Positions 1 through 54,316 of a DNA stretch of 54,316 nt are shown piece after piece. Position 1 is the first letter of the stretch. Each line of letters begins with the position of its first letter. The translations under genes and the position numbers were made by a program. The notes beneath the pieces are model-generated. The model ran no database searches. It had not been told where the DNA came from and was given only the letters and a program-made list of their open reading frames with translations. Origin of the DNA: Candidatus Coprenecus stercoripullorum (lineage in GTDB: Bacteria > Bacteroidota > Bacteroidia > Bacteroidales > UBA932); contig DVLA01000082.1 of NCBI GenBank assembly GCA_018715745.1, forward strand, positions 1 to 54,316. Reading direction: 5' to 3'.

Positions 1-118
1 GCTTGCAACTGAACTGCGCGATAGTCCCGTTGATTGTAACCCGTCCCATGATGGGGACAATTCCGTTTTTCTCCTTGCTTCCGTTTACATAGAAGACGGT
101 CTTGAAAGTACTCCTCAT
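1..118 (-). CDS. Tyrosine recombinase (integrase), N-terminal fragment
   Basis: Only the first 39 codons are present; the gene runs off the left edge. The visible residues (starting MRSTFKTVFYVNGSKEKNG and ending near AQFSCK) fit the arm-DNA-binding domain at the N-terminus of Bacteroidota tyrosine recombinases, where a strand-turn-strand unit binds arm sites of an integrative element. Such enzymes cut and join attachment sites of conjugative transposons and genomic islands. The catalytic domain is outside the window, so activity cannot be judged. The ATG at 118 is chosen because the domain begins right there and a TAATTTTG box lies just upstream. The gene points away from the chromosomal genes to its right, as expected if the element lies to the left. 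Confidence 0.72.
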   Translation of the reverse strand, partial: MRSTFKTVFYVNGSKEKNGIVPIMGRVTINGTIAQFSCK

Positions 119-394
119 AATCCTACTTTTGTTTGGTTCAAAATTAGTTTACGGGAGTTGTAAAGGCAGAATGTAAACCTACGCAGAACGCAGAAATAGA
201 GTCTGTTAGCGTTAAATGTGCATTTGGTGTCGGGTAATGGTTTGGAAGTGCATCTGTTGCTGCAATCTGCCTAAATCCGTTTTTCCGACCTTATGCCGTT
301 CTGTGCCACTTGAAGCCAAACTATCTGACCGTCAGCGAGAATACTCAAATTCGCTTATTTTTGCTCTTTATCCTATTCTTTTGCTTAAAAATCC
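119..394. other. Gene-free stretch between integrase and lipoprotein; candidate element junction
   Basis: No convincing gene is seen in these 276 bases. A 66-codon plus-strand frame (216-416) is rich in Cys and Trp and resembles no known family. If the integrase is carried by an integrated element, one attachment site should lie here or in the last codons of the neighbouring lipoprotein gene. The other attachment site is not in view, so the core sequence cannot be recognised. Confidence 0.4.
139..146 (-). promoter_or_regulatory. Possible -7 box of the integrase
   Basis: TAATTTTG on the minus strand fits the Bacteroidota -7 consensus TAnnTTTG and sits 20 bp ahead of the integrase start. No TTTG element is seen 19-20 bp further upstream, so this is a weak call. 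Confidence 0.35.
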
Positions 395-1084
395 CTATTC
401 GACCCTTTCGCAATGAGGCCTTATGTATTCCTGGCTGAAGTCAAAGAAAGAGTAGAATTCGAGTTGTGAATTGTTGATGGAGTAAATTGTATAGATACCC
501 TCGGAAGTGCCGTCAGTTATGGTGAAAGTCATGTTTTCAGGGTCGTATGCGCTCAAGGTGAAGGTCATGTCGCCCAGTTCGCTGTCACTCATTATTACCG
601 AGCCGTTTTCCAGATCGAATATGTAATACAGTTCGATTCCCATATTTATATAATTTTCCCCTGTCTTCCAGTACTCGAGGTCCGTACTTACATCCTGCCA
701 CAGGACCTGCCATTTGCCGTTCAGGGTATATCCTGCATCCTGGGTTACTGTGACCGGGACTGCGTCGCCCTTCTCGGGAATTATGCTGACGGTGCCTTCC
801 CTCTGACCTCCTTCAAGCAGGTTGGGACGTACGCTGATTTTAAGGGTTGCGCTGTTGATTTTCTCGATGTCTATCCAGGACGGGTCGTCTGCCGCGGCTT
901 CCCAGTCACAATTGGATTCAACGGTTATAAGTTTTTCCCCTTCTCCGGTATTGTCGAACCAGACGGACTGTTCTTCTACATTAAATACGGTTTCTTCTTC
1001 GCCTGCGGCATTGGTACACCCGGAAAGGGACAATGCAAGCCCGAGCATAGATGCGGTGCAGATAGTTAAGATTCTCTTTTCCAT
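395..1084 (-). CDS. BACON-domain lipoprotein
   Basis: A 229-residue exported lipoprotein with signal peptide residues 1-22 and lipobox LSGC at 20-23. Residues about 34-117 look like a BACON domain, the Ig-like fold common in Bacteroidota surface proteins, with the typical ending VPVTVTQDAG. The remaining ~110 residues (beginning LNGKWQVLW) resemble the lipocalin-like beta-barrels found in the same type of lipoprotein. BACON domains are usually linked to glycan or mucin binding, but the ligand here is unknown. It stands alone behind its own well-formed promoter. Its last residues (YIRPHCERVE) lie next to a probable element junction, so the C-terminus may have been altered by integration; that is inference. 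Confidence 0.8.
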   Translation of the reverse strand: MEKRILTICTASMLGLALSLSGCTNAAGEEETVFNVEEQSVWFDNTGEGEKLITVESNCDWEAAADDPSWIDIEKINSATLKISVRPNLLEGGQREGTVSIIPEKGDAVPVTVTQDAGYTLNGKWQVLWQDVSTDLEYWKTGENYINMGIELYYIFDLENGSVIMSDSELGDMTFTLSAYDPENMTFTITDGTSEGIYTIYSINNSQLEFYSFFDFSQEYIRPHCERVE

Positions 1085-1112
1085 TTTCTCAAGTTTTTAG
1101 TTCGTTTGTCTG

Positions 1113-1143
1113 CAAAGCTATACTGACATGGCCTGGAATCAAA
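1113..1143 (-). promoter_or_regulatory. Bacteroidota-type promoter of the BACON lipoprotein
   Basis: On the minus strand TTTG (1140-1143), a 19-bp spacer and TAGCTTTG (1113-1120) match the -33/-7 promoter of Bacteroidota exactly. The expected transcription start is about 20 bases ahead of the ATG at 1084. Confidence 0.7.
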
Positions 1144-1179
1144 AAATTGTTTTTGCGATACGGTATATTTTACGTATTG

Positions 1180-2859
1180 TCAACCGCCGGATTTCCCGTT
1201 CTGTTTCTGCCTGGCGGCCTCTTCCCTGTATTTTCCCGGAGGGAGTCCCGTCTCTTTGACAAATACCTTGTGGAATACATGCAGGGAATTATAGCCGACC
1301 TTGTCCGCGATATATTTTAGAGGCATCTCCTGTCCTTCGGACGATTCTATAATGCGCACCGCTTCGCGTATTCTGTATTTGTTTACATAGCTGTAGAAGT
1401 CTCCGCCGGAGAACATGTTGATGGCCCTTGATATGTAGGTGCGGTTCGTGCCCAGTACTTCGGCCATGGACTCAAGCGAAAGGTCTTTCTTCCTGTAGAG
1501 CGAGCTTTCTTGCATCAGCAGTTCGGCTTTCATCCACAAATCCCGTTCAGCCGTGTCCGCCCCGGTTTTTCTTATGCTGTTTTCTATGCTGTCTGTTTTT
1601 TTCATGTAGTCACGGTATTGAGCTACAAGGGTAGTGTACATTCTTTTCCGCCGTCCGCCAATGATTATGGCCGAAACGGACACTACGGCAAGAATGACAA
1701 TACAGGCGGAGTATATGATTATTTTTCTGTCGGCCTCCAGTATCTTCATGTCTTTCAGGTTGTCCTCATATTCATGCTTCATCCTGCGGTATTCGGACAT
1801 GATTTCTTCGGTTTCCCTGTCCATCCTCATGATTGACAGACTGTCGTTGAAGTCGAGGTATTTTCTGTACCAGTACATCGAGACATCCTTGTCACCCATC
1901 CGCATGGAACAGTCTGATAAATGCAGCATGAATCTTTCCGATAATGACTTGTTGCCTGTTTTATAGGATATTTCAATGCCTTTGCCGTACAGGTCCATGG
2001 CTTTTTCCAGCCTTCCTGTCTGCTCGCAGTATTCACCATAGCGGATCAGGACAAGCTGGACCGACCCCGGTTCCTTGCTTTTGTCTCCGGCCAGATCAAC
2101 GGCTTCGTCGAACAGTTCCCCGGCCTTGTCCTGTTGTCCCGTATTGGAGAAGTATATGGCCTGAAGGAGGCGGATCATATAGCCGACCTGAGAATAACGG
2201 TATCTTTCCGCAAGGCTGTCGGCTTCCATGATATACGGGCAGGCGTCTGCAGGATCGGACGACAGCGACAGCATCTGTGCCACCGATATAGCCGTTGCGC
2301 ATTTCAGCCAGCTGTCATCCGGGATGCTCCTTGCCAGTGAGTAGGCTTTATATGCGTATTCCATGCCTTCTATATCCGAATTGGAATAAAGGAAAGATAC
2401 GATATTCACCAATGTCGATACCTGGTTTACAATGTCCCTGGCTTTTTCAAACTCCCCGTAGCCTTTCAGGAAGAGACTTATTCCCTTCGGATAGTCCCGA
2501 TTTGCCTTTATTTCGTATATCGCGGCAACCGTGAACAGCATCCCTCCCATCGATGTGCCCTCAATGGGGCGGCTGTTCTGTAACAGCCAGTCCAGATATA
2601 TCCTTGCCGAGTCCATTTCTTCTTTAAGTACGAACTCCTGCGCCCCGTATATGCCGGCGCACAGTCTTGCTGCGCTGTCTGTGCCCTCATCTGCATAGAA
2701 TATGGGTGTGGTCAGTTTAAGCATGGAGTCCGCGTTGTTCACGGGGACTTTGTTCAGCAGTTCCAATACATCATTGGCTGATCTGTAACTTGTATAGTCA
2801 TGGCCGGAGCTGCAACAGCAGACAAACGGCAGTATCAGGAGTACAGGCAGGAGTTTCAT
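1180..2859 (-). CDS. Membrane-anchored TPR protein with AraC-type DNA-binding domain
   Basis: 559 residues. Order: signal peptide with a Cys-rich lipobox-like end (CCC at 14-16), a long alpha-helical TPR-like region (about 60-350), a charged helix, one membrane segment (about 380-401, followed by GGRRKR), and a C-terminal AraC-type helix-turn-helix pair (about 455-548, with the typical IADKVGYNS and FKxxG-like LPPGKYR end). The architecture implies an external sensor of unknown signal joined to a DNA-binding domain on the cytoplasmic side. It starts 6 bp after the umuC stop, so it may be co-transcribed with the thioesterase-umuD-umuC group. The regulated targets are unknown. AraC-type domain is certain; one-component sensing is inferred from layout. 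Confidence 0.82.
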   Translation of the reverse strand: MKLLPVLLILPFVCCCSSGHDYTSYRSANDVLELLNKVPVNNADSMLKLTTPIFYADEGTDSAARLCAGIYGAQEFVLKEEMDSARIYLDWLLQNSRPIEGTSMGGMLFTVAAIYEIKANRDYPKGISLFLKGYGEFEKARDIVNQVSTLVNIVSFLYSNSDIEGMEYAYKAYSLARSIPDDSWLKCATAISVAQMLSLSSDPADACPYIMEADSLAERYRYSQVGYMIRLLQAIYFSNTGQQDKAGELFDEAVDLAGDKSKEPGSVQLVLIRYGEYCEQTGRLEKAMDLYGKGIEISYKTGNKSLSERFMLHLSDCSMRMGDKDVSMYWYRKYLDFNDSLSIMRMDRETEEIMSEYRRMKHEYEDNLKDMKILEADRKIIIYSACIVILAVVSVSAIIIGGRRKRMYTTLVAQYRDYMKKTDSIENSIRKTGADTAERDLWMKAELLMQESSLYRKKDLSLESMAEVLGTNRTYISRAINMFSGGDFYSYVNKYRIREAVRIIESSEGQEMPLKYIADKVGYNSLHVFHKVFVKETGLPPGKYREEAARQKQNGKSGG

Positions 2860-2865
2860 GTCATT

Positions 2866-4125
2866 TCATTTGCAATATACGGTCAGAATATCGTCCCATG
2901 ACGTAGTGTAGGCCGGTGAAAGGTGCTCCCTGTGCATTCTGATTCCATTGGCTGACATGGATGCGAGTACAACATGGGAGTCCGTACTGTTGATTTTGTC
3001 TATGGCTTCCATCAGCCTGCTGTGCTTTTCCCTGTCGGTTGTATCGAAGAACGAAAGCTGGACCTCCGAGGCGGGGATGATGTTTCCGAGTATTATGCCG
3101 GCCCTTTTGCATGTCCCGCCGGCCCGCCAGTGGATTTCGTGTGTCAGGGACATTGCAGCTCTGTTGATTTCAATGGTACTGTCGGTGGCAACTGGAAGCA
3201 GTGCCGTCCTGGCATCTGTCTGCCTGTAGCCTGTGGACCGGCCGCCGAATGAAATGAAAACGCTAACGCTTTGCGCGCAGGAGGCCTGCCTGCGCAGTTT
3301 TTCTACTGCGGACGAGCAGAATACGGATATCTGGGATGAAAGGGTTTCCATGTCCTCTATGCCTTCGGAAAAAGTCCTTGAAAACATTATCTGTTTTTTC
3401 GGCGGCCTTATGTCCTCGAATTCTATGGACGGTATGCCCTGCAGCTCGCACCATGTCCTTGCCCCCGGAGCGCCCATGAGTGATGATGCCCACTGCCTGC
3501 CTTTGCGGCGGAAATCTCCTGCCGTGAAGATCCCGTGATAATCCCTCAGCTGCCGGGAATATTTTCTCCCGATACCCCACACGTCCTCAATCGGGAATCT
3601 GTCTAAAACCATAGTTATGTCCTCAGGCCGGTACATGTAGCACCCTCCCTGAAGCCTGGGGTATTTTTTGCACAGTTTGGAGGCGATTTTCGCCAGAGTC
3701 TTTGTCGGGGCTACGCCGATGCTTACAGGGATGCCAGTGCCCCTGCGGCATGTTTTGGAGAGGTTTTTTGCCCATAAATCGAAATCCGTGCCCTCCATTC
3801 CGTTCAAGTCGACGAAAGACTCGTCTATGGAATATACTTCTATGGCAGGGGAAGCGTCGGCTATGATTCTCTGGACCCTTTTGGACATGTCGCCGTACAG
3901 GGAGAAGTTGGAAGAAAATACGGTAACAGCGCCCGATTCGATCAGATGTCTGAATTCGAATACGGGCTGTCCCATTCTTATGCCGAGCTTCTTCGCTTCG
4001 TTCGACCTGGAGATGGCGCATCCGTCGTTATTGGACAGTACTACTACGGGTTTGCCTTCCAGATCGGGTCTGAAGACACGCTCGCAGCTTACAAAGAAAT
4101 TGTTGCAGTCGGCAAGGGCGAACAT
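2866..4125 (-). CDS. umuC: Y-family DNA polymerase, UmuC-like (Pol V catalytic subunit)
   Basis: 419 residues, near the usual 422 of UmuC. It carries the Y-family catalytic signature: first metal-binding Asp at residue 6 (ALADCNNFF) and the motif SIDESFVDL with Asp101-Glu102. The UmuC C-terminal part follows, ending in a region with FFDT that resembles a beta-clamp-binding motif. The enzyme copies damaged DNA with low fidelity after SOS induction, as a complex with two processed UmuD chains. umuD lies 11 bp upstream. No SOS box could be recognised in front of the operon, because the Bacteroidota LexA site is not well enough defined for me to call by eye. Confidence 0.95.
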   Translation of the reverse strand: MFALADCNNFFVSCERVFRPDLEGKPVVVLSNNDGCAISRSNEAKKLGIRMGQPVFEFRHLIESGAVTVFSSNFSLYGDMSKRVQRIIADASPAIEVYSIDESFVDLNGMEGTDFDLWAKNLSKTCRRGTGIPVSIGVAPTKTLAKIASKLCKKYPRLQGGCYMYRPEDITMVLDRFPIEDVWGIGRKYSRQLRDYHGIFTAGDFRRKGRQWASSLMGAPGARTWCELQGIPSIEFEDIRPPKKQIMFSRTFSEGIEDMETLSSQISVFCSSAVEKLRRQASCAQSVSVFISFGGRSTGYRQTDARTALLPVATDSTIEINRAAMSLTHEIHWRAGGTCKRAGIILGNIIPASEVQLSFFDTTDREKHSRLMEAIDKINSTDSHVVLASMSANGIRMHREHLSPAYTTSWDDILTVYCK

Positions 4126-4136
4126 TGTGCGGCCGG

Positions 4137-4529
4137 TTATACCTTTTTGATGACGTAGCGTACTATGCCCCAGATAGTCAGTTCGTCTCCCTCGCGTATC
4201 GTGACAGGGCGGTATCTAGGGTTGGACGGGACCAGTGTGATGCTATTGTCCCTTATCCGCAGCCTTTTGACTGTAAATTCGCCGTTGATGAAACATACGG
4301 CTATGGCTCCGTCCCTCGGCTCTTCAGATTTGTCGATGACAAGGATATCCCCGTCCCGGATGCCGTCGCCTTCCATACTGTCTCCGCTTGTACGTGCAAA
4401 GAATGTGGAGGCCGGGTTTTTGACTATCAGCTTGTTGATATCAAGGGAAGTCCCGGTAGTATCTTCGGCGGGAGACGGGAAGCCTGCATGGACGGACTCG
4501 AAGAGCAGGGTATCAGATTGACTCTCCAT
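4137..4529 (-). CDS. umuD: UmuD-like self-cleaving subunit of Pol V (S24 peptidase)
   Basis: 130 residues. A LexA/UmuD-type serine protease fold with cleavage site Ala15-Gly16 (HAGFPSP), nucleophile Ser51 in SGDSMEGD and general base Lys88 in GEFTVKRL. The spacing (36 from cleavage site to Ser, 37 from Ser to Lys) equals that of E. coli UmuD, so self-processing to UmuD' should work. The start codon overlaps the stop of the upstream thioesterase by one base (TAATG), implying translational coupling, and umuC follows after 11 bp. Confidence 0.95.
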   Translation of the reverse strand: MESQSDTLLFESVHAGFPSPAEDTTGTSLDINKLIVKNPASTFFARTSGDSMEGDGIRDGDILVIDKSEEPRDGAIAVCFINGEFTVKRLRIRDNSITLVPSNPRYRPVTIREGDELTIWGIVRYVIKKV

Positions 4530-4915
4530 TATTTGAGTTTGGCGAGGAACTTGTCCACCTTGATGATGAAGCGTTCATGCGTACCGCTGGCTATCTCGCC
4601 TTTGGAGTCGCATGCCGTGACATCGAATACCAGCCGGCGTCCGTCTATTTCCTTGAGTATCGCTGTGGCTGTAATTGTTTCGCCTATCGGGGATGCCTTG
4701 GTGTGCGCTATGTCCACTCTTGTGCCTACAGTAGACAGTCCTTCCTCAAGAAGGCCGTTTACGGCGTAGCAGGCGGCCATTTCCATGTAGGCTACAACTG
4801 CCGGTGTAGCGAATACGTCCAGTGCCCCTGAGCCCATAAGCGATGCACAGTTCTCCTTGCATACCTTGGTTGTCGATGTTCCGGAGATTCCTATTTTTAT
4901 GTCTTCTGTTGCCAT
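4529..4915 (-). CDS. Hotdog-fold thioesterase, FlK-like
   Basis: 128 residues of single-domain hotdog fold. The phrases VFATPAVVAYMEMAA and GTRVDIAHTKASPIG match the family of fluoroacetyl-CoA-thioesterase-like proteins (FlK-like), which hydrolyse small acyl-CoAs. The true substrate cannot be read from sequence. It heads the group with umuD and umuC, sharing one base (TAATG) with umuD. That is an odd partner for a DNA-damage operon and may only reflect shared transcription. It lies about 110 bp after the vor operon on the same strand, but a strong terminator separates the two. Confidence 0.8.
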   Translation of the reverse strand: MATEDIKIGISGTSTTKVCKENCASLMGSGALDVFATPAVVAYMEMAACYAVNGLLEEGLSTVGTRVDIAHTKASPIGETITATAILKEIDGRRLVFDVTACDSKGEIASGTHERFIIKVDKFLAKLK

Positions 4916-4955
4916 AATTCAAACTTGTGTAAGTAATGTTTCGCTGTGCGCGGAT

Positions 4956-5004
4956 TTATAAAAGCGGCATACGCGCGGTACTTTTCCCGAACGTATGCCG
5001 CTTT
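4956..5004 (-). terminator. Intrinsic terminator of the vor operon
   Basis: A perfect 13-bp inverted repeat (AAAGCGGCATACG at 4961-4973, complement at 4992-5004) is followed on the minus strand by TTTTATAAAT. It starts 25 bp after the vorC stop, as expected for a rho-independent terminator. Confidence 0.8.
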
Positions 5005-5012
5005 CGGCTTTT

Positions 5013-5026
5013 CGGTACATGTACCG
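5013..5026. repeat. 14-bp perfect palindrome after vorC
   Basis: CGGTACATGTACCG is fully self-complementary and lies between the vorC stop and the terminator hairpin. It may be a protein site or chance; no family of regulators is suggested by the sequence. Confidence 0.4.
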
Positions 5027-5028
5027 CC

Positions 5029-5574
5029 TTATCTTACTTTTTCAACGGCTTCCATACCTAACTTTACGGCCTGCTCATTCATGGGAATGAGGTTGTGATG
5101 GCGCGGGGGAAGTGATTTCTTCAAACCTGCGGTAACATTCTCCATGGATACGATGGGCTTGACTTTAAGGAATGCACCGAGCACTATCATGTTGTATGCT
5201 TTAGCATTACCCATCTTGGCTGCTTCGTCCGCCGCTGCAATCCTGTAAATGGATATGTCCGTACGGGTGGGATGGTGGGTTATTCCGTTCGGGTCATATA
5301 TGAGAAGGCCTCCCGGTTTAACCTTTGACTCGAATTTGTCCAAAGACTGCTGGTTGAGTATGATAGCGGTATCGAACTTGCTCAATATCGGAGAGCTGAT
5401 TTTCTTGTCGCTCAGAATCACGCTCACGTTGCAAGTGCCGCCGCGCATTTCAGGACCGTAGGAAGGCATCCATGCCACTTCCTGATCCTGCATGATTCCG
5501 GAATACGCCAGAATTTTCCCCATGGAAAGTACACCCTGACCGCCGAAACCTGCAATTATTATTTCTTCTTTCAT
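5029..5574 (-). CDS. vorC: 2-oxoacid:ferredoxin oxidoreductase, gamma subunit
   Basis: 181 residues, a complete gamma chain of the 2-oxoacid:acceptor oxidoreductase family. It begins with the typical IIIAGFGGQGVLSMGK and contains PSYGPEMRGGT, the segment that contacts the CoA side of the active site. It works with the alpha and beta subunits and the ferredoxin-like delta subunit encoded upstream. It is the last gene of the operon, 42 bp after vorA, and is followed by a strong terminator. The set is assigned to 2-ketoisovalerate rather than 2-oxoglutarate mainly from the alpha subunit. Confidence 0.88.
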   Translation of the reverse strand: MKEEIIIAGFGGQGVLSMGKILAYSGIMQDQEVAWMPSYGPEMRGGTCNVSVILSDKKISSPILSKFDTAIILNQQSLDKFESKVKPGGLLIYDPNGITHHPTRTDISIYRIAAADEAAKMGNAKAYNMIVLGAFLKVKPIVSMENVTAGLKKSLPPRHHNLIPMNEQAVKLGMEAVEKVR

Positions 5575-5616
5575 GTTTTTATCAATTATCAGTTAAATTA
5601 TTTCTTGTGGACAAGA

Positions 5617-6378
5617 CTACCTGTCTTTCATGTCTCCGAGAGGATAGAAGGGGAACATGTTCTCTTCCATCCACTTGTTGGCCTGAACAGGAGTTACTTT
5701 CCATCCTGAGTTACATGTGCTGACAACCTCTACGAAAGAGGTGCCCTTCTTCATCATGGAGTTCTCGAATGCCTTGCGGATGGCTTTCTTTGTCTTGCGT
5801 ACCGCCGCCGGGTTCTGTACCGACTGGCGGGTTACATAACATGTGCCTTCAAGCTGGGCTATAAGCTCGGTTATCTTCAGCGGGTAACCGTTGAGTTCGG
5901 CCTTACGTCCGTAAGGGGTAGTGGCCGTAACCTGTCCCAGCAGTGTAGTAGGGGCCATCTGTCCGCCGGTCATACCGTATATTGCATTGTTGATGAAGAT
6001 GATGACTATGTTCTCACCTCTGTTGCAGGCGTGCATTACCTCGGCCGTACCGATAGATGCGAGGTCACCGTCCCCCTGATACGTAAACACATATTTGTCG
6101 GGCATGAGCCTTTTTGTGGCGGTAGCAAGAGCCGGGGCCCTGCCGTGGGCTGCCTGCTGCCAGTCTATATCCAGATAATTGTATGCGAAGACGGAACATC
6201 CTACAGGGGATATGCCTATTGTCTTGTCCTGTATGCCCATTTCCTCGATGACCTCGGCTATGACTTTATGCACCACGCCGTGTGAACATCCCGGGCAGTA
6301 ATGCAGGATATTGTCTTTGAGTAAGGCGGTTTTACCGTAAACCTTGTTTTCGGGTCTGATTATATCTTGTATTTCCAT
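5617..6378 (-). CDS. vorA: 2-oxoacid:ferredoxin oxidoreductase, beta subunit (TPP-binding)
   Basis: 253 residues. It shows CPGCSHG (28-34), the GDGD motif that starts the thiamine-diphosphate/Mg site (102-105) and the matching NN pair (130-131). The beta chain holds the cofactor that attacks the 2-oxo acid and releases CO2, passing electrons towards ferredoxin. It starts 8 bp after vorB. Beta chains of 2-oxoglutarate and 2-ketoisovalerate enzymes are similar, so the substrate is taken from the neighbouring alpha subunit and the synthetase in the same operon. Symbols for alpha and beta are swapped between some databases. Confidence 0.88.
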   Translation of the reverse strand: MEIQDIIRPENKVYGKTALLKDNILHYCPGCSHGVVHKVIAEVIEEMGIQDKTIGISPVGCSVFAYNYLDIDWQQAAHGRAPALATATKRLMPDKYVFTYQGDGDLASIGTAEVMHACNRGENIVIIFINNAIYGMTGGQMAPTTLLGQVTATTPYGRKAELNGYPLKITELIAQLEGTCYVTRQSVQNPAAVRKTKKAIRKAFENSMMKKGTSFVEVVSTCNSGWKVTPVQANKWMEENMFPFYPLGDMKDR

Positions 6379-6386
6379 AATGCCGG

Positions 6387-7463
6387 TTATTTAATTGTTT
6401 TCATAAAGGCCTCGAGAATTTCCTCGGGATCCGGAATCATGCCTCCCTGACGTCCGTAGAAATTGACAGGAATACGTCCGTTTACTACCAGCCTGATGTC
6501 TTCTACCATCTGGCCGGCATTGAGTTCCAGGGAAATAATGCTTTTCAGCTGTGGAACCAGAGAATCAATCTCCTTCTTGGGGAACGGATAGAGGGTAATC
6601 GGACGCAACAGTCCGAGGCGGATGCCATGTTCGCGGGCCATGTCCACGACTGTTTCGCCGATACGGGACATACAGCCGAATGCGACAATCAGATGCTCGG
6701 CATCTTCAGTCCTGTAGGTTGAATATCTCACTTCATTGGCCTCGATTTCGGCATATTTTTTCTGAAGTTTGATATTGAAGTTCTCCTGTACCTGAGGATC
6801 AAGGGCAAGGGATGTTATCGTGTTGGACGGCCTGTTCAGTTTCCCTGTGGTTGCCCATGAGTCGCAAAGGGCGCGGATTTCAGCTTCTGTCCTGCGCGGT
6901 TTGGACGGCCTTACTTCCACTTTCTCCATCATCTGCCCAATAACGCCGTCACCGAGAATCATGGCAGGGTTGCGGTATTTGAAAGCCAGCTCGAAAGCGA
7001 GATCGACAAAATCATACATGTCCTGTGCGGAAGCCGGAGCCAGTACTATGGGATGATAGTCGCCGTGTCCTCCGCCCTTCACAGCCTGGAAGTAGTCTCC
7101 CTGGCTGGGCTGTATCGTACCGAGTCCCGGGCCGCCGCGCATTACGTTTACTACGACACAAGGGAGTTCGGTACCGGCTATGTAGCTGAGCCCTTCGCAC
7201 ATGAGGCTTATTCCGGGGCTGGATGACGAGGTCATTACCTTCTTGCCGCAGCATGCCCCTCCATAGACCATGTTAATAGATGATGTTTCGCTTTCCGCCT
7301 GAAGTACAACCATTCCGGTCGTCTCCCAGGGCTGCTCTTTCATAAGAGTCTCCATCACTTCTGACTGGGGAGTGATAGGGTAACCGAAATAACCGTCGCA
7401 TCCGCAGTTTATCGCCCCGTATGCAATGGCTTCATTACCCTTCATAAGAATCTTTTCTGCCAT
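6387..7463 (-). CDS. vorB: 2-ketoisovalerate:ferredoxin oxidoreductase, alpha subunit
   Basis: 358 residues, the stand-alone alpha chain with the pyrimidine-binding domain at the N-terminus (GYFGYPITPQSEV, QAESETSSINMVYGGACCG) and a C-terminal transketolase-like domain. Length and wording fit the subunit called VorB in anaerobes, and differ from the longer gamma-alpha fusions used for 2-oxoglutarate in many Bacteroidota. Reaction: branched-chain 2-oxo acid + CoA + oxidised ferredoxin to acyl-CoA + CO2 + reduced ferredoxin. It starts 12 bp after the delta subunit gene. A 2-oxoglutarate substrate is the main alternative. Confidence 0.85.
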   Translation of the reverse strand: MAEKILMKGNEAIAYGAINCGCDGYFGYPITPQSEVMETLMKEQPWETTGMVVLQAESETSSINMVYGGACCGKKVMTSSSSPGISLMCEGLSYIAGTELPCVVVNVMRGGPGLGTIQPSQGDYFQAVKGGGHGDYHPIVLAPASAQDMYDFVDLAFELAFKYRNPAMILGDGVIGQMMEKVEVRPSKPRRTEAEIRALCDSWATTGKLNRPSNTITSLALDPQVQENFNIKLQKKYAEIEANEVRYSTYRTEDAEHLIVAFGCMSRIGETVVDMAREHGIRLGLLRPITLYPFPKKEIDSLVPQLKSIISLELNAGQMVEDIRLVVNGRIPVNFYGRQGGMIPDPEEILEAFMKTIK

Positions 7464-7475
7464 ATTGCTGATAAT

Positions 7476-7697
7476 TTAAATTTTAACTCTGTAAACAGTT
7501 ATAACCGCATCCGGGCAGACTGTCGCACAGTTGGTGCAGCCCGTACAATTTTCCGGATTGGCCATATAAAGATAATTGTAACCTTTTCCGTTGACCTCAT
7601 GGGACAACGCAATTGTGTTTGTAGGGCAATTTACGACGCATACGCCGCAACCTTTGCACCTTTCCTTATCTACAACAATAGCTCCTCGTGTTGCCAT
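7476..7697 (-). CDS. vorD: 2-oxoacid:ferredoxin oxidoreductase, delta (2x[4Fe-4S] ferredoxin) subunit
   Basis: 73 residues with two CxxCxxCxxxC motifs: Cys14/17/20/24 and Cys51/54/57/61, each followed by Pro. This is the bacterial-ferredoxin pattern for two [4Fe-4S] clusters that carry electrons out of the oxidoreductase. The start at 7697 (MATRGAIVVD) is preferred over an in-frame upstream ATG at 7817, because the extra 40 residues are unrelated to ferredoxins and overlap, in another frame, a better small gene. It lies 11 bp after that small gene. Confidence 0.93.
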   Translation of the reverse strand: MATRGAIVVDKERCKGCGVCVVNCPTNTIALSHEVNGKGYNYLYMANPENCTGCTNCATVCPDAVITVYRVKI

Positions 7698-7708
7698 AAT
7701 GTTAATTA

Positions 7709-7876
7709 TTAATTGTTTTGTTTTAAAAATCCGAAACCTGAAGAAACACCTTCCACAACATAATCCCACCGGATTATAATACCTATTATAAGTATTATTC
7801 CGAGCCAGAGAAAGCATTTGACAGTAGGGGGCTGGCTGTTATACCAGTCTTTGATTCTGGAAAATGTCTTTTTCAT
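7709..7876 (-). CDS. Small single-span membrane protein (55 residues) in the vor operon
   Basis: An ATG at 7876 opens a 55-codon frame ending in TAA at 7709. The product starts MKKTFSRIKDWYNSQ, has one hydrophobic segment (about 20-36, WLGIILIIGIII) with basic residues on the N-terminal side, and ends GFGFLKQNN. It fits tightly: 6 bp after the synthetase stop and 11 bp before vorD, with no competing use of the gap. The basic, aromatic N-terminus and single helix suggest an inner-membrane protein with its tail inside. I cannot assign it to a named family. A role in anchoring the oxidoreductase or its electron acceptor at the membrane is inference from position only. Confidence 0.72.
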   Translation of the reverse strand: MKKTFSRIKDWYNSQPPTVKCFLWLGIILIIGIIIRWDYVVEGVSSGFGFLKQNN

Positions 7877-7882
7877 GCCCTG

Positions 7883-9937
7883 TCAGTCTTTCTCTATACG
7901 TATCCTGGCATCTACTGCAATGATATTCCTTGCGTTGCCCAGAAGAGGGTTTATATCCATCTCGAATATCTCGGGAGCGGCCTCGCACAGTGCCGATACC
8001 CGCCTTATGACCTCGTTGAACATAACCATGTTCACACCTTCCTTGCCCCTTGTACCTTCAATAAGCTTTATGGATTTGAGACTTCTTATCATCTCGTCGG
8101 CTTCTGTTCTGGATACAGGCGACAGCGAGTGGCTTATATCCTTAAGGGCCTCTACGTATATGCCGCCTAGGCCGCACAGTATGAGATGACCGAACTTGTT
8201 TTCCCTCTTGGCGCCTACAAAGATCTCGGTACCGGTGAGCATGGGCTGTATCAGGACTCCTTTGGCACCGCTGATCTTATCCATCCTGTCGAATTCGGTC
8301 AGCAGGACATTATCGTCCGAAATGTTCAGGGACACTCCTCCGACATCTGACTTGTGTACGGGGCCGATAACCTTCATTACCACGGGGTAGCCTATTTCCC
8401 TTGCGGCCTTTAGGGCATCCTCCTGGGTTGACGCCTTCATTTCCCTGGTCCTGTTTATGCCTGACGCGTCGAGCAGGGCGGCAACCTTTTCCGTAGCAAG
8501 GTACCCGTTTTCGCTTGAATCAATTATCTCTCTTATGAGCTTTTTGTCTACAGGCGGCAGAGTGCGGTCCGTTATCGGTTCGGGCCTGTTCATTATCTTG
8601 GCAATGGCAGACCCCAGAGCCACTTCGTCCGGGAAACTTATGCCTCCCTTTTCCTGGAAAGCCGCAATTTCGTCCCTTGCGTTGACAATGGAGGGGAGGA
8701 CAGGGTATATCGGCTTTTTGGATGATTGTATTTTATTGTAAATCAAATCATATACGTCATATACCGTCGAGAGCCCAGGATTGCCGAATATGATGGTCAT
8801 GGCATCTACATCGAAATCGTTCTCGCACGCGTCCAGTATGTAGCCGAGCTGTTCGGCGGTACCCGTGGCCAGAAAGTCTATGGGATTGGCGACCGAAGAT
8901 CCCAAATACAGTTTCCCGAGCAGCTCATCGGCTTTCCCTCCTGAAATGTGAGGAATCTCTATGCCGTTGGAGGACAGAACGTCGGTCTGCATTACCGCGG
9001 GCCCTCCGGCATGTGTTATAATAGCAATCTTCCTGCCTTTCGGCTCGGGATACATCATGGCGGCGGCTACCGTTACCAGTTCTGTACGGCTGTAGCACCT
9101 TACTATGCCCGTCTTGCGGAAAAGGGCGTCTACTGCCTTGTCGGGGGAGGCAAGCGCACCCGTGTGCGAAGATGCCGCACGGCTTCCGGCTTCGCTGTAT
9201 CCCGCCTTGATAGCTGCGATTCTGGCGCCTTTCTGTATAAGGGAACCGGCATGTCTGGCCAGTTTCTCAGGGTCGCTTATGCTTTCTATATACAGCATGA
9301 TGACCGGGGAACTTTCTCCGGGTACGTAATTTTCGTCAGTATACTGCAGGGCGTCTTCCACCCCTATCTGCGCACAGTTGCCGACCGAAAAGACCTGGCT
9401 GAAATGAAGCCCGAGCTGCATGGCGGCCTCAAGTATGAATACTATTGTGGCCCCGGAACCGGAAATGAGAGTGGCGCCCTTGGGGTTGATTTTCGGTATG
9501 GGCTGAATGAATACCCCCGTGTAATTCTGGGTTATGACCCCGACGCAGTTCGGACCTATGAGACTGGTCCCGGTAGAGTTGCATATCTCGGCGATTTTGC
9601 GTTCGAGTTCTGCCCCTTCTTTGCTGTCTTCCTTGAATCCTGCGGAAAGGATGATGATTGCCTTGCAGGCTTTCTTGTTGCACAGGGTCTCGACTGCCTG
9701 CAGGCACATCTTGGCCGGTATGGCCAGGATGGCGCAGTCCACGGAAGGCAGATCGTTGATATCCCTGTACGAAGGAACGCCCTGAACTGTGTCGCATTTG
9801 GGGTTTACTACATATATTTCTCCTGCATAATTAGTATTGATCAGGTTTTTAAGAGTTGCGCCCCCGGGTTTGTGCGTATCGTCGGAACCTCCTACGACCA
9901 CTATGCTTTTGGGCGCTATCAGTTGTTTGGTGATCAT
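7883..9937 (-). CDS. ADP-forming acyl-CoA (acetate-type) synthetase, fused alpha-beta
   Basis: 684 residues. Order: CoA-binding Rossmann domain (starting APKSIVVVGGS, about 8-130), two ligase-CoA domains (about 150-460) with the phosphorylated His258 in SSHTGALA, and a C-terminal ATP-grasp domain (about 480-684, with GYPVVMKV and HKSDVGGV). This is the fused form of NDP-forming acyl-CoA synthetase, making acid + ATP + CoA from acyl-CoA + ADP + phosphate. The ATG at 9937 is chosen because the Rossmann strand follows at once; an in-frame ATG at 10084 would add 49 residues overlapping the divergent deaminase gene. It is first in an operon with the small membrane protein and vorDBAC, which points to branched-chain acyl-CoAs as substrates besides acetyl-CoA. 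Confidence 0.9.
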   Translation of the reverse strand: MITKQLIAPKSIVVVGGSDDTHKPGGATLKNLINTNYAGEIYVVNPKCDTVQGVPSYRDINDLPSVDCAILAIPAKMCLQAVETLCNKKACKAIIILSAGFKEDSKEGAELERKIAEICNSTGTSLIGPNCVGVITQNYTGVFIQPIPKINPKGATLISGSGATIVFILEAAMQLGLHFSQVFSVGNCAQIGVEDALQYTDENYVPGESSPVIMLYIESISDPEKLARHAGSLIQKGARIAAIKAGYSEAGSRAASSHTGALASPDKAVDALFRKTGIVRCYSRTELVTVAAAMMYPEPKGRKIAIITHAGGPAVMQTDVLSSNGIEIPHISGGKADELLGKLYLGSSVANPIDFLATGTAEQLGYILDACENDFDVDAMTIIFGNPGLSTVYDVYDLIYNKIQSSKKPIYPVLPSIVNARDEIAAFQEKGGISFPDEVALGSAIAKIMNRPEPITDRTLPPVDKKLIREIIDSSENGYLATEKVAALLDASGINRTREMKASTQEDALKAAREIGYPVVMKVIGPVHKSDVGGVSLNISDDNVLLTEFDRMDKISGAKGVLIQPMLTGTEIFVGAKRENKFGHLILCGLGGIYVEALKDISHSLSPVSRTEADEMIRSLKSIKLIEGTRGKEGVNMVMFNEVIRRVSALCEAAPEIFEMDINPLLGNARNIIAVDARIRIEKD

Positions 9938-9952
9938 GTCGTATTTTTTGCG

Positions 9953-9960
9953 CAAAGATA
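9953..9960 (-). promoter_or_regulatory. Possible -7 box of the synthetase-vor operon
   Basis: TATCTTTG on the minus strand matches TAnnTTTG and lies 16 bp ahead of the synthetase ATG. No clear -33 TTTG is seen. Confidence 0.42.
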
Positions 9961-10002
9961 ACGAAAATCGTCCAAGGGTGGATAGGCGTGCCGTAATTTT
10001 CG

Positions 10003-10010
10003 TAATTTTG
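10003..10010 (+). promoter_or_regulatory. Possible -7 box of the MTA-salvage operon
   Basis: TAATTTTG matches TAnnTTTG, 25 bp ahead of the deaminase ATG, in the 98-bp divergent gap with the synthetase operon. The -33 element is not recognisable. Confidence 0.4.
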
Positions 10011-10035
10011 CTTTCAGGAACAAGAAAAGCGATAT

Positions 10036-11316
10036 ATGTCAGAAAGATTATTGCTGAAGGATGTGGTTTTGAATGGTGTGCCATGCGAGATTCTCATATC
10101 CGGGGGCAGGATAACGGAGATAGGCCGCGGGATAGGTTCTGCGTCCGATGATGTGATAGACTGCATGGGCATGACGGCCATGCCTGCTTTTGTAAACATG
10201 CATACGCATTCGGGAATGACACTGTTCAGGGGTATGGCAGGGGACTGCCCTTTGCATGAGTGGCTTGACAGGGTCTGGAAGGCTGAAGCGCTTATGGGGC
10301 CGGAGATATTCTACTGGGGGACGAAGCTTGCGTGCGTCGAAATGATAAAGTCCGGAACGGCCTGCTTTGCAGATATGTACTGGGATATAGACCGGACTTG
10401 TGAAGCGGTAAGGGAAAGCGGCATGAGGGCGTTGCTGACATATTGTTTCCTTGACGGCGGGGATATGGACAAGGCCGCAAGGCAGAGGGAAGAATGCGGG
10501 AGGATGTACGCCCTGTCACTGGAATGGCCTGACAGAATGAAATTCGGCGTCTCCATCCATGCGCATTATACCGTATGCGATGCTAATATGTTGTGGGCGG
10601 CCGCTTTTGCAAGGGAGCACGGGCTTTTGCTGCAGACACATCTGAGCGAGACGGTAAAGGAAAATGAGGAGCATTATGCAAGGTACGGGATGTCCCCGAC
10701 CCTCAGGTTAGAAGACATGGGCATTCTTGGAAAGAATCTCATAGCTGCGCACTGTCTCTGGCTGGATGACGCGGATGTGGATGCACTCGGACGGCATGGG
10801 GTTACTGCTGTCCACAATATAAATTCAAATCTGAAGCTCTCGTCCGGATACAGGTTCCGGTACAGGGAACTGAAAGCGGCCGGGGCCAACCTGACTATAG
10901 GAACTGACGGAAGCGGTTCTTCGGACAGCCTGGACGTAAGGGAGGCGTTGAAAACGGCGGCCTTAGTACAGAAGGCCTGGCGGGGAGATCCTTCGGCCAT
11001 GCCTGTGGGCGAACTGATGGCAATGGCTACAGTCAATGCCGGCAAGGCCCTCGGGACTTCGGCCGGACTCATAGAGAAAGGGGCCCCTGCAGATATTATG
11101 CTGATCGACACGTCATCGCCCGCCTTTATCCCATGTCACGACATAGCAGCCAATCTTGTCTACTCGGCCAATTCCTCATCGGTGGATACTCTTATATGCG
11201 ATGGCAGGGTATTGATGTACAGGAGAAGAATAGAAGGAGAGGATGTTCTTCTGGAAAAGGCGCGTACGGAAATAAACAGATTTTTTACAAGCAATAGGAT
11301 ATGGACAACAGAATGA
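10036..11316 (+). CDS. mtaD: 5-methylthioadenosine/S-adenosylhomocysteine deaminase
   Basis: 426 residues of the amidohydrolase superfamily. Metal and substrate residues are visible: His56-x-His58 in MHTHSGM, His177 in HAHYT, His202 in QTHLSE, and Asp291 in [10 protein letters not shown], the pattern of MTA/SAH deaminases. The reaction removes the 6-amino group of methylthioadenosine (to methylthioinosine), S-adenosylhomocysteine or adenosine. The next gene is a purine nucleoside phosphorylase, overlapping by 16 bp, then mtnA, which favours MTA as the physiological substrate. Other amidohydrolases (guanine or chlorohydrolase-like) are alternatives, but the neighbours argue for MTA. Confidence 0.85.
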
Positions 11317-12128
11317 CAGCCATTAATGAGGCTTCCGCATATCTTGCGGGGCGGCTTGGCGGGTTCAGGCCTCTTGTCGGGATAATACTCGGCAGCGGAC
11401 TGGGCAGGCTGGCCGAGAAAATCGAGAAACCGATAATTATCAAATACACGGATATACCGCATTTTGCAAAATCCACTGCCATAGGGCACAAAGGGAACTT
11501 CATAGCCGGCATGCTCGGCGGCCGCCCCGTACTCGCCATGCAGGGACGTTTCCACTACTATGAGGGATATTCCATGGATGCGGTAACCCTGCCCGTAAGA
11601 GTCATGGTAAGGCTCGGTATCGGATATCTGTTCGTCTCCAATGCGGCGGGAGGTGTTAATTTCGGTTTCAAGGTAGGGGATCTCATGATTATAAAGGACC
11701 ATATAAACAAATTGCCGAACCCGCTTGTCGGGGCCAACCTCGATGATTTCGGGCCCCGTTTTCCCGATATGACCAGGCCGTACGACCCGGCTCTGATAGC
11801 CAGGGCAGAAGCAATAGGCCGGGAGCTCGGGATAGAGCTGAAGAAAGGAGTATACCTTGCAGGTACCGGACCGAGTTACGAGACGCCTTCGGAATATAAA
11901 TATTTCAGAATGATAGGAGCCGATGCGGTAGGCATGTCTACGATTCCGGAAGTGATTGTGGCCAGGCATTCCTCGATCCCCGTTTTCGGCATGTCGGTCA
12001 TAACGAATGAGGCACATGACGATTATGCGGATGATTTCGAAAATAACGGGGATGATGTGGTGCGTGCCGCGAATGCCGCTGCGGACAGGATGGGGAGCAT
12101 AGTCGTTAAACTTATTGAGAGCCTGTAG
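11301..12128 (+). CDS. Purine-nucleoside phosphorylase (possible methylthioinosine phosphorylase)
   Basis: 275 residues of the trimeric PNP/MTAP family. It shows ILGSGLG near residue 29, GHKGN (phosphate-binding region), the ribose-phosphate segment [17 protein letters not shown], and GMSTIPEVI. The base-binding stretch [10 protein letters not shown] has Asn, as in 6-oxopurine-specific PNPs, rather than the Ser-Asp typical of MTA phosphorylase. So inosine, guanosine or methylthioinosine are expected substrates, not adenine nucleosides. That fits an upstream deaminase making the 6-oxo substrate. It overlaps the deaminase by 16 bp and mtnA by up to 14 bp. Confidence 0.9.
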
Positions 12129-13182
12129 GATATTGGAGGGGATATTCAAATACGATCCGGTCTCTTTTGACGAAGCGGCCTCGTGCGCGGTAATCCTGGA
12201 CCAGTCACGGCTTCCGTGGGAGAAGTCTTTTTTACGGATAGACACGGCCGAAGGCATGTACGATGCAATCAGGCAATTGAAAGTAAGGGGCGCACCTGCC
12301 ATAGGCATTGCGGCTGCTTTCGGACTGTATGCCGTAGCGTTAAAGGCCGACGACGAGTCGCTGCGCGATACTTTTTTCGAGGCATCGGCATTATTGCGGT
12401 CATCACGCCCTACGGCAGTGAACCTGTCGTATGCCCTGGACAGGATGGAGGCCTGCTACAGGGAGCACGGGGAACTGCCATCCGGAAGGATAAGGGTGGC
12501 TTTGCGCAACGAAGCGTTCAGGATCAAGGAGGAAGATGCCGCCATGTGCATGTCTGTCGCTATGAACGCCCTGCCGCTTATCGAAAGGAGCGGCCTGCGT
12601 ATATTGACACACTGCAATGCGGGGCATCTGGCCGTATCGAGGCTCGGTACGGCCCTCGGGCCGGTATATTTGGCCATGGCCAAAGGGCTTTCCCCGAAGG
12701 TCTATGCCGATGAAACGAGACCGCTGTTTCAGGGGGCGAGACTGACAGCCTTTGAGCTAATGGAGGCCGGGATTGACGTTACGCTTATCTGCGACAACAT
12801 GGCTTCGTACGTGATGGGGAAGGGCTTGGTGGACGTGGTCCTGACAGGTTGCGACAGGATAGCTGCAAACGGGGATGTCGCCAACAAGATAGGTACGTCG
12901 TCGGTGGCGATCCTGGCAAGGCACTACGGCATACCTTTTTATGTTCTCGGGCCGTCGTCGACTATAGACCCGGCCTGCCCGGACGGGAGTGCAGTGGAAA
13001 TAGAGCAGAGGGATGGCGCAGAGGTTACCTCCATGTATTTTGCCAGGCCCGTGGCGCCTGCGGGTGTCAAGGTGCTTAATCCGGCGTTCGACATAACCCC
13101 TGCGGAGATGATAACGGCCATAATTACAGAACGCGGCGTTTTTTATCCGCCGTATGACTTTACAGGAAGAAGAGATGGTTAA
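12115..13182 (+). CDS. mtnA: S-methyl-5-thioribose-1-phosphate isomerase
   Basis: About 355 residues. It contains KVRGAPAIG, the catalytic Cys167 in THCNAG and Asp247 in [18 protein letters not shown], and [16 protein letters not shown], all typical of MtnA. It isomerises methylthioribose-1-phosphate to methylthioribulose-1-phosphate. No ATG exists ahead of the conserved region, so translation must start at a rare codon: TTG at 12115 (used here, overlapping the phosphorylase by 14 bp) or TTG at 12133. The related ribose-1,5-bisphosphate isomerases share both catalytic residues and are the main alternative, but the order deaminase-phosphorylase-isomerase favours MtnA. Confidence 0.9.
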
Positions 13183-13825
13183 AAATATCGTTTTCGATCT
13201 TGGAGGTGTCATCATACCGTTGAACCGCGTAGCCTGTATCAGGGCATTTGACGAGATTGTCGGCTATAAGGAGTTCGCAAGGATGCTCAATGCATACAGG
13301 CAGATCGGCTTTTTCGACAGCTTCGAGACGGGGCGTATCTCGGCAAGGAAATTCAGGCAGATAATCAGGGCCAATTCTTCCCATATCAAGGACGGGAAAG
13401 CGAGAATTGTAACGGACAGGCAAATAGATTATTCGTTAAACCGCTACCTCGGGGACATACCGCAGGACAAAATCGAGACCCTGCTTTTCTACAGGGACGG
13501 TTACAGGCTTTTCCTACTCAGTAATACCAATCCCATAGGCATGTCCTATGCCAAAAAACTGTTTATGGACAAAGGCTACAGGGTAACAGAACTCTTCGAG
13601 GATCTATTCCTTTCCTATAAAATGGGGGTGGCCAAGCCCTCGAAAGAGATTTATGACAGGATGATACGCAAGACAGGAATCGCCCCGCAGGAAACATTGT
13701 TCATAGACGATTCCCCGGCCAATATTGAAACGGCTGCCTCGATGGGCTTCCAGGTAATCCTGTATAATCCAAAAGACGACCTCTATGGTAAAATTTCTGA
13801 GTATCTCGAGCGGGAGCAGCGGTAA
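13175..13825 (+). CDS. HAD-superfamily phosphatase, YihX-like
   Basis: 216 residues from the ATG at 13175, chosen over an in-frame ATG at 13154 because AGGAAGAAGAG precedes it and the HAD core begins directly ([10 protein letters not shown]). Motifs: nucleophile Asp8 in FDLGG (the second Asp is replaced by Gly, as in the YihX/epoxide-hydrolase-like group), LLSNTNP (motif II), KPSKEIYD (motif III Lys) and LFIDDSPAN (motif IV). It overlaps mtnA by 8 bp and the next gene by 41 bp. Its place behind mtnA allows a role on a sugar phosphate from MTA salvage, but the substrate is not readable from sequence. Confidence 0.8.
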   Translation: MVKNIVFDLGGVIIPLNRVACIRAFDEIVGYKEFARMLNAYRQIGFFDSFETGRISARKFRQIIRANSSHIKDGKARIVTDRQIDYSLNRYLGDIPQDKIETLLFYRDGYRLFLLSNTNPIGMSYAKKLFMDKGYRVTELFEDLFLSYKMGVAKPSKEIYDRMIRKTGIAPQETLFIDDSPANIETAASMGFQVILYNPKDDLYGKISEYLEREQR

Positions 13826-14582
13826 CTGTTATTATATCGGGAATGACGATACGGCCATAGCGATAGACATGGGTGTAGGCATGCGTACGCTGAAAAGCCG
13901 TCTTGCCGCCAAGGGGCTCGATCCTTCTTCGATTTCCTGCATACTGGTAACGCATGACCATATTGACCATATAAAGGACTTGGGGGCGGCATGCAGGAAA
14001 CTGTGTGTGCCGGTCTTCGCTACCGCAAGGCTGCATGACGCCCTGGGCAGGCATCACTGTACGCGGGACAGTATAGGAGGGTGCAGGAGGGTTATACGCA
14101 GCGGTTTCCTTTATGAACACAAAGGGGTGGGCTTCCTTGCTTTTGAGGTACCCCACGATGCTACGCAGACTCTCGGATATTATATCGATTTTTTCGGGGA
14201 GACCTTTGTTTTCATGACAGACCTTGGTGTAGTGCCCGAAGAGGCATTCGTATATTGCAGACAGGCCTCCCATATAATAATAGAATCCAATTACGATACT
14301 TCCATGCTGTTGGGAGGACCGTATCCGGAAGATTTGAAAAAGAGGATAATGAACGGATACGGGCATCTGAGCAATGAAAAATGCGCCCTGGCTCTCGGAA
14401 GGATGCTGCATCCCGGTCTCAAGTCCGTATTCCTGTGCCACCTGAGTCAGCACAACAATACGCCTGAGGCGGCTTACGGATGTGTGGCCGGGGAACTTGA
14501 AGAAGTGTCTCCGGGGTTCGGGGACAGAGTCCTCCTCCGGTGTCTTCCGAGAACCGAGGCCTCGGACCTGTTCCTGCTGTAG
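13785..14582 (+). CDS. Metallo-beta-lactamase-fold hydrolase, YycJ/WalJ-like
   Basis: 265 residues. It begins with LSISSGSSGNCYYI, typical of the YycJ group, and has the metal motif THDHIDH (His57, His59, Asp61, His62), a later His in the VPHDATQ region, DLG and CHLSQHNNT. Members are proposed single-strand exonucleases or RNA-processing-like hydrolases that bind two metals. The gene begins inside the HAD gene (41-bp overlap in another frame) and ends the operon. Its function is probably unrelated to MTA salvage even though it is co-transcribed. Confidence 0.85.
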   Translation: MVKFLSISSGSSGNCYYIGNDDTAIAIDMGVGMRTLKSRLAAKGLDPSSISCILVTHDHIDHIKDLGAACRKLCVPVFATARLHDALGRHHCTRDSIGGCRRVIRSGFLYEHKGVGFLAFEVPHDATQTLGYYIDFFGETFVFMTDLGVVPEEAFVYCRQASHIIIESNYDTSMLLGGPYPEDLKKRIMNGYGHLSNEKCALALGRMLHPGLKSVFLCHLSQHNNTPEAAYGCVAGELEEVSPGFGDRVLLRCLPRTEASDLFLL

Positions 14583-14588
14583 CCGGGG

Positions 14589-15653
14589 CTATTCGCCTTT
14601 GCGGGAAACCGGCCGGTTTTTATTCAGGGCTATGCTTATTATGACAGGATTATGGTCGCTGTTCCTGAATCCGAGATCGGTTGTCTCCGTATTTATTACC
14701 TCAATGTCATCGGATACGAAGAAATAGTCGGTTACGGTAAGTACGGACTGCGGGCCGTAAGGTATATTCAGATGCCTTAATGTCTTGGCCCTATTGTCAT
14801 AGAAAAACGAACCGTACTTTCCGATATTTTCATCATCGATTGCTGCGGTTGAAAATGCCAGGTCCTCACTTTCTTTCCTGTCAGGAATATACCCTTCCGG
14901 ATACTGGTTCCAGTCCCCGCCGATTATCACGCTTTTCCCGGACAGGCGCATGTCTTCTACTGTGCCGGCGAGGAATTCCATTTCCTCCTTTCTCATATTT
15001 CCCGTATCGTATGCGGTATTGTGCGTATTGCCGATAACAACCGCCTTCCCGCTCCCGCAATCGAAAGAGGCCGTCATCAGGCAGCGTTTCAGGTTGAACA
15101 TGCTGACCGGCCACGGGAATCGGGACGGATACTGCCATCTTGCGACTTCTTCAGGCATGTACCTGCTCATGATTATTTGTCCGCCCGCCACTTTTCCTAT
15201 AGGAGAACGCAAAGGTACCGGAACGAAAAAAGATTTATAGTTGTAGGCCATGAATACGTGGTATTCGGGAAATTCCCTTTTCAGCAGCGCGACTTCGTTT
15301 ATGCGGTAAGTGCGTTTTGAGTCTTCGTCCGCTTCCTGCAGCAGTATTATGTCGCATCCGCTGCGCCTTATTTCCCCGACTATGGCCCTGAGGTTTTCGA
15401 TGGTCCTTTCCCGGCTGTCCCTGACTTTCCTGCCGCCGTCATAGAAGAAGTCCATATTGTCTCCCAGTCCTCCGTATCCGATGTTCCATGTCATAATCCT
15501 TACGGTGTCCGGCAGCCTGTCTCCATGTGCAACGGACAGTATCTCCCTTTTCTCCGGCCTGTAATCGGTAATTGCCCCGACAAGCAGGAAAACTGCCGGA
15601 ATAATTACGAGCGCTGCCATAATGCAGACAGGTATGAGTATTGTATTCTTCAT
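14589..15653 (-). CDS. Membrane-anchored endonuclease/exonuclease/phosphatase-family protein
   Basis: 354 residues from the ATG at 15653. One N-terminal membrane segment (about residues 5-27) precedes an EEP domain with MTWNIGYGG, LLQEADEDS, GNTHNT, GGDWNQYP and a terminal SDHNPV. These are the metal and catalytic residues of the DNase I/sphingomyelinase fold. Targets in this superfamily range from DNA to phospholipids and inositol phosphates; with a membrane anchor an extracytoplasmic phosphodiesterase is plausible. The start codon directly follows the T-run of the pckA terminator, so expression must come from read-through or a promoter buried in that spot. It ends 6 bp from the converging MBL gene. 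Confidence 0.8.
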   Translation of the reverse strand: MKNTILIPVCIMAALVIIPAVFLLVGAITDYRPEKREILSVAHGDRLPDTVRIMTWNIGYGGLGDNMDFFYDGGRKVRDSRERTIENLRAIVGEIRRSGCDIILLQEADEDSKRTYRINEVALLKREFPEYHVFMAYNYKSFFVPVPLRSPIGKVAGGQIIMSRYMPEEVARWQYPSRFPWPVSMFNLKRCLMTASFDCGSGKAVVIGNTHNTAYDTGNMRKEEMEFLAGTVEDMRLSGKSVIIGGDWNQYPEGYIPDRKESEDLAFSTAAIDDENIGKYGSFFYDNRAKTLRHLNIPYGPQSVLTVTDYFFVSDDIEVINTETTDLGFRNSDHNPVIISIALNKNRPVSRKGE

Positions 15654-15689
15654 AAAAAACAAAGGGGGATGAATCCGGATCATCCCCCT
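15654..15689 (-). terminator. Intrinsic terminator of pckA
   Basis: The inverted repeat AGGGGGATGA (15663-15672) and TCATCCCCCT (15680-15689), 10 perfect pairs with a 7-base loop, is followed on the minus strand by TTTGTTTTTT. It lies 27 bp after the pckA stop and touches the start codon of the next gene. Confidence 0.88.
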
Positions 15690-15716
15690 GAAGTCTGATG
15701 TCCCGTGCCTTTGCGG

Positions 15717-17321
15717 TTAAAGCTTGGGCCCGGCCGAGACGAGTGCCTTTCCGGCCTCGTTATATGTGAATTTCTCGAAGTTCTTTATAAAGCGTCCGGC
15801 AAGATCCTTCGCTTTCTCTTCCCATTCGGCCGGAGATGCGTAGGTATTGCGGGGATCGAGTATGCGGGTGTCTACCTGATCCAGGCTCTTGGGTATCGCC
15901 AGATTGAAATAGGGTATGCATACTGTCTCGGCCCTGTCCATGCTGCCGTCGAGAATCCTGTCGATTATTGCCCTTGTATCCTTTATTGAGATACGTTTTC
16001 CGGTGCCGTTCCATCCGGTGTTCACCAGATACGCAGTCGCTCCCGACTTCTCCATCCTCTTTACAAGCTCCTCCCCGTATTTTGTAGGGTGAAGCGAAAG
16101 GAATGCCGCACCGAAGCAGGCCGAGAATGTGGGGGTAGGCTCGGTGATGCCCCGCTCCGTACCAGCGAGTTTTGCGGTAAATCCGCTGAGGAAGTAGTAC
16201 TTTGTCTGTTCGGGCGTAAGCTTCGATACCGGGGGCAGAACCCCGAAAGCATCGGCCGTGAGGAATATTACCTTTGTGGCGTGTCCGGCTTTCGATATCG
16301 GCTTAACAATGTTGTTAATATGGTAAATAGGATAGGAAACCCTGGTGTTTTCCGTTACGCTCTTGTCGTTGAAGTCGATTTTGCCGTCCTTGTCAACAGT
16401 GACATTCTCCAGCAATGCATCCCTGCGTATTGCGTTATAGATATCGGGCTCATTCTCTTTCGAGAGGTTTATGACCTTGGCGTAGCAGCCGCCTTCGAAA
16501 TTGAATATTCCGTCATCGTCCCAACCGTGCTCGTCATCTCCTATAAGCCGGCGCTTGGGGTCAGTTGAAAGAGTCGTCTTCCCTGTGCCGGAAAGTCCGA
16601 AGAATATGGCCACGTCCCCATTTTCACCGCAGTTCGCCGAACAGTGCATGGAGGCTATCCCGCGCAGGGGGAGAAGATAGTTCATGTAGGAGAACATGCC
16701 CTTTTTCATTTCACCTCCGTACCAGGTATTGAGGATGACCTGCATTTTCTCGGTAAGATTGAAGACTACAGCCGTTTCTGAATTCAGCCCGAGTTCCTTG
16801 AAGTTGTCCACCTTGGCTTTCGATGCGGTAAGGACAACGAAATCCGGTTCGCCGTAATTCGCAAGCTCCTCTTCCGTAGGACGTATGAACATGTTCTTGA
16901 CAAAGTGGGCCTGCCATGCCACTTCCATTATGAAACGTATTTTCTGCCTGGTATTCTTGTTTGCACCGCAGAAAGTATCCATAACGTAAAGGGTCTTGTT
17001 GGAGAGTTCCTTTACGGCCAGGTCCTTGAGTGTCTTCCATGTTTCCGGGGAAACCGGCTTGTTGTCGTTCTTGTATTCGTCGGATGTCCACCATACGGTA
17101 TCCCTGGATGTATCATCCATAACGAAAAACTTGTCCTTGGGCGAACGTCCCGTATATATTCCTGTCATTACGTTTACGGCTCCCAGCTCGGTGAGTTGCC
17201 CTTTTTCATATCCCGTCAGGGAAGGGTCGGTCTCGGCCTTGAAGAGATCTTCGTATGAAGGATTGTAAATAATCTTCTCGGTTCCGGTAATTCCGTACTT
17301 GGTCAAATCAATCTTGTTCAT
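15717..17321 (-). CDS. pckA: Phosphoenolpyruvate carboxykinase (ATP)
   Basis: 534 residues from the ATG at 17321 ([11 protein letters not shown]), close to the 540 of E. coli. An in-frame ATG at 17381 would add 20 unrelated residues. It carries the kinase-1a loop GLSGTGKTT (242-250), the following GDDEHGW, the substrate loop [10 protein letters not shown] and [10 protein letters not shown]. The enzyme interconverts oxaloacetate + ATP and PEP + CO2 + ADP. In Bacteroidota fermenters it usually runs towards oxaloacetate, fixing CO2 on the way to succinate. It is monocistronic, with a terminator downstream and recQ divergent upstream. Confidence 0.97.
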
Positions 17322-17378
17322 TATGTATAACTGTTTTATAAATTTTGCTGTCTTGTCGCTGGCCTGCAAATTTTTTGC

Positions 17379-17409
17379 CAAAAATATACATATATTTGTG
17401 ACTGTGAAA
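17379..17409 (-). promoter_or_regulatory. Promoter of pckA
   Basis: TATTTTTG on the minus strand (17379-17386) matches TAnnTTTG. TTTC, three of four bases of the -33 element, lies 19 bp upstream (17406-17409). The leader would be about 50 bases. The promoter overlaps the recQ start region. Confidence 0.5.
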
Positions 17410-19125
17410 GAAATCTTGAAGAAATATTGGGGCTATGAATCATTCCGGCCGAAACAGCAGGAAATTATTGAAGCTGCCCTTGCGGGAAAAGATGTCCTGG
17501 GCATTCTGCCTACCGGCGGAGGGAAGTCCCTGTGCTTTCAGATACCGGCACTTATGAAGGACGGGATAGCCATAGTCGTCACACCCCTGATTTCTCTGAT
17601 GAAAGACCAGGTACAGAACCTTGCATCCAAAGGCATCAGGGCTTTGGCGGTGCATTCGGGAATGACCTTCCATGAAATCGACGCGGCCTTGGACAACGCA
17701 CGTTTCGGAGGCTACAGGTTCCTCTATCTTTCACCCGAAAGGCTTGGTACGGAGATATTTGTTTCCAGGCTTAAAAATATGGAGGTTACATACATAGTGG
17801 TGGATGAGGCTCACTGCATATCGCAGTGGGGATATGATTTCCGTCCTGACTACCTGTCTATCGCCTCTGTAAGGGAATACGTCCCGTCCGCTTCCGTCAT
17901 AGCGCTTACGGCTACGGCTACAAGGAAGGTGGCAGACGACATTATGGAGAAGCTTGCCTTCAGGGAGCCGCTCGTGTATTCCTCGGGTTTCGAAAGACCC
18001 AATCTGTCCTACAGTGTAGTCAGGAAGGAAAACAAGGCCGGTGCGCTGCTTTCTCTCTGCACAATGGATGAAGGCAGCGGTATAGTGTATGTAAGGGAAA
18101 GGAAAGCGGCGCGCGAGACGGCTTCATTCCTCGTCTCGCAGGGGGTGTCGGCGGATTTTTATCATGCCGGTATTTCAAAACAGGAAAGGGATGCCAGGCA
18201 GGATGCCTGGAAGAGAGGAGACGTCAGGATTATGGTTGCCACAAATGCATTCGGAATGGGAATAGACAAGCCGGATGTGCGTTTTGTCTGCCATCTCGAT
18301 GTGCCCGAATCCATAGAGTCGTATTATCAGGAAGCAGGCAGGGCAGGCAGGGACGGCCTGCCTGCTGCAGCGGTGATGCTATGGAACGACAGCGACGTCA
18401 AGAGGCTGGAGGCAGTATACAGGACATCTTTTCCCCCGTTAGATTATGTACGGGACATATATCAGAAAGTCTTCATATATCTCGGGCTGGCCTATGAGGA
18501 AGGCATGGGGCAGACAAGGTGCTTCGATATTGTCGATTTCTCCAGGCATTTCAGACTGAATGCGGCAATGGCCTACAGCGCTGTAAAGTATATCGGTACG
18601 GCCGGATACTGGAGCGTTACGGACGAGATAGACAATCCTACGCGCATAATGTTCAGTGTGGACAGGGATGCCCTGTATAACATACAGCTTTCCGACAAGA
18701 GGATGGATACTTTCCTCAAGGCATTGATGAGGACATGGCCGGGGCTTTTTTCCCATCTTGTCTCCATTGACGAAGAATACCTTGCGCGTCTGACCCTTGA
18801 CAGCGTACACGGAGTCAAGTCCAAACTGCTGTATCTGTCCAGGAACAGGATACTGGTATACGTACCCCGGAAAAGATCGCCTCTCATCCATTTTTCCAAT
18901 GAAAGGCTCACCCCCGGGAATCTTTGTCTGTCTGAGGCGGATTATCAGAAACGAAAACTGGCGTACAGGGAACGCATGGATGCCGTACTGGAGTATGTGA
19001 GGGCCGGGGAAAACGGCGCATGCGGGTGCAGGAGCATTATGCTTTCCGAATATTTCGGGCAGGACGGTGTCCGCCCCTGCGGGATATGCGACCTGTGCCG
19101 GTCTGATGCGTCTATATGCACGTAA
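17404..19125 (+). CDS. recQ: ATP-dependent DNA helicase RecQ
   Basis: About 573 residues from the GTG at 17404 (GTG at 17398 is also possible); an in-frame ATG at 17299 would read back through the pckA start and its promoter and is rejected. Helicase motifs: LPTGGGKS (Walker A, Lys41), [11 protein letters not shown] (134-144), [13 protein letters not shown] and [10 protein letters not shown]. The C-terminus ends in a Cys cluster (CGC...CGICDLC) that fits the RecQ zinc-binding module. There is no HRDC domain, giving the short form often seen in Bacteroidota. It unwinds 3' to 5' in recombination and fork repair. A TATATTTG box sits only 5 bp ahead of the GTG, suggesting a nearly leaderless transcript. 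Confidence 0.93.
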
Positions 19126-19699
19126 AGTCGGACAGTTCCTTATAAAGCCTTTGGACCGGCAGCCCTACTATGTTGAAGTACGAACCGGAGATTCCGGTAA
19201 TGCCTATATATCCTATCCACTCCTGTATACCGTATGCCCCTGCCTTGTCATATGGCTTGTAATTGTCTACATAATAGGCTATCTCGTCTTCTTCAAGGTC
19301 TCTGAACGTGACTTCGGTAGTACAGGAGAATGTCCTTGACCCGCGAAGGGAACGGAGGCATACCCCCGTTACCACCTTGTGACTCCTGCCAGACAGCATC
19401 CTGAGCATGTTTACCGCCTCCTGTCTCCCTTCCGGCTTGCCCAGGGGGATGCCGTCAACTATCACCATTGTGTCGGCCGTTATGAGAATTTCATTCGCAG
19501 ACAGGGCCCTGTGGAAATTCATTGACTTGCCGGAGGCAATCGCAGCTGGCATCTCCTCCGGAGGAAGGCCTTTCCCATAAGTCTTTTCATCTCCCGGGGA
19601 AATCTCGACAGTGAAGTCAAGGTCAAGCCCTTCGAGCAGTTTCCTGCGCCTTGGGGAAGCGGAGGCGAGGGTTATTCTATAGTTTCCGATATTTTTCAT
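19112..19699 (-). CDS. maf: Maf-like nucleoside triphosphate pyrophosphatase
   Basis: 195 residues from the ATG at 19699. It opens with ITLASASPRRRKLL, the Maf nucleotide-binding signature, and has ADTMVIVDGIPLGKP, SGRSHKVVTG and YDKAGAYGIQ. These proteins hydrolyse dTTP, UTP or modified nucleotides to monophosphates. The product is the last of a four-gene group with the DUF3467, DUF2520 and kdsC genes; its start overlaps kdsC by 23 bp. Its stop overlaps the converging recQ by 14 bp. Confidence 0.93.
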   Translation of the reverse strand: MKNIGNYRITLASASPRRRKLLEGLDLDFTVEISPGDEKTYGKGLPPEEMPAAIASGKSMNFHRALSANEILITADTMVIVDGIPLGKPEGRQEAVNMLRMLSGRSHKVVTGVCLRSLRGSRTFSCTTEVTFRDLEEDEIAYYVDNYKPYDKAGAYGIQEWIGYIGITGISGSYFNIVGLPVQRLYKELSDFTCI

Positions 19700-20216
19700 A
19701 ATCGATATACCATTTGCCCTGAATTTTAAGGACCTGCTCCACAAGATCCCTTACGCATCCTTTTCCCCCTGGATATGAGGATATGTAGTCGCTTGCCTCT
19801 TTGGCTTCCTGTGCGGCGTCTGCCGGAACTGCTGCTATTCCGCAGGAACGCAGTACAGGGATGTCGGGGATGTCGTCCCCGCAGTATGCCACTTCCTTGC
19901 GGTCCAACCCGTACTTCCTGCAGAAACTGTCGAATACCGGAAGTTTGTCTCTTGAAGCCATATATATGTCTTCATCGGGAATCCCCATCCCGGCACACCG
20001 TTGCAATATGCTGTCCGATGCCCCGCCCGTAATAATTGCTACCGGGTATCCGTGCATCCGGCACATCCTTATTGCGAGCCCGTCCTTGGAGTTGAAAACG
20101 CGCAGGAGTTCACCGTCAGGGGTGGAGAGCAGGCTGCCGTCGGTAAGCACTCCGTCCACATCGAAGGCGAATGCCCTGATTCCGGCAAGCCCGGTTTTAT
20201 AGTTGTAATTCGGCAT
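19677..20216 (-). CDS. kdsC: 3-deoxy-D-manno-octulosonate 8-phosphate phosphatase-like (KdsC) HAD protein
   Basis: 179 residues from the ATG at 20216, the usual size of KdsC. HAD motifs: FDVDGVLTDG with Asp19 and Asp21, IITGG, and YCGDDIPDIPVL. There is no cap insert, as in the C0-type tetrameric KdsC. The reaction removes phosphate from KDO-8-P on the way to lipopolysaccharide inner core, in the cytoplasm. It lies 5 bp after the DUF2520 gene and overlaps maf by 23 bp. YrbI-like proteins for related nonulosonic acids are an alternative. Confidence 0.88.
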   Translation of the reverse strand: MPNYNYKTGLAGIRAFAFDVDGVLTDGSLLSTPDGELLRVFNSKDGLAIRMCRMHGYPVAIITGGASDSILQRCAGMGIPDEDIYMASRDKLPVFDSFCRKYGLDRKEVAYCGDDIPDIPVLRSCGIAAVPADAAQEAKEASDYISSYPGGKGCVRDLVEQVLKIQGKWYIDYEKYRKL

Positions 20217-20221
20217 GGCGG

Positions 20222-21034
20222 TTATTTTCTGATCTTTTCTAATATTTTTCCGGTTATGAGCCTGTATATCTCCTCCTGTTCCGTAAGGCCGCACTTCCCG
20301 AGCAATTCGAGATGTTTGCCTATCGTTTCCATGTCCCCTCTTCTGGCAGGTCCCGTAAGGGTGGAGGCCGGGGTATGGAGATAGCAGTTCCTTACGGTCT
20401 CAAGAGTCAAAGGCAGCAGCAGAGGATGATCCCTCTGCACAATGGGGAAAGCAAGCCCTAAAAGGTAATTGACGAAATTGCTTGCAAACACGGCGGCGAC
20501 ATGCATTTTAAGCCTGTATTCCGAATCGTAGAAATAATGCTCCGATCCGAGGGCTGTGGCGATTGCGTCCAGTCTGGACCGCACATTATCGGACGATGCC
20601 TCCAGAAGCATCGGCACATGTTTGAAATCAATGTTTTTGTTCCGGCTGAGGGTCATCAGCGGATAGAGCACCCCGTATTCCGCACCGAGGCGGGCGAGAG
20701 GGGCGAAGACATCTATCGGGGTAGCTCCGGAAGTGTGCAGGAATACCGGCAGGGAAGCTGTGCCGCATTTGTCCGATATCCCGGCAAGTTCTTCGATTAC
20801 AGATCCTATGGCGCCGTCAGATACCGCTATTATCACTATATCGGAACCGAGAGTGCAGGAAAGGTCTGTCGCGCCTGCGGCAGACGATCCGTTGGACCTG
20901 AGGGCTTTCAGAAGCCTTTCAAGGTTCTTTTCCGAACGGTTGCATACGTATTCAATTCCGAATCCCTTGTCGACAAGGGCAAGCGACAGTCTGAAAGCGA
21001 CATTTCCTGCGCCTACGATGGAAATCCTGTACAT
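20222..21034 (-). CDS. Rossmann-fold DUF2520 protein
   Basis: 270 residues. An N-terminal NAD(P)-binding domain starts with ISIVGAGNVA, and a helical C-terminal DUF2520 domain (from about residue 130) contains HVAAVFASNFVNYLL. The pair resembles ketopantoate reductase and ProC-like dehydrogenases, but no substrate is established for this group. It lies 10 bp after the DUF3467 gene and 5 bp before kdsC, in the same operon. Confidence 0.85.
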   Translation of the reverse strand: MYRISIVGAGNVAFRLSLALVDKGFGIEYVCNRSEKNLERLLKALRSNGSSAAGATDLSCTLGSDIVIIAVSDGAIGSVIEELAGISDKCGTASLPVFLHTSGATPIDVFAPLARLGAEYGVLYPLMTLSRNKNIDFKHVPMLLEASSDNVRSRLDAIATALGSEHYFYDSEYRLKMHVAAVFASNFVNYLLGLAFPIVQRDHPLLLPLTLETVRNCYLHTPASTLTGPARRGDMETIGKHLELLGKCGLTEQEEIYRLITGKILEKIRK

Positions 21035-21044
21035 CCCGCCATGT

Positions 21045-21359
21045 TTATGCCTCGGCAGAACCTGGCCCGAAGCTCATCGGGATTGTACCTTTTGGAGATG
21101 TCTTTATCTTGATTTCCCCGTTCTGGTTCTCGAATTTGGCAATATTGTCCTTTAATGCCAGGTACAGCCTTTTTGCATGTTCCGGAGTCATTATGATGCG
21201 GCTGCATATCTCTGCCTTCGGAGTGCCTGGAAGCATCCTGGCGAAGTCCAGGACAAACTCGCTGCCCGAGTGGGTTATTATTGCCAGATTTGAATAGTGT
21301 CCGGCCGCCGTTTCCTTCGATATCTCGAATCCGATTTCCTTTCTGTTCTGGTTGTCCAT
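21045..21359 (-). CDS. DUF3467 protein
   Basis: 104 residues of a small soluble protein. The wording HYSNLAIITHSGSEFVLDFARMLPG and IIMTPEHAKRLYLALKDNI fits DUF3467, widespread in Bacteroidota and other bacteria with no known function. It is first in the operon with DUF2520, kdsC and maf. A TATTTTTG box lies 17 bp ahead of the ATG. Confidence 0.85.
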   Translation of the reverse strand: MDNQNRKEIGFEISKETAAGHYSNLAIITHSGSEFVLDFARMLPGTPKAEICSRIIMTPEHAKRLYLALKDNIAKFENQNGEIKIKTSPKGTIPMSFGPGSAEA

Positions 21360-21375
21360 GTTTTTTTCTTTTCTG

Positions 21376-21407
21376 CAAAAATAAGAATATCTTCATTAAA
21401 TTTCAAT
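21376..21407 (-). promoter_or_regulatory. Promoter of the DUF3467-DUF2520-kdsC-maf operon
   Basis: TATTTTTG on the minus strand (21376-21383), a 20-bp spacer and ATTG (21404-21407, three of four bases of TTTG) resemble the Bacteroidota promoter. Confidence 0.48.
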
Positions 21408-21425
21408 TTTGCGCGGCGAAGCTTT

Positions 21426-21439
21426 GCCGTACGTACGGC
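21426..21439. repeat. 14-bp perfect palindrome upstream of valS
   Basis: GCCGTACGTACGGC is fully self-complementary and lies 29 bp ahead of the valS -7 box, in the divergent gap. It could be an operator, but no regulator is indicated. Confidence 0.35.
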
Positions 21440-21467
21440 TATCCTGCGGCATAAACAAATAAATACG

Positions 21468-21475
21468 TATATTTG
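21468..21475 (+). promoter_or_regulatory. -7 box of the valS operon
   Basis: TATATTTG matches TAnnTTTG and lies 21 bp ahead of the valS ATG. No TTTG is present at the -33 distance. Confidence 0.48.
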
Positions 21476-21496
21476 CAAGTTAATTTTAGGGAATTT

Positions 21497-24151
21497 ATGG
21501 AATTGTCGGCAAAATACAACCCGGCTGAAGTCGAGGGCAAATGGTATGACTATTGGTTGAAAAACAAATTCTTTCATTCGGAGCCGGACGGCCGCGAGCC
21601 TTATACGGTAGTGATTCCCCCTCCGAATGTGACCGGAGTGCTGCATATGGGGCACATGCTGAACAATACGATACAGGATGTGCTGGTCAGGAGGGCGCGA
21701 ATGCAGGGCAAGAACGCGTGCTGGGTACCGGGGACGGACCATGCCTCCATTGCGACCGAGGCCAAGGTGGTTGCCAAGCTGAAAGATGAAGGCATAGACA
21801 AATCCTCGCTTACCAGGGATGAATTCATGGAGCATGCCTGGGAATGGCGGAGAAAGCACGGCGGGATAATCCTCGAGCAGCTCAAGAAGCTCGGGGCTTC
21901 ATGCGATTGGGACAGGACACGTTTCACTATGGACCCCGACCTTAGCAGGGCCGTGATAAATACGTTTGTATACTTTTATAAAAAGGGCTATATCCACCGC
22001 GGAATAAGGATGGTGAACTGGGACCCGCAGTCTCTTACGGCGGTGAGCGACGAGGAGGTCATCCACGTAGAAACTAAATCCAAGCTGTATTATCTGCGTT
22101 ATCCCGTTTCGGAAAACGGCAGGCCTTCCGGCAAGGATTATGTACTTGTGGCAACGACGCGTCCGGAGACTATAATGGCGGATGCGGCCGTATGTATCAA
22201 TCCCAAGGATACACGCTATACCTGCCTTAAAGGGAAAAAGGTACTGATTCCCCTTATAAATAAGGAGATACCTATTATCGAAGATTCCTATGTGACCATG
22301 GATTTCGGTACAGGCTGTCTGAAGGTGACTCCCGCACATGACGTGAATGACTATGAAATAGGACTGAGACACAACCTTCCCGTAACTGACATCATTGACG
22401 AGCATGGCCGTCTGAATGAAAAGGCCGTTATACTTGTCGGTGAGGACCGTTTTGCCGCGAGAAAGAAAATAGTGGCGATGCTTTCAGAAGCCGGGCTTCT
22501 CGAGAAGGAGGAAGACTATATATCCCCGGTAGGGCATTCGGAAAGGACCAATGCGGTAATCGAGCCGCGCCTTTCCCTGCAATGGTTCCTTAAAATGGAC
22601 GAACTGGCAAAAAAAGCCCTTGCCAGAGTGGAAAACGGGGAAATCAGGCTGATTCCGGAGAAATTCAGGAACACTTACCGCCACTGGATGGAAAACGCCA
22701 GGGACTGGTGCATCTCCAGGCAGTTGTGGTGGGGACAGAGGATACCTGCCTACTATCTCCCTGACGGCAGATACGTAGTGGAAGCTACTGAAGAGGAGGC
22801 TTTCGAGGCGGCAAGGCAACTTCAGCCGGATATACGCAGGGAGGACCTGCGCCAGGACGAGGATGTGCTCGATACATGGTTCTCTTCATGGCTATGGCCG
22901 ATATCGGTATTCGATCCCTCCAAGCCCGGATTCCCCGACAGGGAACCTAATGCCGACCTTAAATATTATTATCCGACCAATGACCTTGTGACGGCTCCTG
23001 AAATCATATTCTTCTGGGTGGCGAGGATGGTGATGGCCGGAAACGAGTTCATGGAGGAAGTGCCTTTCAGAAACGTCTATTTTACCGGGATTGTCAGGGA
23101 CAAGAAAGGCCGGAAGATGTCCAAGTCCCTCGGCAACTCGCCCGACCCTATAAAGCTGATGGAACAGTACGGGGCCGACGGGGTGCGTCTCGGCATGTTG
23201 CTGTGCAGTCCTGCCGGAAATGATATCCTTTTTGATGAATCGCAGGTGGAGCAGGGACGCAACTTCTGTAACAAGGTATGGAATGCGTACCGGCTTGTAA
23301 AAGGGTGGACCTGCGATGCGTCACTGCATCAGGCCGGAGATCTTGCCTTAACCGTTAAGTGGATGCGGAACAGGCTCTCTCAGGTAGTCGAGACTGTCGA
23401 TGACCATTTCGCCAAATTCAGAATATCGGATGCACTGATGGCTTTATATAAATTCTTCTGGGACGATTTCTGCTCATGGTATCTGGAGTTGGTCAAACCG
23501 GAATACGGAAAGCCTGTAGACAAGGAAACATACGATGCTACAATGGGCTTTTTCGACTCGCTGCTGCGCCTGCTTCATCCCATAATGCCATTCATTACCG
23601 AAGAGCTGTGGCATAACATAGCGGACAGACAGGAAAAGGAAAGCATTATGTTCCAGCCTCTGCCCAAGGCTGAGGCCTACGATTCGGCCCTGCTCTCCGA
23701 TTTCGGTTTTGCGATGCAGGCGGTTACGGCCATAAGGGGGATAAGGCAGTCTAAAGGCATATCGCCCAAGGAGGCGCTCACCCTTCAGGTAAAGGGAGAC
23801 TTTCCGGAAAGGATGGCCGGTATTCTCAGGCATTCGGCAAATCTGTCTGAAGTGCTCAGGATTGATGGCCCCTCTTCAGATGCCGCAGGCGTATCCTTCA
23901 TGATAGGGACGGTGGAAATGACCGTGCCGCTTGCAGGAAAGACGGATACTGCCGGCGAAATCGCCAGGATGCGCGGTGAAATAGCGCGTCTTGAAGGTTT
24001 CCTGAAAGGAGTCGAGTCCAAGTTGTCCAACAGCAGGTTCGTGGATAATGCGCCGGCAGCGGTGGTCGGGATGGAAAAGAAAAAGAGAAGCGATACCATA
24101 CAGAAGATTGAGGCGTTGCGCAGGAGTATCGCCGCATTGGAGAAACAGTAG
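21497..24151 (+). CDS. valS: Valyl-tRNA synthetase
   Basis: 884 residues from the ATG at 21497 (MELSAKYNPAE); an in-frame upstream start at 21473 would begin inside the promoter box. Class I signatures are present: PPPNVTGVLHMGHML with the HIGH-type HMGH (50-53) and KMSKS (540-544). The editing domain (TTRPETIMADAAV), the anticodon-binding domain and a C-terminal coiled coil of about 65 residues that contacts tRNA are complete. The protein charges tRNA-Val with valine. It opens a six-gene run and is followed after 5 bp by a thioesterase. Confidence 0.98.
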   Translation: MELSAKYNPAEVEGKWYDYWLKNKFFHSEPDGREPYTVVIPPPNVTGVLHMGHMLNNTIQDVLVRRARMQGKNACWVPGTDHASIATEAKVVAKLKDEGIDKSSLTRDEFMEHAWEWRRKHGGIILEQLKKLGASCDWDRTRFTMDPDLSRAVINTFVYFYKKGYIHRGIRMVNWDPQSLTAVSDEEVIHVETKSKLYYLRYPVSENGRPSGKDYVLVATTRPETIMADAAVCINPKDTRYTCLKGKKVLIPLINKEIPIIEDSYVTMDFGTGCLKVTPAHDVNDYEIGLRHNLPVTDIIDEHGRLNEKAVILVGEDRFAARKKIVAMLSEAGLLEKEEDYISPVGHSERTNAVIEPRLSLQWFLKMDELAKKALARVENGEIRLIPEKFRNTYRHWMENARDWCISRQLWWGQRIPAYYLPDGRYVVEATEEEAFEAARQLQPDIRREDLRQDEDVLDTWFSSWLWPISVFDPSKPGFPDREPNADLKYYYPTNDLVTAPEIIFFWVARMVMAGNEFMEEVPFRNVYFTGIVRDKKGRKMSKSLGNSPDPIKLMEQYGADGVRLGMLLCSPAGNDILFDESQVEQGRNFCNKVWNAYRLVKGWTCDASLHQAGDLALTVKWMRNRLSQVVETVDDHFAKFRISDALMALYKFFWDDFCSWYLELVKPEYGKPVDKETYDATMGFFDSLLRLLHPIMPFITEELWHNIADRQEKESIMFQPLPKAEAYDSALLSDFGFAMQAVTAIRGIRQSKGISPKEALTLQVKGDFPERMAGILRHSANLSEVLRIDGPSSDAAGVSFMIGTVEMTVPLAGKTDTAGEIARMRGEIARLEGFLKGVESKLSNSRFVDNAPAAVVGMEKKKRSDTIQKIEALRRSIAALEKQ

Positions 24152-24156
24152 CAGCA

Positions 24157-24582
24157 ATGTATATAGAATCGGAAATAAATATTGAAGTCCGTTATTATGA
24201 GACTGACCAGATGGGCATAGTGCACCATTCCAATTATATCCGGTATTTCGAGTGCGGCCGCCACCAGTTCCTGATAGATGCCGGGCTTCCCATTATGGAG
24301 ATAGAAAAATCCGGAATCATGATGCCTGTGATTTCCGTAGAAGCCTCATATCACAGTCCTGCCAGGATGGGGGACATACTGAGGGTTGTGACCAGGGTTC
24401 TCAAGGAACCGATGGCTAAGGTGGAAGTGCTTACGGACATATATGCCCAGGACGGTACGCTCATATGTGACGGCAGGGTGGTCCTCGGTTTTATCCGCAG
24501 CGACACGCGCAGGCCGACAAGGGCGCCCAAGGCTTTTGTCGATGCATTCAGAAAAGCTGATAAAGATAAACAAGGCGAATAA
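24157..24582 (+). CDS. Acyl-CoA thioesterase, YbgC/4HBT family
   Basis: 141 residues of hotdog fold with the family signature YYETDQMGIVHHSNYIRYFE, where Asp17 is the catalytic residue. Members hydrolyse short-chain or hydroxybenzoyl acyl-CoA thioesters. It sits 5 bp after valS and 12 bp before tatA in the same direction. The Tol-Pal partners that often lie near ybgC are absent. The substrate is unknown. Confidence 0.88.
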   Translation: MYIESEINIEVRYYETDQMGIVHHSNYIRYFECGRHQFLIDAGLPIMEIEKSGIMMPVISVEASYHSPARMGDILRVVTRVLKEPMAKVEVLTDIYAQDGTLICDGRVVLGFIRSDTRRPTRAPKAFVDAFRKADKDKQGE

Positions 24583-24594
24583 ATTGTTTGGATT

Positions 24595-24816
24595 ATGGGA
24601 CGTTTATTGTTTTTAGGATCAATCGGGATAACTGAGATTCTGGTGCTTGTCCTTATCGTACTTCTGCTCTTCGGGGCCGGGAAGCTTCCTAAGCTGATGA
24701 AGGATATGGGAAAAGGGGTACGGAGCTTCAGGGAAGGTGTCAAAGGCACGGATGACGACGACAAGGATGTGGATACCGGGGGAAAGAACGGGCAGCCTTC
24801 CGGCAAGGAAGAGTAA
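24595..24816 (+). CDS. tatA: Sec-independent protein translocase TatA/E
   Basis: 73 residues: an N-terminal membrane helix (about 10-27), the FGAGKLPKL hinge where the helix turns along the membrane, an amphipathic helix (KDMGKGVRSFREG) and a charged, disordered tail. TatA forms the ring through which folded proteins with twin-arginine signals leave the cytoplasm. It is followed after 12 bp by tatC. No separate tatB is seen, as in minimal TatAC systems. Confidence 0.95.
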   Translation: MGRLLFLGSIGITEILVLVLIVLLLFGAGKLPKLMKDMGKGVRSFREGVKGTDDDDKDVDTGGKNGQPSGKEE

Positions 24817-24828
24817 AACGGCCTTGTC

Positions 24829-25566
24829 GTGGCTGGGCAGATGACATTCTGGGGGCATCTCGAAGAGTTGCGTAAAGTTATTTTACGCATACTTGCCGCC
24901 ATTACGCTTGCCATGGCATTTTTTTTCTGTTTCAAGGATTTTGTCTTCGGCAGGATTATTCTGGCACCGCTTTCGGAAGACTTTTTCCTTTACAGGGCGG
25001 CACATATTGAGGTAAGGGAAATATCCTTGATCAATACCGAACTGGCGGCACAGTTCCTTGTCCATGTGAAAATCTCGTTTTACATGTCTGCAGTATTCTG
25101 TACGCCGTATATATTGTATCAGTTGTGGGGATTTGTACGTCCGGCCCTTTACACGGAAGAGAGAAAGGCTGTCAGGGGAGCTTTTGCCACAGCCTCCCTT
25201 TTATTCTATGCAGGGGCCTTTACTGGATATGCGCTGGTATTTCCCCTTACCCTGATGTTCCTTGGTACATACCATGTGAGCCCTGATATCCCCAACATGA
25301 TAAGCCTCACTTCCTATATAGGGATGTTCATACGCCTTGTATTGGTAATGGGTGTGGTCTTTGAAATGCCCGCCCTTGTCACCGTGCTTTCCAGGATAGG
25401 GCTTGTGGACAGGAAAATGATGAAAAAGTACAGGAAGCATGCAGCCGTAGGGCTTCTTTTCCTGTCAGCTGTGATAACCCCATCCGGAGATGCCTTTACA
25501 ATGGTGGTCGTGGCCCTGCCGCTGTACCTGCTATACGAATTGTCAATACTCTTATGTAAAAAATAA
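24829..25566 (+). CDS. tatC: Sec-independent protein translocase TatC
   Basis: 245 residues with six membrane segments and the conserved N-terminus MTFWGHLEELRK, the receptor for twin-arginine signal peptides. SAVITPSGD near the C-terminus is also typical. Translation may begin at GTG 24829 or at ATG 24841, four codons inside; the GTG form is given because homologues often carry a short extra N-terminus. The stop overlaps the ABC-F start by one base (TAATG), so the two are translationally coupled. Confidence 0.94.
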   Translation: MAGQMTFWGHLEELRKVILRILAAITLAMAFFFCFKDFVFGRIILAPLSEDFFLYRAAHIEVREISLINTELAAQFLVHVKISFYMSAVFCTPYILYQLWGFVRPALYTEERKAVRGAFATASLLFYAGAFTGYALVFPLTLMFLGTYHVSPDIPNMISLTSYIGMFIRLVLVMGVVFEMPALVTVLSRIGLVDRKMMKKYRKHAAVGLLFLSAVITPSGDAFTMVVVALPLYLLYELSILLCKK

Positions 25567-27503
25567 TGATATCAATAAATGATCTGACAGTATCGTTCGG
25601 CGGATTTACGCTGTTGAACAATATAAATTTCCATATAAGCGAGAATGAACATCTCGCGCTTGTGGGCAAAAACGGGGCTGGTAAGTCTACGATATTGAAA
25701 CTTATAGCCGGAGTGGAGATGCCTTCTTCCGGGAGCATTGCCCGCCCTTCATCCCTGTCCGTGGGGTATCTGCCTCAGATAATGCAGTATTCCAAGGAAA
25801 GGACAGTGCTTGAAGAGGCAATGTCAGCATTTGCCGAGATGGATTCCCTTACGGAAAGGCTCGCCATGGCCGAGAAAGAAATGGAATGCAGGACCGATTA
25901 TGAATCGGACGGGTACAGGAAACTGCTGATAGAAGTGAATGACCTTAACGACAGGCTTGCGATATACAGGTCGGAGAATCCCGAGATGATGGCGGAAAGG
26001 ACTCTGACAGGACTCGGATTCAGACGTGAGGACCTCGGCAAGTCCAGAAGGGTGTTTTCACAGGGATGGAACATGAGGGTTGAACTTGCAAGGATACTTC
26101 TGAGCCGGCCCGATGTACTTTTGCTTGACGAACCGACAAACCATCTTGATATAGAATCCATACAATGGCTTGAAGATTACCTTGTGTCATTCAAGGGAAC
26201 ACTTGTGCTCATCTCCCATGACAGAAGGTTTCTCGACAGGGTAACGTCGCGTACCGTGGAAATCGTGCTTGGCAGGATATACGATTATAAGGTCCCATAC
26301 AGCAAATACCTCCAGTTGCGGAAAGAGCGCATGGAACAGCAGAAGGCCGCCTACCAGAACCAGCAGAGAATGATAGAGAAGACGGAAGAGTTCATAGAAC
26401 GGTTCAGGTACAAGCCGACCAAATCCAACCAGGTGCAGTCGAGAATAAAACAGCTTGACAGGATTGAGCGGATAGAAGTCGATGAGGAGGACCGCTCCGA
26501 ACTTTCCCTCCGTTTTCCCCCGGCCCCCCGTTCAGGGAGGGTGGTTTTTGAGGCGGATGGCCTGACCGGCGGATACACTTCCCGTGAGAGCGGGGAGAAG
26601 CTTGTATTCAGCGGTGTCGATATGGTTGTACAGCGCGGGGAAAAGGTTGCCTTTGTAGGACGTAACGGAGAGGGCAAGAGTACCATGATGAAGATAATCA
26701 CAGGAAGTTTGCCCCCGATTAAGGGAAATGCAACTGTGGGATATAATGTATCTATAGGTTATTATGCACAGAACCAGGAAGATATCCTTGACAAGGACGA
26801 TACCGTGTATGATACTTTGGACAAGGTTGCCGTCGGAGACGTGCGTACGAGGCTGAGGGATATATTGGGCGCGTTTCTTTTCCGGGGAGAGGATATAGAC
26901 AAGAAAGTCGCGGTATTGAGCGGGGGAGAGCGTTCAAGGCTGGCCATGGCAAAACTGATATTGCACCCGTATAATCTGCTGGCCCTTGACGAACCTACAA
27001 ACCACATGGATATCCGTTCCAAGGATGTGCTTAAACAGGCCCTTCAGAAATATGACGGTACTGTCGTCATTGTCTCGCATGACAGGGATTTTCTTGACGG
27101 CCTTGTAGATAAGGTGTATGAGTTCCGTGACGGCCGGGTAAGGGAATATCTCGGGGGAATAGACGGTTTCATATCCGCACGCAGGATATCTTCATTTGCG
27201 GAGATAGAGGCCCGTGATACCGTCCGTACGGACGGTCCCGGGAGTCCCTGTCCCGGCAAGTCCGGGGACAGGAAAAGCGTAATGTCGTATGAACAGCAGA
27301 AAGAGGCAAGGCGCAGGCAGAAGCAGGTAGCATCCTGTGAAAGCAGGATAGCCTTTCTGGAGGAACGGATGAAACAGATCGAGGGCATTATGTCCTCTCC
27401 GTCGGGGGATACCGATATCGACGCTCTGACGCGGGAATATCTGGAATGCAAGAGGGAACTGGACATGAAAATGGATGAATGGATAAAATTGTCTGAAAAC
27501 TGA
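25566..27503 (+). CDS. ABC-F family ATPase
   Basis: 645 residues with two ATP-binding cassettes and no membrane segments. First Walker A GKNGAGKST (34-42), signature region FSQGWNMRVELAR and LLDEPTNHLD; second Walker A GRNGEGKST, signature LSGGERSRLAMAK and ALDEPTNHMD. A charged linker of about 80 residues lies between the cassettes and a basic coiled tail follows. The tail and linker fit the Uup/YheS-like housekeeping group that acts on the ribosome. Note that the first signature is FSQGW rather than LSGGQ, which is common in this branch. A resistance-type ABC-F is less likely. Confidence 0.9.
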   Translation: MISINDLTVSFGGFTLLNNINFHISENEHLALVGKNGAGKSTILKLIAGVEMPSSGSIARPSSLSVGYLPQIMQYSKERTVLEEAMSAFAEMDSLTERLAMAEKEMECRTDYESDGYRKLLIEVNDLNDRLAIYRSENPEMMAERTLTGLGFRREDLGKSRRVFSQGWNMRVELARILLSRPDVLLLDEPTNHLDIESIQWLEDYLVSFKGTLVLISHDRRFLDRVTSRTVEIVLGRIYDYKVPYSKYLQLRKERMEQQKAAYQNQQRMIEKTEEFIERFRYKPTKSNQVQSRIKQLDRIERIEVDEEDRSELSLRFPPAPRSGRVVFEADGLTGGYTSRESGEKLVFSGVDMVVQRGEKVAFVGRNGEGKSTMMKIITGSLPPIKGNATVGYNVSIGYYAQNQEDILDKDDTVYDTLDKVAVGDVRTRLRDILGAFLFRGEDIDKKVAVLSGGERSRLAMAKLILHPYNLLALDEPTNHMDIRSKDVLKQALQKYDGTVVIVSHDRDFLDGLVDKVYEFRDGRVREYLGGIDGFISARRISSFAEIEARDTVRTDGPGSPCPGKSGDRKSVMSYEQQKEARRRQKQVASCESRIAFLEERMKQIEGIMSSPSGDTDIDALTREYLECKRELDMKMDEWIKLSEN

Positions 27504-27509
27504 TATGCC

Positions 27510-28256
27510 ATGGAAAATGATAAAGGTTACGTCCTGTACGGAATACATCCGGTGACCGAAGCGGTGCTTTCGGGCAGGCAGATCGAGAAGGTTGTCTTTA
27601 AACAGGGACTTGAAGGCCCGCAGTTCAGAACGTTGCTTTCTGAACTCCAGAAAAGGAAAATACCGGTACAGTTTGTCCCGGCTGAGAAAATCGCCCGCAT
27701 AGCCAAAGGGCGCAGCATACAGGGGGTGGCAGCCTATCTGCCGGTTATCGATTATGTGCCCTTCGAAGATGCTGTCGCCAGAGCGATGGAAAGGGGCAAT
27801 GCCCCAGTATTCATTATGCTTGACGGGGTAAGCGATGTCAGGAATCTCGGCGCAATTGCCCGGAGTGCCGAGTGCGCCGGTGCCGATGCCATTATACTTC
27901 CGGCAAAAGGAGGCGCCGCAATCAATGCCGGTGCCGTAAAGGCTTCTGCCGGTGCGCTCTTGAGGATAGACACGTGCAAGACCCAGAATCTGAGGATTCC
28001 GTTGTATTATCTTAAAGAACAAGGGTTTACAATAGTAGCAGCAACGGAAAAGGGAGATGTCCCGATATACGAAGCGGATCTTACCGGCCCGACAGTCATC
28101 GTGATGGGGTCAGAAGGGAAGGGCATATCCGACTCGGTACTGAAGCTGTGCGACATAAAGGCCCGCATCCCGATGCGCGGAGAGACAGCGTCCCTCAATG
28201 TATCCGTTGCAGCTGCCATCGTACTTTTCGAGTCGGTACGTCAGAGAGGTGTCTAA
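27510..28256 (+). CDS. rlmB: 23S rRNA (guanosine-2'-O)-methyltransferase RlmB-type
   Basis: 248 residues. The N-terminal RNA-binding domain (YGIHPVTEAV, GRSIQGVAAYL) is followed by a SPOUT domain with DVRNLGAIARSAE, VIVMGSEGKGIS and MRGETASLNVSVAAAI, the trefoil-knot site for S-adenosylmethionine. It methylates the ribose of a guanosine in 23S rRNA (G2251 in E. coli). TrmH-like tRNA enzymes are close relatives, but the N-terminal domain favours RlmB. It ends the valS-rlmB run, 6 bp after the ABC-F gene. Confidence 0.92.
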   Translation: MENDKGYVLYGIHPVTEAVLSGRQIEKVVFKQGLEGPQFRTLLSELQKRKIPVQFVPAEKIARIAKGRSIQGVAAYLPVIDYVPFEDAVARAMERGNAPVFIMLDGVSDVRNLGAIARSAECAGADAIILPAKGGAAINAGAVKASAGALLRIDTCKTQNLRIPLYYLKEQGFTIVAATEKGDVPIYEADLTGPTVIVMGSEGKGISDSVLKLCDIKARIPMRGETASLNVSVAAAIVLFESVRQRGV

Positions 28257-28383
28257 ATAATTTACGCCACTGTATGATTTCTTGACATGCACTCCTTTTG
28301 ATGCGTGGCTCAATATATTGATTATTAGCTATATGGTGCTATGGCATGATTTTTATGCTTAAGCGCATAAAATATTTGCGCAT

Positions 28384-30768
28384 ATGAACCGTATGACCAT
28401 TTTCAGGAAAAAGCACCTTTTTTCCACAATCCTCAATATATTAGGACTTTCAGTTGCTGTCGCCACATTTATAATCCTTTCCATACAGGTAACGTATGAC
28501 TGGGGATATGACAGGAATTATCCGGACAGCGACAGGATATGCCGTTTGGAGCACGGGCTAATGTCCATGGAGCAGGGACGGTTTACCGTCAATATCTCCA
28601 GGCCCATGATCGAGGAACTTAAAAACGTATCTCCCGAGATAGAGGCCGCAGCGCATTATCAGTATTCCAAATCCAACTATTCAAATGTCGTGAGGCCCGA
28701 TAACGGGGATATGTCATACAGCATTTCCGTGAGCTATGCCGATACGGGCATTGTAAAGGTATTTCCCTTTGAATTCATGCAGGGCGATATTTCGGGGTTT
28801 GTCCAGCCGTGGTCCGCCATGATATCGGAGAGTGCGGCAAAAAGGATTTTCCCTGACAGGTCTGCAATCGGGGAGATTCTGCAGTTCAGGGGCAGCACTT
28901 CCGGAGAGGTAAGAATAGTTGCTGTATATAAGGATTTTCCGGAGAACAGTAGCGTCAATAATGGAATTATAGCCAATATGGGGGACAAGTCGCTGTATGA
29001 TACTTCCGAATGGAGCACACAGTTCTACATGAAGCTGCGGACTCCGGAATCCGCAGAGGCTGTCAGAAATTCAATAGTAGACCATATAGTCGATTTAAAT
29101 GACAGCGGACAGCAGAGGGAAGAGTTTGAAGCCACGGTACGCCCGCTTGTCAGGATAAGCCACCTGCACGATTCGTACTATGCCCTCGACATAGAGGGTG
29201 ACGGTATGGAAAAAGGAAAGCGTTCCACCACAGCCATTCTTTTTACGGTATCGGTACTGATAGTAATCATAGCCATTGTAAATTTCATAAATTTTTCCAT
29301 GGCTACAGTACCCTTCAGGATAAAGTCGATAAATACAAGAAAAGTACTTGGCCGCGGCAGGGCCCCGCTGATAATGTCGCAGATTGCGGAGACCGTCTTC
29401 CTTGCCTTTATAGCATATCTTCTCAGCCTTCTTCTGTTCTACGTGTTTTCAGGGACTTCATTGTCATCCTATATATCTGGTTCTCTGAAATTTCAGGATA
29501 ATATACCGGTATTGGCAGTCAGTTTCCTCTTGATAATGCTGACGGCCGTAACCGCAGGATTTTTCCCTGCCATGTACAGTACTTCATTCCCGCCTGCAAT
29601 GGTACTCAAAGGGTCGTTTTCCATGTCGGTAAGCGGGCGCCGCCTGCGTTCGGTGCTTGTAGGATTCCAGTTTGTCATCAGTCTCGTATTGATAACCGCC
29701 AACTTTTTCATCCACAGACAGACTGAGTACATGAAAAACTACGATATGGGTTTCAACCGCAGTAATATACTTGCATTTTACTGCGGCTATCGCATAGGTT
29801 CTAAGGCTGATCTTTTCGAGGATGAACTTAAAAAGAATCCCCGTATCATGGATGTCACTTTTGCAGGCAACGCCCTTGTCGGCAATACGCATATGGGATG
29901 GGGCCGTTCCCTTGATGACGGGACCGTAACGTATATTGACTGTATACCCGTTTCAATCAATTTTCTGGATTTCTTCAACATGGAAATCGAGGCCGGAAGG
30001 AATTTCCAGGAATCGGACAATATGAAGCCGAACGGTACGGTTATCATGAATTCCTCTGCGCTTGCAGCGTATCCGTCCTTGCATATCGGCTCCAAATATC
30101 CCGGGCACGCTTCCGGGCCGGCAGATATAGTGGGAGAAGTAAAAGACTTCAATTTCAGACCTATGCACTATGGAATCACTCCTGTTGCCTTGTACGTTTT
30201 CGGCTCAGAACCCTGGTGGCCCCTCCCATGGTGTTATGTGAAGGTCCTTCCGGAGGATGTACAGGGTACAGTCGGATATATCAGAAAAGTAATCGAGGAT
30301 GTCGATCCGCAAAGCCATGCGGAAGAAACCGGGATAACATTCCTCGATGAAAGCATAGGCAATCTCTACGGGAAGGAAAGCAGGCTTGACTTCCTTATCA
30401 ATGTAGCCTCGGTCCTTTCTCTGTTCATATCTGTCATAGGCGTTCTCGGCCTGGTATACTTCGAGACCCAGTTCCGCCGCAGGGAGATAGCAGTGAGAAA
30501 AGTATTCGGCGCGGACAGCGGTACGATTCTGGCGATGATAAACAGGCATTACAGTATAATTACGGTAGCAAGCTTCATAATATCCGTCCCGTTAAGCTGG
30601 GCCGTAATAAATATCTGGCGCAAGGGTTTCGCCTATCAGGCAAGCCTGCCGGTATGGATATTCCTGCTGGCGTTCCTGATAATACTGTCCCTTACGCTCC
30701 TGACGGTATCCCTGCTTTCATACAGGGCGGCTTCTTCCAATCCGGTGGATTCAATTTCCAATGAATAA
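28384..30768 (+). CDS. FtsX/MacB-type permease, Bacteroidota form
   Basis: 794 residues. About eight membrane segments in two sets: residues ~12-36, then four near 284-305, 335-357, 375-398 and 420-442, and three near 674-697, 720-741 and 757-782. Two large periplasmic MacB-like domains lie between, and the C-terminal segment contains REIAVRKVFGA, typical of FtsX-like permeases. Such proteins work with an ABC ATPase by moving periplasmic domains rather than transporting through the membrane. No ATPase gene is adjacent, which is common in this phylum. An AATATTTG box (one mismatch) lies 5 bp ahead of the ATG. Confidence 0.88.
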   Translation: MNRMTIFRKKHLFSTILNILGLSVAVATFIILSIQVTYDWGYDRNYPDSDRICRLEHGLMSMEQGRFTVNISRPMIEELKNVSPEIEAAAHYQYSKSNYSNVVRPDNGDMSYSISVSYADTGIVKVFPFEFMQGDISGFVQPWSAMISESAAKRIFPDRSAIGEILQFRGSTSGEVRIVAVYKDFPENSSVNNGIIANMGDKSLYDTSEWSTQFYMKLRTPESAEAVRNSIVDHIVDLNDSGQQREEFEATVRPLVRISHLHDSYYALDIEGDGMEKGKRSTTAILFTVSVLIVIIAIVNFINFSMATVPFRIKSINTRKVLGRGRAPLIMSQIAETVFLAFIAYLLSLLLFYVFSGTSLSSYISGSLKFQDNIPVLAVSFLLIMLTAVTAGFFPAMYSTSFPPAMVLKGSFSMSVSGRRLRSVLVGFQFVISLVLITANFFIHRQTEYMKNYDMGFNRSNILAFYCGYRIGSKADLFEDELKKNPRIMDVTFAGNALVGNTHMGWGRSLDDGTVTYIDCIPVSINFLDFFNMEIEAGRNFQESDNMKPNGTVIMNSSALAAYPSLHIGSKYPGHASGPADIVGEVKDFNFRPMHYGITPVALYVFGSEPWWPLPWCYVKVLPEDVQGTVGYIRKVIEDVDPQSHAEETGITFLDESIGNLYGKESRLDFLINVASVLSLFISVIGVLGLVYFETQFRRREIAVRKVFGADSGTILAMINRHYSIITVASFIISVPLSWAVINIWRKGFAYQASLPVWIFLLAFLIILSLTLLTVSLLSYRAASSNPVDSISNE

Positions 30769-30860
30769 GGGAAATTTTCCTATCTTGCGGGATATTCGGG
30801 CTGTCTCGTGGGCAATGCGCAGGCGTATGTGCTCCGGCAGCCGCTTGAAATCTGTCAGAT

Positions 30861-32438
30861 ATGGATAAAAACATTCGAAAAGGGGCGTTTTCCCTGGCGG
30901 CAGGCATTATAATTCTTCCGGCAGCCTGTTCGCACGGAAACAAGCCTCAAGATGCCGGAAAACAGCTCAATATACTATATATAATGAGCGATGACCACTC
31001 ATTTCAGACTGTAGGGGCATACGGATGCGGTCTGATGGAGACGCCCAATATCGACAGGCTTGCGGATTCCGGTATAGTGTTTACGAACAGTTTTGTAGCC
31101 AATTCCATAAGCGCCCCGAGCCGTGCCTGTCTCCTTACGGGCAAACACAGCCACAAGAACGGAATGACCGACAATTCCCGTATTTTCGACGGAGGACAGC
31201 AGACATTTCCCAAACTCTTGCGTAATGCCGGCTATGAAACGGCCCTTATAGGGAAGTGGCACCTTACTTCCGAGCCTACAGGCTTCGACTACTGGAACAT
31301 ACTTGTCGGCCAAGGGGAATATTACAATCCGGTCTTTATTGACAACGGTAAGCGCAGGGTAATTCCCGGATATGCGACAGAGATAACAACCGACCTTGCA
31401 TTGGAGTGGCTCGATAGCCGCAAGGATGCTGACAGGCCTTTCTGCCTTCTGCTCCACCATAAGGCCCCGCACCGGACATGGATGCCCGACCTGCAGGATC
31501 TCGGCGCATTCGACGGGGAAGATATCCCGCTTCCTGAAAATTTCCATGACGACTATTCCGGCCGTCCTGCCGCTGCAGCCCAGGAGATGGAGATAGGGCG
31601 TCACATGGATGTGGTATACGACCTGAAAATGGCGGATGGGGAAATGGAAATCCATACGGATACCGGCCTCGAGGAATACGGACGCGCCATGTATGCGAGG
31701 CTTGCTCCTGAACAGAAAGCCGCGTGGGATGCATACTACGGGCCTATAATCAAGGCTTTCAAGGCGGACAGTCTTGAAGGGGACGAACTTGCGGAGTGGA
31801 AATACAGACGTTACATGGCGGATTATATGAGCGTAATCCGCTCATTGGACCGTAATATCGGCCGCGTACTGGACTATCTTCAGGAATCTGGATTATGGGA
31901 AAATACCGTGGTCATATATACTTCCGACCAAGGTTTCTATATGGGCGAACACGGCTGGTTCGACAAGCGATTCATGTATGAAGAATCTTTCCGTACCCCT
32001 TTGCTGGTATATTATCCGGGCGGATTCCGCGGTGAAGTGGATGCACTCGTGCAGAATATCGACCACGCACCGACATTCCTTGAAATAGCGGGGGCTTCCG
32101 TCCCGGAGGACATACAGGGAGAGTCGTATCTTCCATTCCTGCGCACAGGCTCGGAAGGCAGGGGAGAACGGTGGAGAAAATCCCTGTATTACCATTTCTA
32201 CGAATATCCGGGAGAGCATGCGGTCAGACGTCATTACGGAGTAAGGACAGAGTGGTATAAGCTGATTCATTTTTACGGCGATATAGACTCCTGGGAACTA
32301 TACGACCTCAGGAATGACCCTTCGGAAATGCACAACCTTTATGAAGACCGGAGCTACCGCCGCATCAGGAAGAAACTGCACCGGGAACTTGCCCGCCTGC
32401 AGGAATTATACGACGATACCTGCATTATTGAGCCTTAA
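30861..32438 (+). CDS. Lipoprotein sulfatase, serine-type (S1 family)
   Basis: 525 residues with lipobox LPAAC (Cys23). Alkaline-phosphatase-fold sulfatase: metal residues Asp44-Asp45 (MSDDHS), the modification motif SAPSRACLLTG with Ser84 as the formylglycine precursor, GKWHL, and SDQGFYMGEHGWFDK. Serine-type sulfatases need the radical-SAM maturase anSME, which is not in the window. The lipid anchor suggests action on sulfated glycans outside the cytoplasm, but the sugar cannot be read from sequence. No polysaccharide-utilisation genes (susC/susD, glycoside hydrolases) are adjacent. It converges on the next gene with a 4-bp overlap. Confidence 0.92.
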   Translation: MDKNIRKGAFSLAAGIIILPAACSHGNKPQDAGKQLNILYIMSDDHSFQTVGAYGCGLMETPNIDRLADSGIVFTNSFVANSISAPSRACLLTGKHSHKNGMTDNSRIFDGGQQTFPKLLRNAGYETALIGKWHLTSEPTGFDYWNILVGQGEYYNPVFIDNGKRRVIPGYATEITTDLALEWLDSRKDADRPFCLLLHHKAPHRTWMPDLQDLGAFDGEDIPLPENFHDDYSGRPAAAAQEMEIGRHMDVVYDLKMADGEMEIHTDTGLEEYGRAMYARLAPEQKAAWDAYYGPIIKAFKADSLEGDELAEWKYRRYMADYMSVIRSLDRNIGRVLDYLQESGLWENTVVIYTSDQGFYMGEHGWFDKRFMYEESFRTPLLVYYPGGFRGEVDALVQNIDHAPTFLEIAGASVPEDIQGESYLPFLRTGSEGRGERWRKSLYYHFYEYPGEHAVRRHYGVRTEWYKLIHFYGDIDSWELYDLRNDPSEMHNLYEDRSYRRIRKKLHRELARLQELYDDTCIIEP

Positions 32439-33163
32439 CGGCTGCCTGCTGCGGAGACGATTCTGTCATACAGTCCGCCTGTACCCTGAGGGCTGTCGGT
32501 ATTGAAGATGATATGCTCTGAACTGTAGGTCTCGATATGCACCAAAGGCCTGTATTTCAAATTTACATACAGCCTGCACCGGCCTATGCCGTCAAGGATG
32601 AAATGGCCTTTTAACGTATTTGCCATCCCGATTCCGTTTGTCCTGGCCTTTATTTCGGGAAGCCTGTCGAGAAGCTCGACTGATTTTATGCTGTCATATT
32701 TTATCGATATTGCATACTCCCCCGAGATGTCGAGGGATTCATTGCCGGCTTCTATGCTGTCCGGCATAGACCATGAGAACAGCAGGGCCGCGATTGTAAT
32801 GGACAGGACTGACAGAAAGATTGCCGTAATCATGTATTTTCCGCCTGACTTCTCATTATGGTCATATTTCCGTATGACCGAAACGAGTATGATGCATCCG
32901 AGCATGACTGACAGGATCGAGGCTGTTATTCCGATATCGGCAAGTCCGGTCGCACAGAAGATTAAGTTCAGAACAAAGCCGGCGACACCTGCCGTTACAA
33001 GTATGGTGCATCCTGCCTTTCCTACCGCTTTGAAGTCTACGTTTTCTTTCTTCTCATCCGACATGAGGCTGAACGGGGAAAGCAGGTCGGGATATTTTCT
33101 GCAGAGCAGGCCGATGATGGCAGTAATTCCGCCTACAATCACTCCTGTAAATATATGGCTCAT
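32435..33163 (-). CDS. Four-helix membrane protein with possible PH-like C-terminus
   Basis: 242 residues, family not recognised with certainty. Four hydrophobic segments (about 5-22, 52-72, 75-95 and 110-130) are followed by a soluble domain (about 138-242) of alternating strands with ISIKYDSIKSVELLDRLPEIKARTNG. That wording resembles bacterial PH domains; the N-terminal part resembles DUF3784-type membrane proteins. It stands alone between a sulfatase and a permease, with a TAACTTTG box 20 bp ahead of its ATG. Confidence 0.62.
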   Translation of the reverse strand: MSHIFTGVIVGGITAIIGLLCRKYPDLLSPFSLMSDEKKENVDFKAVGKAGCTILVTAGVAGFVLNLIFCATGLADIGITASILSVMLGCIILVSVIRKYDHNEKSGGKYMITAIFLSVLSITIAALLFSWSMPDSIEAGNESLDISGEYAISIKYDSIKSVELLDRLPEIKARTNGIGMANTLKGHFILDGIGRCRLYVNLKYRPLVHIETYSSEHIIFNTDSPQGTGGLYDRIVSAAGSR

Positions 33164-33183
33164 CTGCGTGTCAGTTTTTTATG

Positions 33184-33191
33184 CAAAGTTA
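33184..33191 (-). promoter_or_regulatory. Possible -7 box of the four-helix membrane protein
   Basis: TAACTTTG on the minus strand matches TAnnTTTG, 20 bp ahead of the ATG at 33163; no -33 element is clear. Confidence 0.4.
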
Positions 33192-33201
33192 ACGATTAAT
33201 C

Positions 33202-35535
33202 CTATTCCTTTTTCAGGGCAACTGAAGGATTGGTGTTCATCAGCTGCACGGCCCGGTATGAGATGGAAAGGACGGCGGTCACCCCCACGATGAGCAGGGC
33301 CAGCAGGTATATCCACCAATGGTTGTCAATGCGGTAGGAGTAGGTCTGCAGCCAGCGTCCGGTGTAGGTGTAAATAACTGGGGTGGCAATGACCGCGGCA
33401 ATCAGCGAGGCCGACAGGAAGCTGGCAAGGGTATGGGTGTAGATTTCCAGCCTGGGGCAGCCCATAATCTTGCGGATTGCGGTGCTCTTGGCCCTCTGGC
33501 GGGCGTAGTAGGTGCTCATGGCGACCATAGCCATGACCGTCAGGACGATGGTCAGCAGGGCGAAAAGGCCGGTGAGCCTGAGGCTGCGGTCCTCGGCGGT
33601 GTAAGTGCGGCGATAGATATTCTCGTAGGTATCTACAGTGACGCTGAGGTCCGGCTTTTCATCCGCGTAGAATTCCTGTATCGTGCGGACAGCAGCATCC
33701 GGATCTCCGTTGACTTTTACTACCAAGGAAATCATGTTGCCGAGCGATTGCGGTTCTGATGGCTGTATGGCCCAGACCAGCAGATTGTTGTCGGTAGAGT
33801 TGGCGTTGCCCATCCACAAGTCGTCGATGATGCCGCAGACATGGACGGCACCGTAGTCATATTCAAACAGGGTTGCATTCATGTCCAGCCCTAATGCGGC
33901 TGCAGTCCTTCGGGTAAAGTAAAATGTATTCGGCAGAGGCTCGGAGTTCCGGCTGAGAACCTTTACTCCTAAAAGGCGCAGGGCCGTGGTGTCACCATCA
34001 AACATGATTATGCTGTACCGATTGCCGTCGAGTTCCATGCCCCACGAACTTCTGCGTCCGTCGGCCGGACAGCCCTGCACCCATCCGGCATCCGCCACAC
34101 AAGGCAGGGATTTGAGCCGGTCCTTGAGAAAATCGTCCGGGTCCTGGGTATTGGAGACGGTCACATTAACCAAGGAGTCTCTTGTATAGCCCATGGGCTT
34201 CTCCACCATGTGGCGCAGCTGCAGGAACATGGCAATGGCTATAGCGACGGCCCCGATGGCGGTTACATTCTGCACTACCAGGAAAATCCTTCCGAGCACC
34301 ATCCTGCCGGTCCGTGTGAACTCGCCGCGGACTATGTCTATCGGCCTGTAGCGTGACACTATCATGGCCGGGATGATGCCGGCAAGCACTGACAGCAGCA
34401 CGATGATTCCAGTCCACATGGCGGCGGTGTCCCAGGTAAGGGACGACAGCGGACTGTATGTCTTGCCGATAAGAGTGTTGAAGAGAGGCGAGGTGGCCTC
34501 AGCCAGGATAAATCCGAGTATGAAGGCCACGGTCGTTACTGATAAGGACTCTCCGATGTATCTGAGTATGATGCCTCCGCGGGAAGAGCCTATCAGCCTG
34601 CGGGTTGCCATTTCCTTGGCTCTGAATCCCACCTGGGCGGTGGTCAGCGAGATATAGTTGAGCAGGGCGAATATCAGCAACAGCACTCCGGCGGCAGCGA
34701 AGATCCGCAGCATGTCCACGTTGACTATGTTCTCGAAAGGGAAGGGGTAGCCGGCTCCGATACCATAGTGTATTTTCTTTAACGGTACGAGGTTGTATTC
34801 GGTACAGATACCCGATATATAGAGCGCGTCGCTCTCTTTCAGAATCCCCAGAATTCCACTGCTGATGGCATTCAGGTCAGCCCCTTCGCGTATCTTGTAG
34901 AGAGTAGCCGTAGTGCCGTTGCCGTTGCGGGTCAGGTCGGGAATATATCTTTCCAACATATCCAGACGGTAGATCATGTCGCACTCTGGCAGTACGGTCC
35001 TCTCCATATCTTCGAACACTCCCGTTATGGTCAGCATAGTCTTTCCGCTGCCTGCAGTTATGCCGATGCCGTTGCCCACCACATCGCCCCCGGGGAAATA
35101 TGTATTCGCAAACGACTGCGAGACAATAACGGAGCCCACAGCCTCCAGAGCCCCCTTCCGGTTGCCCGCCGCCATAGGAAGCGGGATGAGCGACAGGAAA
35201 TTGGAGTCTACGCAGAGGGCATTCTGTGCAATAGTCTCATCTCTTACTGATGTGCTCAGATTCAGACCGTTGAGAGACTTGGTGGCAATCAGCCTGCTGA
35301 TGGCCTCAATATACGGATACCGGCCTTCCACAGAACCTTTTATCGTGCCGCTCAGGCCGAAGAACTTGGTGTCGGAGCCGACGTAGATATCATTGCCGAC
35401 AAACGTGTCGTAGCTGCGCTCCTGAGTCACGTACGTGCCTATGAAGATAATGAACGCTAAGGCTATGGCCATGCCGGCCACCTCTATTGCCGTATAGAGC
35501 CTGTTGCGGGATATGAACCGGAGGAAAGACTTCAT
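33202..35535 (-). CDS. FtsX/MacB-type permease, Bacteroidota form
   Basis: 777 residues with the same plan as the permease at 28384: one N-terminal membrane helix (about 14-34), a periplasmic domain, three or four helices near 280-430, a second periplasmic domain, and three C-terminal helices with RAKSTAIRKIMGCPR. No ATPase is adjacent. In the stretches checked by eye it uses more CGN arginine and ATC isoleucine codons than the genes to its left, a hint of different origin. A TAATTTTG box lies at 35578-35585, 42 bp upstream of the start. Confidence 0.87.
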   Translation of the reverse strand: MKSFLRFISRNRLYTAIEVAGMAIALAFIIFIGTYVTQERSYDTFVGNDIYVGSDTKFFGLSGTIKGSVEGRYPYIEAISRLIATKSLNGLNLSTSVRDETIAQNALCVDSNFLSLIPLPMAAGNRKGALEAVGSVIVSQSFANTYFPGGDVVGNGIGITAGSGKTMLTITGVFEDMERTVLPECDMIYRLDMLERYIPDLTRNGNGTTATLYKIREGADLNAISSGILGILKESDALYISGICTEYNLVPLKKIHYGIGAGYPFPFENIVNVDMLRIFAAAGVLLLIFALLNYISLTTAQVGFRAKEMATRRLIGSSRGGIILRYIGESLSVTTVAFILGFILAEATSPLFNTLIGKTYSPLSSLTWDTAAMWTGIIVLLSVLAGIIPAMIVSRYRPIDIVRGEFTRTGRMVLGRIFLVVQNVTAIGAVAIAIAMFLQLRHMVEKPMGYTRDSLVNVTVSNTQDPDDFLKDRLKSLPCVADAGWVQGCPADGRRSSWGMELDGNRYSIIMFDGDTTALRLLGVKVLSRNSEPLPNTFYFTRRTAAALGLDMNATLFEYDYGAVHVCGIIDDLWMGNANSTDNNLLVWAIQPSEPQSLGNMISLVVKVNGDPDAAVRTIQEFYADEKPDLSVTVDTYENIYRRTYTAEDRSLRLTGLFALLTIVLTVMAMVAMSTYYARQRAKSTAIRKIMGCPRLEIYTHTLASFLSASLIAAVIATPVIYTYTGRWLQTYSYRIDNHWWIYLLALLIVGVTAVLSISYRAVQLMNTNPSVALKKE

Positions 35536-35726
35536 GCCTGATAATTATTATGTTGGTATTTACCTTGGAAAAGCAGCCAAAATTATGCCACTTGACATAA
35601 GTTATTAATATATAGATATTTAGTATTGTGAATCGTTTTAGGACTGTAAAATTTTCATACATTAGGTGTCATATTTTTTGACAATGAACCAGTGTTAAGG
35701 AACATCCCGTTTTAATTTTCCGGTCT

Positions 35727-35760
35727 GTAAAACTGTTACAATATTCCGTAAAACCGTTAC
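35727..35760 (+). promoter_or_regulatory. Tandem operator: two 13-bp repeats 21 bp apart
   Basis: GTAAAACTGTTAC (35727-35739) and GTAAAACCGTTAC (35748-35760) differ at one base and are 21 bp apart start to start, two helical turns. Each has GTAA-N5-TTAC symmetry. The pair ends 21 bp before the TATCTTTG box and takes the place of the missing -33 element. That is where an AraC-type activator would bind; the AraC gene is the second gene of this transcript. Confidence 0.62.
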
Positions 35761-35781
35761 GGCTTTTTGTATGATGACAGC

Positions 35782-35789
35782 TATCTTTG
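35782..35789 (+). promoter_or_regulatory. -7 box of the flavodoxin-AraC operon
   Basis: TATCTTTG matches TAnnTTTG and lies 28 bp ahead of the flavodoxin ATG. No -33 TTTG exists, as expected for a promoter that needs an activator. Confidence 0.5.
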
Positions 35790-35817
35790 TATGCCTAAAC
35801 ACCAAGGCGATATACTT

Positions 35818-36396
35818 ATGTACAGGATTATGATATTGGCGGCGGTAATGGCCATGTGTGTTACCGCTTCCGCCCAAAATGAAGGAGAAAACGGTATGCA
35901 AACAGAAAACAGAGCATTAGTAGTGTATTTTTCAGCGACCGGCACAACTGCCGGTGTGGCCCGGATGATTGCGGATGTTACCGGCGGTAAATTGTACGGG
36001 ATTGTCCCGCAGCAGGCCTATACGGCCGGAGACCTTGACTGGAATGACAGACAGTCGAGAAGTTCGGTTGAAATGAATAATCCTCAAGCGCGTCCGGCCA
36101 TGAAGGGGTCATGTGCGGATACGGAGGCCTGCAATGTCGTCTTTATCGGTTATCCCATCTGGTGGAATCAGGCTCCGCGAATAATAAATACCTTCATAGA
36201 AAACCATGACCTGAAAGGCAAAACGATTGTCCCGTTTGCCACATCAGGTGGAAGCGGAATAGCAGGCAGCGTGAAAGAGCTGAGGAATACATATCCCGAT
36301 CTGGAATGGACTGAGGGCAGACTGCTGAACGGAACAGGCCGTAATGCAATCCGTGACTGGGTCAATGATATATACCGGAATATTATATGGAAATAA
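35818..36396 (+). CDS. Exported flavodoxin-like protein
   Basis: 192 residues from the ATG at 35818, chosen because it gives a clean signal peptide (MYRIMILAAVMAMCVTASA, cut after residue 19); an in-frame ATG at 35791 is possible but would precede that with charged residues. The mature part has the FMN phosphate-binding loop VVYFSATGTTAGVA (35-48), FIGYPIWWNQAP and FATSGGSGI, all typical of flavodoxin_4-type proteins. It likely carries electrons or reduces a substrate outside the cytoplasm; the partner is unknown. It overlaps the AraC gene by 10 bp. Confidence 0.87.
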   Translation: MYRIMILAAVMAMCVTASAQNEGENGMQTENRALVVYFSATGTTAGVARMIADVTGGKLYGIVPQQAYTAGDLDWNDRQSRSSVEMNNPQARPAMKGSCADTEACNVVFIGYPIWWNQAPRIINTFIENHDLKGKTIVPFATSGGSGIAGSVKELRNTYPDLEWTEGRLLNGTGRNAIRDWVNDIYRNIIWK

Positions 36397-37283
36397 TAAA
36401 GGCAGACACGATAGAGCAGTACAACCGTTTTTTCGGATTCCACACGCAGCATCCGCTGGTCAGCGTAGTGCATTTCGACGGTTCGGAGAGCCAGCCGGAG
36501 GCCCACAGGATGACTTTCGGGTTTTACGCCCTCTTCCTGAAAAAGACCGTGGGATGCACCATCAATTATGGAAAGACGAAGTACGATTACGACGATGAGA
36601 CGGTAGTCTGTTTTGCACCGGGGCAGACCATAGCCGTTCACCGCATCGAGGACGGACCCGTGCCGGAAGCCGATGCGCTGCTGTTCCATCCGGATTTCCT
36701 GCACCGTACGCCGTTGGCACAGAAGATAAGGCAATATACCTTCTTTTCGTATGCCTCCAATGAGGCTTTGCATCTGTCCGTGGATGAGCGCGTAATCATA
36801 CAGGACTACATGGACAAGATCGCCCACGAACTTAGACATCCTATAGACAAGTTCTCCAAGCCTCTGATTGTCTCCAACATCGAGGTGTTGCTCAATTACT
36901 GCATGCGTTTCTACGAGCGGCAGTTCATTACCCGCGAGGAGCTGAATAACGATGTGCTTGTACGTTTCGAACGGCTGCTGGATGATTATTGGGATTCCGG
37001 CATGGCCGAACGCTACGGATTGCCTACCGTAAAGTATTTTGCGGATAAGATATGCCTGTCACCCAACTACTTCGGAGACTTGGTGAAGGCCGAAACCGGC
37101 AAGACGGCACGCGAACATATACATCTGAAAATCATCGAAAAGGCCAAGAACGCCCTGTTCGAGCCGGATGCAAGCATTAAGCAGATTGCCGACATGCTCG
37201 GGTTTCAGTACCCGCAGCATTTCCAGCGCTTCTTCAAGAAAGAAGTCGGATGTACGCCCAAGGAATACCGCGTAAACAATTAG
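36387..37283 (+). CDS. AraC-family transcription regulator
   Basis: 298 residues. An N-terminal cupin-like sensing half (about 1-150, with VCFAPGQT) is followed by the two-helix-turn-helix DNA-binding domain (about 195-296), including FADKICLSPNYFGDLVKAETG and IADMLGFQYPQHFQRFFKK and the end GCTPKEYR. It starts within the flavodoxin gene. The pair of direct repeats upstream of that gene is a natural binding site for it, giving self-regulation. The effector is unknown; AraC proteins paired with flavodoxin or oxidoreductase genes often sense small electrophiles, but that is general knowledge and not proven here. Confidence 0.93.
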   Translation: MEIIKADTIEQYNRFFGFHTQHPLVSVVHFDGSESQPEAHRMTFGFYALFLKKTVGCTINYGKTKYDYDDETVVCFAPGQTIAVHRIEDGPVPEADALLFHPDFLHRTPLAQKIRQYTFFSYASNEALHLSVDERVIIQDYMDKIAHELRHPIDKFSKPLIVSNIEVLLNYCMRFYERQFITREELNNDVLVRFERLLDDYWDSGMAERYGLPTVKYFADKICLSPNYFGDLVKAETGKTAREHIHLKIIEKAKNALFEPDASIKQIADMLGFQYPQHFQRFFKKEVGCTPKEYRVNN

Positions 37284-37365
37284 TGCGGGGAAATCTGACA
37301 GGTTTTGCGATAAAGGCGGACACTGACGAGTACTTTAGCGTATATTCTGCAGTCGCGGCCATAAA

Positions 37366-37400
37366 CAAAAAATCCCGAAGTCGCTGGACTTCAGGATTTT
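37366..37400. terminator. Bidirectional terminator between AraC gene and tRNA-Val
   Basis: AATCCCGAAGTC, loop GCTG, GACTTCAGGATT (one mismatch) forms a 12-position stem flanked by A-run and T-run on both sides. On the minus strand it ends the tRNA transcript (T-run at 37366-37372); on the plus strand it can end the AraC transcript. Confidence 0.82.
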
Positions 37401-37421
37401 GCTTTGATTTGCCCTTTCGGG

Positions 37422-37499
37422 TGGTGGGAGCAGAGGGAGTCGAACCCCCGACCCTCTGCTTGTAAGGCAGACGCTCTGAACCAACTGAGCTATGCTCCC
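37422..37499 (-). tRNA. tRNA-Val (anticodon TAC)
   Basis: A complete cloverleaf on the minus strand: acceptor GGGAGCA pairs with TGCTCCC, D-arm GCTC/GAGC, anticodon arm TCTGC-CTTACAA-GCAGA with anticodon TAC, T-arm GGGGG/CCCTC with TTCGACT loop. Discriminator A is followed by an encoded CCA (37422-37424). It reads GTA and, with modified U34, other valine codons. Its promoter and terminator are visible. Confidence 0.96.
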
Positions 37500-37513
37500 T
37501 TATTTTGCGGGTG

Positions 37514-37545
37514 CAAATATAAGTGCATATTTTATATCTGCCAAA
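37514..37545 (-). promoter_or_regulatory. Promoter of tRNA-Val
   Basis: On the minus strand TTTG (37542-37545), a 20-bp spacer and TATATTTG (37514-37521) fit the Bacteroidota promoter. The tRNA 5' end is 15 bp downstream. Confidence 0.72.
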
Positions 37546-37572
37546 AAAATATTGCAAAATTATGCTACAATT

Positions 37573-39564
37573 TTAATTACGGAGGATACGGATTTCCGCA
37601 ATAATGTATATTTCAGGGAATTCTTTGAAATATGCCCGTACGTTTACAGTAGCAGGCTTGTATTTGTAGCACGTAAAAACGCCATCGGGACTGATTGTGC
37701 CGTATTCTTCTTCGCCAGGCTCCAATACCCAGCCTATTTCCGCCCCGGTCTCAGGGATACTGTTGATTTTTATCCTGACACTTTCACCGACTTTTACTTC
37801 CAGTTTTGACTCGATGGAAAGCAGGGGAGAGAGAATGTTTACATGCGTTTCATCGCACGCACCCGACACTAAAGATGCCTTTATGCCGATATTGCCTGTT
37901 GTCAGCGGGCGCACCGTACCGTCGGCGATATTGAATTCAGCCTGTCCTTTTTGTGCCGTGCTCCAGTAAACCATGGCATCATACGGGACAAGCACGGTTG
38001 TCCTTAACGGGTATTTCATGCCTATATACATCATTTTCAACGGATCGGTGTCAATTTTAATCTCTCCCGTGTTTACTTCGAATGTCCTGCTCCGGGTTAT
38101 TCCGTTCAAAGTGGACCGTAGCAGGTAATTGCCTATTTTCCCATTCCGTATGTTCTCCGGGTTATGTGCGGAAATGACATCCCCCGATACCGAAAGGCCG
38201 CCTTCCGTGCCGCTGACCGTTATGACTCTTGAAACCGGGATGCCGTCAGGGTCCGCCGTATATTGCAACAACATAGGCGTATTGTGCCCCGGGTACAGTA
38301 CCGACGGCATGCCCAGCAGCGAGAAAGTCCTGTCAATGACCGTTATTTTGGATGAGGCACTGATGCCGGATTCCGGACTTATGGCTGTTACGGTCGAAAC
38401 CCCGGGACTTACCCCTGTGACAAGCCCGTTTTCGGAGACCTTTGCAATCCTTTCGTTTTCCGATATCCATACGACCCGTTTATCGGTAGCGTCCGATGGA
38501 CGGATTACGGCTGAGAGCCTCAGTGTATCGGTTTCATAGACAGAAACATTCTCCGGATATACGCTTATTCCAGTTACGAAATTGGTCATGCCTGCCGTAT
38601 CTATTCTCCAGCTCGTTTCACTGAGGCCGTCCCCCGTAAATACGGTGCGGCATGTATATATCCTGTTGCGTTCGATGTCAAAGTTGTCGAGCCTTGTCCC
38701 GTCGTGCAGATAGTATCTGTAAACGAGGTCGGGATCATGATGCTCATTGCTTCTATAATTGACAATGAACTCCACGTATGTGCACAGCCTGTCGTACGGG
38801 GCAGGGGGTATGTGTGCAGATTCGTCCGTGTTCCCCTCAAGCAGGTCCCCCTGCATGTTTTCGGGAACATAGAAGTCCACACCCGTACCGAACAGGCCCT
38901 CGAGCATTGCTCCCTTGCGGTATTCTCCCGTTTCAGTGACATCCTGACTGCCTGATGCGGCCGACGGTGCAAAGAAATTTATGCGCGAATTCGCCTGCCT
39001 TATCCTTATTTCCTTGATCTCAAAATCAGTAACATTTCCGTTAAGTCCCGAGGTATCCGCCGTGAATATGAATTTTGCATATCCCCTGCGCAGAGGGACC
39101 CTTACTTTCATTCCGTTTTCAAGAATAACGGGTGGAGTCTCCCCGGACATGACAACGGACCCGTTGCTTCCCGTTCCGCCTGCGGTATTCCAATACGCGG
39201 CTTTAAGCGTATCGATATCGTGTATTCCGGGCATGGATGTCAACCTTCCGGTATTTGCTATTGCCAGGATACGGTATTCCCTGCCGTTGAATATTTCGGC
39301 CGGCATGACTTCTTCCGGTGTGTCGCTGTAGACGGCATCGGCCAGAATACCGTTATTGTCATAGAAGAAGACATTTATGTTCTCTATTTCTTTCCCGCCG
39401 TCGGAGGGCGGTATCTGCCTGCCGGCCGTATATTCCATTTTCAAGCCGATTTTCTCCCTTACAGGCGTATCCGCCTCTTTCCTCTCGCATGAGGGAAGAA
39501 ATACTGCGGCATATATCATAAGGCGCAGAATGACTTTCTTTCTCTGTAAAATTTCCGTTTTCAT
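37573..39564 (-). CDS. Fimbrial tip-like lipoprotein with Ig-like (BIG2) domain
   Basis: 663 residues from the ATG at 39564, one base after the stop of the upstream gene; an in-frame ATG at 39585 would lie inside it. Signal peptide and lipobox LPSC (Cys26). The N-terminal half has the fimbrillin-like features found in DUF4906 proteins (FFYDNNGILADAVYS, LAIANTGRL, RRGYAKFIF, IRQANSRINFF). Residues about 331-411 form a group-2 Ig-like domain (ISVYPENVSVYETDTLRLSA, VSPGVSTVTAIS), and further beta-rich domains follow. As last gene of a fimbrial operon it is a good candidate for a tip or adhesin subunit. Ligand unknown. Confidence 0.8.
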   Translation of the reverse strand: MKTEILQRKKVILRLMIYAAVFLPSCERKEADTPVREKIGLKMEYTAGRQIPPSDGGKEIENINVFFYDNNGILADAVYSDTPEEVMPAEIFNGREYRILAIANTGRLTSMPGIHDIDTLKAAYWNTAGGTGSNGSVVMSGETPPVILENGMKVRVPLRRGYAKFIFTADTSGLNGNVTDFEIKEIRIRQANSRINFFAPSAASGSQDVTETGEYRKGAMLEGLFGTGVDFYVPENMQGDLLEGNTDESAHIPPAPYDRLCTYVEFIVNYRSNEHHDPDLVYRYYLHDGTRLDNFDIERNRIYTCRTVFTGDGLSETSWRIDTAGMTNFVTGISVYPENVSVYETDTLRLSAVIRPSDATDKRVVWISENERIAKVSENGLVTGVSPGVSTVTAISPESGISASSKITVIDRTFSLLGMPSVLYPGHNTPMLLQYTADPDGIPVSRVITVSGTEGGLSVSGDVISAHNPENIRNGKIGNYLLRSTLNGITRSRTFEVNTGEIKIDTDPLKMMYIGMKYPLRTTVLVPYDAMVYWSTAQKGQAEFNIADGTVRPLTTGNIGIKASLVSGACDETHVNILSPLLSIESKLEVKVGESVRIKINSIPETGAEIGWVLEPGEEEYGTISPDGVFTCYKYKPATVNVRAYFKEFPEIYIIAEIRILRN

Positions 39565-39565
39565 A

Positions 39566-40363
39566 TCATAGTTCGATTTCGACATGGCCGTTGTCTGTCC
39601 ACTCTCCGACAGATATGCCGAGGACGGCCCTGGCCGTATCTATTGTTACATATATATCTTCTTTCTGTGTCAGCCGCAGATCGATACCGGCCTTTAAAAG
39701 CAGCCCGGACAAGTCTATCTCCGTATCGTCTCCCCCGCAGGATATTTTCATCGTCAGATCATTCTCTTTCAGCCTTAACAGGCGTACTGACAGGCAATAG
39801 AATGGGCTTCCTTGGAAATGTGCCGGTACTGTTTCCGCCACATACAGGAATACGCCTGATGCAGGAATTCCGTTAAAACGGTATCCACGGGAAGACGAGC
39901 TGAGGCTTACCACAGGGGTTCCTTCCAGGTTGTATCCTGCATGGGCAATCCGTATGTGCAGGACCGTATTGTCCCTGCATATGGAAACCCTTCCGCTATA
40001 CGATTCACCTGCAATGTTCTCCGAGACAAACCATGTATGTATGTCTTCCGCATCGCTTCCCGTCGGTATCATGATGCCGGAATTGTCGAAGTACATTTCC
40101 CCGGTATTCCCCAATACCGCAACGGAAGTATTCCCGCGCGGGATGCCTGTCTCGTATATCTGCATGTATGCGCTTTTGTCCACGGTATCTTTCCGGACAT
40201 TCCCGTTGCGGTCCGCTATTGCCACGATTACTTGCCCGATGCTGTCCGGAATGTCGGCCAGGTCAAGTCTGAGGAGCGCAGGACAACCGCTCCTGTCTTC
40301 CATTATGCATGAGCAGCATATGCTTAGCAGGAGTCCGCAGCATAGTTTTCCAGGTGACTTCAT
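39566..40363 (-). CDS. FimB/Mfa2-type fimbrial anchor lipoprotein
   Basis: 265 residues. A short signal peptide ends in a Cys cluster (16-19) followed by MEDRSGCPALLRLDL, the start typical of Mfa2/FimB-family proteins, then two transthyretin-like beta domains. In Porphyromonas, Mfa2 and FimB hold the fimbria at the cell surface and set its length. It sits 9 bp after the major subunit gene and 1 bp before the tip-like gene, the expected anchor position. Confidence 0.82.
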   Translation of the reverse strand: MKSPGKLCCGLLLSICCSCIMEDRSGCPALLRLDLADIPDSIGQVIVAIADRNGNVRKDTVDKSAYMQIYETGIPRGNTSVAVLGNTGEMYFDNSGIMIPTGSDAEDIHTWFVSENIAGESYSGRVSICRDNTVLHIRIAHAGYNLEGTPVVSLSSSSRGYRFNGIPASGVFLYVAETVPAHFQGSPFYCLSVRLLRLKENDLTMKISCGGDDTEIDLSGLLLKAGIDLRLTQKEDIYVTIDTARAVLGISVGEWTDNGHVEIEL

Positions 40364-40372
40364 GCCCTTACA

Positions 40373-41419
40373 TTAAAATATTTTCTCGAAATAGGGGACG
40401 AAGTCCCAATCCTCGATATTGACACTCATTTCTATGCTTCCGGGAACCAACGGTTCGGCAGGGTCGTCGGAACCCGGACGGGTGATGGTTATACCGTATG
40501 TATACATGGTATTGCGCTGCAATCCGTAATGTCCACACGAAGCATCATGTCCGTATCCTTCCTGGTTCAACGGGACAGGGTAGTAGTAGGTGTTTCCTCC
40601 TATTTTCGCTTCCAGTACGAGCATTGTACATTCTCCAATATTATCGGTGATATTGGAGTAACAATAAAAGTAATGTGCCGTATTGTATGGTGTGTCATAT
40701 ATTTCTGTATTGATTTCATCTGACAGGATGCCCGGCCATGAGGTGTTTTGTGATATGCTTTCATCGAGTCCTCCTTTGTTCAATACTACAGGCCCGTCTG
40801 CAGGATCGTCCCCGCCTATGGTCTTTACACCCATAGCATTTGTAAGGTAAAGCCTGCATTCTTCAAGCGGCATGCCTTCGAACGGTCCTCCCGTAAAGTC
40901 GGTTTTTATGGACAGTATCCCTACTTTGGCCGCATATCTGCATATGTCGATATCGACATCGGTCTGCATTTCGACCATAACCTCCTTTTCCCCGTACATC
41001 GAAAGCCCGCCCGGGGTTTCTTCCATCAGGCTGACGGTCTGCGCACGGAACGAGGCGATGTCTGTGATGCCCTCATAGGACTTTTGTCCGGTATTGGCCA
41101 AGACGCAGATGGTCTTCATTCCTGTCGTGGTGTTTATGCTGATTACGTTTCCCGATGGGTTGTCGAAGCGTACGTAACTGTCGAGTATCCCGTCTCGGAA
41201 GACAAAAACGTCGAGCGACGCTATCATGTCTTCGTTTCTGCTGTTTTCCGGGCCGGTGGCCTTTGTCCCGCTGCTTCCTATTGTAAGGTTTACTTCCGCC
41301 GTCCGATTCCCGTCCGTACACGGACAGTCTTCCGGAGTGCAGGAAGCTACTGTGAATATCCCCATGGCAATAACGGGGACGGAAACTCTTAGAACTGCTG
41401 AGATAAATTCTTGTTTCAT
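40373..41419 (-). CDS. Major fimbrial subunit, FimA/Mfa1-like fimbrillin lipoprotein
   Basis: 348 residues with lipobox VASC (Cys27). Typical fimbrillin features: the N-terminal domain with ASLDVFVFRDGILDSYVRF and KTICVLANTG, and a C-terminal domain ending IEMSVNIEDWDFVPYFEKIF. Type V fimbrillins are exported as lipoproteins, cut by an Arg/Lys protease at the outer membrane, and polymerise by strand exchange. A possible cut site is in GNRTAEVNL, where Arg-x removal would free the assembly groove, but this is inference. It is followed by the anchor and tip-like genes. Confidence 0.85.
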   Translation of the reverse strand: MKQEFISAVLRVSVPVIAMGIFTVASCTPEDCPCTDGNRTAEVNLTIGSSGTKATGPENSRNEDMIASLDVFVFRDGILDSYVRFDNPSGNVISINTTTGMKTICVLANTGQKSYEGITDIASFRAQTVSLMEETPGGLSMYGEKEVMVEMQTDVDIDICRYAAKVGILSIKTDFTGGPFEGMPLEECRLYLTNAMGVKTIGGDDPADGPVVLNKGGLDESISQNTSWPGILSDEINTEIYDTPYNTAHYFYCYSNITDNIGECTMLVLEAKIGGNTYYYPVPLNQEGYGHDASCGHYGLQRNTMYTYGITITRPGSDDPAEPLVPGSIEMSVNIEDWDFVPYFEKIF

Positions 41420-41428
41420 AATAGTGTT

Positions 41429-43084
41429 TTATTGGTTGTTGATATTGTATTTCTGTTGAAGCCAGGACATTTCAGGGTCCAGATTACAGCGGAAGAGCAT
41501 TCTCGGGTCCATTTCTATGCTTTTTCTCAGATATCCGGCAGCCGTATTATTCCGCCCCTCCCTTGCATGGGCCAGTGCGAGCATATATTCCCGTTTAGCG
41601 CTTGCCGGAAGTTTTTCAAGTACGGCTATGGCCGAAGCATTGTAGTCCAGGGACAGGTAAGCAACGGCGGTATTGATGTCGCCGTACCTTTTCAGTATGG
41701 ACAGGGCCTTTTTATATTCTTTCATTTTCAATGCCCTGATGCCTTCGGAATATGTTGTGTCCTTCGTAGTGACATGTATGGAGTCCTTGCCGATTCCCTT
41801 TCTCTGTGAATACAGGCTCATTTTTATAAGGGAGTAGTCTGATGACGCGGGAGGCAGCGTGTCGCTCTGTTCGCAATAAATCCTTACAGGCCGGTCCATC
41901 ACGCCCCCCATACTTGCCATGATGCTTCTGCAGAGGGAATCGGTGACGTCAGACAGTATTCCGGCTTTCATTTCTCCGTATGAAGACGGGAATCCTGCGG
42001 ATATGACAAGGCTGTCTATTGACAAGCCTTCCTCCGATGCCCCTTTTACAAGTCTTTTCATGGCGCTCCTTATTTCCTGCCCGTCGGTTATGGAATCCCC
42101 GTCAAATTCGGCATAGGCGCTGCTTCTGTGTACTACATTGCGGTATAATATTGTCTTGATGTATTTTTCGCAGTCTTCGCCGAGTGATGTTATCGATGAG
42201 ATGTAAAAAGTAACTGGCTCAGGGCCGGCAAAGGAATACACTTCTTTACCGTACATGTAGATTGTACCGTTTATCCCGATGGAAACCGATTTTATTCCCG
42301 GCATGGCTTCGAGCGTGTGCCGGTAGGGATATACGATGCTTTCTCCGTTGCAGCCGACGACACTGTCGGTTTTTATTCCGGCTGTGCGTACAGGGCTCTT
42401 TACGTATCTGCGGAACATCTCTTCTTTCCTGGCCATCCGTTTCCGGTTTGCCCTTATCCGTTGATGTCTGCTGTAGTGCCCGGTTATATCGCTGTAGCCG
42501 ATTTCCGTACTGCCGCTTTCTGCCATACGGGATAAAAATATCTCTATCAGCCTCTTGTAACGCAAGGCAGAGGTATCTGTTATAATTCTGTCCATGAAAT
42601 TCCCGAAGCGCCTGTATCCTTTCATCTGCCATTCCCTGTATTCATGGCCGGTTATCAGCACCTCGTCGATCCAGACAGTATCCTTCCCCATGTATAATTC
42701 TGGCTGCAGCCTTATCTGCCATTTTCTGTCAGTCAATGACGGCGGTATGACTATATCGAAAAGGAGTTCTACCTTTCCTTCCCTTTCGGCCGCATTCCTG
42801 AAATCGGCGACCACTACCGCAGGTTTAAGAACGGATGTGCTTACCACTGTTCCACTACTGTCCATATAGGCCTGCATGGCATAGAACTTCTCACCGTCGA
42901 TGAATACTGTAGTATCCGGGATATGCCGTGAATCGTATTTTTCCATACCCGTGAAGTCCGTTTTACATGATGCGGAGACTCCAATGCCTGTACTGCACTC
43001 CCTTATATGGTCAATCCTGCCTTGCATGGAGCATGATGAGGCCGTAAAGGCCGTTAATAATATTGTCAGAGTCCGGTGTTTCAT
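41429..43084 (-). CDS. Fimbrial-locus lipoprotein, DUF3868-like with TPR-like end
   Basis: 551 residues, lipobox ASSC (Cys18). The first ~170 residues hold a beta-rich segment (VELLFDIVIPPSL, KWQIRLQPELYMG) that resembles the DUF3868 proteins accompanying DUF3575 genes. Residues about 300-420 fit an OmpA-like/SPOR-like alternating pattern, and the last ~100 form TPR-like helices (RALKMKEYKKALSIL, YMLALAHAREGRN, YLRKSIEMDPRMLF). Assignment to DUF3868 is tentative. It lies 7 bp after the DUF3575 gene and 9 bp before the fimbrillin gene, so a role in assembly or regulation of the fimbria is inferred from place. Confidence 0.68.
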   Translation of the reverse strand: MKHRTLTILLTAFTASSCSMQGRIDHIRECSTGIGVSASCKTDFTGMEKYDSRHIPDTTVFIDGEKFYAMQAYMDSSGTVVSTSVLKPAVVVADFRNAAEREGKVELLFDIVIPPSLTDRKWQIRLQPELYMGKDTVWIDEVLITGHEYREWQMKGYRRFGNFMDRIITDTSALRYKRLIEIFLSRMAESGSTEIGYSDITGHYSRHQRIRANRKRMARKEEMFRRYVKSPVRTAGIKTDSVVGCNGESIVYPYRHTLEAMPGIKSVSIGINGTIYMYGKEVYSFAGPEPVTFYISSITSLGEDCEKYIKTILYRNVVHRSSAYAEFDGDSITDGQEIRSAMKRLVKGASEEGLSIDSLVISAGFPSSYGEMKAGILSDVTDSLCRSIMASMGGVMDRPVRIYCEQSDTLPPASSDYSLIKMSLYSQRKGIGKDSIHVTTKDTTYSEGIRALKMKEYKKALSILKRYGDINTAVAYLSLDYNASAIAVLEKLPASAKREYMLALAHAREGRNNTAAGYLRKSIEMDPRMLFRCNLDPEMSWLQQKYNINNQ

Positions 43085-43091
43085 CTTGTGT

Positions 43092-43670
43092 TTAGAATAA
43101 TATCTGTATCGAGATCTTTACATCGTCCGGGAAAATGAAGAACTTTCTGACTTCCCTTTCCATAGGCCCGCATCTCGGGGATGAGTATTCGGCAAACGAG
43201 GTCCACCCTGACCAGATGCCTATACTGAATTCGAGATTTATGCTTTTTCCGAGCATAAGGGCATATCCGCCTTCTATACCGAATCCGGCAGCGTCTCCCT
43301 GGCGGGTTTTCCCCGAAAGGATTCCCCCGGTATTGAATCTGGAAAACTGGAGTTTGCCTCCCGCATACCATCCGCTGAAAGAGTACCATGGCCAGTATCT
43401 GGCCTGAAGGTACCCGCTCCCTTGCTTTATATGGAATCTGTCTGCCCCGTGTCCGTAGGAGAAAGGGTTGTACCTTCCACCTGCATGAAGACTCCAGTGC
43501 CTTTGGAGTGCGATGCCTATATCCGCGTTTATCGTAGCAAGCGCGGCATAGCCAAGAAGGTTCGTTGACAGGGCGATTTTGTTTTCGGCCGGACGGGCCG
43601 CCTGATGCATGAATATCAGCACGGCTATTGCGGATATTCTCAAAAAGGGAAAAATCTGTCTGTTCATCAT
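43092..43670 (-). CDS. DUF3575 protein, predicted outer-membrane beta-barrel
   Basis: 192 residues. Signal peptide about 1-28, then KIALSTNLLGYAALATINADIGIALQRHWSL, the signature of DUF3575, and repeated amphipathic strands ending FPDDVKISIQILF with terminal Phe, typical of outer-membrane barrels. It is first in the fimbrial operon. Similar proteins stand at the head of many Bacteroidota fimbrial loci. A second ATG at codon 2 is an equal start choice. It is preceded by a long structured leader. Confidence 0.82.
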   Translation of the reverse strand: MMNRQIFPFLRISAIAVLIFMHQAARPAENKIALSTNLLGYAALATINADIGIALQRHWSLHAGGRYNPFSYGHGADRFHIKQGSGYLQARYWPWYSFSGWYAGGKLQFSRFNTGGILSGKTRQGDAAGFGIEGGYALMLGKSINLEFSIGIWSGWTSFAEYSSPRCGPMEREVRKFFIFPDDVKISIQILF

Positions 43671-43712
43671 GTTCCGTTTACGGGAAGACAGAGCGGACAG
43701 GCAAATTTAAAA

Positions 43713-43784
43713 GCATCCGGTCCGTCTTCTCACTCCGCTTGAGCTCCCCCAATACTCTTTTCCTGCGCCTCGCGGACCGGATGC
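43713..43784 (-). repeat. 12-bp inverted repeat, hairpin in the leader of the fimbrial operon
   Basis: GCATCCGGTCCG (43713-43724) and its exact complement (43773-43784) enclose 48 bases. On the minus strand the hairpin would begin just after the predicted start site of the fimbrial transcript and end in TTTTAAATTT, like an attenuator or a short RNA with its own terminator. It may also be a dispersed hairpin repeat. Only one copy is in the window. Confidence 0.6.
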
Positions 43785-43789
43785 AGGGA

Positions 43790-43797
43790 CAAAATTA
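43790..43797 (-). promoter_or_regulatory. -7 box of the fimbrial operon
   Basis: TAATTTTG on the minus strand matches TAnnTTTG and lies right before the leader hairpin, 119 bp ahead of the DUF3575 ATG. No -33 TTTG at the right distance. Confidence 0.45.
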
Positions 43798-43826
43798 GAC
43801 GAAGGGAGGTTTATAAAAAAACAGGT

Positions 43827-43869
43827 TCTGTCAAATTCTTCCGCAGTACCCGAATGACATTTTGACAGA
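43827..43869. repeat. 9-bp inverted repeat upstream of htpG
   Basis: TCTGTCAAA (43827-43835) and TTTGACAGA (43861-43869) are exact complements 25 bases apart, 44 bp before the htpG ATG and in the divergent gap with the fimbrial operon. It does not match the CIRCE element. A candidate operator for either gene. Confidence 0.4.
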
Positions 43870-43913
43870 GGGTGCCGGTTGGTATGGCTTTTGCCGAAAG
43901 GGGAAGAAAAAAT

Positions 43914-45971
43914 ATGACTATGACGGCTCAAAAAGGTAAAATAGGGGTTACGACAGAAAATATATTCCCCGTAATCAAGAAGTTCCTTTATTCGGACCAC
44001 GAAATATTCCTCAGGGAACTTGTGGCCAATGCAGTGGATGCCACGCAGAAACTTAAAGCCCTTGCCGGCTCCGGTGATTTTAAGGGCGAATTCGGCGATT
44101 TGACCATAAGCATAAAGGCTGATCCGAAAAAGAACACTCTGACGGTAACGGACAGAGGAATCGGCATGACATCCGAAGAAGTTGACAAATACATCAACCA
44201 GATTGCGTTTTCCGGGGCAGGGGAGTTTCTGGAGAAGTATAAAGATCAGGCCAATAATATCATCGGGCATTTCGGGCTCGGATTCTATTCGGCATTTATG
44301 GTTTCCAAAAAGGTTACCATAGATACCCTTTCATGGCAGGACGGAGCCAGGCCGGTAAGATGGGAATGCAAGGGAGATCCGGAGTTTACCATGAAAGAAG
44401 GGGAAAGAACGGATAGGGGGACCGAGATAACCCTTTACCTCGATGATGATTCCAAGGAGTTTTCGACGGAAGCGGAGATAGAAAGGCTGCTGAAGAAGTA
44501 TTGCAGGTTCATGCCTGTGGCTATAGCTTTCGGAAAGGAAAAGGAATGGAAAGACGGAAAATACACCGATACGGACAAGGACAGGATAATCAATGATACC
44601 GACCCTTTGTGGAACAGGCAACCCTCTTCCCTGAAAGATGAAGACTACATGAAATTCTACAGGGAGCTGTACCCCATGCAGGAAGACCCTTTGTTCTATA
44701 TTCATCTTAATGTGGATTATCCTTTCAATCTGACGGGCATCCTTTATTTCCCGAAAATCAAGGACAGCCTGGATGTTACCAAAAACAAAATACAGCTTTA
44801 CTGCAATCAGGTTTTCGTTACGGACTCGGTGGAGAATATCGTACCCGATTTCCTTACCCTGCTACATGGTGTCATTGATTCTCCGGATATCCCCCTGAAC
44901 GTCTCCAGAAGCTATCTTCAGTCGGATTCGAATGTGAAGAAGATATCCACATATATTACAAGGAAAGTGGCGGACAGGCTCGAGGACATATTCAAGAACA
45001 ACCGTTCGGAATACGAGGGAAAATGGGACAATCTGAAACTCTTCATAGAATATGGCATGCTTTCCGACGAGAAATTCTGTGAAAGGGCCATGAAATTTGC
45101 CCTGCTGAAAAATACAGACGGCAAATATTTCGGTTATGAGGATTACAGGAAAGCCATAGAACCGGCCCAGACGGACAAGGACAAAAAGGTCGTATATCTT
45201 TATGCAACCGATTCCGTCGAGCAGTATGCCTATATAGAAGCGGCAAGGGACAAGGGATATGACGTCCTGTTGATGGACTGCCGTCTTGATGCACATTTTG
45301 TAAGCCTGCTTGAGACAAAAATCGCAGATTCCAGGTTCGTACGCGTGGATTCGGATTCAATAGACAAACTCATATTGAAATCCGACATATCCGAGCCCGT
45401 CATGTCCGATATTGAAAAGGAGGACCTTTCTGTAATGTTCGAGTCGGTTTTGCCAGAAGGCAACACTTACTTTGTAAAGCCTGAGAACCTGTCCGAAACT
45501 TCTTCGCCGATACTCATCACCCAGTCGGAGTTCATAAGGCGTTACCGTGATATGTCGGCATTGGGCGGAGGCATGAATTTCTATGGGGAAATGCCCATGT
45601 CGTACAATATCTCGGTAAATATGGAGCATCCTCTTATAAAGAAAATAATGGAGGCAAAGAATGCGGCCATAGGTAAGGAGTGTGAGGATTATGCCGGAAA
45701 GATGGCCGGGATAGATTCCGAATGCGAAAAGATAGATGCTTCCAACAAGGGTAAAAAAGAGGAGGAGATATCGTCCGCGGACAAGAGCCGCAGGGAGGAG
45801 CTGGGAAAGGAGAAGGAAAGCCTGCGTTCCGCACATAACGGGACAGTCCGGGATTTCGCCAGGGAGAATATCCTGCTGCATCAGGTTGCGGACCTTGCCC
45901 TTCTTGCAAACAACATGTTGAAAGGGAAGGCCCTTACAGACTTTATCAGGCGGAGCATAGAAGTCCTCTGA
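43914..45971 (+). CDS. htpG: HSP90-family chaperone HtpG
   Basis: 685 residues from the ATG at 43914, preceded by GGGGAAGAAAAA; an in-frame GTG at 43872 would add 14 unrelated residues, and ATG 43920 is two codons inside. The GHKL ATPase domain shows EIFLRELVANAVDA, DRGIGM and GHFGLGFYSAFMVS; the middle and C-terminal domains are complete, with a charged segment (DASNKGKKEEEIS) near the end. It is an ATP-dependent folding chaperone of the cytoplasm. It converges with the amidase gene, 9 bp apart, with no terminator hairpin visible. Confidence 0.96.
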   Translation: MTMTAQKGKIGVTTENIFPVIKKFLYSDHEIFLRELVANAVDATQKLKALAGSGDFKGEFGDLTISIKADPKKNTLTVTDRGIGMTSEEVDKYINQIAFSGAGEFLEKYKDQANNIIGHFGLGFYSAFMVSKKVTIDTLSWQDGARPVRWECKGDPEFTMKEGERTDRGTEITLYLDDDSKEFSTEAEIERLLKKYCRFMPVAIAFGKEKEWKDGKYTDTDKDRIINDTDPLWNRQPSSLKDEDYMKFYRELYPMQEDPLFYIHLNVDYPFNLTGILYFPKIKDSLDVTKNKIQLYCNQVFVTDSVENIVPDFLTLLHGVIDSPDIPLNVSRSYLQSDSNVKKISTYITRKVADRLEDIFKNNRSEYEGKWDNLKLFIEYGMLSDEKFCERAMKFALLKNTDGKYFGYEDYRKAIEPAQTDKDKKVVYLYATDSVEQYAYIEAARDKGYDVLLMDCRLDAHFVSLLETKIADSRFVRVDSDSIDKLILKSDISEPVMSDIEKEDLSVMFESVLPEGNTYFVKPENLSETSSPILITQSEFIRRYRDMSALGGGMNFYGEMPMSYNISVNMEHPLIKKIMEAKNAAIGKECEDYAGKMAGIDSECEKIDASNKGKKEEEISSADKSRREELGKEKESLRSAHNGTVRDFARENILLHQVADLALLANNMLKGKALTDFIRRSIEVL

Positions 45972-45980
45972 CAGGAGTGA

Positions 45981-48941
45981 TTACTCGAACAGCCACGACA
46001 TTGCCTCGCGGAGCAGATATCCGATCTGCCGTCGCGAGGCAATGGTTTCTATTGGGAAGCCCATTATTATTCCCCTGTAGTCCCCGTCCGAATATATTGT
46101 TGCCGCTACAGTGTTCCCGTCGGTATAGCGCAGCAGGGGAACGGTATTTTCTGTAACGGGCAGGTAGGCATCTACGGGCGCGGCGCTGTAAACATCGCTG
46201 TTAGGTCTTGTATGGAACATAATGACGGTATCCCTGTCGCTTTCAAGATAGGCCATGCCGTCAGGAGATGCGTCCGAATTGCTCCATTCCACTCCAAACA
46301 GATTCCTTATGAAGTCCTGCCTCCTTTTGTCGGAACCAGACGAATCCGGAACCGTTCCCTGCCCGGGGATATCTTGTACAGGTCCACGGCATATGCCGTC
46401 GAATATGTCCCTTCCTATATTCGAGCCGCTCATGAGTATTTTCCCTCCCGTGCTGCGATATTTCCCAAGCACGTCCATCATGCTTTCGGTAATCGCCCCG
46501 GCGTCTTCCCTGCCATATATTATGTCGACTGCATCATAGGATGAAATATCATTGAGGCCGGAATCCAGGGCTTCAGGGACAGCTGAAGAGAATGTAATTC
46601 CCATTTCCGCAAGCGGGGCGCCGTGTACTGACGGATAGTCGAATGAATTGCCGGCAAGTCTTTCAGGGGCATAATTTATATATGAAGCCCCGAATCCCGG
46701 ACGGTCGTCATGAACCCATACCTTGTTCCGGTCGAAACAGTACTGGTCGCCCGTATAGGAATAATCGCACATGTAGGGTATGCCGCCTCCGGCACTGAAA
46801 CCTTCGGCGCCCGGTATGCTGAGCCCGTAATCGGTTGGTGCCGATGTCTTGTCGAATGCATTTATTATCAGGATTTCCTTTTCTGTACGGCCGAGACCGG
46901 CCGAAAGCGTTCCGGAAGGAAATGATATTCCCCCGGCATTTACGGCAGCAACTCTGTAGCTGTATATCCTGCCGGCCTCTATCTTCAGGCTGCACACGGT
47001 GTCGTTTACTATTATGCCGTTGTCGAATGCCCCTGTACTTTCTCCCGGGATTTCGCTCATTGTATAGACTATATAACTGTCGGCCGCGGCCGTAGGCTCG
47101 CTCCTGTCTATTGTCTCCCTCCAGGAAAGCCGGACAGTGGAGTCACTTTTGTCGGCTATTGCGGAAATCAGCCTGGGGGGCAGGGGCTGTACCGAGCAGT
47201 CTTTGCCGTCGCGGAATGAAAGGAAGCGGAGTATTCCTTTGTATATTCCCCTGGCAAGTATGAACCGGAAATGCGGATCGAGGGCAAGACGCATGTCGTT
47301 GATATTCTGATGGGACAGCATTTCTATCAGAACAGCGGGCACATCGGGGTACCTTGCTTCGGTGTATGGTCTGTCCCAAAGGCCGCGCCTGTTCCAGGCA
47401 TGGCCGTAACATGACCTTATGTCGTTGACGACAGTCGTCTGGATGATGTCGGCAAGTTCCCTTGATGCAAGCCGGGATGTCCCGTCCGCCATGATATCCT
47501 TATTGTCGGACACTTTCGTATAGATTGCCAGGGTGCCTGTCGTAGAGTCCCCACCCGCAATACCGGCATCGGTATGCAGGGCGACTGCTATATCAGCCGG
47601 GATTCCGAAATCGTCTCTGAGGCTGTTTACCCACAGGCCTCTTGACTGATAATCATCCTTGTAGTCATCCGTGCCTTGTTCAGGTGTATATACTTTTTCC
47701 GGGAATCCGGCCCATTGCAGCCAATATCTGGCTGCTTCGGCAAATCTCGGGAATCCGCTTGTTCCGGCCTGACCGCGCGATATATTGCCCATCCCGCCTC
47801 CGAAGCGGACGGCGTCGGTTGTCACTATTGCCCCCTTTTCCATTTTCTTCCCTTTATGCGGGGTATTCTGTACTATGACGCCCTGTCCCGTGTATCCGTA
47901 TGAAAAAGTGAATGTCCCGAGGTATATCCATGTACCTCCGCCCATTTTCTGGTTGACGGAAAATACGCTCTCTCCTCCGGCATGCCTTACGGTATACAAG
48001 ACGGATGACGGACTTTCCGGGAGGCTTTTATAGGATATGTAGACAGCATATTCCCCTGTCTCCGGAAAATCCGGAAAATACTGTGCCGTAGCCGGGAAAT
48101 TTCTCACTGCCGCAATCATCCTGGCATTACCGGCCGTAAACGGATTGCCTTCGGTTATACATGTGTCGGCGGAATAGGCAAATCCTGTACCAGGGGCGTC
48201 CTGCCACTGCAAGTCCCCATGGCGGCCGCCGCTTGTCTCACTGTATCCGCGGGAACCGTAGTCAATTATGATTTCCCTTTTCATTGCATCCCTTTCCCGG
48301 GGCATGTAGACCCTTGCTCCGGCGTTTTCGAGCATAGGGGCGAGGTAGTCCACGGCATAGCTGTAGGTAAGCATGTCCTCTATTGTCGTGAAAAACGGGG
48401 CTCTCTGCCATTTCCACCTGTTTTCCTTTTCATTATAGTAGTACCCGTGGCTCTGCCACAGCGCTATGTGGCGTCCTTCCAGTCCCTCTGAAAGTGAGAA
48501 CGGCCTTGTCAATTCTTCAACGTGGGCAGTGGCATTGCCTTTCTTCCGTTTTCCGTACGGATACCTGAGCCCGGAAAAATATCTGTTGGCCAAATCCTCG
48601 ATCCTTGTATCCCCGGAGTAGATTTCAATGTCGTATCTGTTGTAAGGGGGGGGCAGGAGCCTGGCTGCCATTCCGTAAATCCGTTCTATGTCCGCCTGGC
48701 GGAGCGGATGCTCCCCGAGTTCGCGGGAAAATGATATTGACAGCCTTTTCCCCTTTCCGAGATGGAACGAGACGGCCGTAATCCCTGTCCGTACATCGGC
48801 AAGCGGAGACAGGTACAAGTCAATGGAGTCTGCCAGCGTATGCAGCCTGCATGTATCCAAAGTGTCTGTGCCGGCGTATGCCGGGATGCAGCGCATGGCG
48901 GATGCCAATATTAGCGTTGCCAGTACAAGTCGTTTATTCAT
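45981..48941 (-). CDS. N-acetylmuramoyl-L-alanine amidase with inserted golvesin-like domain, FN3 and C-terminal domain
   Basis: 986 residues from the ATG at 48941 (signal peptide to AYA-G near residue 22). The zinc amidase_3 residues appear split: His165 (WQSHG) and Glu188 (TIEDM) before, His456 (VALHTD) and Glu540 (LIEMLSHQ) after, a stretch at about 275-385 that resembles the golvesin C-terminal/xanthan-lyase domain (GEYAVYISYKS, GTWIYLGTFTF). Then an FN3-like domain (about 590-680) and a C-terminal Rossmann-like domain (about 695-986, with VDIIYGREDAG and ILMSGSNIGRD). Databases often label such proteins xanthan lyase, but the residues indicate peptidoglycan amide hydrolysis. It overlaps the VanZ-like gene by 8 bp. 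Confidence 0.8.
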   Translation of the reverse strand: MNKRLVLATLILASAMRCIPAYAGTDTLDTCRLHTLADSIDLYLSPLADVRTGITAVSFHLGKGKRLSISFSRELGEHPLRQADIERIYGMAARLLPPPYNRYDIEIYSGDTRIEDLANRYFSGLRYPYGKRKKGNATAHVEELTRPFSLSEGLEGRHIALWQSHGYYYNEKENRWKWQRAPFFTTIEDMLTYSYAVDYLAPMLENAGARVYMPRERDAMKREIIIDYGSRGYSETSGGRHGDLQWQDAPGTGFAYSADTCITEGNPFTAGNARMIAAVRNFPATAQYFPDFPETGEYAVYISYKSLPESPSSVLYTVRHAGGESVFSVNQKMGGGTWIYLGTFTFSYGYTGQGVIVQNTPHKGKKMEKGAIVTTDAVRFGGGMGNISRGQAGTSGFPRFAEAARYWLQWAGFPEKVYTPEQGTDDYKDDYQSRGLWVNSLRDDFGIPADIAVALHTDAGIAGGDSTTGTLAIYTKVSDNKDIMADGTSRLASRELADIIQTTVVNDIRSCYGHAWNRRGLWDRPYTEARYPDVPAVLIEMLSHQNINDMRLALDPHFRFILARGIYKGILRFLSFRDGKDCSVQPLPPRLISAIADKSDSTVRLSWRETIDRSEPTAAADSYIVYTMSEIPGESTGAFDNGIIVNDTVCSLKIEAGRIYSYRVAAVNAGGISFPSGTLSAGLGRTEKEILIINAFDKTSAPTDYGLSIPGAEGFSAGGGIPYMCDYSYTGDQYCFDRNKVWVHDDRPGFGASYINYAPERLAGNSFDYPSVHGAPLAEMGITFSSAVPEALDSGLNDISSYDAVDIIYGREDAGAITESMMDVLGKYRSTGGKILMSGSNIGRDIFDGICRGPVQDIPGQGTVPDSSGSDKRRQDFIRNLFGVEWSNSDASPDGMAYLESDRDTVIMFHTRPNSDVYSAAPVDAYLPVTENTVPLLRYTDGNTVAATIYSDGDYRGIIMGFPIETIASRRQIGYLLREAMSWLFE

Positions 48942-49365
48942 TGCCGTAGGGATGCTTTCCTGTTTTCTTTGTCCGTCCGGCCCCTGAGGACCATAAAATA
49001 ATGACTCCGGCGAGAACTGATACGGAATCGGCCAGGAAATCGGCAATGTCCCCCTGGCGGTATTCCGAAAGCAGATGCTGCATCAGCTCTGAAAAGGCTG
49101 CAAACAGGATGCCTGTTATGAATGCAGCGGCAAGGGCATGCTTCCTGACAAATTCGGACGGAACGGAATATCTGAAAATCAGCCAGGCCGTAAAAGGGTA
49201 AGGGAGAAACATCAGCAGATGTGCGAACCTGTCCATCCGTATGCCCAGAAAATATTTCCCGAGATCTATCGGGGAAGCCGAGAATCTGTAGAGACAGAGA
49301 AACATGACGGCAGCTATGTAAAGCAGGAATACCGCCCATGTCAATATGTTGATTCTCCTTTGCAT
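48934..49365 (-). CDS. VanZ-like membrane protein
   Basis: 143 residues with three to four membrane segments and the VanZ-like signature MDRFAHLLMFLPYPFTAWLIF plus SELMQHLL and GDIADFLADSVSVLAG. The family is named for teicoplanin resistance, but most members have no known role. It precedes and overlaps the cell-wall amidase gene by 8 bp, so the two are probably co-transcribed. A TATTTTTG box (49370-49377) lies only 4 bp ahead of the ATG. Confidence 0.85.
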   Translation of the reverse strand: MQRRINILTWAVFLLYIAAVMFLCLYRFSASPIDLGKYFLGIRMDRFAHLLMFLPYPFTAWLIFRYSVPSEFVRKHALAAAFITGILFAAFSELMQHLLSEYRQGDIADFLADSVSVLAGVIILWSSGAGRTKKTGKHPYGNE

Positions 49366-49392
49366 AATACAAAAATAAAGGATTTTTTTAAT

Positions 49393-49400
49393 TAAATTTG
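49393..49400 (+). promoter_or_regulatory. -7 box of the DUF4954 gene
   Basis: TAAATTTG matches TAnnTTTG and ends 4 bp before the ATG at 49405, so the transcript would be nearly leaderless. Confidence 0.4.
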
Positions 49401-49404
49401 CAAT

Positions 49405-51228
49405 ATGTACAGGAATTTGACAGAGCAGGAAATTGCCGCACTGGTATCTAACGGATGCAGTTCGGAGGACTGGAATGCAATACGCGTAAAGGACGGATTC
49501 GTTACGTCCACGGTCGCACTTTCCCGTTTTACGGGAAATGTCTCCCTCGGAATATTCGACGGGGAAAGCGGAATCCGCAACTCGGTTATATGCGACTGTT
49601 CCGTATCGGACGGATGTACCGTACGCAATGTAGGATATCTTTCCGGATACCGCATAGGACAGGGGGCGGTAATAGATGGCTGCGGAACGGTCTCATCATC
49701 CGGAAAATCCTTTTTCGGCAACGGTACACGGGTAAATGTAATGTCCGAGACGGGAGAGAATGCGATAACCGTCCGTGAAGGCATGTCGGCCCAGGTCGCT
49801 TTCATATATGCTTCCGGTGCAGGTTGCAGCGGATATGCCTGTCCTGAAAATTTCCCTGAGGGCGAGATAGGGGAAGGGGCCGTTCTCAGGAATGTCCTGA
49901 AAATCTCCGATGTGACAGTCAGGAAGCATGCCTGTCTCGAGGGATGCCTGTGCCTTGAGGACGGGACTGTGGGACAGGGTGCACATGTCGGGTTCGGGGT
50001 GATATGCAGGCATTTTATAATATCTCCTTATTCGGATGTAGACGAAGGGGCAAATCTGCACAGGTGTTATGTGGGGGAAGGGACTGTAATAACCAGGGCA
50101 TTTTCCGGTTCTGACTCATTTTTCTCTTCAAACTGCCATTTCGAGAACGGGGAGGCCGTCTCCCTCTTCGCAGGCCCCTGCACGGTAAGCCATCACAAGT
50201 CGGCTTTGCTGATAGGGCTTATGTGCTCTTTCCTGAATGCGGGGTCCGGCACAAACATGAGCAACCATGCATACAAACTGGGGCCTGTCCATTCAGGGTT
50301 GCTGGGAAGGGGGTGTAAGACAGCATCAAATTCATATATTGTCCATCCCGTAGCCTGTGCACCGTTTACGACAGTCATTGGAAGCCATTACGGGCACCCG
50401 GATACATCATTATTTCCGTTTTCGTATCTTGTTGAAAAGGACGGGCATTCATGGATAGTGCCGGGGATTTCCATAACTTCCTGCGGGACATTCAGGGACG
50501 GGCTGAAATGGCCGTCAAGGGACAGGAGAAAGTCGGAAAAGCCTGCGGACAGGATTGATTTCAGGGTATTCAATCCCTATGTGGCCGAGAAGATGCTGGC
50601 TGCCGTTGATATACTTTCTTCCATGCTTCAGGAACATACGGAACCGTCGGAATATATGGAGTACGGCCGGGTAAGGATAGGGGTGCAGGCGGCACACAGG
50701 GGTATCGGACTGTACCGTATGGCTCTCAAGTCCTATCTTGGCGGGGTAATGGCCGACTGGCTGGAATCCGGGCTGGAACTGCCGTTGGCGGTAAGGCCTT
50801 CCGGTATCAGATGGTGTGATGCGGCGGGAATGGTCATGCCTCTGCATGAAATTGAGAACATATCCGGGCGTATTTCAGCCGGTACGCTGTGCGGGAATGC
50901 CGGGATAGAGGAAGCCTTAGATGCCGTATATGCCCAGCTTCCCGATATTGAGCGCCAGTGGGCCGCTTCCGTACTGCCTTCTGTTTTCGGTACGTCGGAC
51001 GGGCAGGTTACCGTCAAGGACATGAGGCATATAATACGGACATGGGCTTCCGAACAGGAAAAACTGTATGAGGCGATACGCAAGGACGCTTTCAAAGAGT
51101 TCAGCCCTGCAATGTCCATGAACAAGCCGGAGAGTACGAGACTGCTTCTTGATGATTTCCGTACCATTGTGGACAGGTCGGCAAATGAGCTGAAAATCAG
51201 GGAAGAAAGAATCGCCTCAGCCCTTTAG
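49405..51228 (+). CDS. DUF4954 protein with left-handed beta-helix repeats
   Basis: 607 residues. Much of the first 350 residues is a hexapeptide-like repeat series (SVSDGCTVRNVGYLSGYRIG, GQGAVIDGCG, GEIGEGAVLRNV, EGCLCLEDGTVGQGAHVGFG), the pattern of left-handed beta-helix proteins such as sugar-nucleotide acyl- and uridylyltransferases. The second half is helical. The overall form fits DUF4954 of Bacteroidota; its reaction is unknown. It overlaps the converging HAD gene by 12 bp. Confidence 0.85.
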   Translation: MYRNLTEQEIAALVSNGCSSEDWNAIRVKDGFVTSTVALSRFTGNVSLGIFDGESGIRNSVICDCSVSDGCTVRNVGYLSGYRIGQGAVIDGCGTVSSSGKSFFGNGTRVNVMSETGENAITVREGMSAQVAFIYASGAGCSGYACPENFPEGEIGEGAVLRNVLKISDVTVRKHACLEGCLCLEDGTVGQGAHVGFGVICRHFIISPYSDVDEGANLHRCYVGEGTVITRAFSGSDSFFSSNCHFENGEAVSLFAGPCTVSHHKSALLIGLMCSFLNAGSGTNMSNHAYKLGPVHSGLLGRGCKTASNSYIVHPVACAPFTTVIGSHYGHPDTSLFPFSYLVEKDGHSWIVPGISITSCGTFRDGLKWPSRDRRKSEKPADRIDFRVFNPYVAEKMLAAVDILSSMLQEHTEPSEYMEYGRVRIGVQAAHRGIGLYRMALKSYLGGVMADWLESGLELPLAVRPSGIRWCDAAGMVMPLHEIENISGRISAGTLCGNAGIEEALDAVYAQLPDIERQWAASVLPSVFGTSDGQVTVKDMRHIIRTWASEQEKLYEAIRKDAFKEFSPAMSMNKPESTRLLLDDFRTIVDRSANELKIREERIASAL

Positions 51229-52050
51229 CCTTTCCAGGTCACTGTCGGCCTTTATTTTATCGATAATGGCAGTTACTACCTGGAATATGCGCCCTCCCTC
51301 AGTATAGTCGGCCGGACAGACGAAATGCACCCTCTCTTCGGTCAGCAGCCTTTCCGAAGCCTTTCTGTGCCCGTCACCGCCTTCAGGATTGTACACGGCA
51401 ATGGAATGTCCGCCGAATTGTTTCACAAGTCTCATGCAGGGAATATCGGTAGCGCCGTCCCCGAAATAAATCATCCTTGAGAAAGGGACCGGCCTGTCCT
51501 TTTCTTTTACGAACCTGTTCACCTGGGTGTGGTCGCGTATGCTCATTACCCCTTTGTTTATCTTGAAGAGAAACTGCGTCTTTGCCGTATAGTCCACGGC
51601 TACGCCCGGCCATACCGCCACACCGTCTTCATACAGGAAGGAGCATGCGTAGACTTTTTTGAATTCGTGATATATGGGCGTTCCCTCTATCATTTCCGTA
51701 AGTCCGGACGAATTTATATAATGTTCCACTTCCAACCCTTGCCGGCGGCCGTATCCGTTGATTTTCCCGAACCATTCCGCAACACCGGAATAAAGCTGCA
51801 CCTTGGAACCGAATTTCCTGAAATTTTCCCTTGTAAGCGATTGCCCGGAGATGCGCGCCTCGTCTATCATCGTTTTCATGTAGCACAGTATCTCGCTTGC
51901 ATCGTTTTCTTCCGAGAGATCGCTGCTCTTTTTCCAGAATACTTGCGGGTCTTCCTTGCCGAATGTCTGTATAAGACCGAATTCCTGCATGTTTGCAGGC
52001 GAAAGAGTGCCGTCGAAGTCGTATATGAGGGCTACTGTACGGTTTTCCAT
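51217..52050 (-). CDS. HAD-superfamily hydrolase, phosphoserine-phosphatase-like
   Basis: 277 residues. HAD motifs: YDFDGTLSP (Asp11, Asp13), YINSSGLTEMI (motif II), Lys in YTAKTQF and IYFGDGATDIPCM (motif IV). The wording in motif IV and the long helical cap (about 25-110) fit the phosphoserine-phosphatase-like branch. Substrate unknown. It stands alone with the DUF4954 gene converging on it. Confidence 0.85.
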   Translation of the reverse strand: MENRTVALIYDFDGTLSPANMQEFGLIQTFGKEDPQVFWKKSSDLSEENDASEILCYMKTMIDEARISGQSLTRENFRKFGSKVQLYSGVAEWFGKINGYGRRQGLEVEHYINSSGLTEMIEGTPIYHEFKKVYACSFLYEDGVAVWPGVAVDYTAKTQFLFKINKGVMSIRDHTQVNRFVKEKDRPVPFSRMIYFGDGATDIPCMRLVKQFGGHSIAVYNPEGGDGHRKASERLLTEERVHFVCPADYTEGGRIFQVVTAIIDKIKADSDLERLKG

Positions 52051-52094
52051 ATCCAGGTTGTATAATTTGCATGCAAAGTAACGTTTTTTTTCTT

Positions 52095-52102
52095 TAAGTT
52101 TG
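52095..52102 (+). promoter_or_regulatory. Possible -7 box of the ECF sigma operon
   Basis: TAAGTTTG matches TAnnTTTG and lies 60 bp ahead of the sigma factor ATG. No good -33 at the right spacing. Confidence 0.35.
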
Positions 52103-52162
52103 TCATGCGGTGCAACGCGGCGGCATGTGCCTGCGTTATAATAATAGAACAGAAGGAGAGCT

Positions 52163-52669
52163 ATGATACCTTCCGAGATAAGGCTTTTTTACGACAGATA
52201 CAAAAAGGGGCTGTACAATACGGCTTTGAGAATTACGGGCAACAGTATGGATGCTGAAGAGGTCGCCCAGGATACGATTATAAAGTATATAAGGTTCAAT
52301 ACAGAAAAACTTTCCCCGCAGCAGACAGGGGTATGGCTGCACAGGGCTTGTGTCAACGGGGCCATAGACAGGGTGCGCAGGGGAAAGGCGCTCAAAGCCA
52401 TGCTGGAACAGTATGCGGAGGACGTGAACGGGACGGATGAGGATCCATGGAACGATATTCTGGCCTGTGAGGATACGCAGTCCCTTATGGCAAGGATAAA
52501 GAGGAAGATACAGGAACTTCCGGAGGGTTACAGGATTGTTCTGTCCCTGCTGCTTTTCGAAGGTTATGATTATGCGGAATGCGCAGCCATATTGAAAGTA
52601 GGGGAAAGTTCTGTCCGTTCGCAGTACCTGAGGGGAAAGAGAAAATTAGCTGAGTTAGTAAGTAAATAA
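52163..52669 (+). CDS. RNA polymerase sigma factor, ECF type
   Basis: 168 residues. Region 2 (FYDRYKKGLYNTALRITGN, MDAEEVAQDTIIKYI) and region 4 (LPEGYRIVLSLLLFEGYDYAECA followed by ILKVGESSVRSQYLRGKRKL) are complete. AAGGAG stands 6 bp before the ATG. ECF factors direct RNA polymerase to a small set of promoters once released from an anti-sigma factor. The next gene, 20 bp on, is the likely anti-sigma factor. Confidence 0.94.
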   Translation: MIPSEIRLFYDRYKKGLYNTALRITGNSMDAEEVAQDTIIKYIRFNTEKLSPQQTGVWLHRACVNGAIDRVRRGKALKAMLEQYAEDVNGTDEDPWNDILACEDTQSLMARIKRKIQELPEGYRIVLSLLLFEGYDYAECAAILKVGESSVRSQYLRGKRKLAELVSK

Positions 52670-52689
52670 TTGATTAATATATTTTTAAT

Positions 52690-53226
52690 ATGGACAATCT
52701 TAAGGATTACGTTAGGTTGAACGATACTTCCTCCACGGATGCCTGCCTTCCGGAAGGGGATGACGAAAGGTTCGAGAGGAGATATGACGCCTATCGTCAC
52801 AGGATAAAATTCAGGACAAATGTACGCAGGAGGGGAAAGCCTTTCTGGGTAACCATCCTGTTGCCTGCGGCCGCATCGTTGCTGCTCGTTTTTATAGTGA
52901 GGCTTGCCGTGAATCCTGTTGCCGAGAAATTCGCGTCGGCGGGCGAACGCCGTGACAGTATATCCATAGCCTACAGGGAGCATTACGGAAAGGTAGCGCT
53001 GCTTGCCTGCCAGATTTCTGATCTGACAGCGTATATGGATTACGACGATGCGGTTGCCGTTATGGAGACGATGGACGATATTCTTGGAAATCCGGATGAA
53101 TTCATGGACAACCCGTACCTGAGCGAAAGAAGGAAACTCGAGATGTTCGAAGAATATTCCAGAAGGGAAATATCGGCCCTCGTACGTTTCAAGGACAGAA
53201 TAACGGAAACAAGCGATAAAAAATAA
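52690..53226 (+). CDS. Single-span membrane protein, probable anti-sigma factor
   Basis: 178 residues. A soluble basic N-terminus (about 1-50) is followed by one membrane helix (about 53-71, LLPAAASLLLVFIVRLAV) and an external domain of about 105 residues. No named domain is recognised; the N-terminal part is too short and divergent to prove a sigma-binding fold. Its place right after an ECF sigma gene and 5 bp before the DUF2807 gene makes an anti-sigma role likely. The external half (DLTAYMDYDDAVAVMETMDD) is strongly acidic. Confidence 0.65.
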   Translation: MDNLKDYVRLNDTSSTDACLPEGDDERFERRYDAYRHRIKFRTNVRRRGKPFWVTILLPAAASLLLVFIVRLAVNPVAEKFASAGERRDSISIAYREHYGKVALLACQISDLTAYMDYDDAVAVMETMDDILGNPDEFMDNPYLSERRKLEMFEEYSRREISALVRFKDRITETSDKK

Positions 53227-53231
53227 AGTAT

Positions 53232-54083
53232 ATGAGACGGTTTATTGTTAAATGTGCGGCAGCGCTCCTGCTCGGATGCGCCTGGTTGCCGGTTTATGCC
53301 AAAGGAGGCTACAGCAAAATAACTCTTGAAGGGGATTTCACTTCTCTGAAAATATCCAGTGCCTTTCAGGTAACGCTTGAATATTCAGACGAATGTACCG
53401 CTGTCATTACTGTTCCGGAAAAATATGCAGAATATATTGATGCGGATATCAAGGGCGGAGAACTGTCAATAGGCCTTGACGCAGGAGGGCTTAAAGGTCT
53501 GTTTAAAAGGTTGAGATTTAATGGCAATGAGGAACTTGTAGCTACGGTTACCTGTCCTGTCCTCGAAAAGGTACGCCTTTCGGGCGCCTCATATCTTATG
53601 ATAGAGGACAGTTTCGAGACGGCTTCGCTCAGGATTCAGGTATCGGGTGCTTCATCTTTGATTTCTTCCGGACTGAGCGGGAAAGGGGATATGGACATCA
53701 TCCTCTCCGGAGCTTCACATGTCAGAATCGACGACGCCGACTATGAAAATATAAGCGCTGGAGTTTCAGGTGCTTCCATATTGTTTTTTAAAGGAAGCGC
53801 TCAAGTGTTCGACATAGGCCTTTCCGGGGCGTCCAATTCTACCGTGGAGGGAGATTTCTCTATGCTCGCCATGGAACTCTCAGGCGCATCGCACATGAAC
53901 GCCAATGGCAATTCGGCTTCTCTTCAGATAAGCGCCAGCGGGGCTTCTACCGTTGAGGCAAGGGAAATGAAAGCAGAGGTTGCCGATGTTGTTGCCAGCG
54001 GGAGCTCGGACGTATATATAGATGCCGACAAGCTTGGGAACGCCCATTCTTCAGGTGCATCCAAAATTGTGAACGGGCATTAG
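53232..54083 (+). CDS. Exported DUF2807 (head-GIN) protein with SGAS repeats
   Basis: 283 residues with signal peptide about 1-23. The rest resembles DUF2807, an auto-transporter-like adhesin head built as a right-handed beta-helix. The tetrapeptide SGAS or a near copy recurs at 117, 138, 159, 179, 198, 217, 236, 256 (SGSS) and 274, one each 18-21 residues, as expected for one helix turn. It is the third gene of the sigma operon and may be its product or part of the envelope-stress response. Its function is unknown. Confidence 0.87.
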   Translation: MRRFIVKCAAALLLGCAWLPVYAKGGYSKITLEGDFTSLKISSAFQVTLEYSDECTAVITVPEKYAEYIDADIKGGELSIGLDAGGLKGLFKRLRFNGNEELVATVTCPVLEKVRLSGASYLMIEDSFETASLRIQVSGASSLISSGLSGKGDMDIILSGASHVRIDDADYENISAGVSGASILFFKGSAQVFDIGLSGASNSTVEGDFSMLAMELSGASHMNANGNSASLQISASGASTVEAREMKAEVADVVASGSSDVYIDADKLGNAHSSGASKIVNGH

Positions 54084-54084
54084 G

Positions 54085-54316
54085 ATGTTCGTACTGGATT
54101 CCCACTGCGATACACCGTCCATGCTGCTTGAGGGCATTGACATCGGAAAACGCCAGGAAAGGACGCAGTTTGACTTTGTCAGGGCAAAAGAGGGCGGGGT
54201 GGACGGCATATTCTTCTCCGTTTATACGCCGGCTTCGTTGGAAGGAAGAGATGCAGTAAATCATGCTCTTAAATTACTGTCGGAATGCTATCTTGCCGTC
54301 AGCCGCAATGCAGGCG
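54085..54316 (+). CDS. Membrane dipeptidase-like peptidase, N-terminal part
   Basis: 77 codons are visible; the gene leaves the window on the right. It begins MFVLDSHCDTPSML, with the His and Asp (HxD-type, DSHCD) of the renal dipeptidase family (zinc amidohydrolases that split dipeptides), followed by FDFVRAKEGGVDGIFFSVY. The start lies 1 bp after the DUF2807 stop, so it is probably co-transcribed. Confidence 0.83.
   Translation, partial: MFVLDSHCDTPSMLLEGIDIGKRQERTQFDFVRAKEGGVDGIFFSVYTPASLEGRDAVNHALKLLSECYLAVSRNAG

Follow-up and report, generated by a model that had tools for sequence, protein, structure and literature searches.

Layout of the operon and its ends

The window, the whole stretch of 54,316 nucleotides of Candidatus Coprenecus stercoripullorum DNA that was analysed, carries six minus-strand genes encoding, in order, an acyl-CoA synthetase (ACS), a small membrane protein, and the ferredoxin (D), alpha, beta and gamma subunits of an oxidoreductase. 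The first-pass annotation had described six co-directional genes of this content, with all four oxidoreductase subunits present, and both the coordinates and the intergenic gaps (6, 11, 12, 8 and 42 bp from ACS to gamma) were reproduced.

7883..9937, minus strand: predicted ADP(NDP)-forming acyl-CoA synthetase (ACS), fused alpha-beta type, 684 aa (PF13380, PF13607 and PF13549 over cut-off; phmmer)
7709..7876, minus strand: conserved 55-aa single-helix membrane microprotein (relatives in family loci)
7476..7697, minus strand: two-cluster ferredoxin, delta subunit, 73 aa (Fer4 models over cut-off)
6387..7463, minus strand: alpha subunit, VorB type, YPITP motif, 358 aa (NF005507)
5617..6378, minus strand: beta (thiamine diphosphate) subunit, F64, 253 aa (PF02775; structure-sequence alignment; residue survey)
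5029..5574, minus strand: gamma subunit, 181 aa (PF01558, 121.2 bits)
4960..5005, minus strand: hairpin with a 15-bp outer stem, likely terminator with a short T-run (folding)
9953..9960, minus strand: candidate Bacteroidota -7 promoter element TATCTTTG (motif match)

The six genes are probably transcribed together. TAnnTTTG is a promoter (-7) motif of Bacteroidota, and its single occurrence on the coding strand within 5029-10035 ends 15 bp upstream of the ACS start codon; over the whole window the motif is found at chance frequency (27 found vs 26.6 expected). The operon had also been said to end in a strong terminator. The hairpin itself stands, with its 15-bp stem and a fold of -40.4 kcal/mol for the 96-nt stretch containing it 3' of the gamma gene, but its T-run is TTTT only and lies partly within the stem. 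It is also nearly symmetrical and absent from the output of the terminator scan, so that a strong terminator here is no more than plausible.

The membrane microprotein consists of one helix with the core LIIGIIxRWDYI and matches no Pfam or NCBIfam model. Relatives occur in 12 of the 13 fetched loci of the window's family with an intact adjacent ACS, and also in loci L026 and L044.

Enzyme classes and substrate range

The D, A, B and C subunits are unfused and contain thiamine-diphosphate and Fe-S domains (Pfam). The alpha subunit passes the VorB model NF005507 (541.9 bits against a cut-off of 399). Beta, gamma and delta fall below the curated pyruvate/2-ketoisovalerate models (TIGR02177, 109.3 vs 261.9; TIGR02175, 67.4 vs 81.1; TIGR02179, 46.5 vs 60.05), whose subfamily cut-offs are a database criterion rather than a biochemical one; these failures may nevertheless count against a branched-chain substrate. 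The best NCBIfam matches of delta, namely OorD, OGOR delta and PorD/KorD, are all below cut-off.

A basic residue at the beta K49 position is, from work on Sulfolobus, what we take to mark 2-oxoglutarate enzymes. At position 64 of the window's beta subunit, where 2-oxoglutarate enzymes carry K or R, the residue is F (alignment to 5b46, 6n2n and 8ys5), and all 135 relatives are hydrophobic there (F 108, L 22, M 3, I 2), whereas R is found in 21 of 21 KorB paralogues, including the KorB of the same genome. Since M occupies the aligned position in 9bt4, an enzyme acting on pyruvate, a hydrophobic residue cannot tell branched-chain substrates from aryl ones or from pyruvate. The genome also encodes separate KorAB and IorA; IorA-like frames are present in 10/10 genus genomes, and PFOR, judged by frame length, is found as a full frame in 7/10 and as a partial one in one more, although by the same measure no full frame was found in the window's own draft genome. 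These observations suggest that other 2-oxo acids are served by other enzymes. Specificity for 2-oxoglutarate was rejected, given the missing basic residue in 135/135 beta subunits and the separate KorAB.

In 13 of 160 loci the orthologous TPR-D-A-B-C genes are immediately preceded by an IlvE gene, and the three IlvE neighbours tested all pass TIGR01123; the loci bearing them fall in another clade of the oxidoreductase than the window's, which counts against a branched-chain reading. Taken together, the VorB pass of alpha, the beta residue survey and the branched-chain aminotransferase neighbours make the assignment as a branched-chain 2-oxoacid:ferredoxin oxidoreductase (VOR) well supported at the level of sequence. 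The branched-chain preference claimed by the first-pass annotation is thus favoured, with genomic context suggesting it. Known enzymes of this type would, by analogy, argue for caution: pyruvate and phenylpyruvate are reported as further substrates of the C. sporogenes VOR, and a preference for aromatic substrates is reported for some VOR-like loci (PMC13290082).

ACS carries CoA-binding, succinyl-CoA-ligase-like and ATP-grasp domains, and phmmer matches it to 8wzu, 9y43, 2csu and 4xyl. The histidine earlier noted at position 258 was located in the sequence SSHTG and aligns to the SHTG histidine of solved synthetases, the phosphohistidine site; a second histidine, H528, aligns to an HKxD motif. 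ADP, rather than AMP, is the product predicted from membership of the family. Domains and family models agree with the enzyme classes and pair chemistry proposed before, in which a 2-oxo acid is converted to acyl-CoA and then to acid plus ATP. ACS fails the NCBIfam equivalogs for acetate (387.5 vs 1200), 4-hydroxybutyrate (354.6 vs 1300) and 3-hydroxypropionate (280.6 vs 1300), and as none of these cut-offs is reached its substrate is not assignable from the models; a branched acyl-CoA is suggested.

Distribution in relatives and competing readings

The comparison of gene order in relatives, proposed with the original description, showed that in the window's family 37 of 99 genomes have ACS and alpha on the same strand and no more than 1 kb apart, a recurrence which argues that the linkage is not due to chance. 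ACS is joined to VOR in none of 140 sampled genomes outside the family. Within the order Bacteroidales VOR is present in 138 of 148 genomes, including one as small as 1.2 Mb (G180); a search for ACS at E 1e-100 gave no match in 30 of the 148. VOR is thus near-universal even without an adjacent ACS, which fits a housekeeping role. Of 20 loci fetched from other families, with ACS within 15 kb of VOR, 19 have a class-I-like aminotransferase gene in front of D and in the same orientation.

The likely function of the operon, in our view, is that of a reversible branched acyl-CoA node. The basis for this is gene content and order, family membership, the catalytic histidines and the lack of a basic beta residue. 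With CoA and oxidised ferredoxin as co-substrates, VOR would turn 2-oxoisovalerate, 2-oxoisocaproate or 2-oxo-3-methylvalerate into isobutyryl-, isovaleryl- or 2-methylbutyryl-CoA, releasing CO2 and reducing the ferredoxin. ACS, via a phosphohistidine at H258, would work reversibly between this acyl-CoA with ADP and Pi on one side and free acid, CoA and ATP on the other. Plentiful keto acids would drive flux towards acid and ATP, while scarce keto acids would favour the activation of branched acids from outside the cell to acyl-CoA, as primers for membrane lipids or for making amino acids. It counts against this node that ACS is unlinked to VOR in most genomes of the order having both genes.

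The locus was initially interpreted as a unit dedicated to fermenting branched-chain amino acids and yielding isobutyrate-type acids. On this reading it would always run oxidatively, excrete the acids and gain ATP. The chemistry of the enzyme pair, the porA phenotypes of C. sporogenes, in which porA loss is reported to block branched-acid formation, and of P. merdae, and the proximity of aminotransferase, VOR and ACS genes in other families speak for such a unit, but every step is reversible and the ACS substrate is not assignable. Neither ilvC over cut-off nor a class-IV aminotransferase was found in any of 10 genus genomes, which weakens the idea of dedicated fermentation, as does a VOR so widespread with ACS often missing; a search for a class-I-like aminotransferase at E 1e-60 gave no match in 7/7 genus members, where weaker candidates exist, so that no source of keto acids was identified in the genus, which counts against the reversible node as well. 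Dedicated fermentation is therefore unproven, and we think it rather unlikely. An anabolic unit, in which ACS and ATP would activate external branched acids and the acyl-CoA would prime iso/anteiso fatty acids or undergo reductive carboxylation by VOR to keto acids from which amino acids are made, seems to us equally doubtful. It would suit a genus without ilvC, and both ilvE (9/37 vs 39/62 genomes, leaving out G048, G077 and G089, which have a partial match only) and ilvC (6/37 vs 27/62) are scarcer where ACS and VOR are joined; kinship was not corrected for, so this scarcity, which extends to the aminotransferase (AT), is not used as proof, and with the comparison restricted to genomes of 90% completeness or more the difference is not significant for ilvC (p=0.16; ilvE, p=0.0098). 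Prevotella bryantii fed isobutyrate is reported to contain more iso fatty acids (PMC7709123), and a kor2 mutant of B. fragilis to grow again in defined medium when given oleic acid (PMC11304471), but amino-acid synthesis would still require a transaminase, and none was identified.

The B. fragilis orthologues, judged by gene order, are annotated as a 2-ketoglutarate oxidoreductase, and dimethyl-2-ketoglutarate is reported to restore growth of the kor2 mutant in rich medium (PMC11304471). These data, with the below-cut-off resemblance of delta to OorD, would favour a 2-oxoglutarate enzyme paired with a succinyl-CoA-type synthetase. The residue survey and KorAB oppose it, as does the reported failure of glutamate and glutamine to rescue the mutant in defined medium (PMC11304471), and we regard it as very improbable. 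An aryl-pyruvate unit yielding phenylacetate or indoleacetate is scarcely more credible, although it is kept as a minor rival because the ligase adjoining a C. difficile VOR-type cluster acts on aryl acids (PMC13285125), a precedent which by analogy would count against a branched-chain substrate. The aromatic preference of some VOR-like enzymes and the PaaK-like ligase genes in 4 of the 20 fetched neighbourhoods agree with it; the separate IorA and the IlvE neighbourhoods of orthologous loci do not.

A possible role in membrane lipids and comparison with known systems

The relatives suggest membrane-lipid making as much as fermentation. It is conceivable, though we would not favour it, that the conserved role of the Bacteroidales VOR is to supply isobutyryl-, isovaleryl- and 2-methylbutyryl-CoA primers for membrane iso/anteiso fatty acids, that this is the undefined function of Kor2AEBG, and that ACS in the window's family is a valve. 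Accompanied by the conserved microprotein, the valve would salvage branched acids into primers or vent surplus primer as acid plus ATP. The function of Kor2AEBG in B. fragilis is reported to be bypassed by oleic acid, Tween 80 or phospholipid (PMC11304471), and a primer role of VOR would explain the bypass by oleic acid. Among the papers listed by literature searches, none proposes, judged by title and start of abstract, that VOR supplies branched-fatty-acid primers. Such a role would connect the production of branched-chain acids with the supply of membrane lipids, and the question of which job of Kor2 is required for growth in B. fragilis becomes testable by simple feeding. The 2-oxoglutarate annotation of the four-subunit Bacteroidales 'Kor2' is itself called into question, since without the basic residue the enzyme looks branched-chain.

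The enzymes of the operon are ordinary. In Pyrococcus furiosus the ACD and VOR genes lie at separate loci. The pathway chemistry of that pair is the same as the window's, but archaeal ACDs are described as two-subunit enzymes (PMC3942289) whereas the ACS here is a fused alpha-beta protein. The D, A, B and C genes of Kor2CDAEBG of B. fragilis (PMC11304471) are judged orthologous to the window's from gene order, on the basis of the order TPR-D-A-E-B-C in Bacteroides cellulosilyticus (locus L073). Kor2 differs from the window's operon in having a TPR gene and in its small membrane protein, which is another one. In 80 named loci, ranked towards the alpha subunit of a different family (the alignment lead), the fetched flanks of up to 7 kb contain no ACS.

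The VOR of C. sporogenes (porA, CLOSPO_00146-00149) and porA of Parabacteroides merdae are likewise described as VOR-type and serve branched-chain amino acid breakdown; the former is associated with an acyl kinase, whereas the window's operon opens with an ADP-forming synthetase. The pairing itself, at first implied to be new for bacteria, has a precedent in the Peptostreptococcales, where many VOR-type and IOR-type genes are reported near kinase or ADP-forming ligase genes (PMC13285125). There, clusters of PFOR homologues lie near an ADP-forming ligase with PF13607, the same two enzyme types; they differ from the window's operon in belonging to another phylum and in that the ligase that was assayed, next to Cd3c, acts on aryl acids (PMC13285125).

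Operon layout and enzyme assignments

The six minus-strand genes between 9937 and 5029 encode an ADP-forming acyl-CoA synthetase (ACS), a 55-aa membrane protein and the ferredoxin (D), alpha (A), beta (B) and gamma (C) components of a probable branched-chain 2-oxoacid:ferredoxin oxidoreductase (VOR). The layout in the first-pass annotation, a common strand with gaps of 6, 11, 12, 8 and 42 bp, was reproduced in full on the window sequence, and His258 was found in the ACS. A strong terminator had also been claimed; a hairpin does follow the last gene, but it has a short T-run and is missing from the output of the terminator scan. The genome is a draft of 1.69 Mb, 86% complete. The hairpin and flanking genes are:

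2866-4125 and 4137-4529 (minus): UmuC-like polymerase and S24-peptidase-like gene pair, judged by eye
4529-4915 (minus): FlK-like (PF22636) thioesterase, immediately downstream of the hairpin
4960-5005, 3' of the last gene: hairpin with a 15-bp outer stem
10036-13182 (plus): amidohydrolase, purine nucleoside phosphorylase and MtnA, consecutive

An FlK-like thioesterase also lies downstream of the operon, at a distance of 0 to 1.9 kb, in loci L012, L013 and L015. The plus-strand row is likely a methylthioadenosine salvage cluster; its phosphorylase and MtnA exceed curated NCBIfam cut-offs.

The ACS contains CoA-binding, succinyl-CoA-ligase-like and ATP-grasp domains (Pfam), and in alignments with solved ADP-forming synthetases its H258 matches the SHTG histidine and its H528 the HKxD histidine. 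The best NCBIfam equivalogs score far under cut-off and so give it no named substrate. The alpha subunit scores 541.9 bits against the curated VorB model, above the cut-off of 399, while the beta, gamma and delta subunits each match their Pfam domain and reach no NCBIfam cut-off among those shown. The 55-aa protein has no match in Pfam or NCBIfam, and its relatives have a common core around LIIGIIxRWDYI. Of 13 fetched family loci in which an intact ACS is adjacent, 12 have such a relative between ACS and D (L022 is the exception; L025 was left out); relatives also lie ahead of D without an ACS in L026, and after an ACS distant from the VOR genes in L044. In Bacteroidaceae loci the small membrane protein is another one, and its gene stands between A and B.

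Distribution and ancestry of the pairing

ACS matches occur in 69 of 99 family genomes (E 0.001). Omitting six with short partial ACS matches only (G014, G033, G051, G066, G079, G091), ACS and alpha lie less than 1 kb apart on one strand in 37 and on separate contigs in 20; alpha occurs without ACS in 25, and ACS without alpha in 6. Among the 37, G003 (locus L025) has a decayed ACS with many stops upstream of an intact VOR operon, and G017, G021 and G036 have ACS fragments at contig ends. Across the order (148 genomes, nearly all with a completeness of 90% or more; E 1e-100), ACS was found in 118 and alpha in 138. Beyond G000 and G005 the genes lie within 1 kb in none of 140 order genomes having either gene, and within 15 kb in 24. 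Eighty named loci (all Bacteroidota by title) showed no ACS in the flanking sequence retrieved, which extended to 7 kb at most and was in many cases truncated by a contig end. In a 1.2-Mb genome retaining the VOR genes, a 399-aa protein, flavodiiron-like by eye, is encoded between D and A (L064:4762-5961).

In an alpha-subunit tree of 89 rows, drawn with a midpoint root, the window falls in a 32-row family group (support 98/88) containing all 15 ACS-linked rows, and the ACS label requires four changes. In this tree, rows from the window's order cluster with named Bacteroidaceae and further Bacteroidales, which points to the Bacteroidales as the order of the window's genome.

In some loci aminotransferase genes also neighbour VOR genes. 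Among 160 loci, a set that includes the window and counts some genomes twice, 13 have IlvE at a distance of 526 to 574 bp ahead of alpha, the space between being occupied by a TPR gene and D; in a fourteenth, L178, it is 3.3 kb off. All three IlvE proteins tested pass TIGR01123. Six IlvE-linked rows from the window's family (L172-L177) cluster with Prevotellaceae (100/92), which suggests that their VOR genes were replaced through horizontal transfer; the IlvE evidence therefore concerns another lineage of the same enzyme. Neighbourhoods were fetched for 20 of the 24 genomes with ACS and alpha within 15 kb: in 19 of them a class-I-like aminotransferase stands ahead of D and shares its strand (an additional gene separates the two in L047), and a PaaK-like gene is present in four. 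In L097 and L115, IorA and an aminotransferase adjoin the VOR genes on the opposite strand.

Substrate and direction of flux

The residue two after GCS in the beta subunit is K or R in the 2-oxoacid enzymes 5b46 and 5b48, in the 2-oxoglutarate synthase 8ys5 and in 6n2n, another enzyme that uses 2-oxoglutarate; the residue serves to bind the second carboxylate. The window's beta subunit has F64 at this place. Among 135 VOR-related beta subunits (one match per fetched locus at 45% identity or more, near-copies kept), 108 have F at the equivalent position, 22 have L, three M and two I, while KorB has R in 21 of 21, the window genome's own included. This residue thus rules out 2-oxoglutarate more firmly than it establishes branched-chain use, since the pyruvate enzyme 9bt4 has M there. 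VOR-like enzymes can have broad or aromatic specificity, according to part of PMC13290082.

The remaining two POR_N matches in the window's draft genome are an IorA and a fused KorA, and no PFOR was found in it. By frame length, KorA is present in 9 of the 10 genus genomes, IorA in 10 and VOR in 9; seven have a complete PFOR frame and one more has part of one.

In these 10 drafts, only 4 of them at least 90% complete, neither ilvC over cut-off (four weak sub-cut-off matches; controls 14/14) nor a class-IV aminotransferase (controls 13/14) was found. A class-I-like aminotransferase was likewise not found at E 1e-60 in any of the seven genus members of the family sample, where weaker candidates exist. 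Branched-chain auxotrophy of the window organism is therefore probable. In the family as a whole, with kinship uncorrected, ilvE and ilvC are both rarer where ACS and VOR are joined: ilvE in 9 of 37 against 39 of 62 genomes (partial matches excluded) and ilvC in 6 of 37 against 27 of 62. When the comparison is limited to genomes with a completeness of 90% or more, again uncorrected for kinship, the ilvE difference persists (p=0.0098) and that for ilvC is not upheld (p=0.16).

Relation to known systems

The exact ACS-VOR arrangement was not found among the papers listed by literature searches on the pairing. Part of PMC13285125 describes many Peptostreptococcales VOR-type and IOR-type genes that have a kinase gene or an ADP-forming ligase gene nearby, and a C. 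difficile ligase next to cluster Cd3c, presumably of the ADP-forming kind, that was assayed and active on aryl acids. An excerpt of PMC11984666, citing others, gives branched-chain amino acid breakdown as porA-dependent in C. sporogenes and P. merdae. ACS-VOR thus pairs two enzymes that are already known; the pairing is well conserved and its mechanism ordinary.

VOR might supply the branched acyl-CoA primer of iso and anteiso membrane fatty acids. Isobutyrate feeding of Prevotella bryantii gave more iso fatty acids, as stated in a portion of PMC7709123. VOR as the sole primer source is disfavoured, because B. fragilis is listed in the literature with a 2-ketoisovalerate dehydrogenase (AcoA/AcoB). 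The order TPR-D-A-E-B-C, where E is the small-membrane-protein gene, occurs in L072-L076 and L079 (Bacteroides, Phocaeicola) and is that described, in the available part of the source, for kor2CDAEBG, the B. fragilis Kor2 enzyme annotated as a 2-ketoglutarate oxidoreductase; the link rests on gene order, since B. fragilis itself lies outside the fetched loci. As the most useful consequence, we propose that the Bacteroidales Kor2 may be a maker of branched-chain acyl-CoA, its needed product being the lipid primer.
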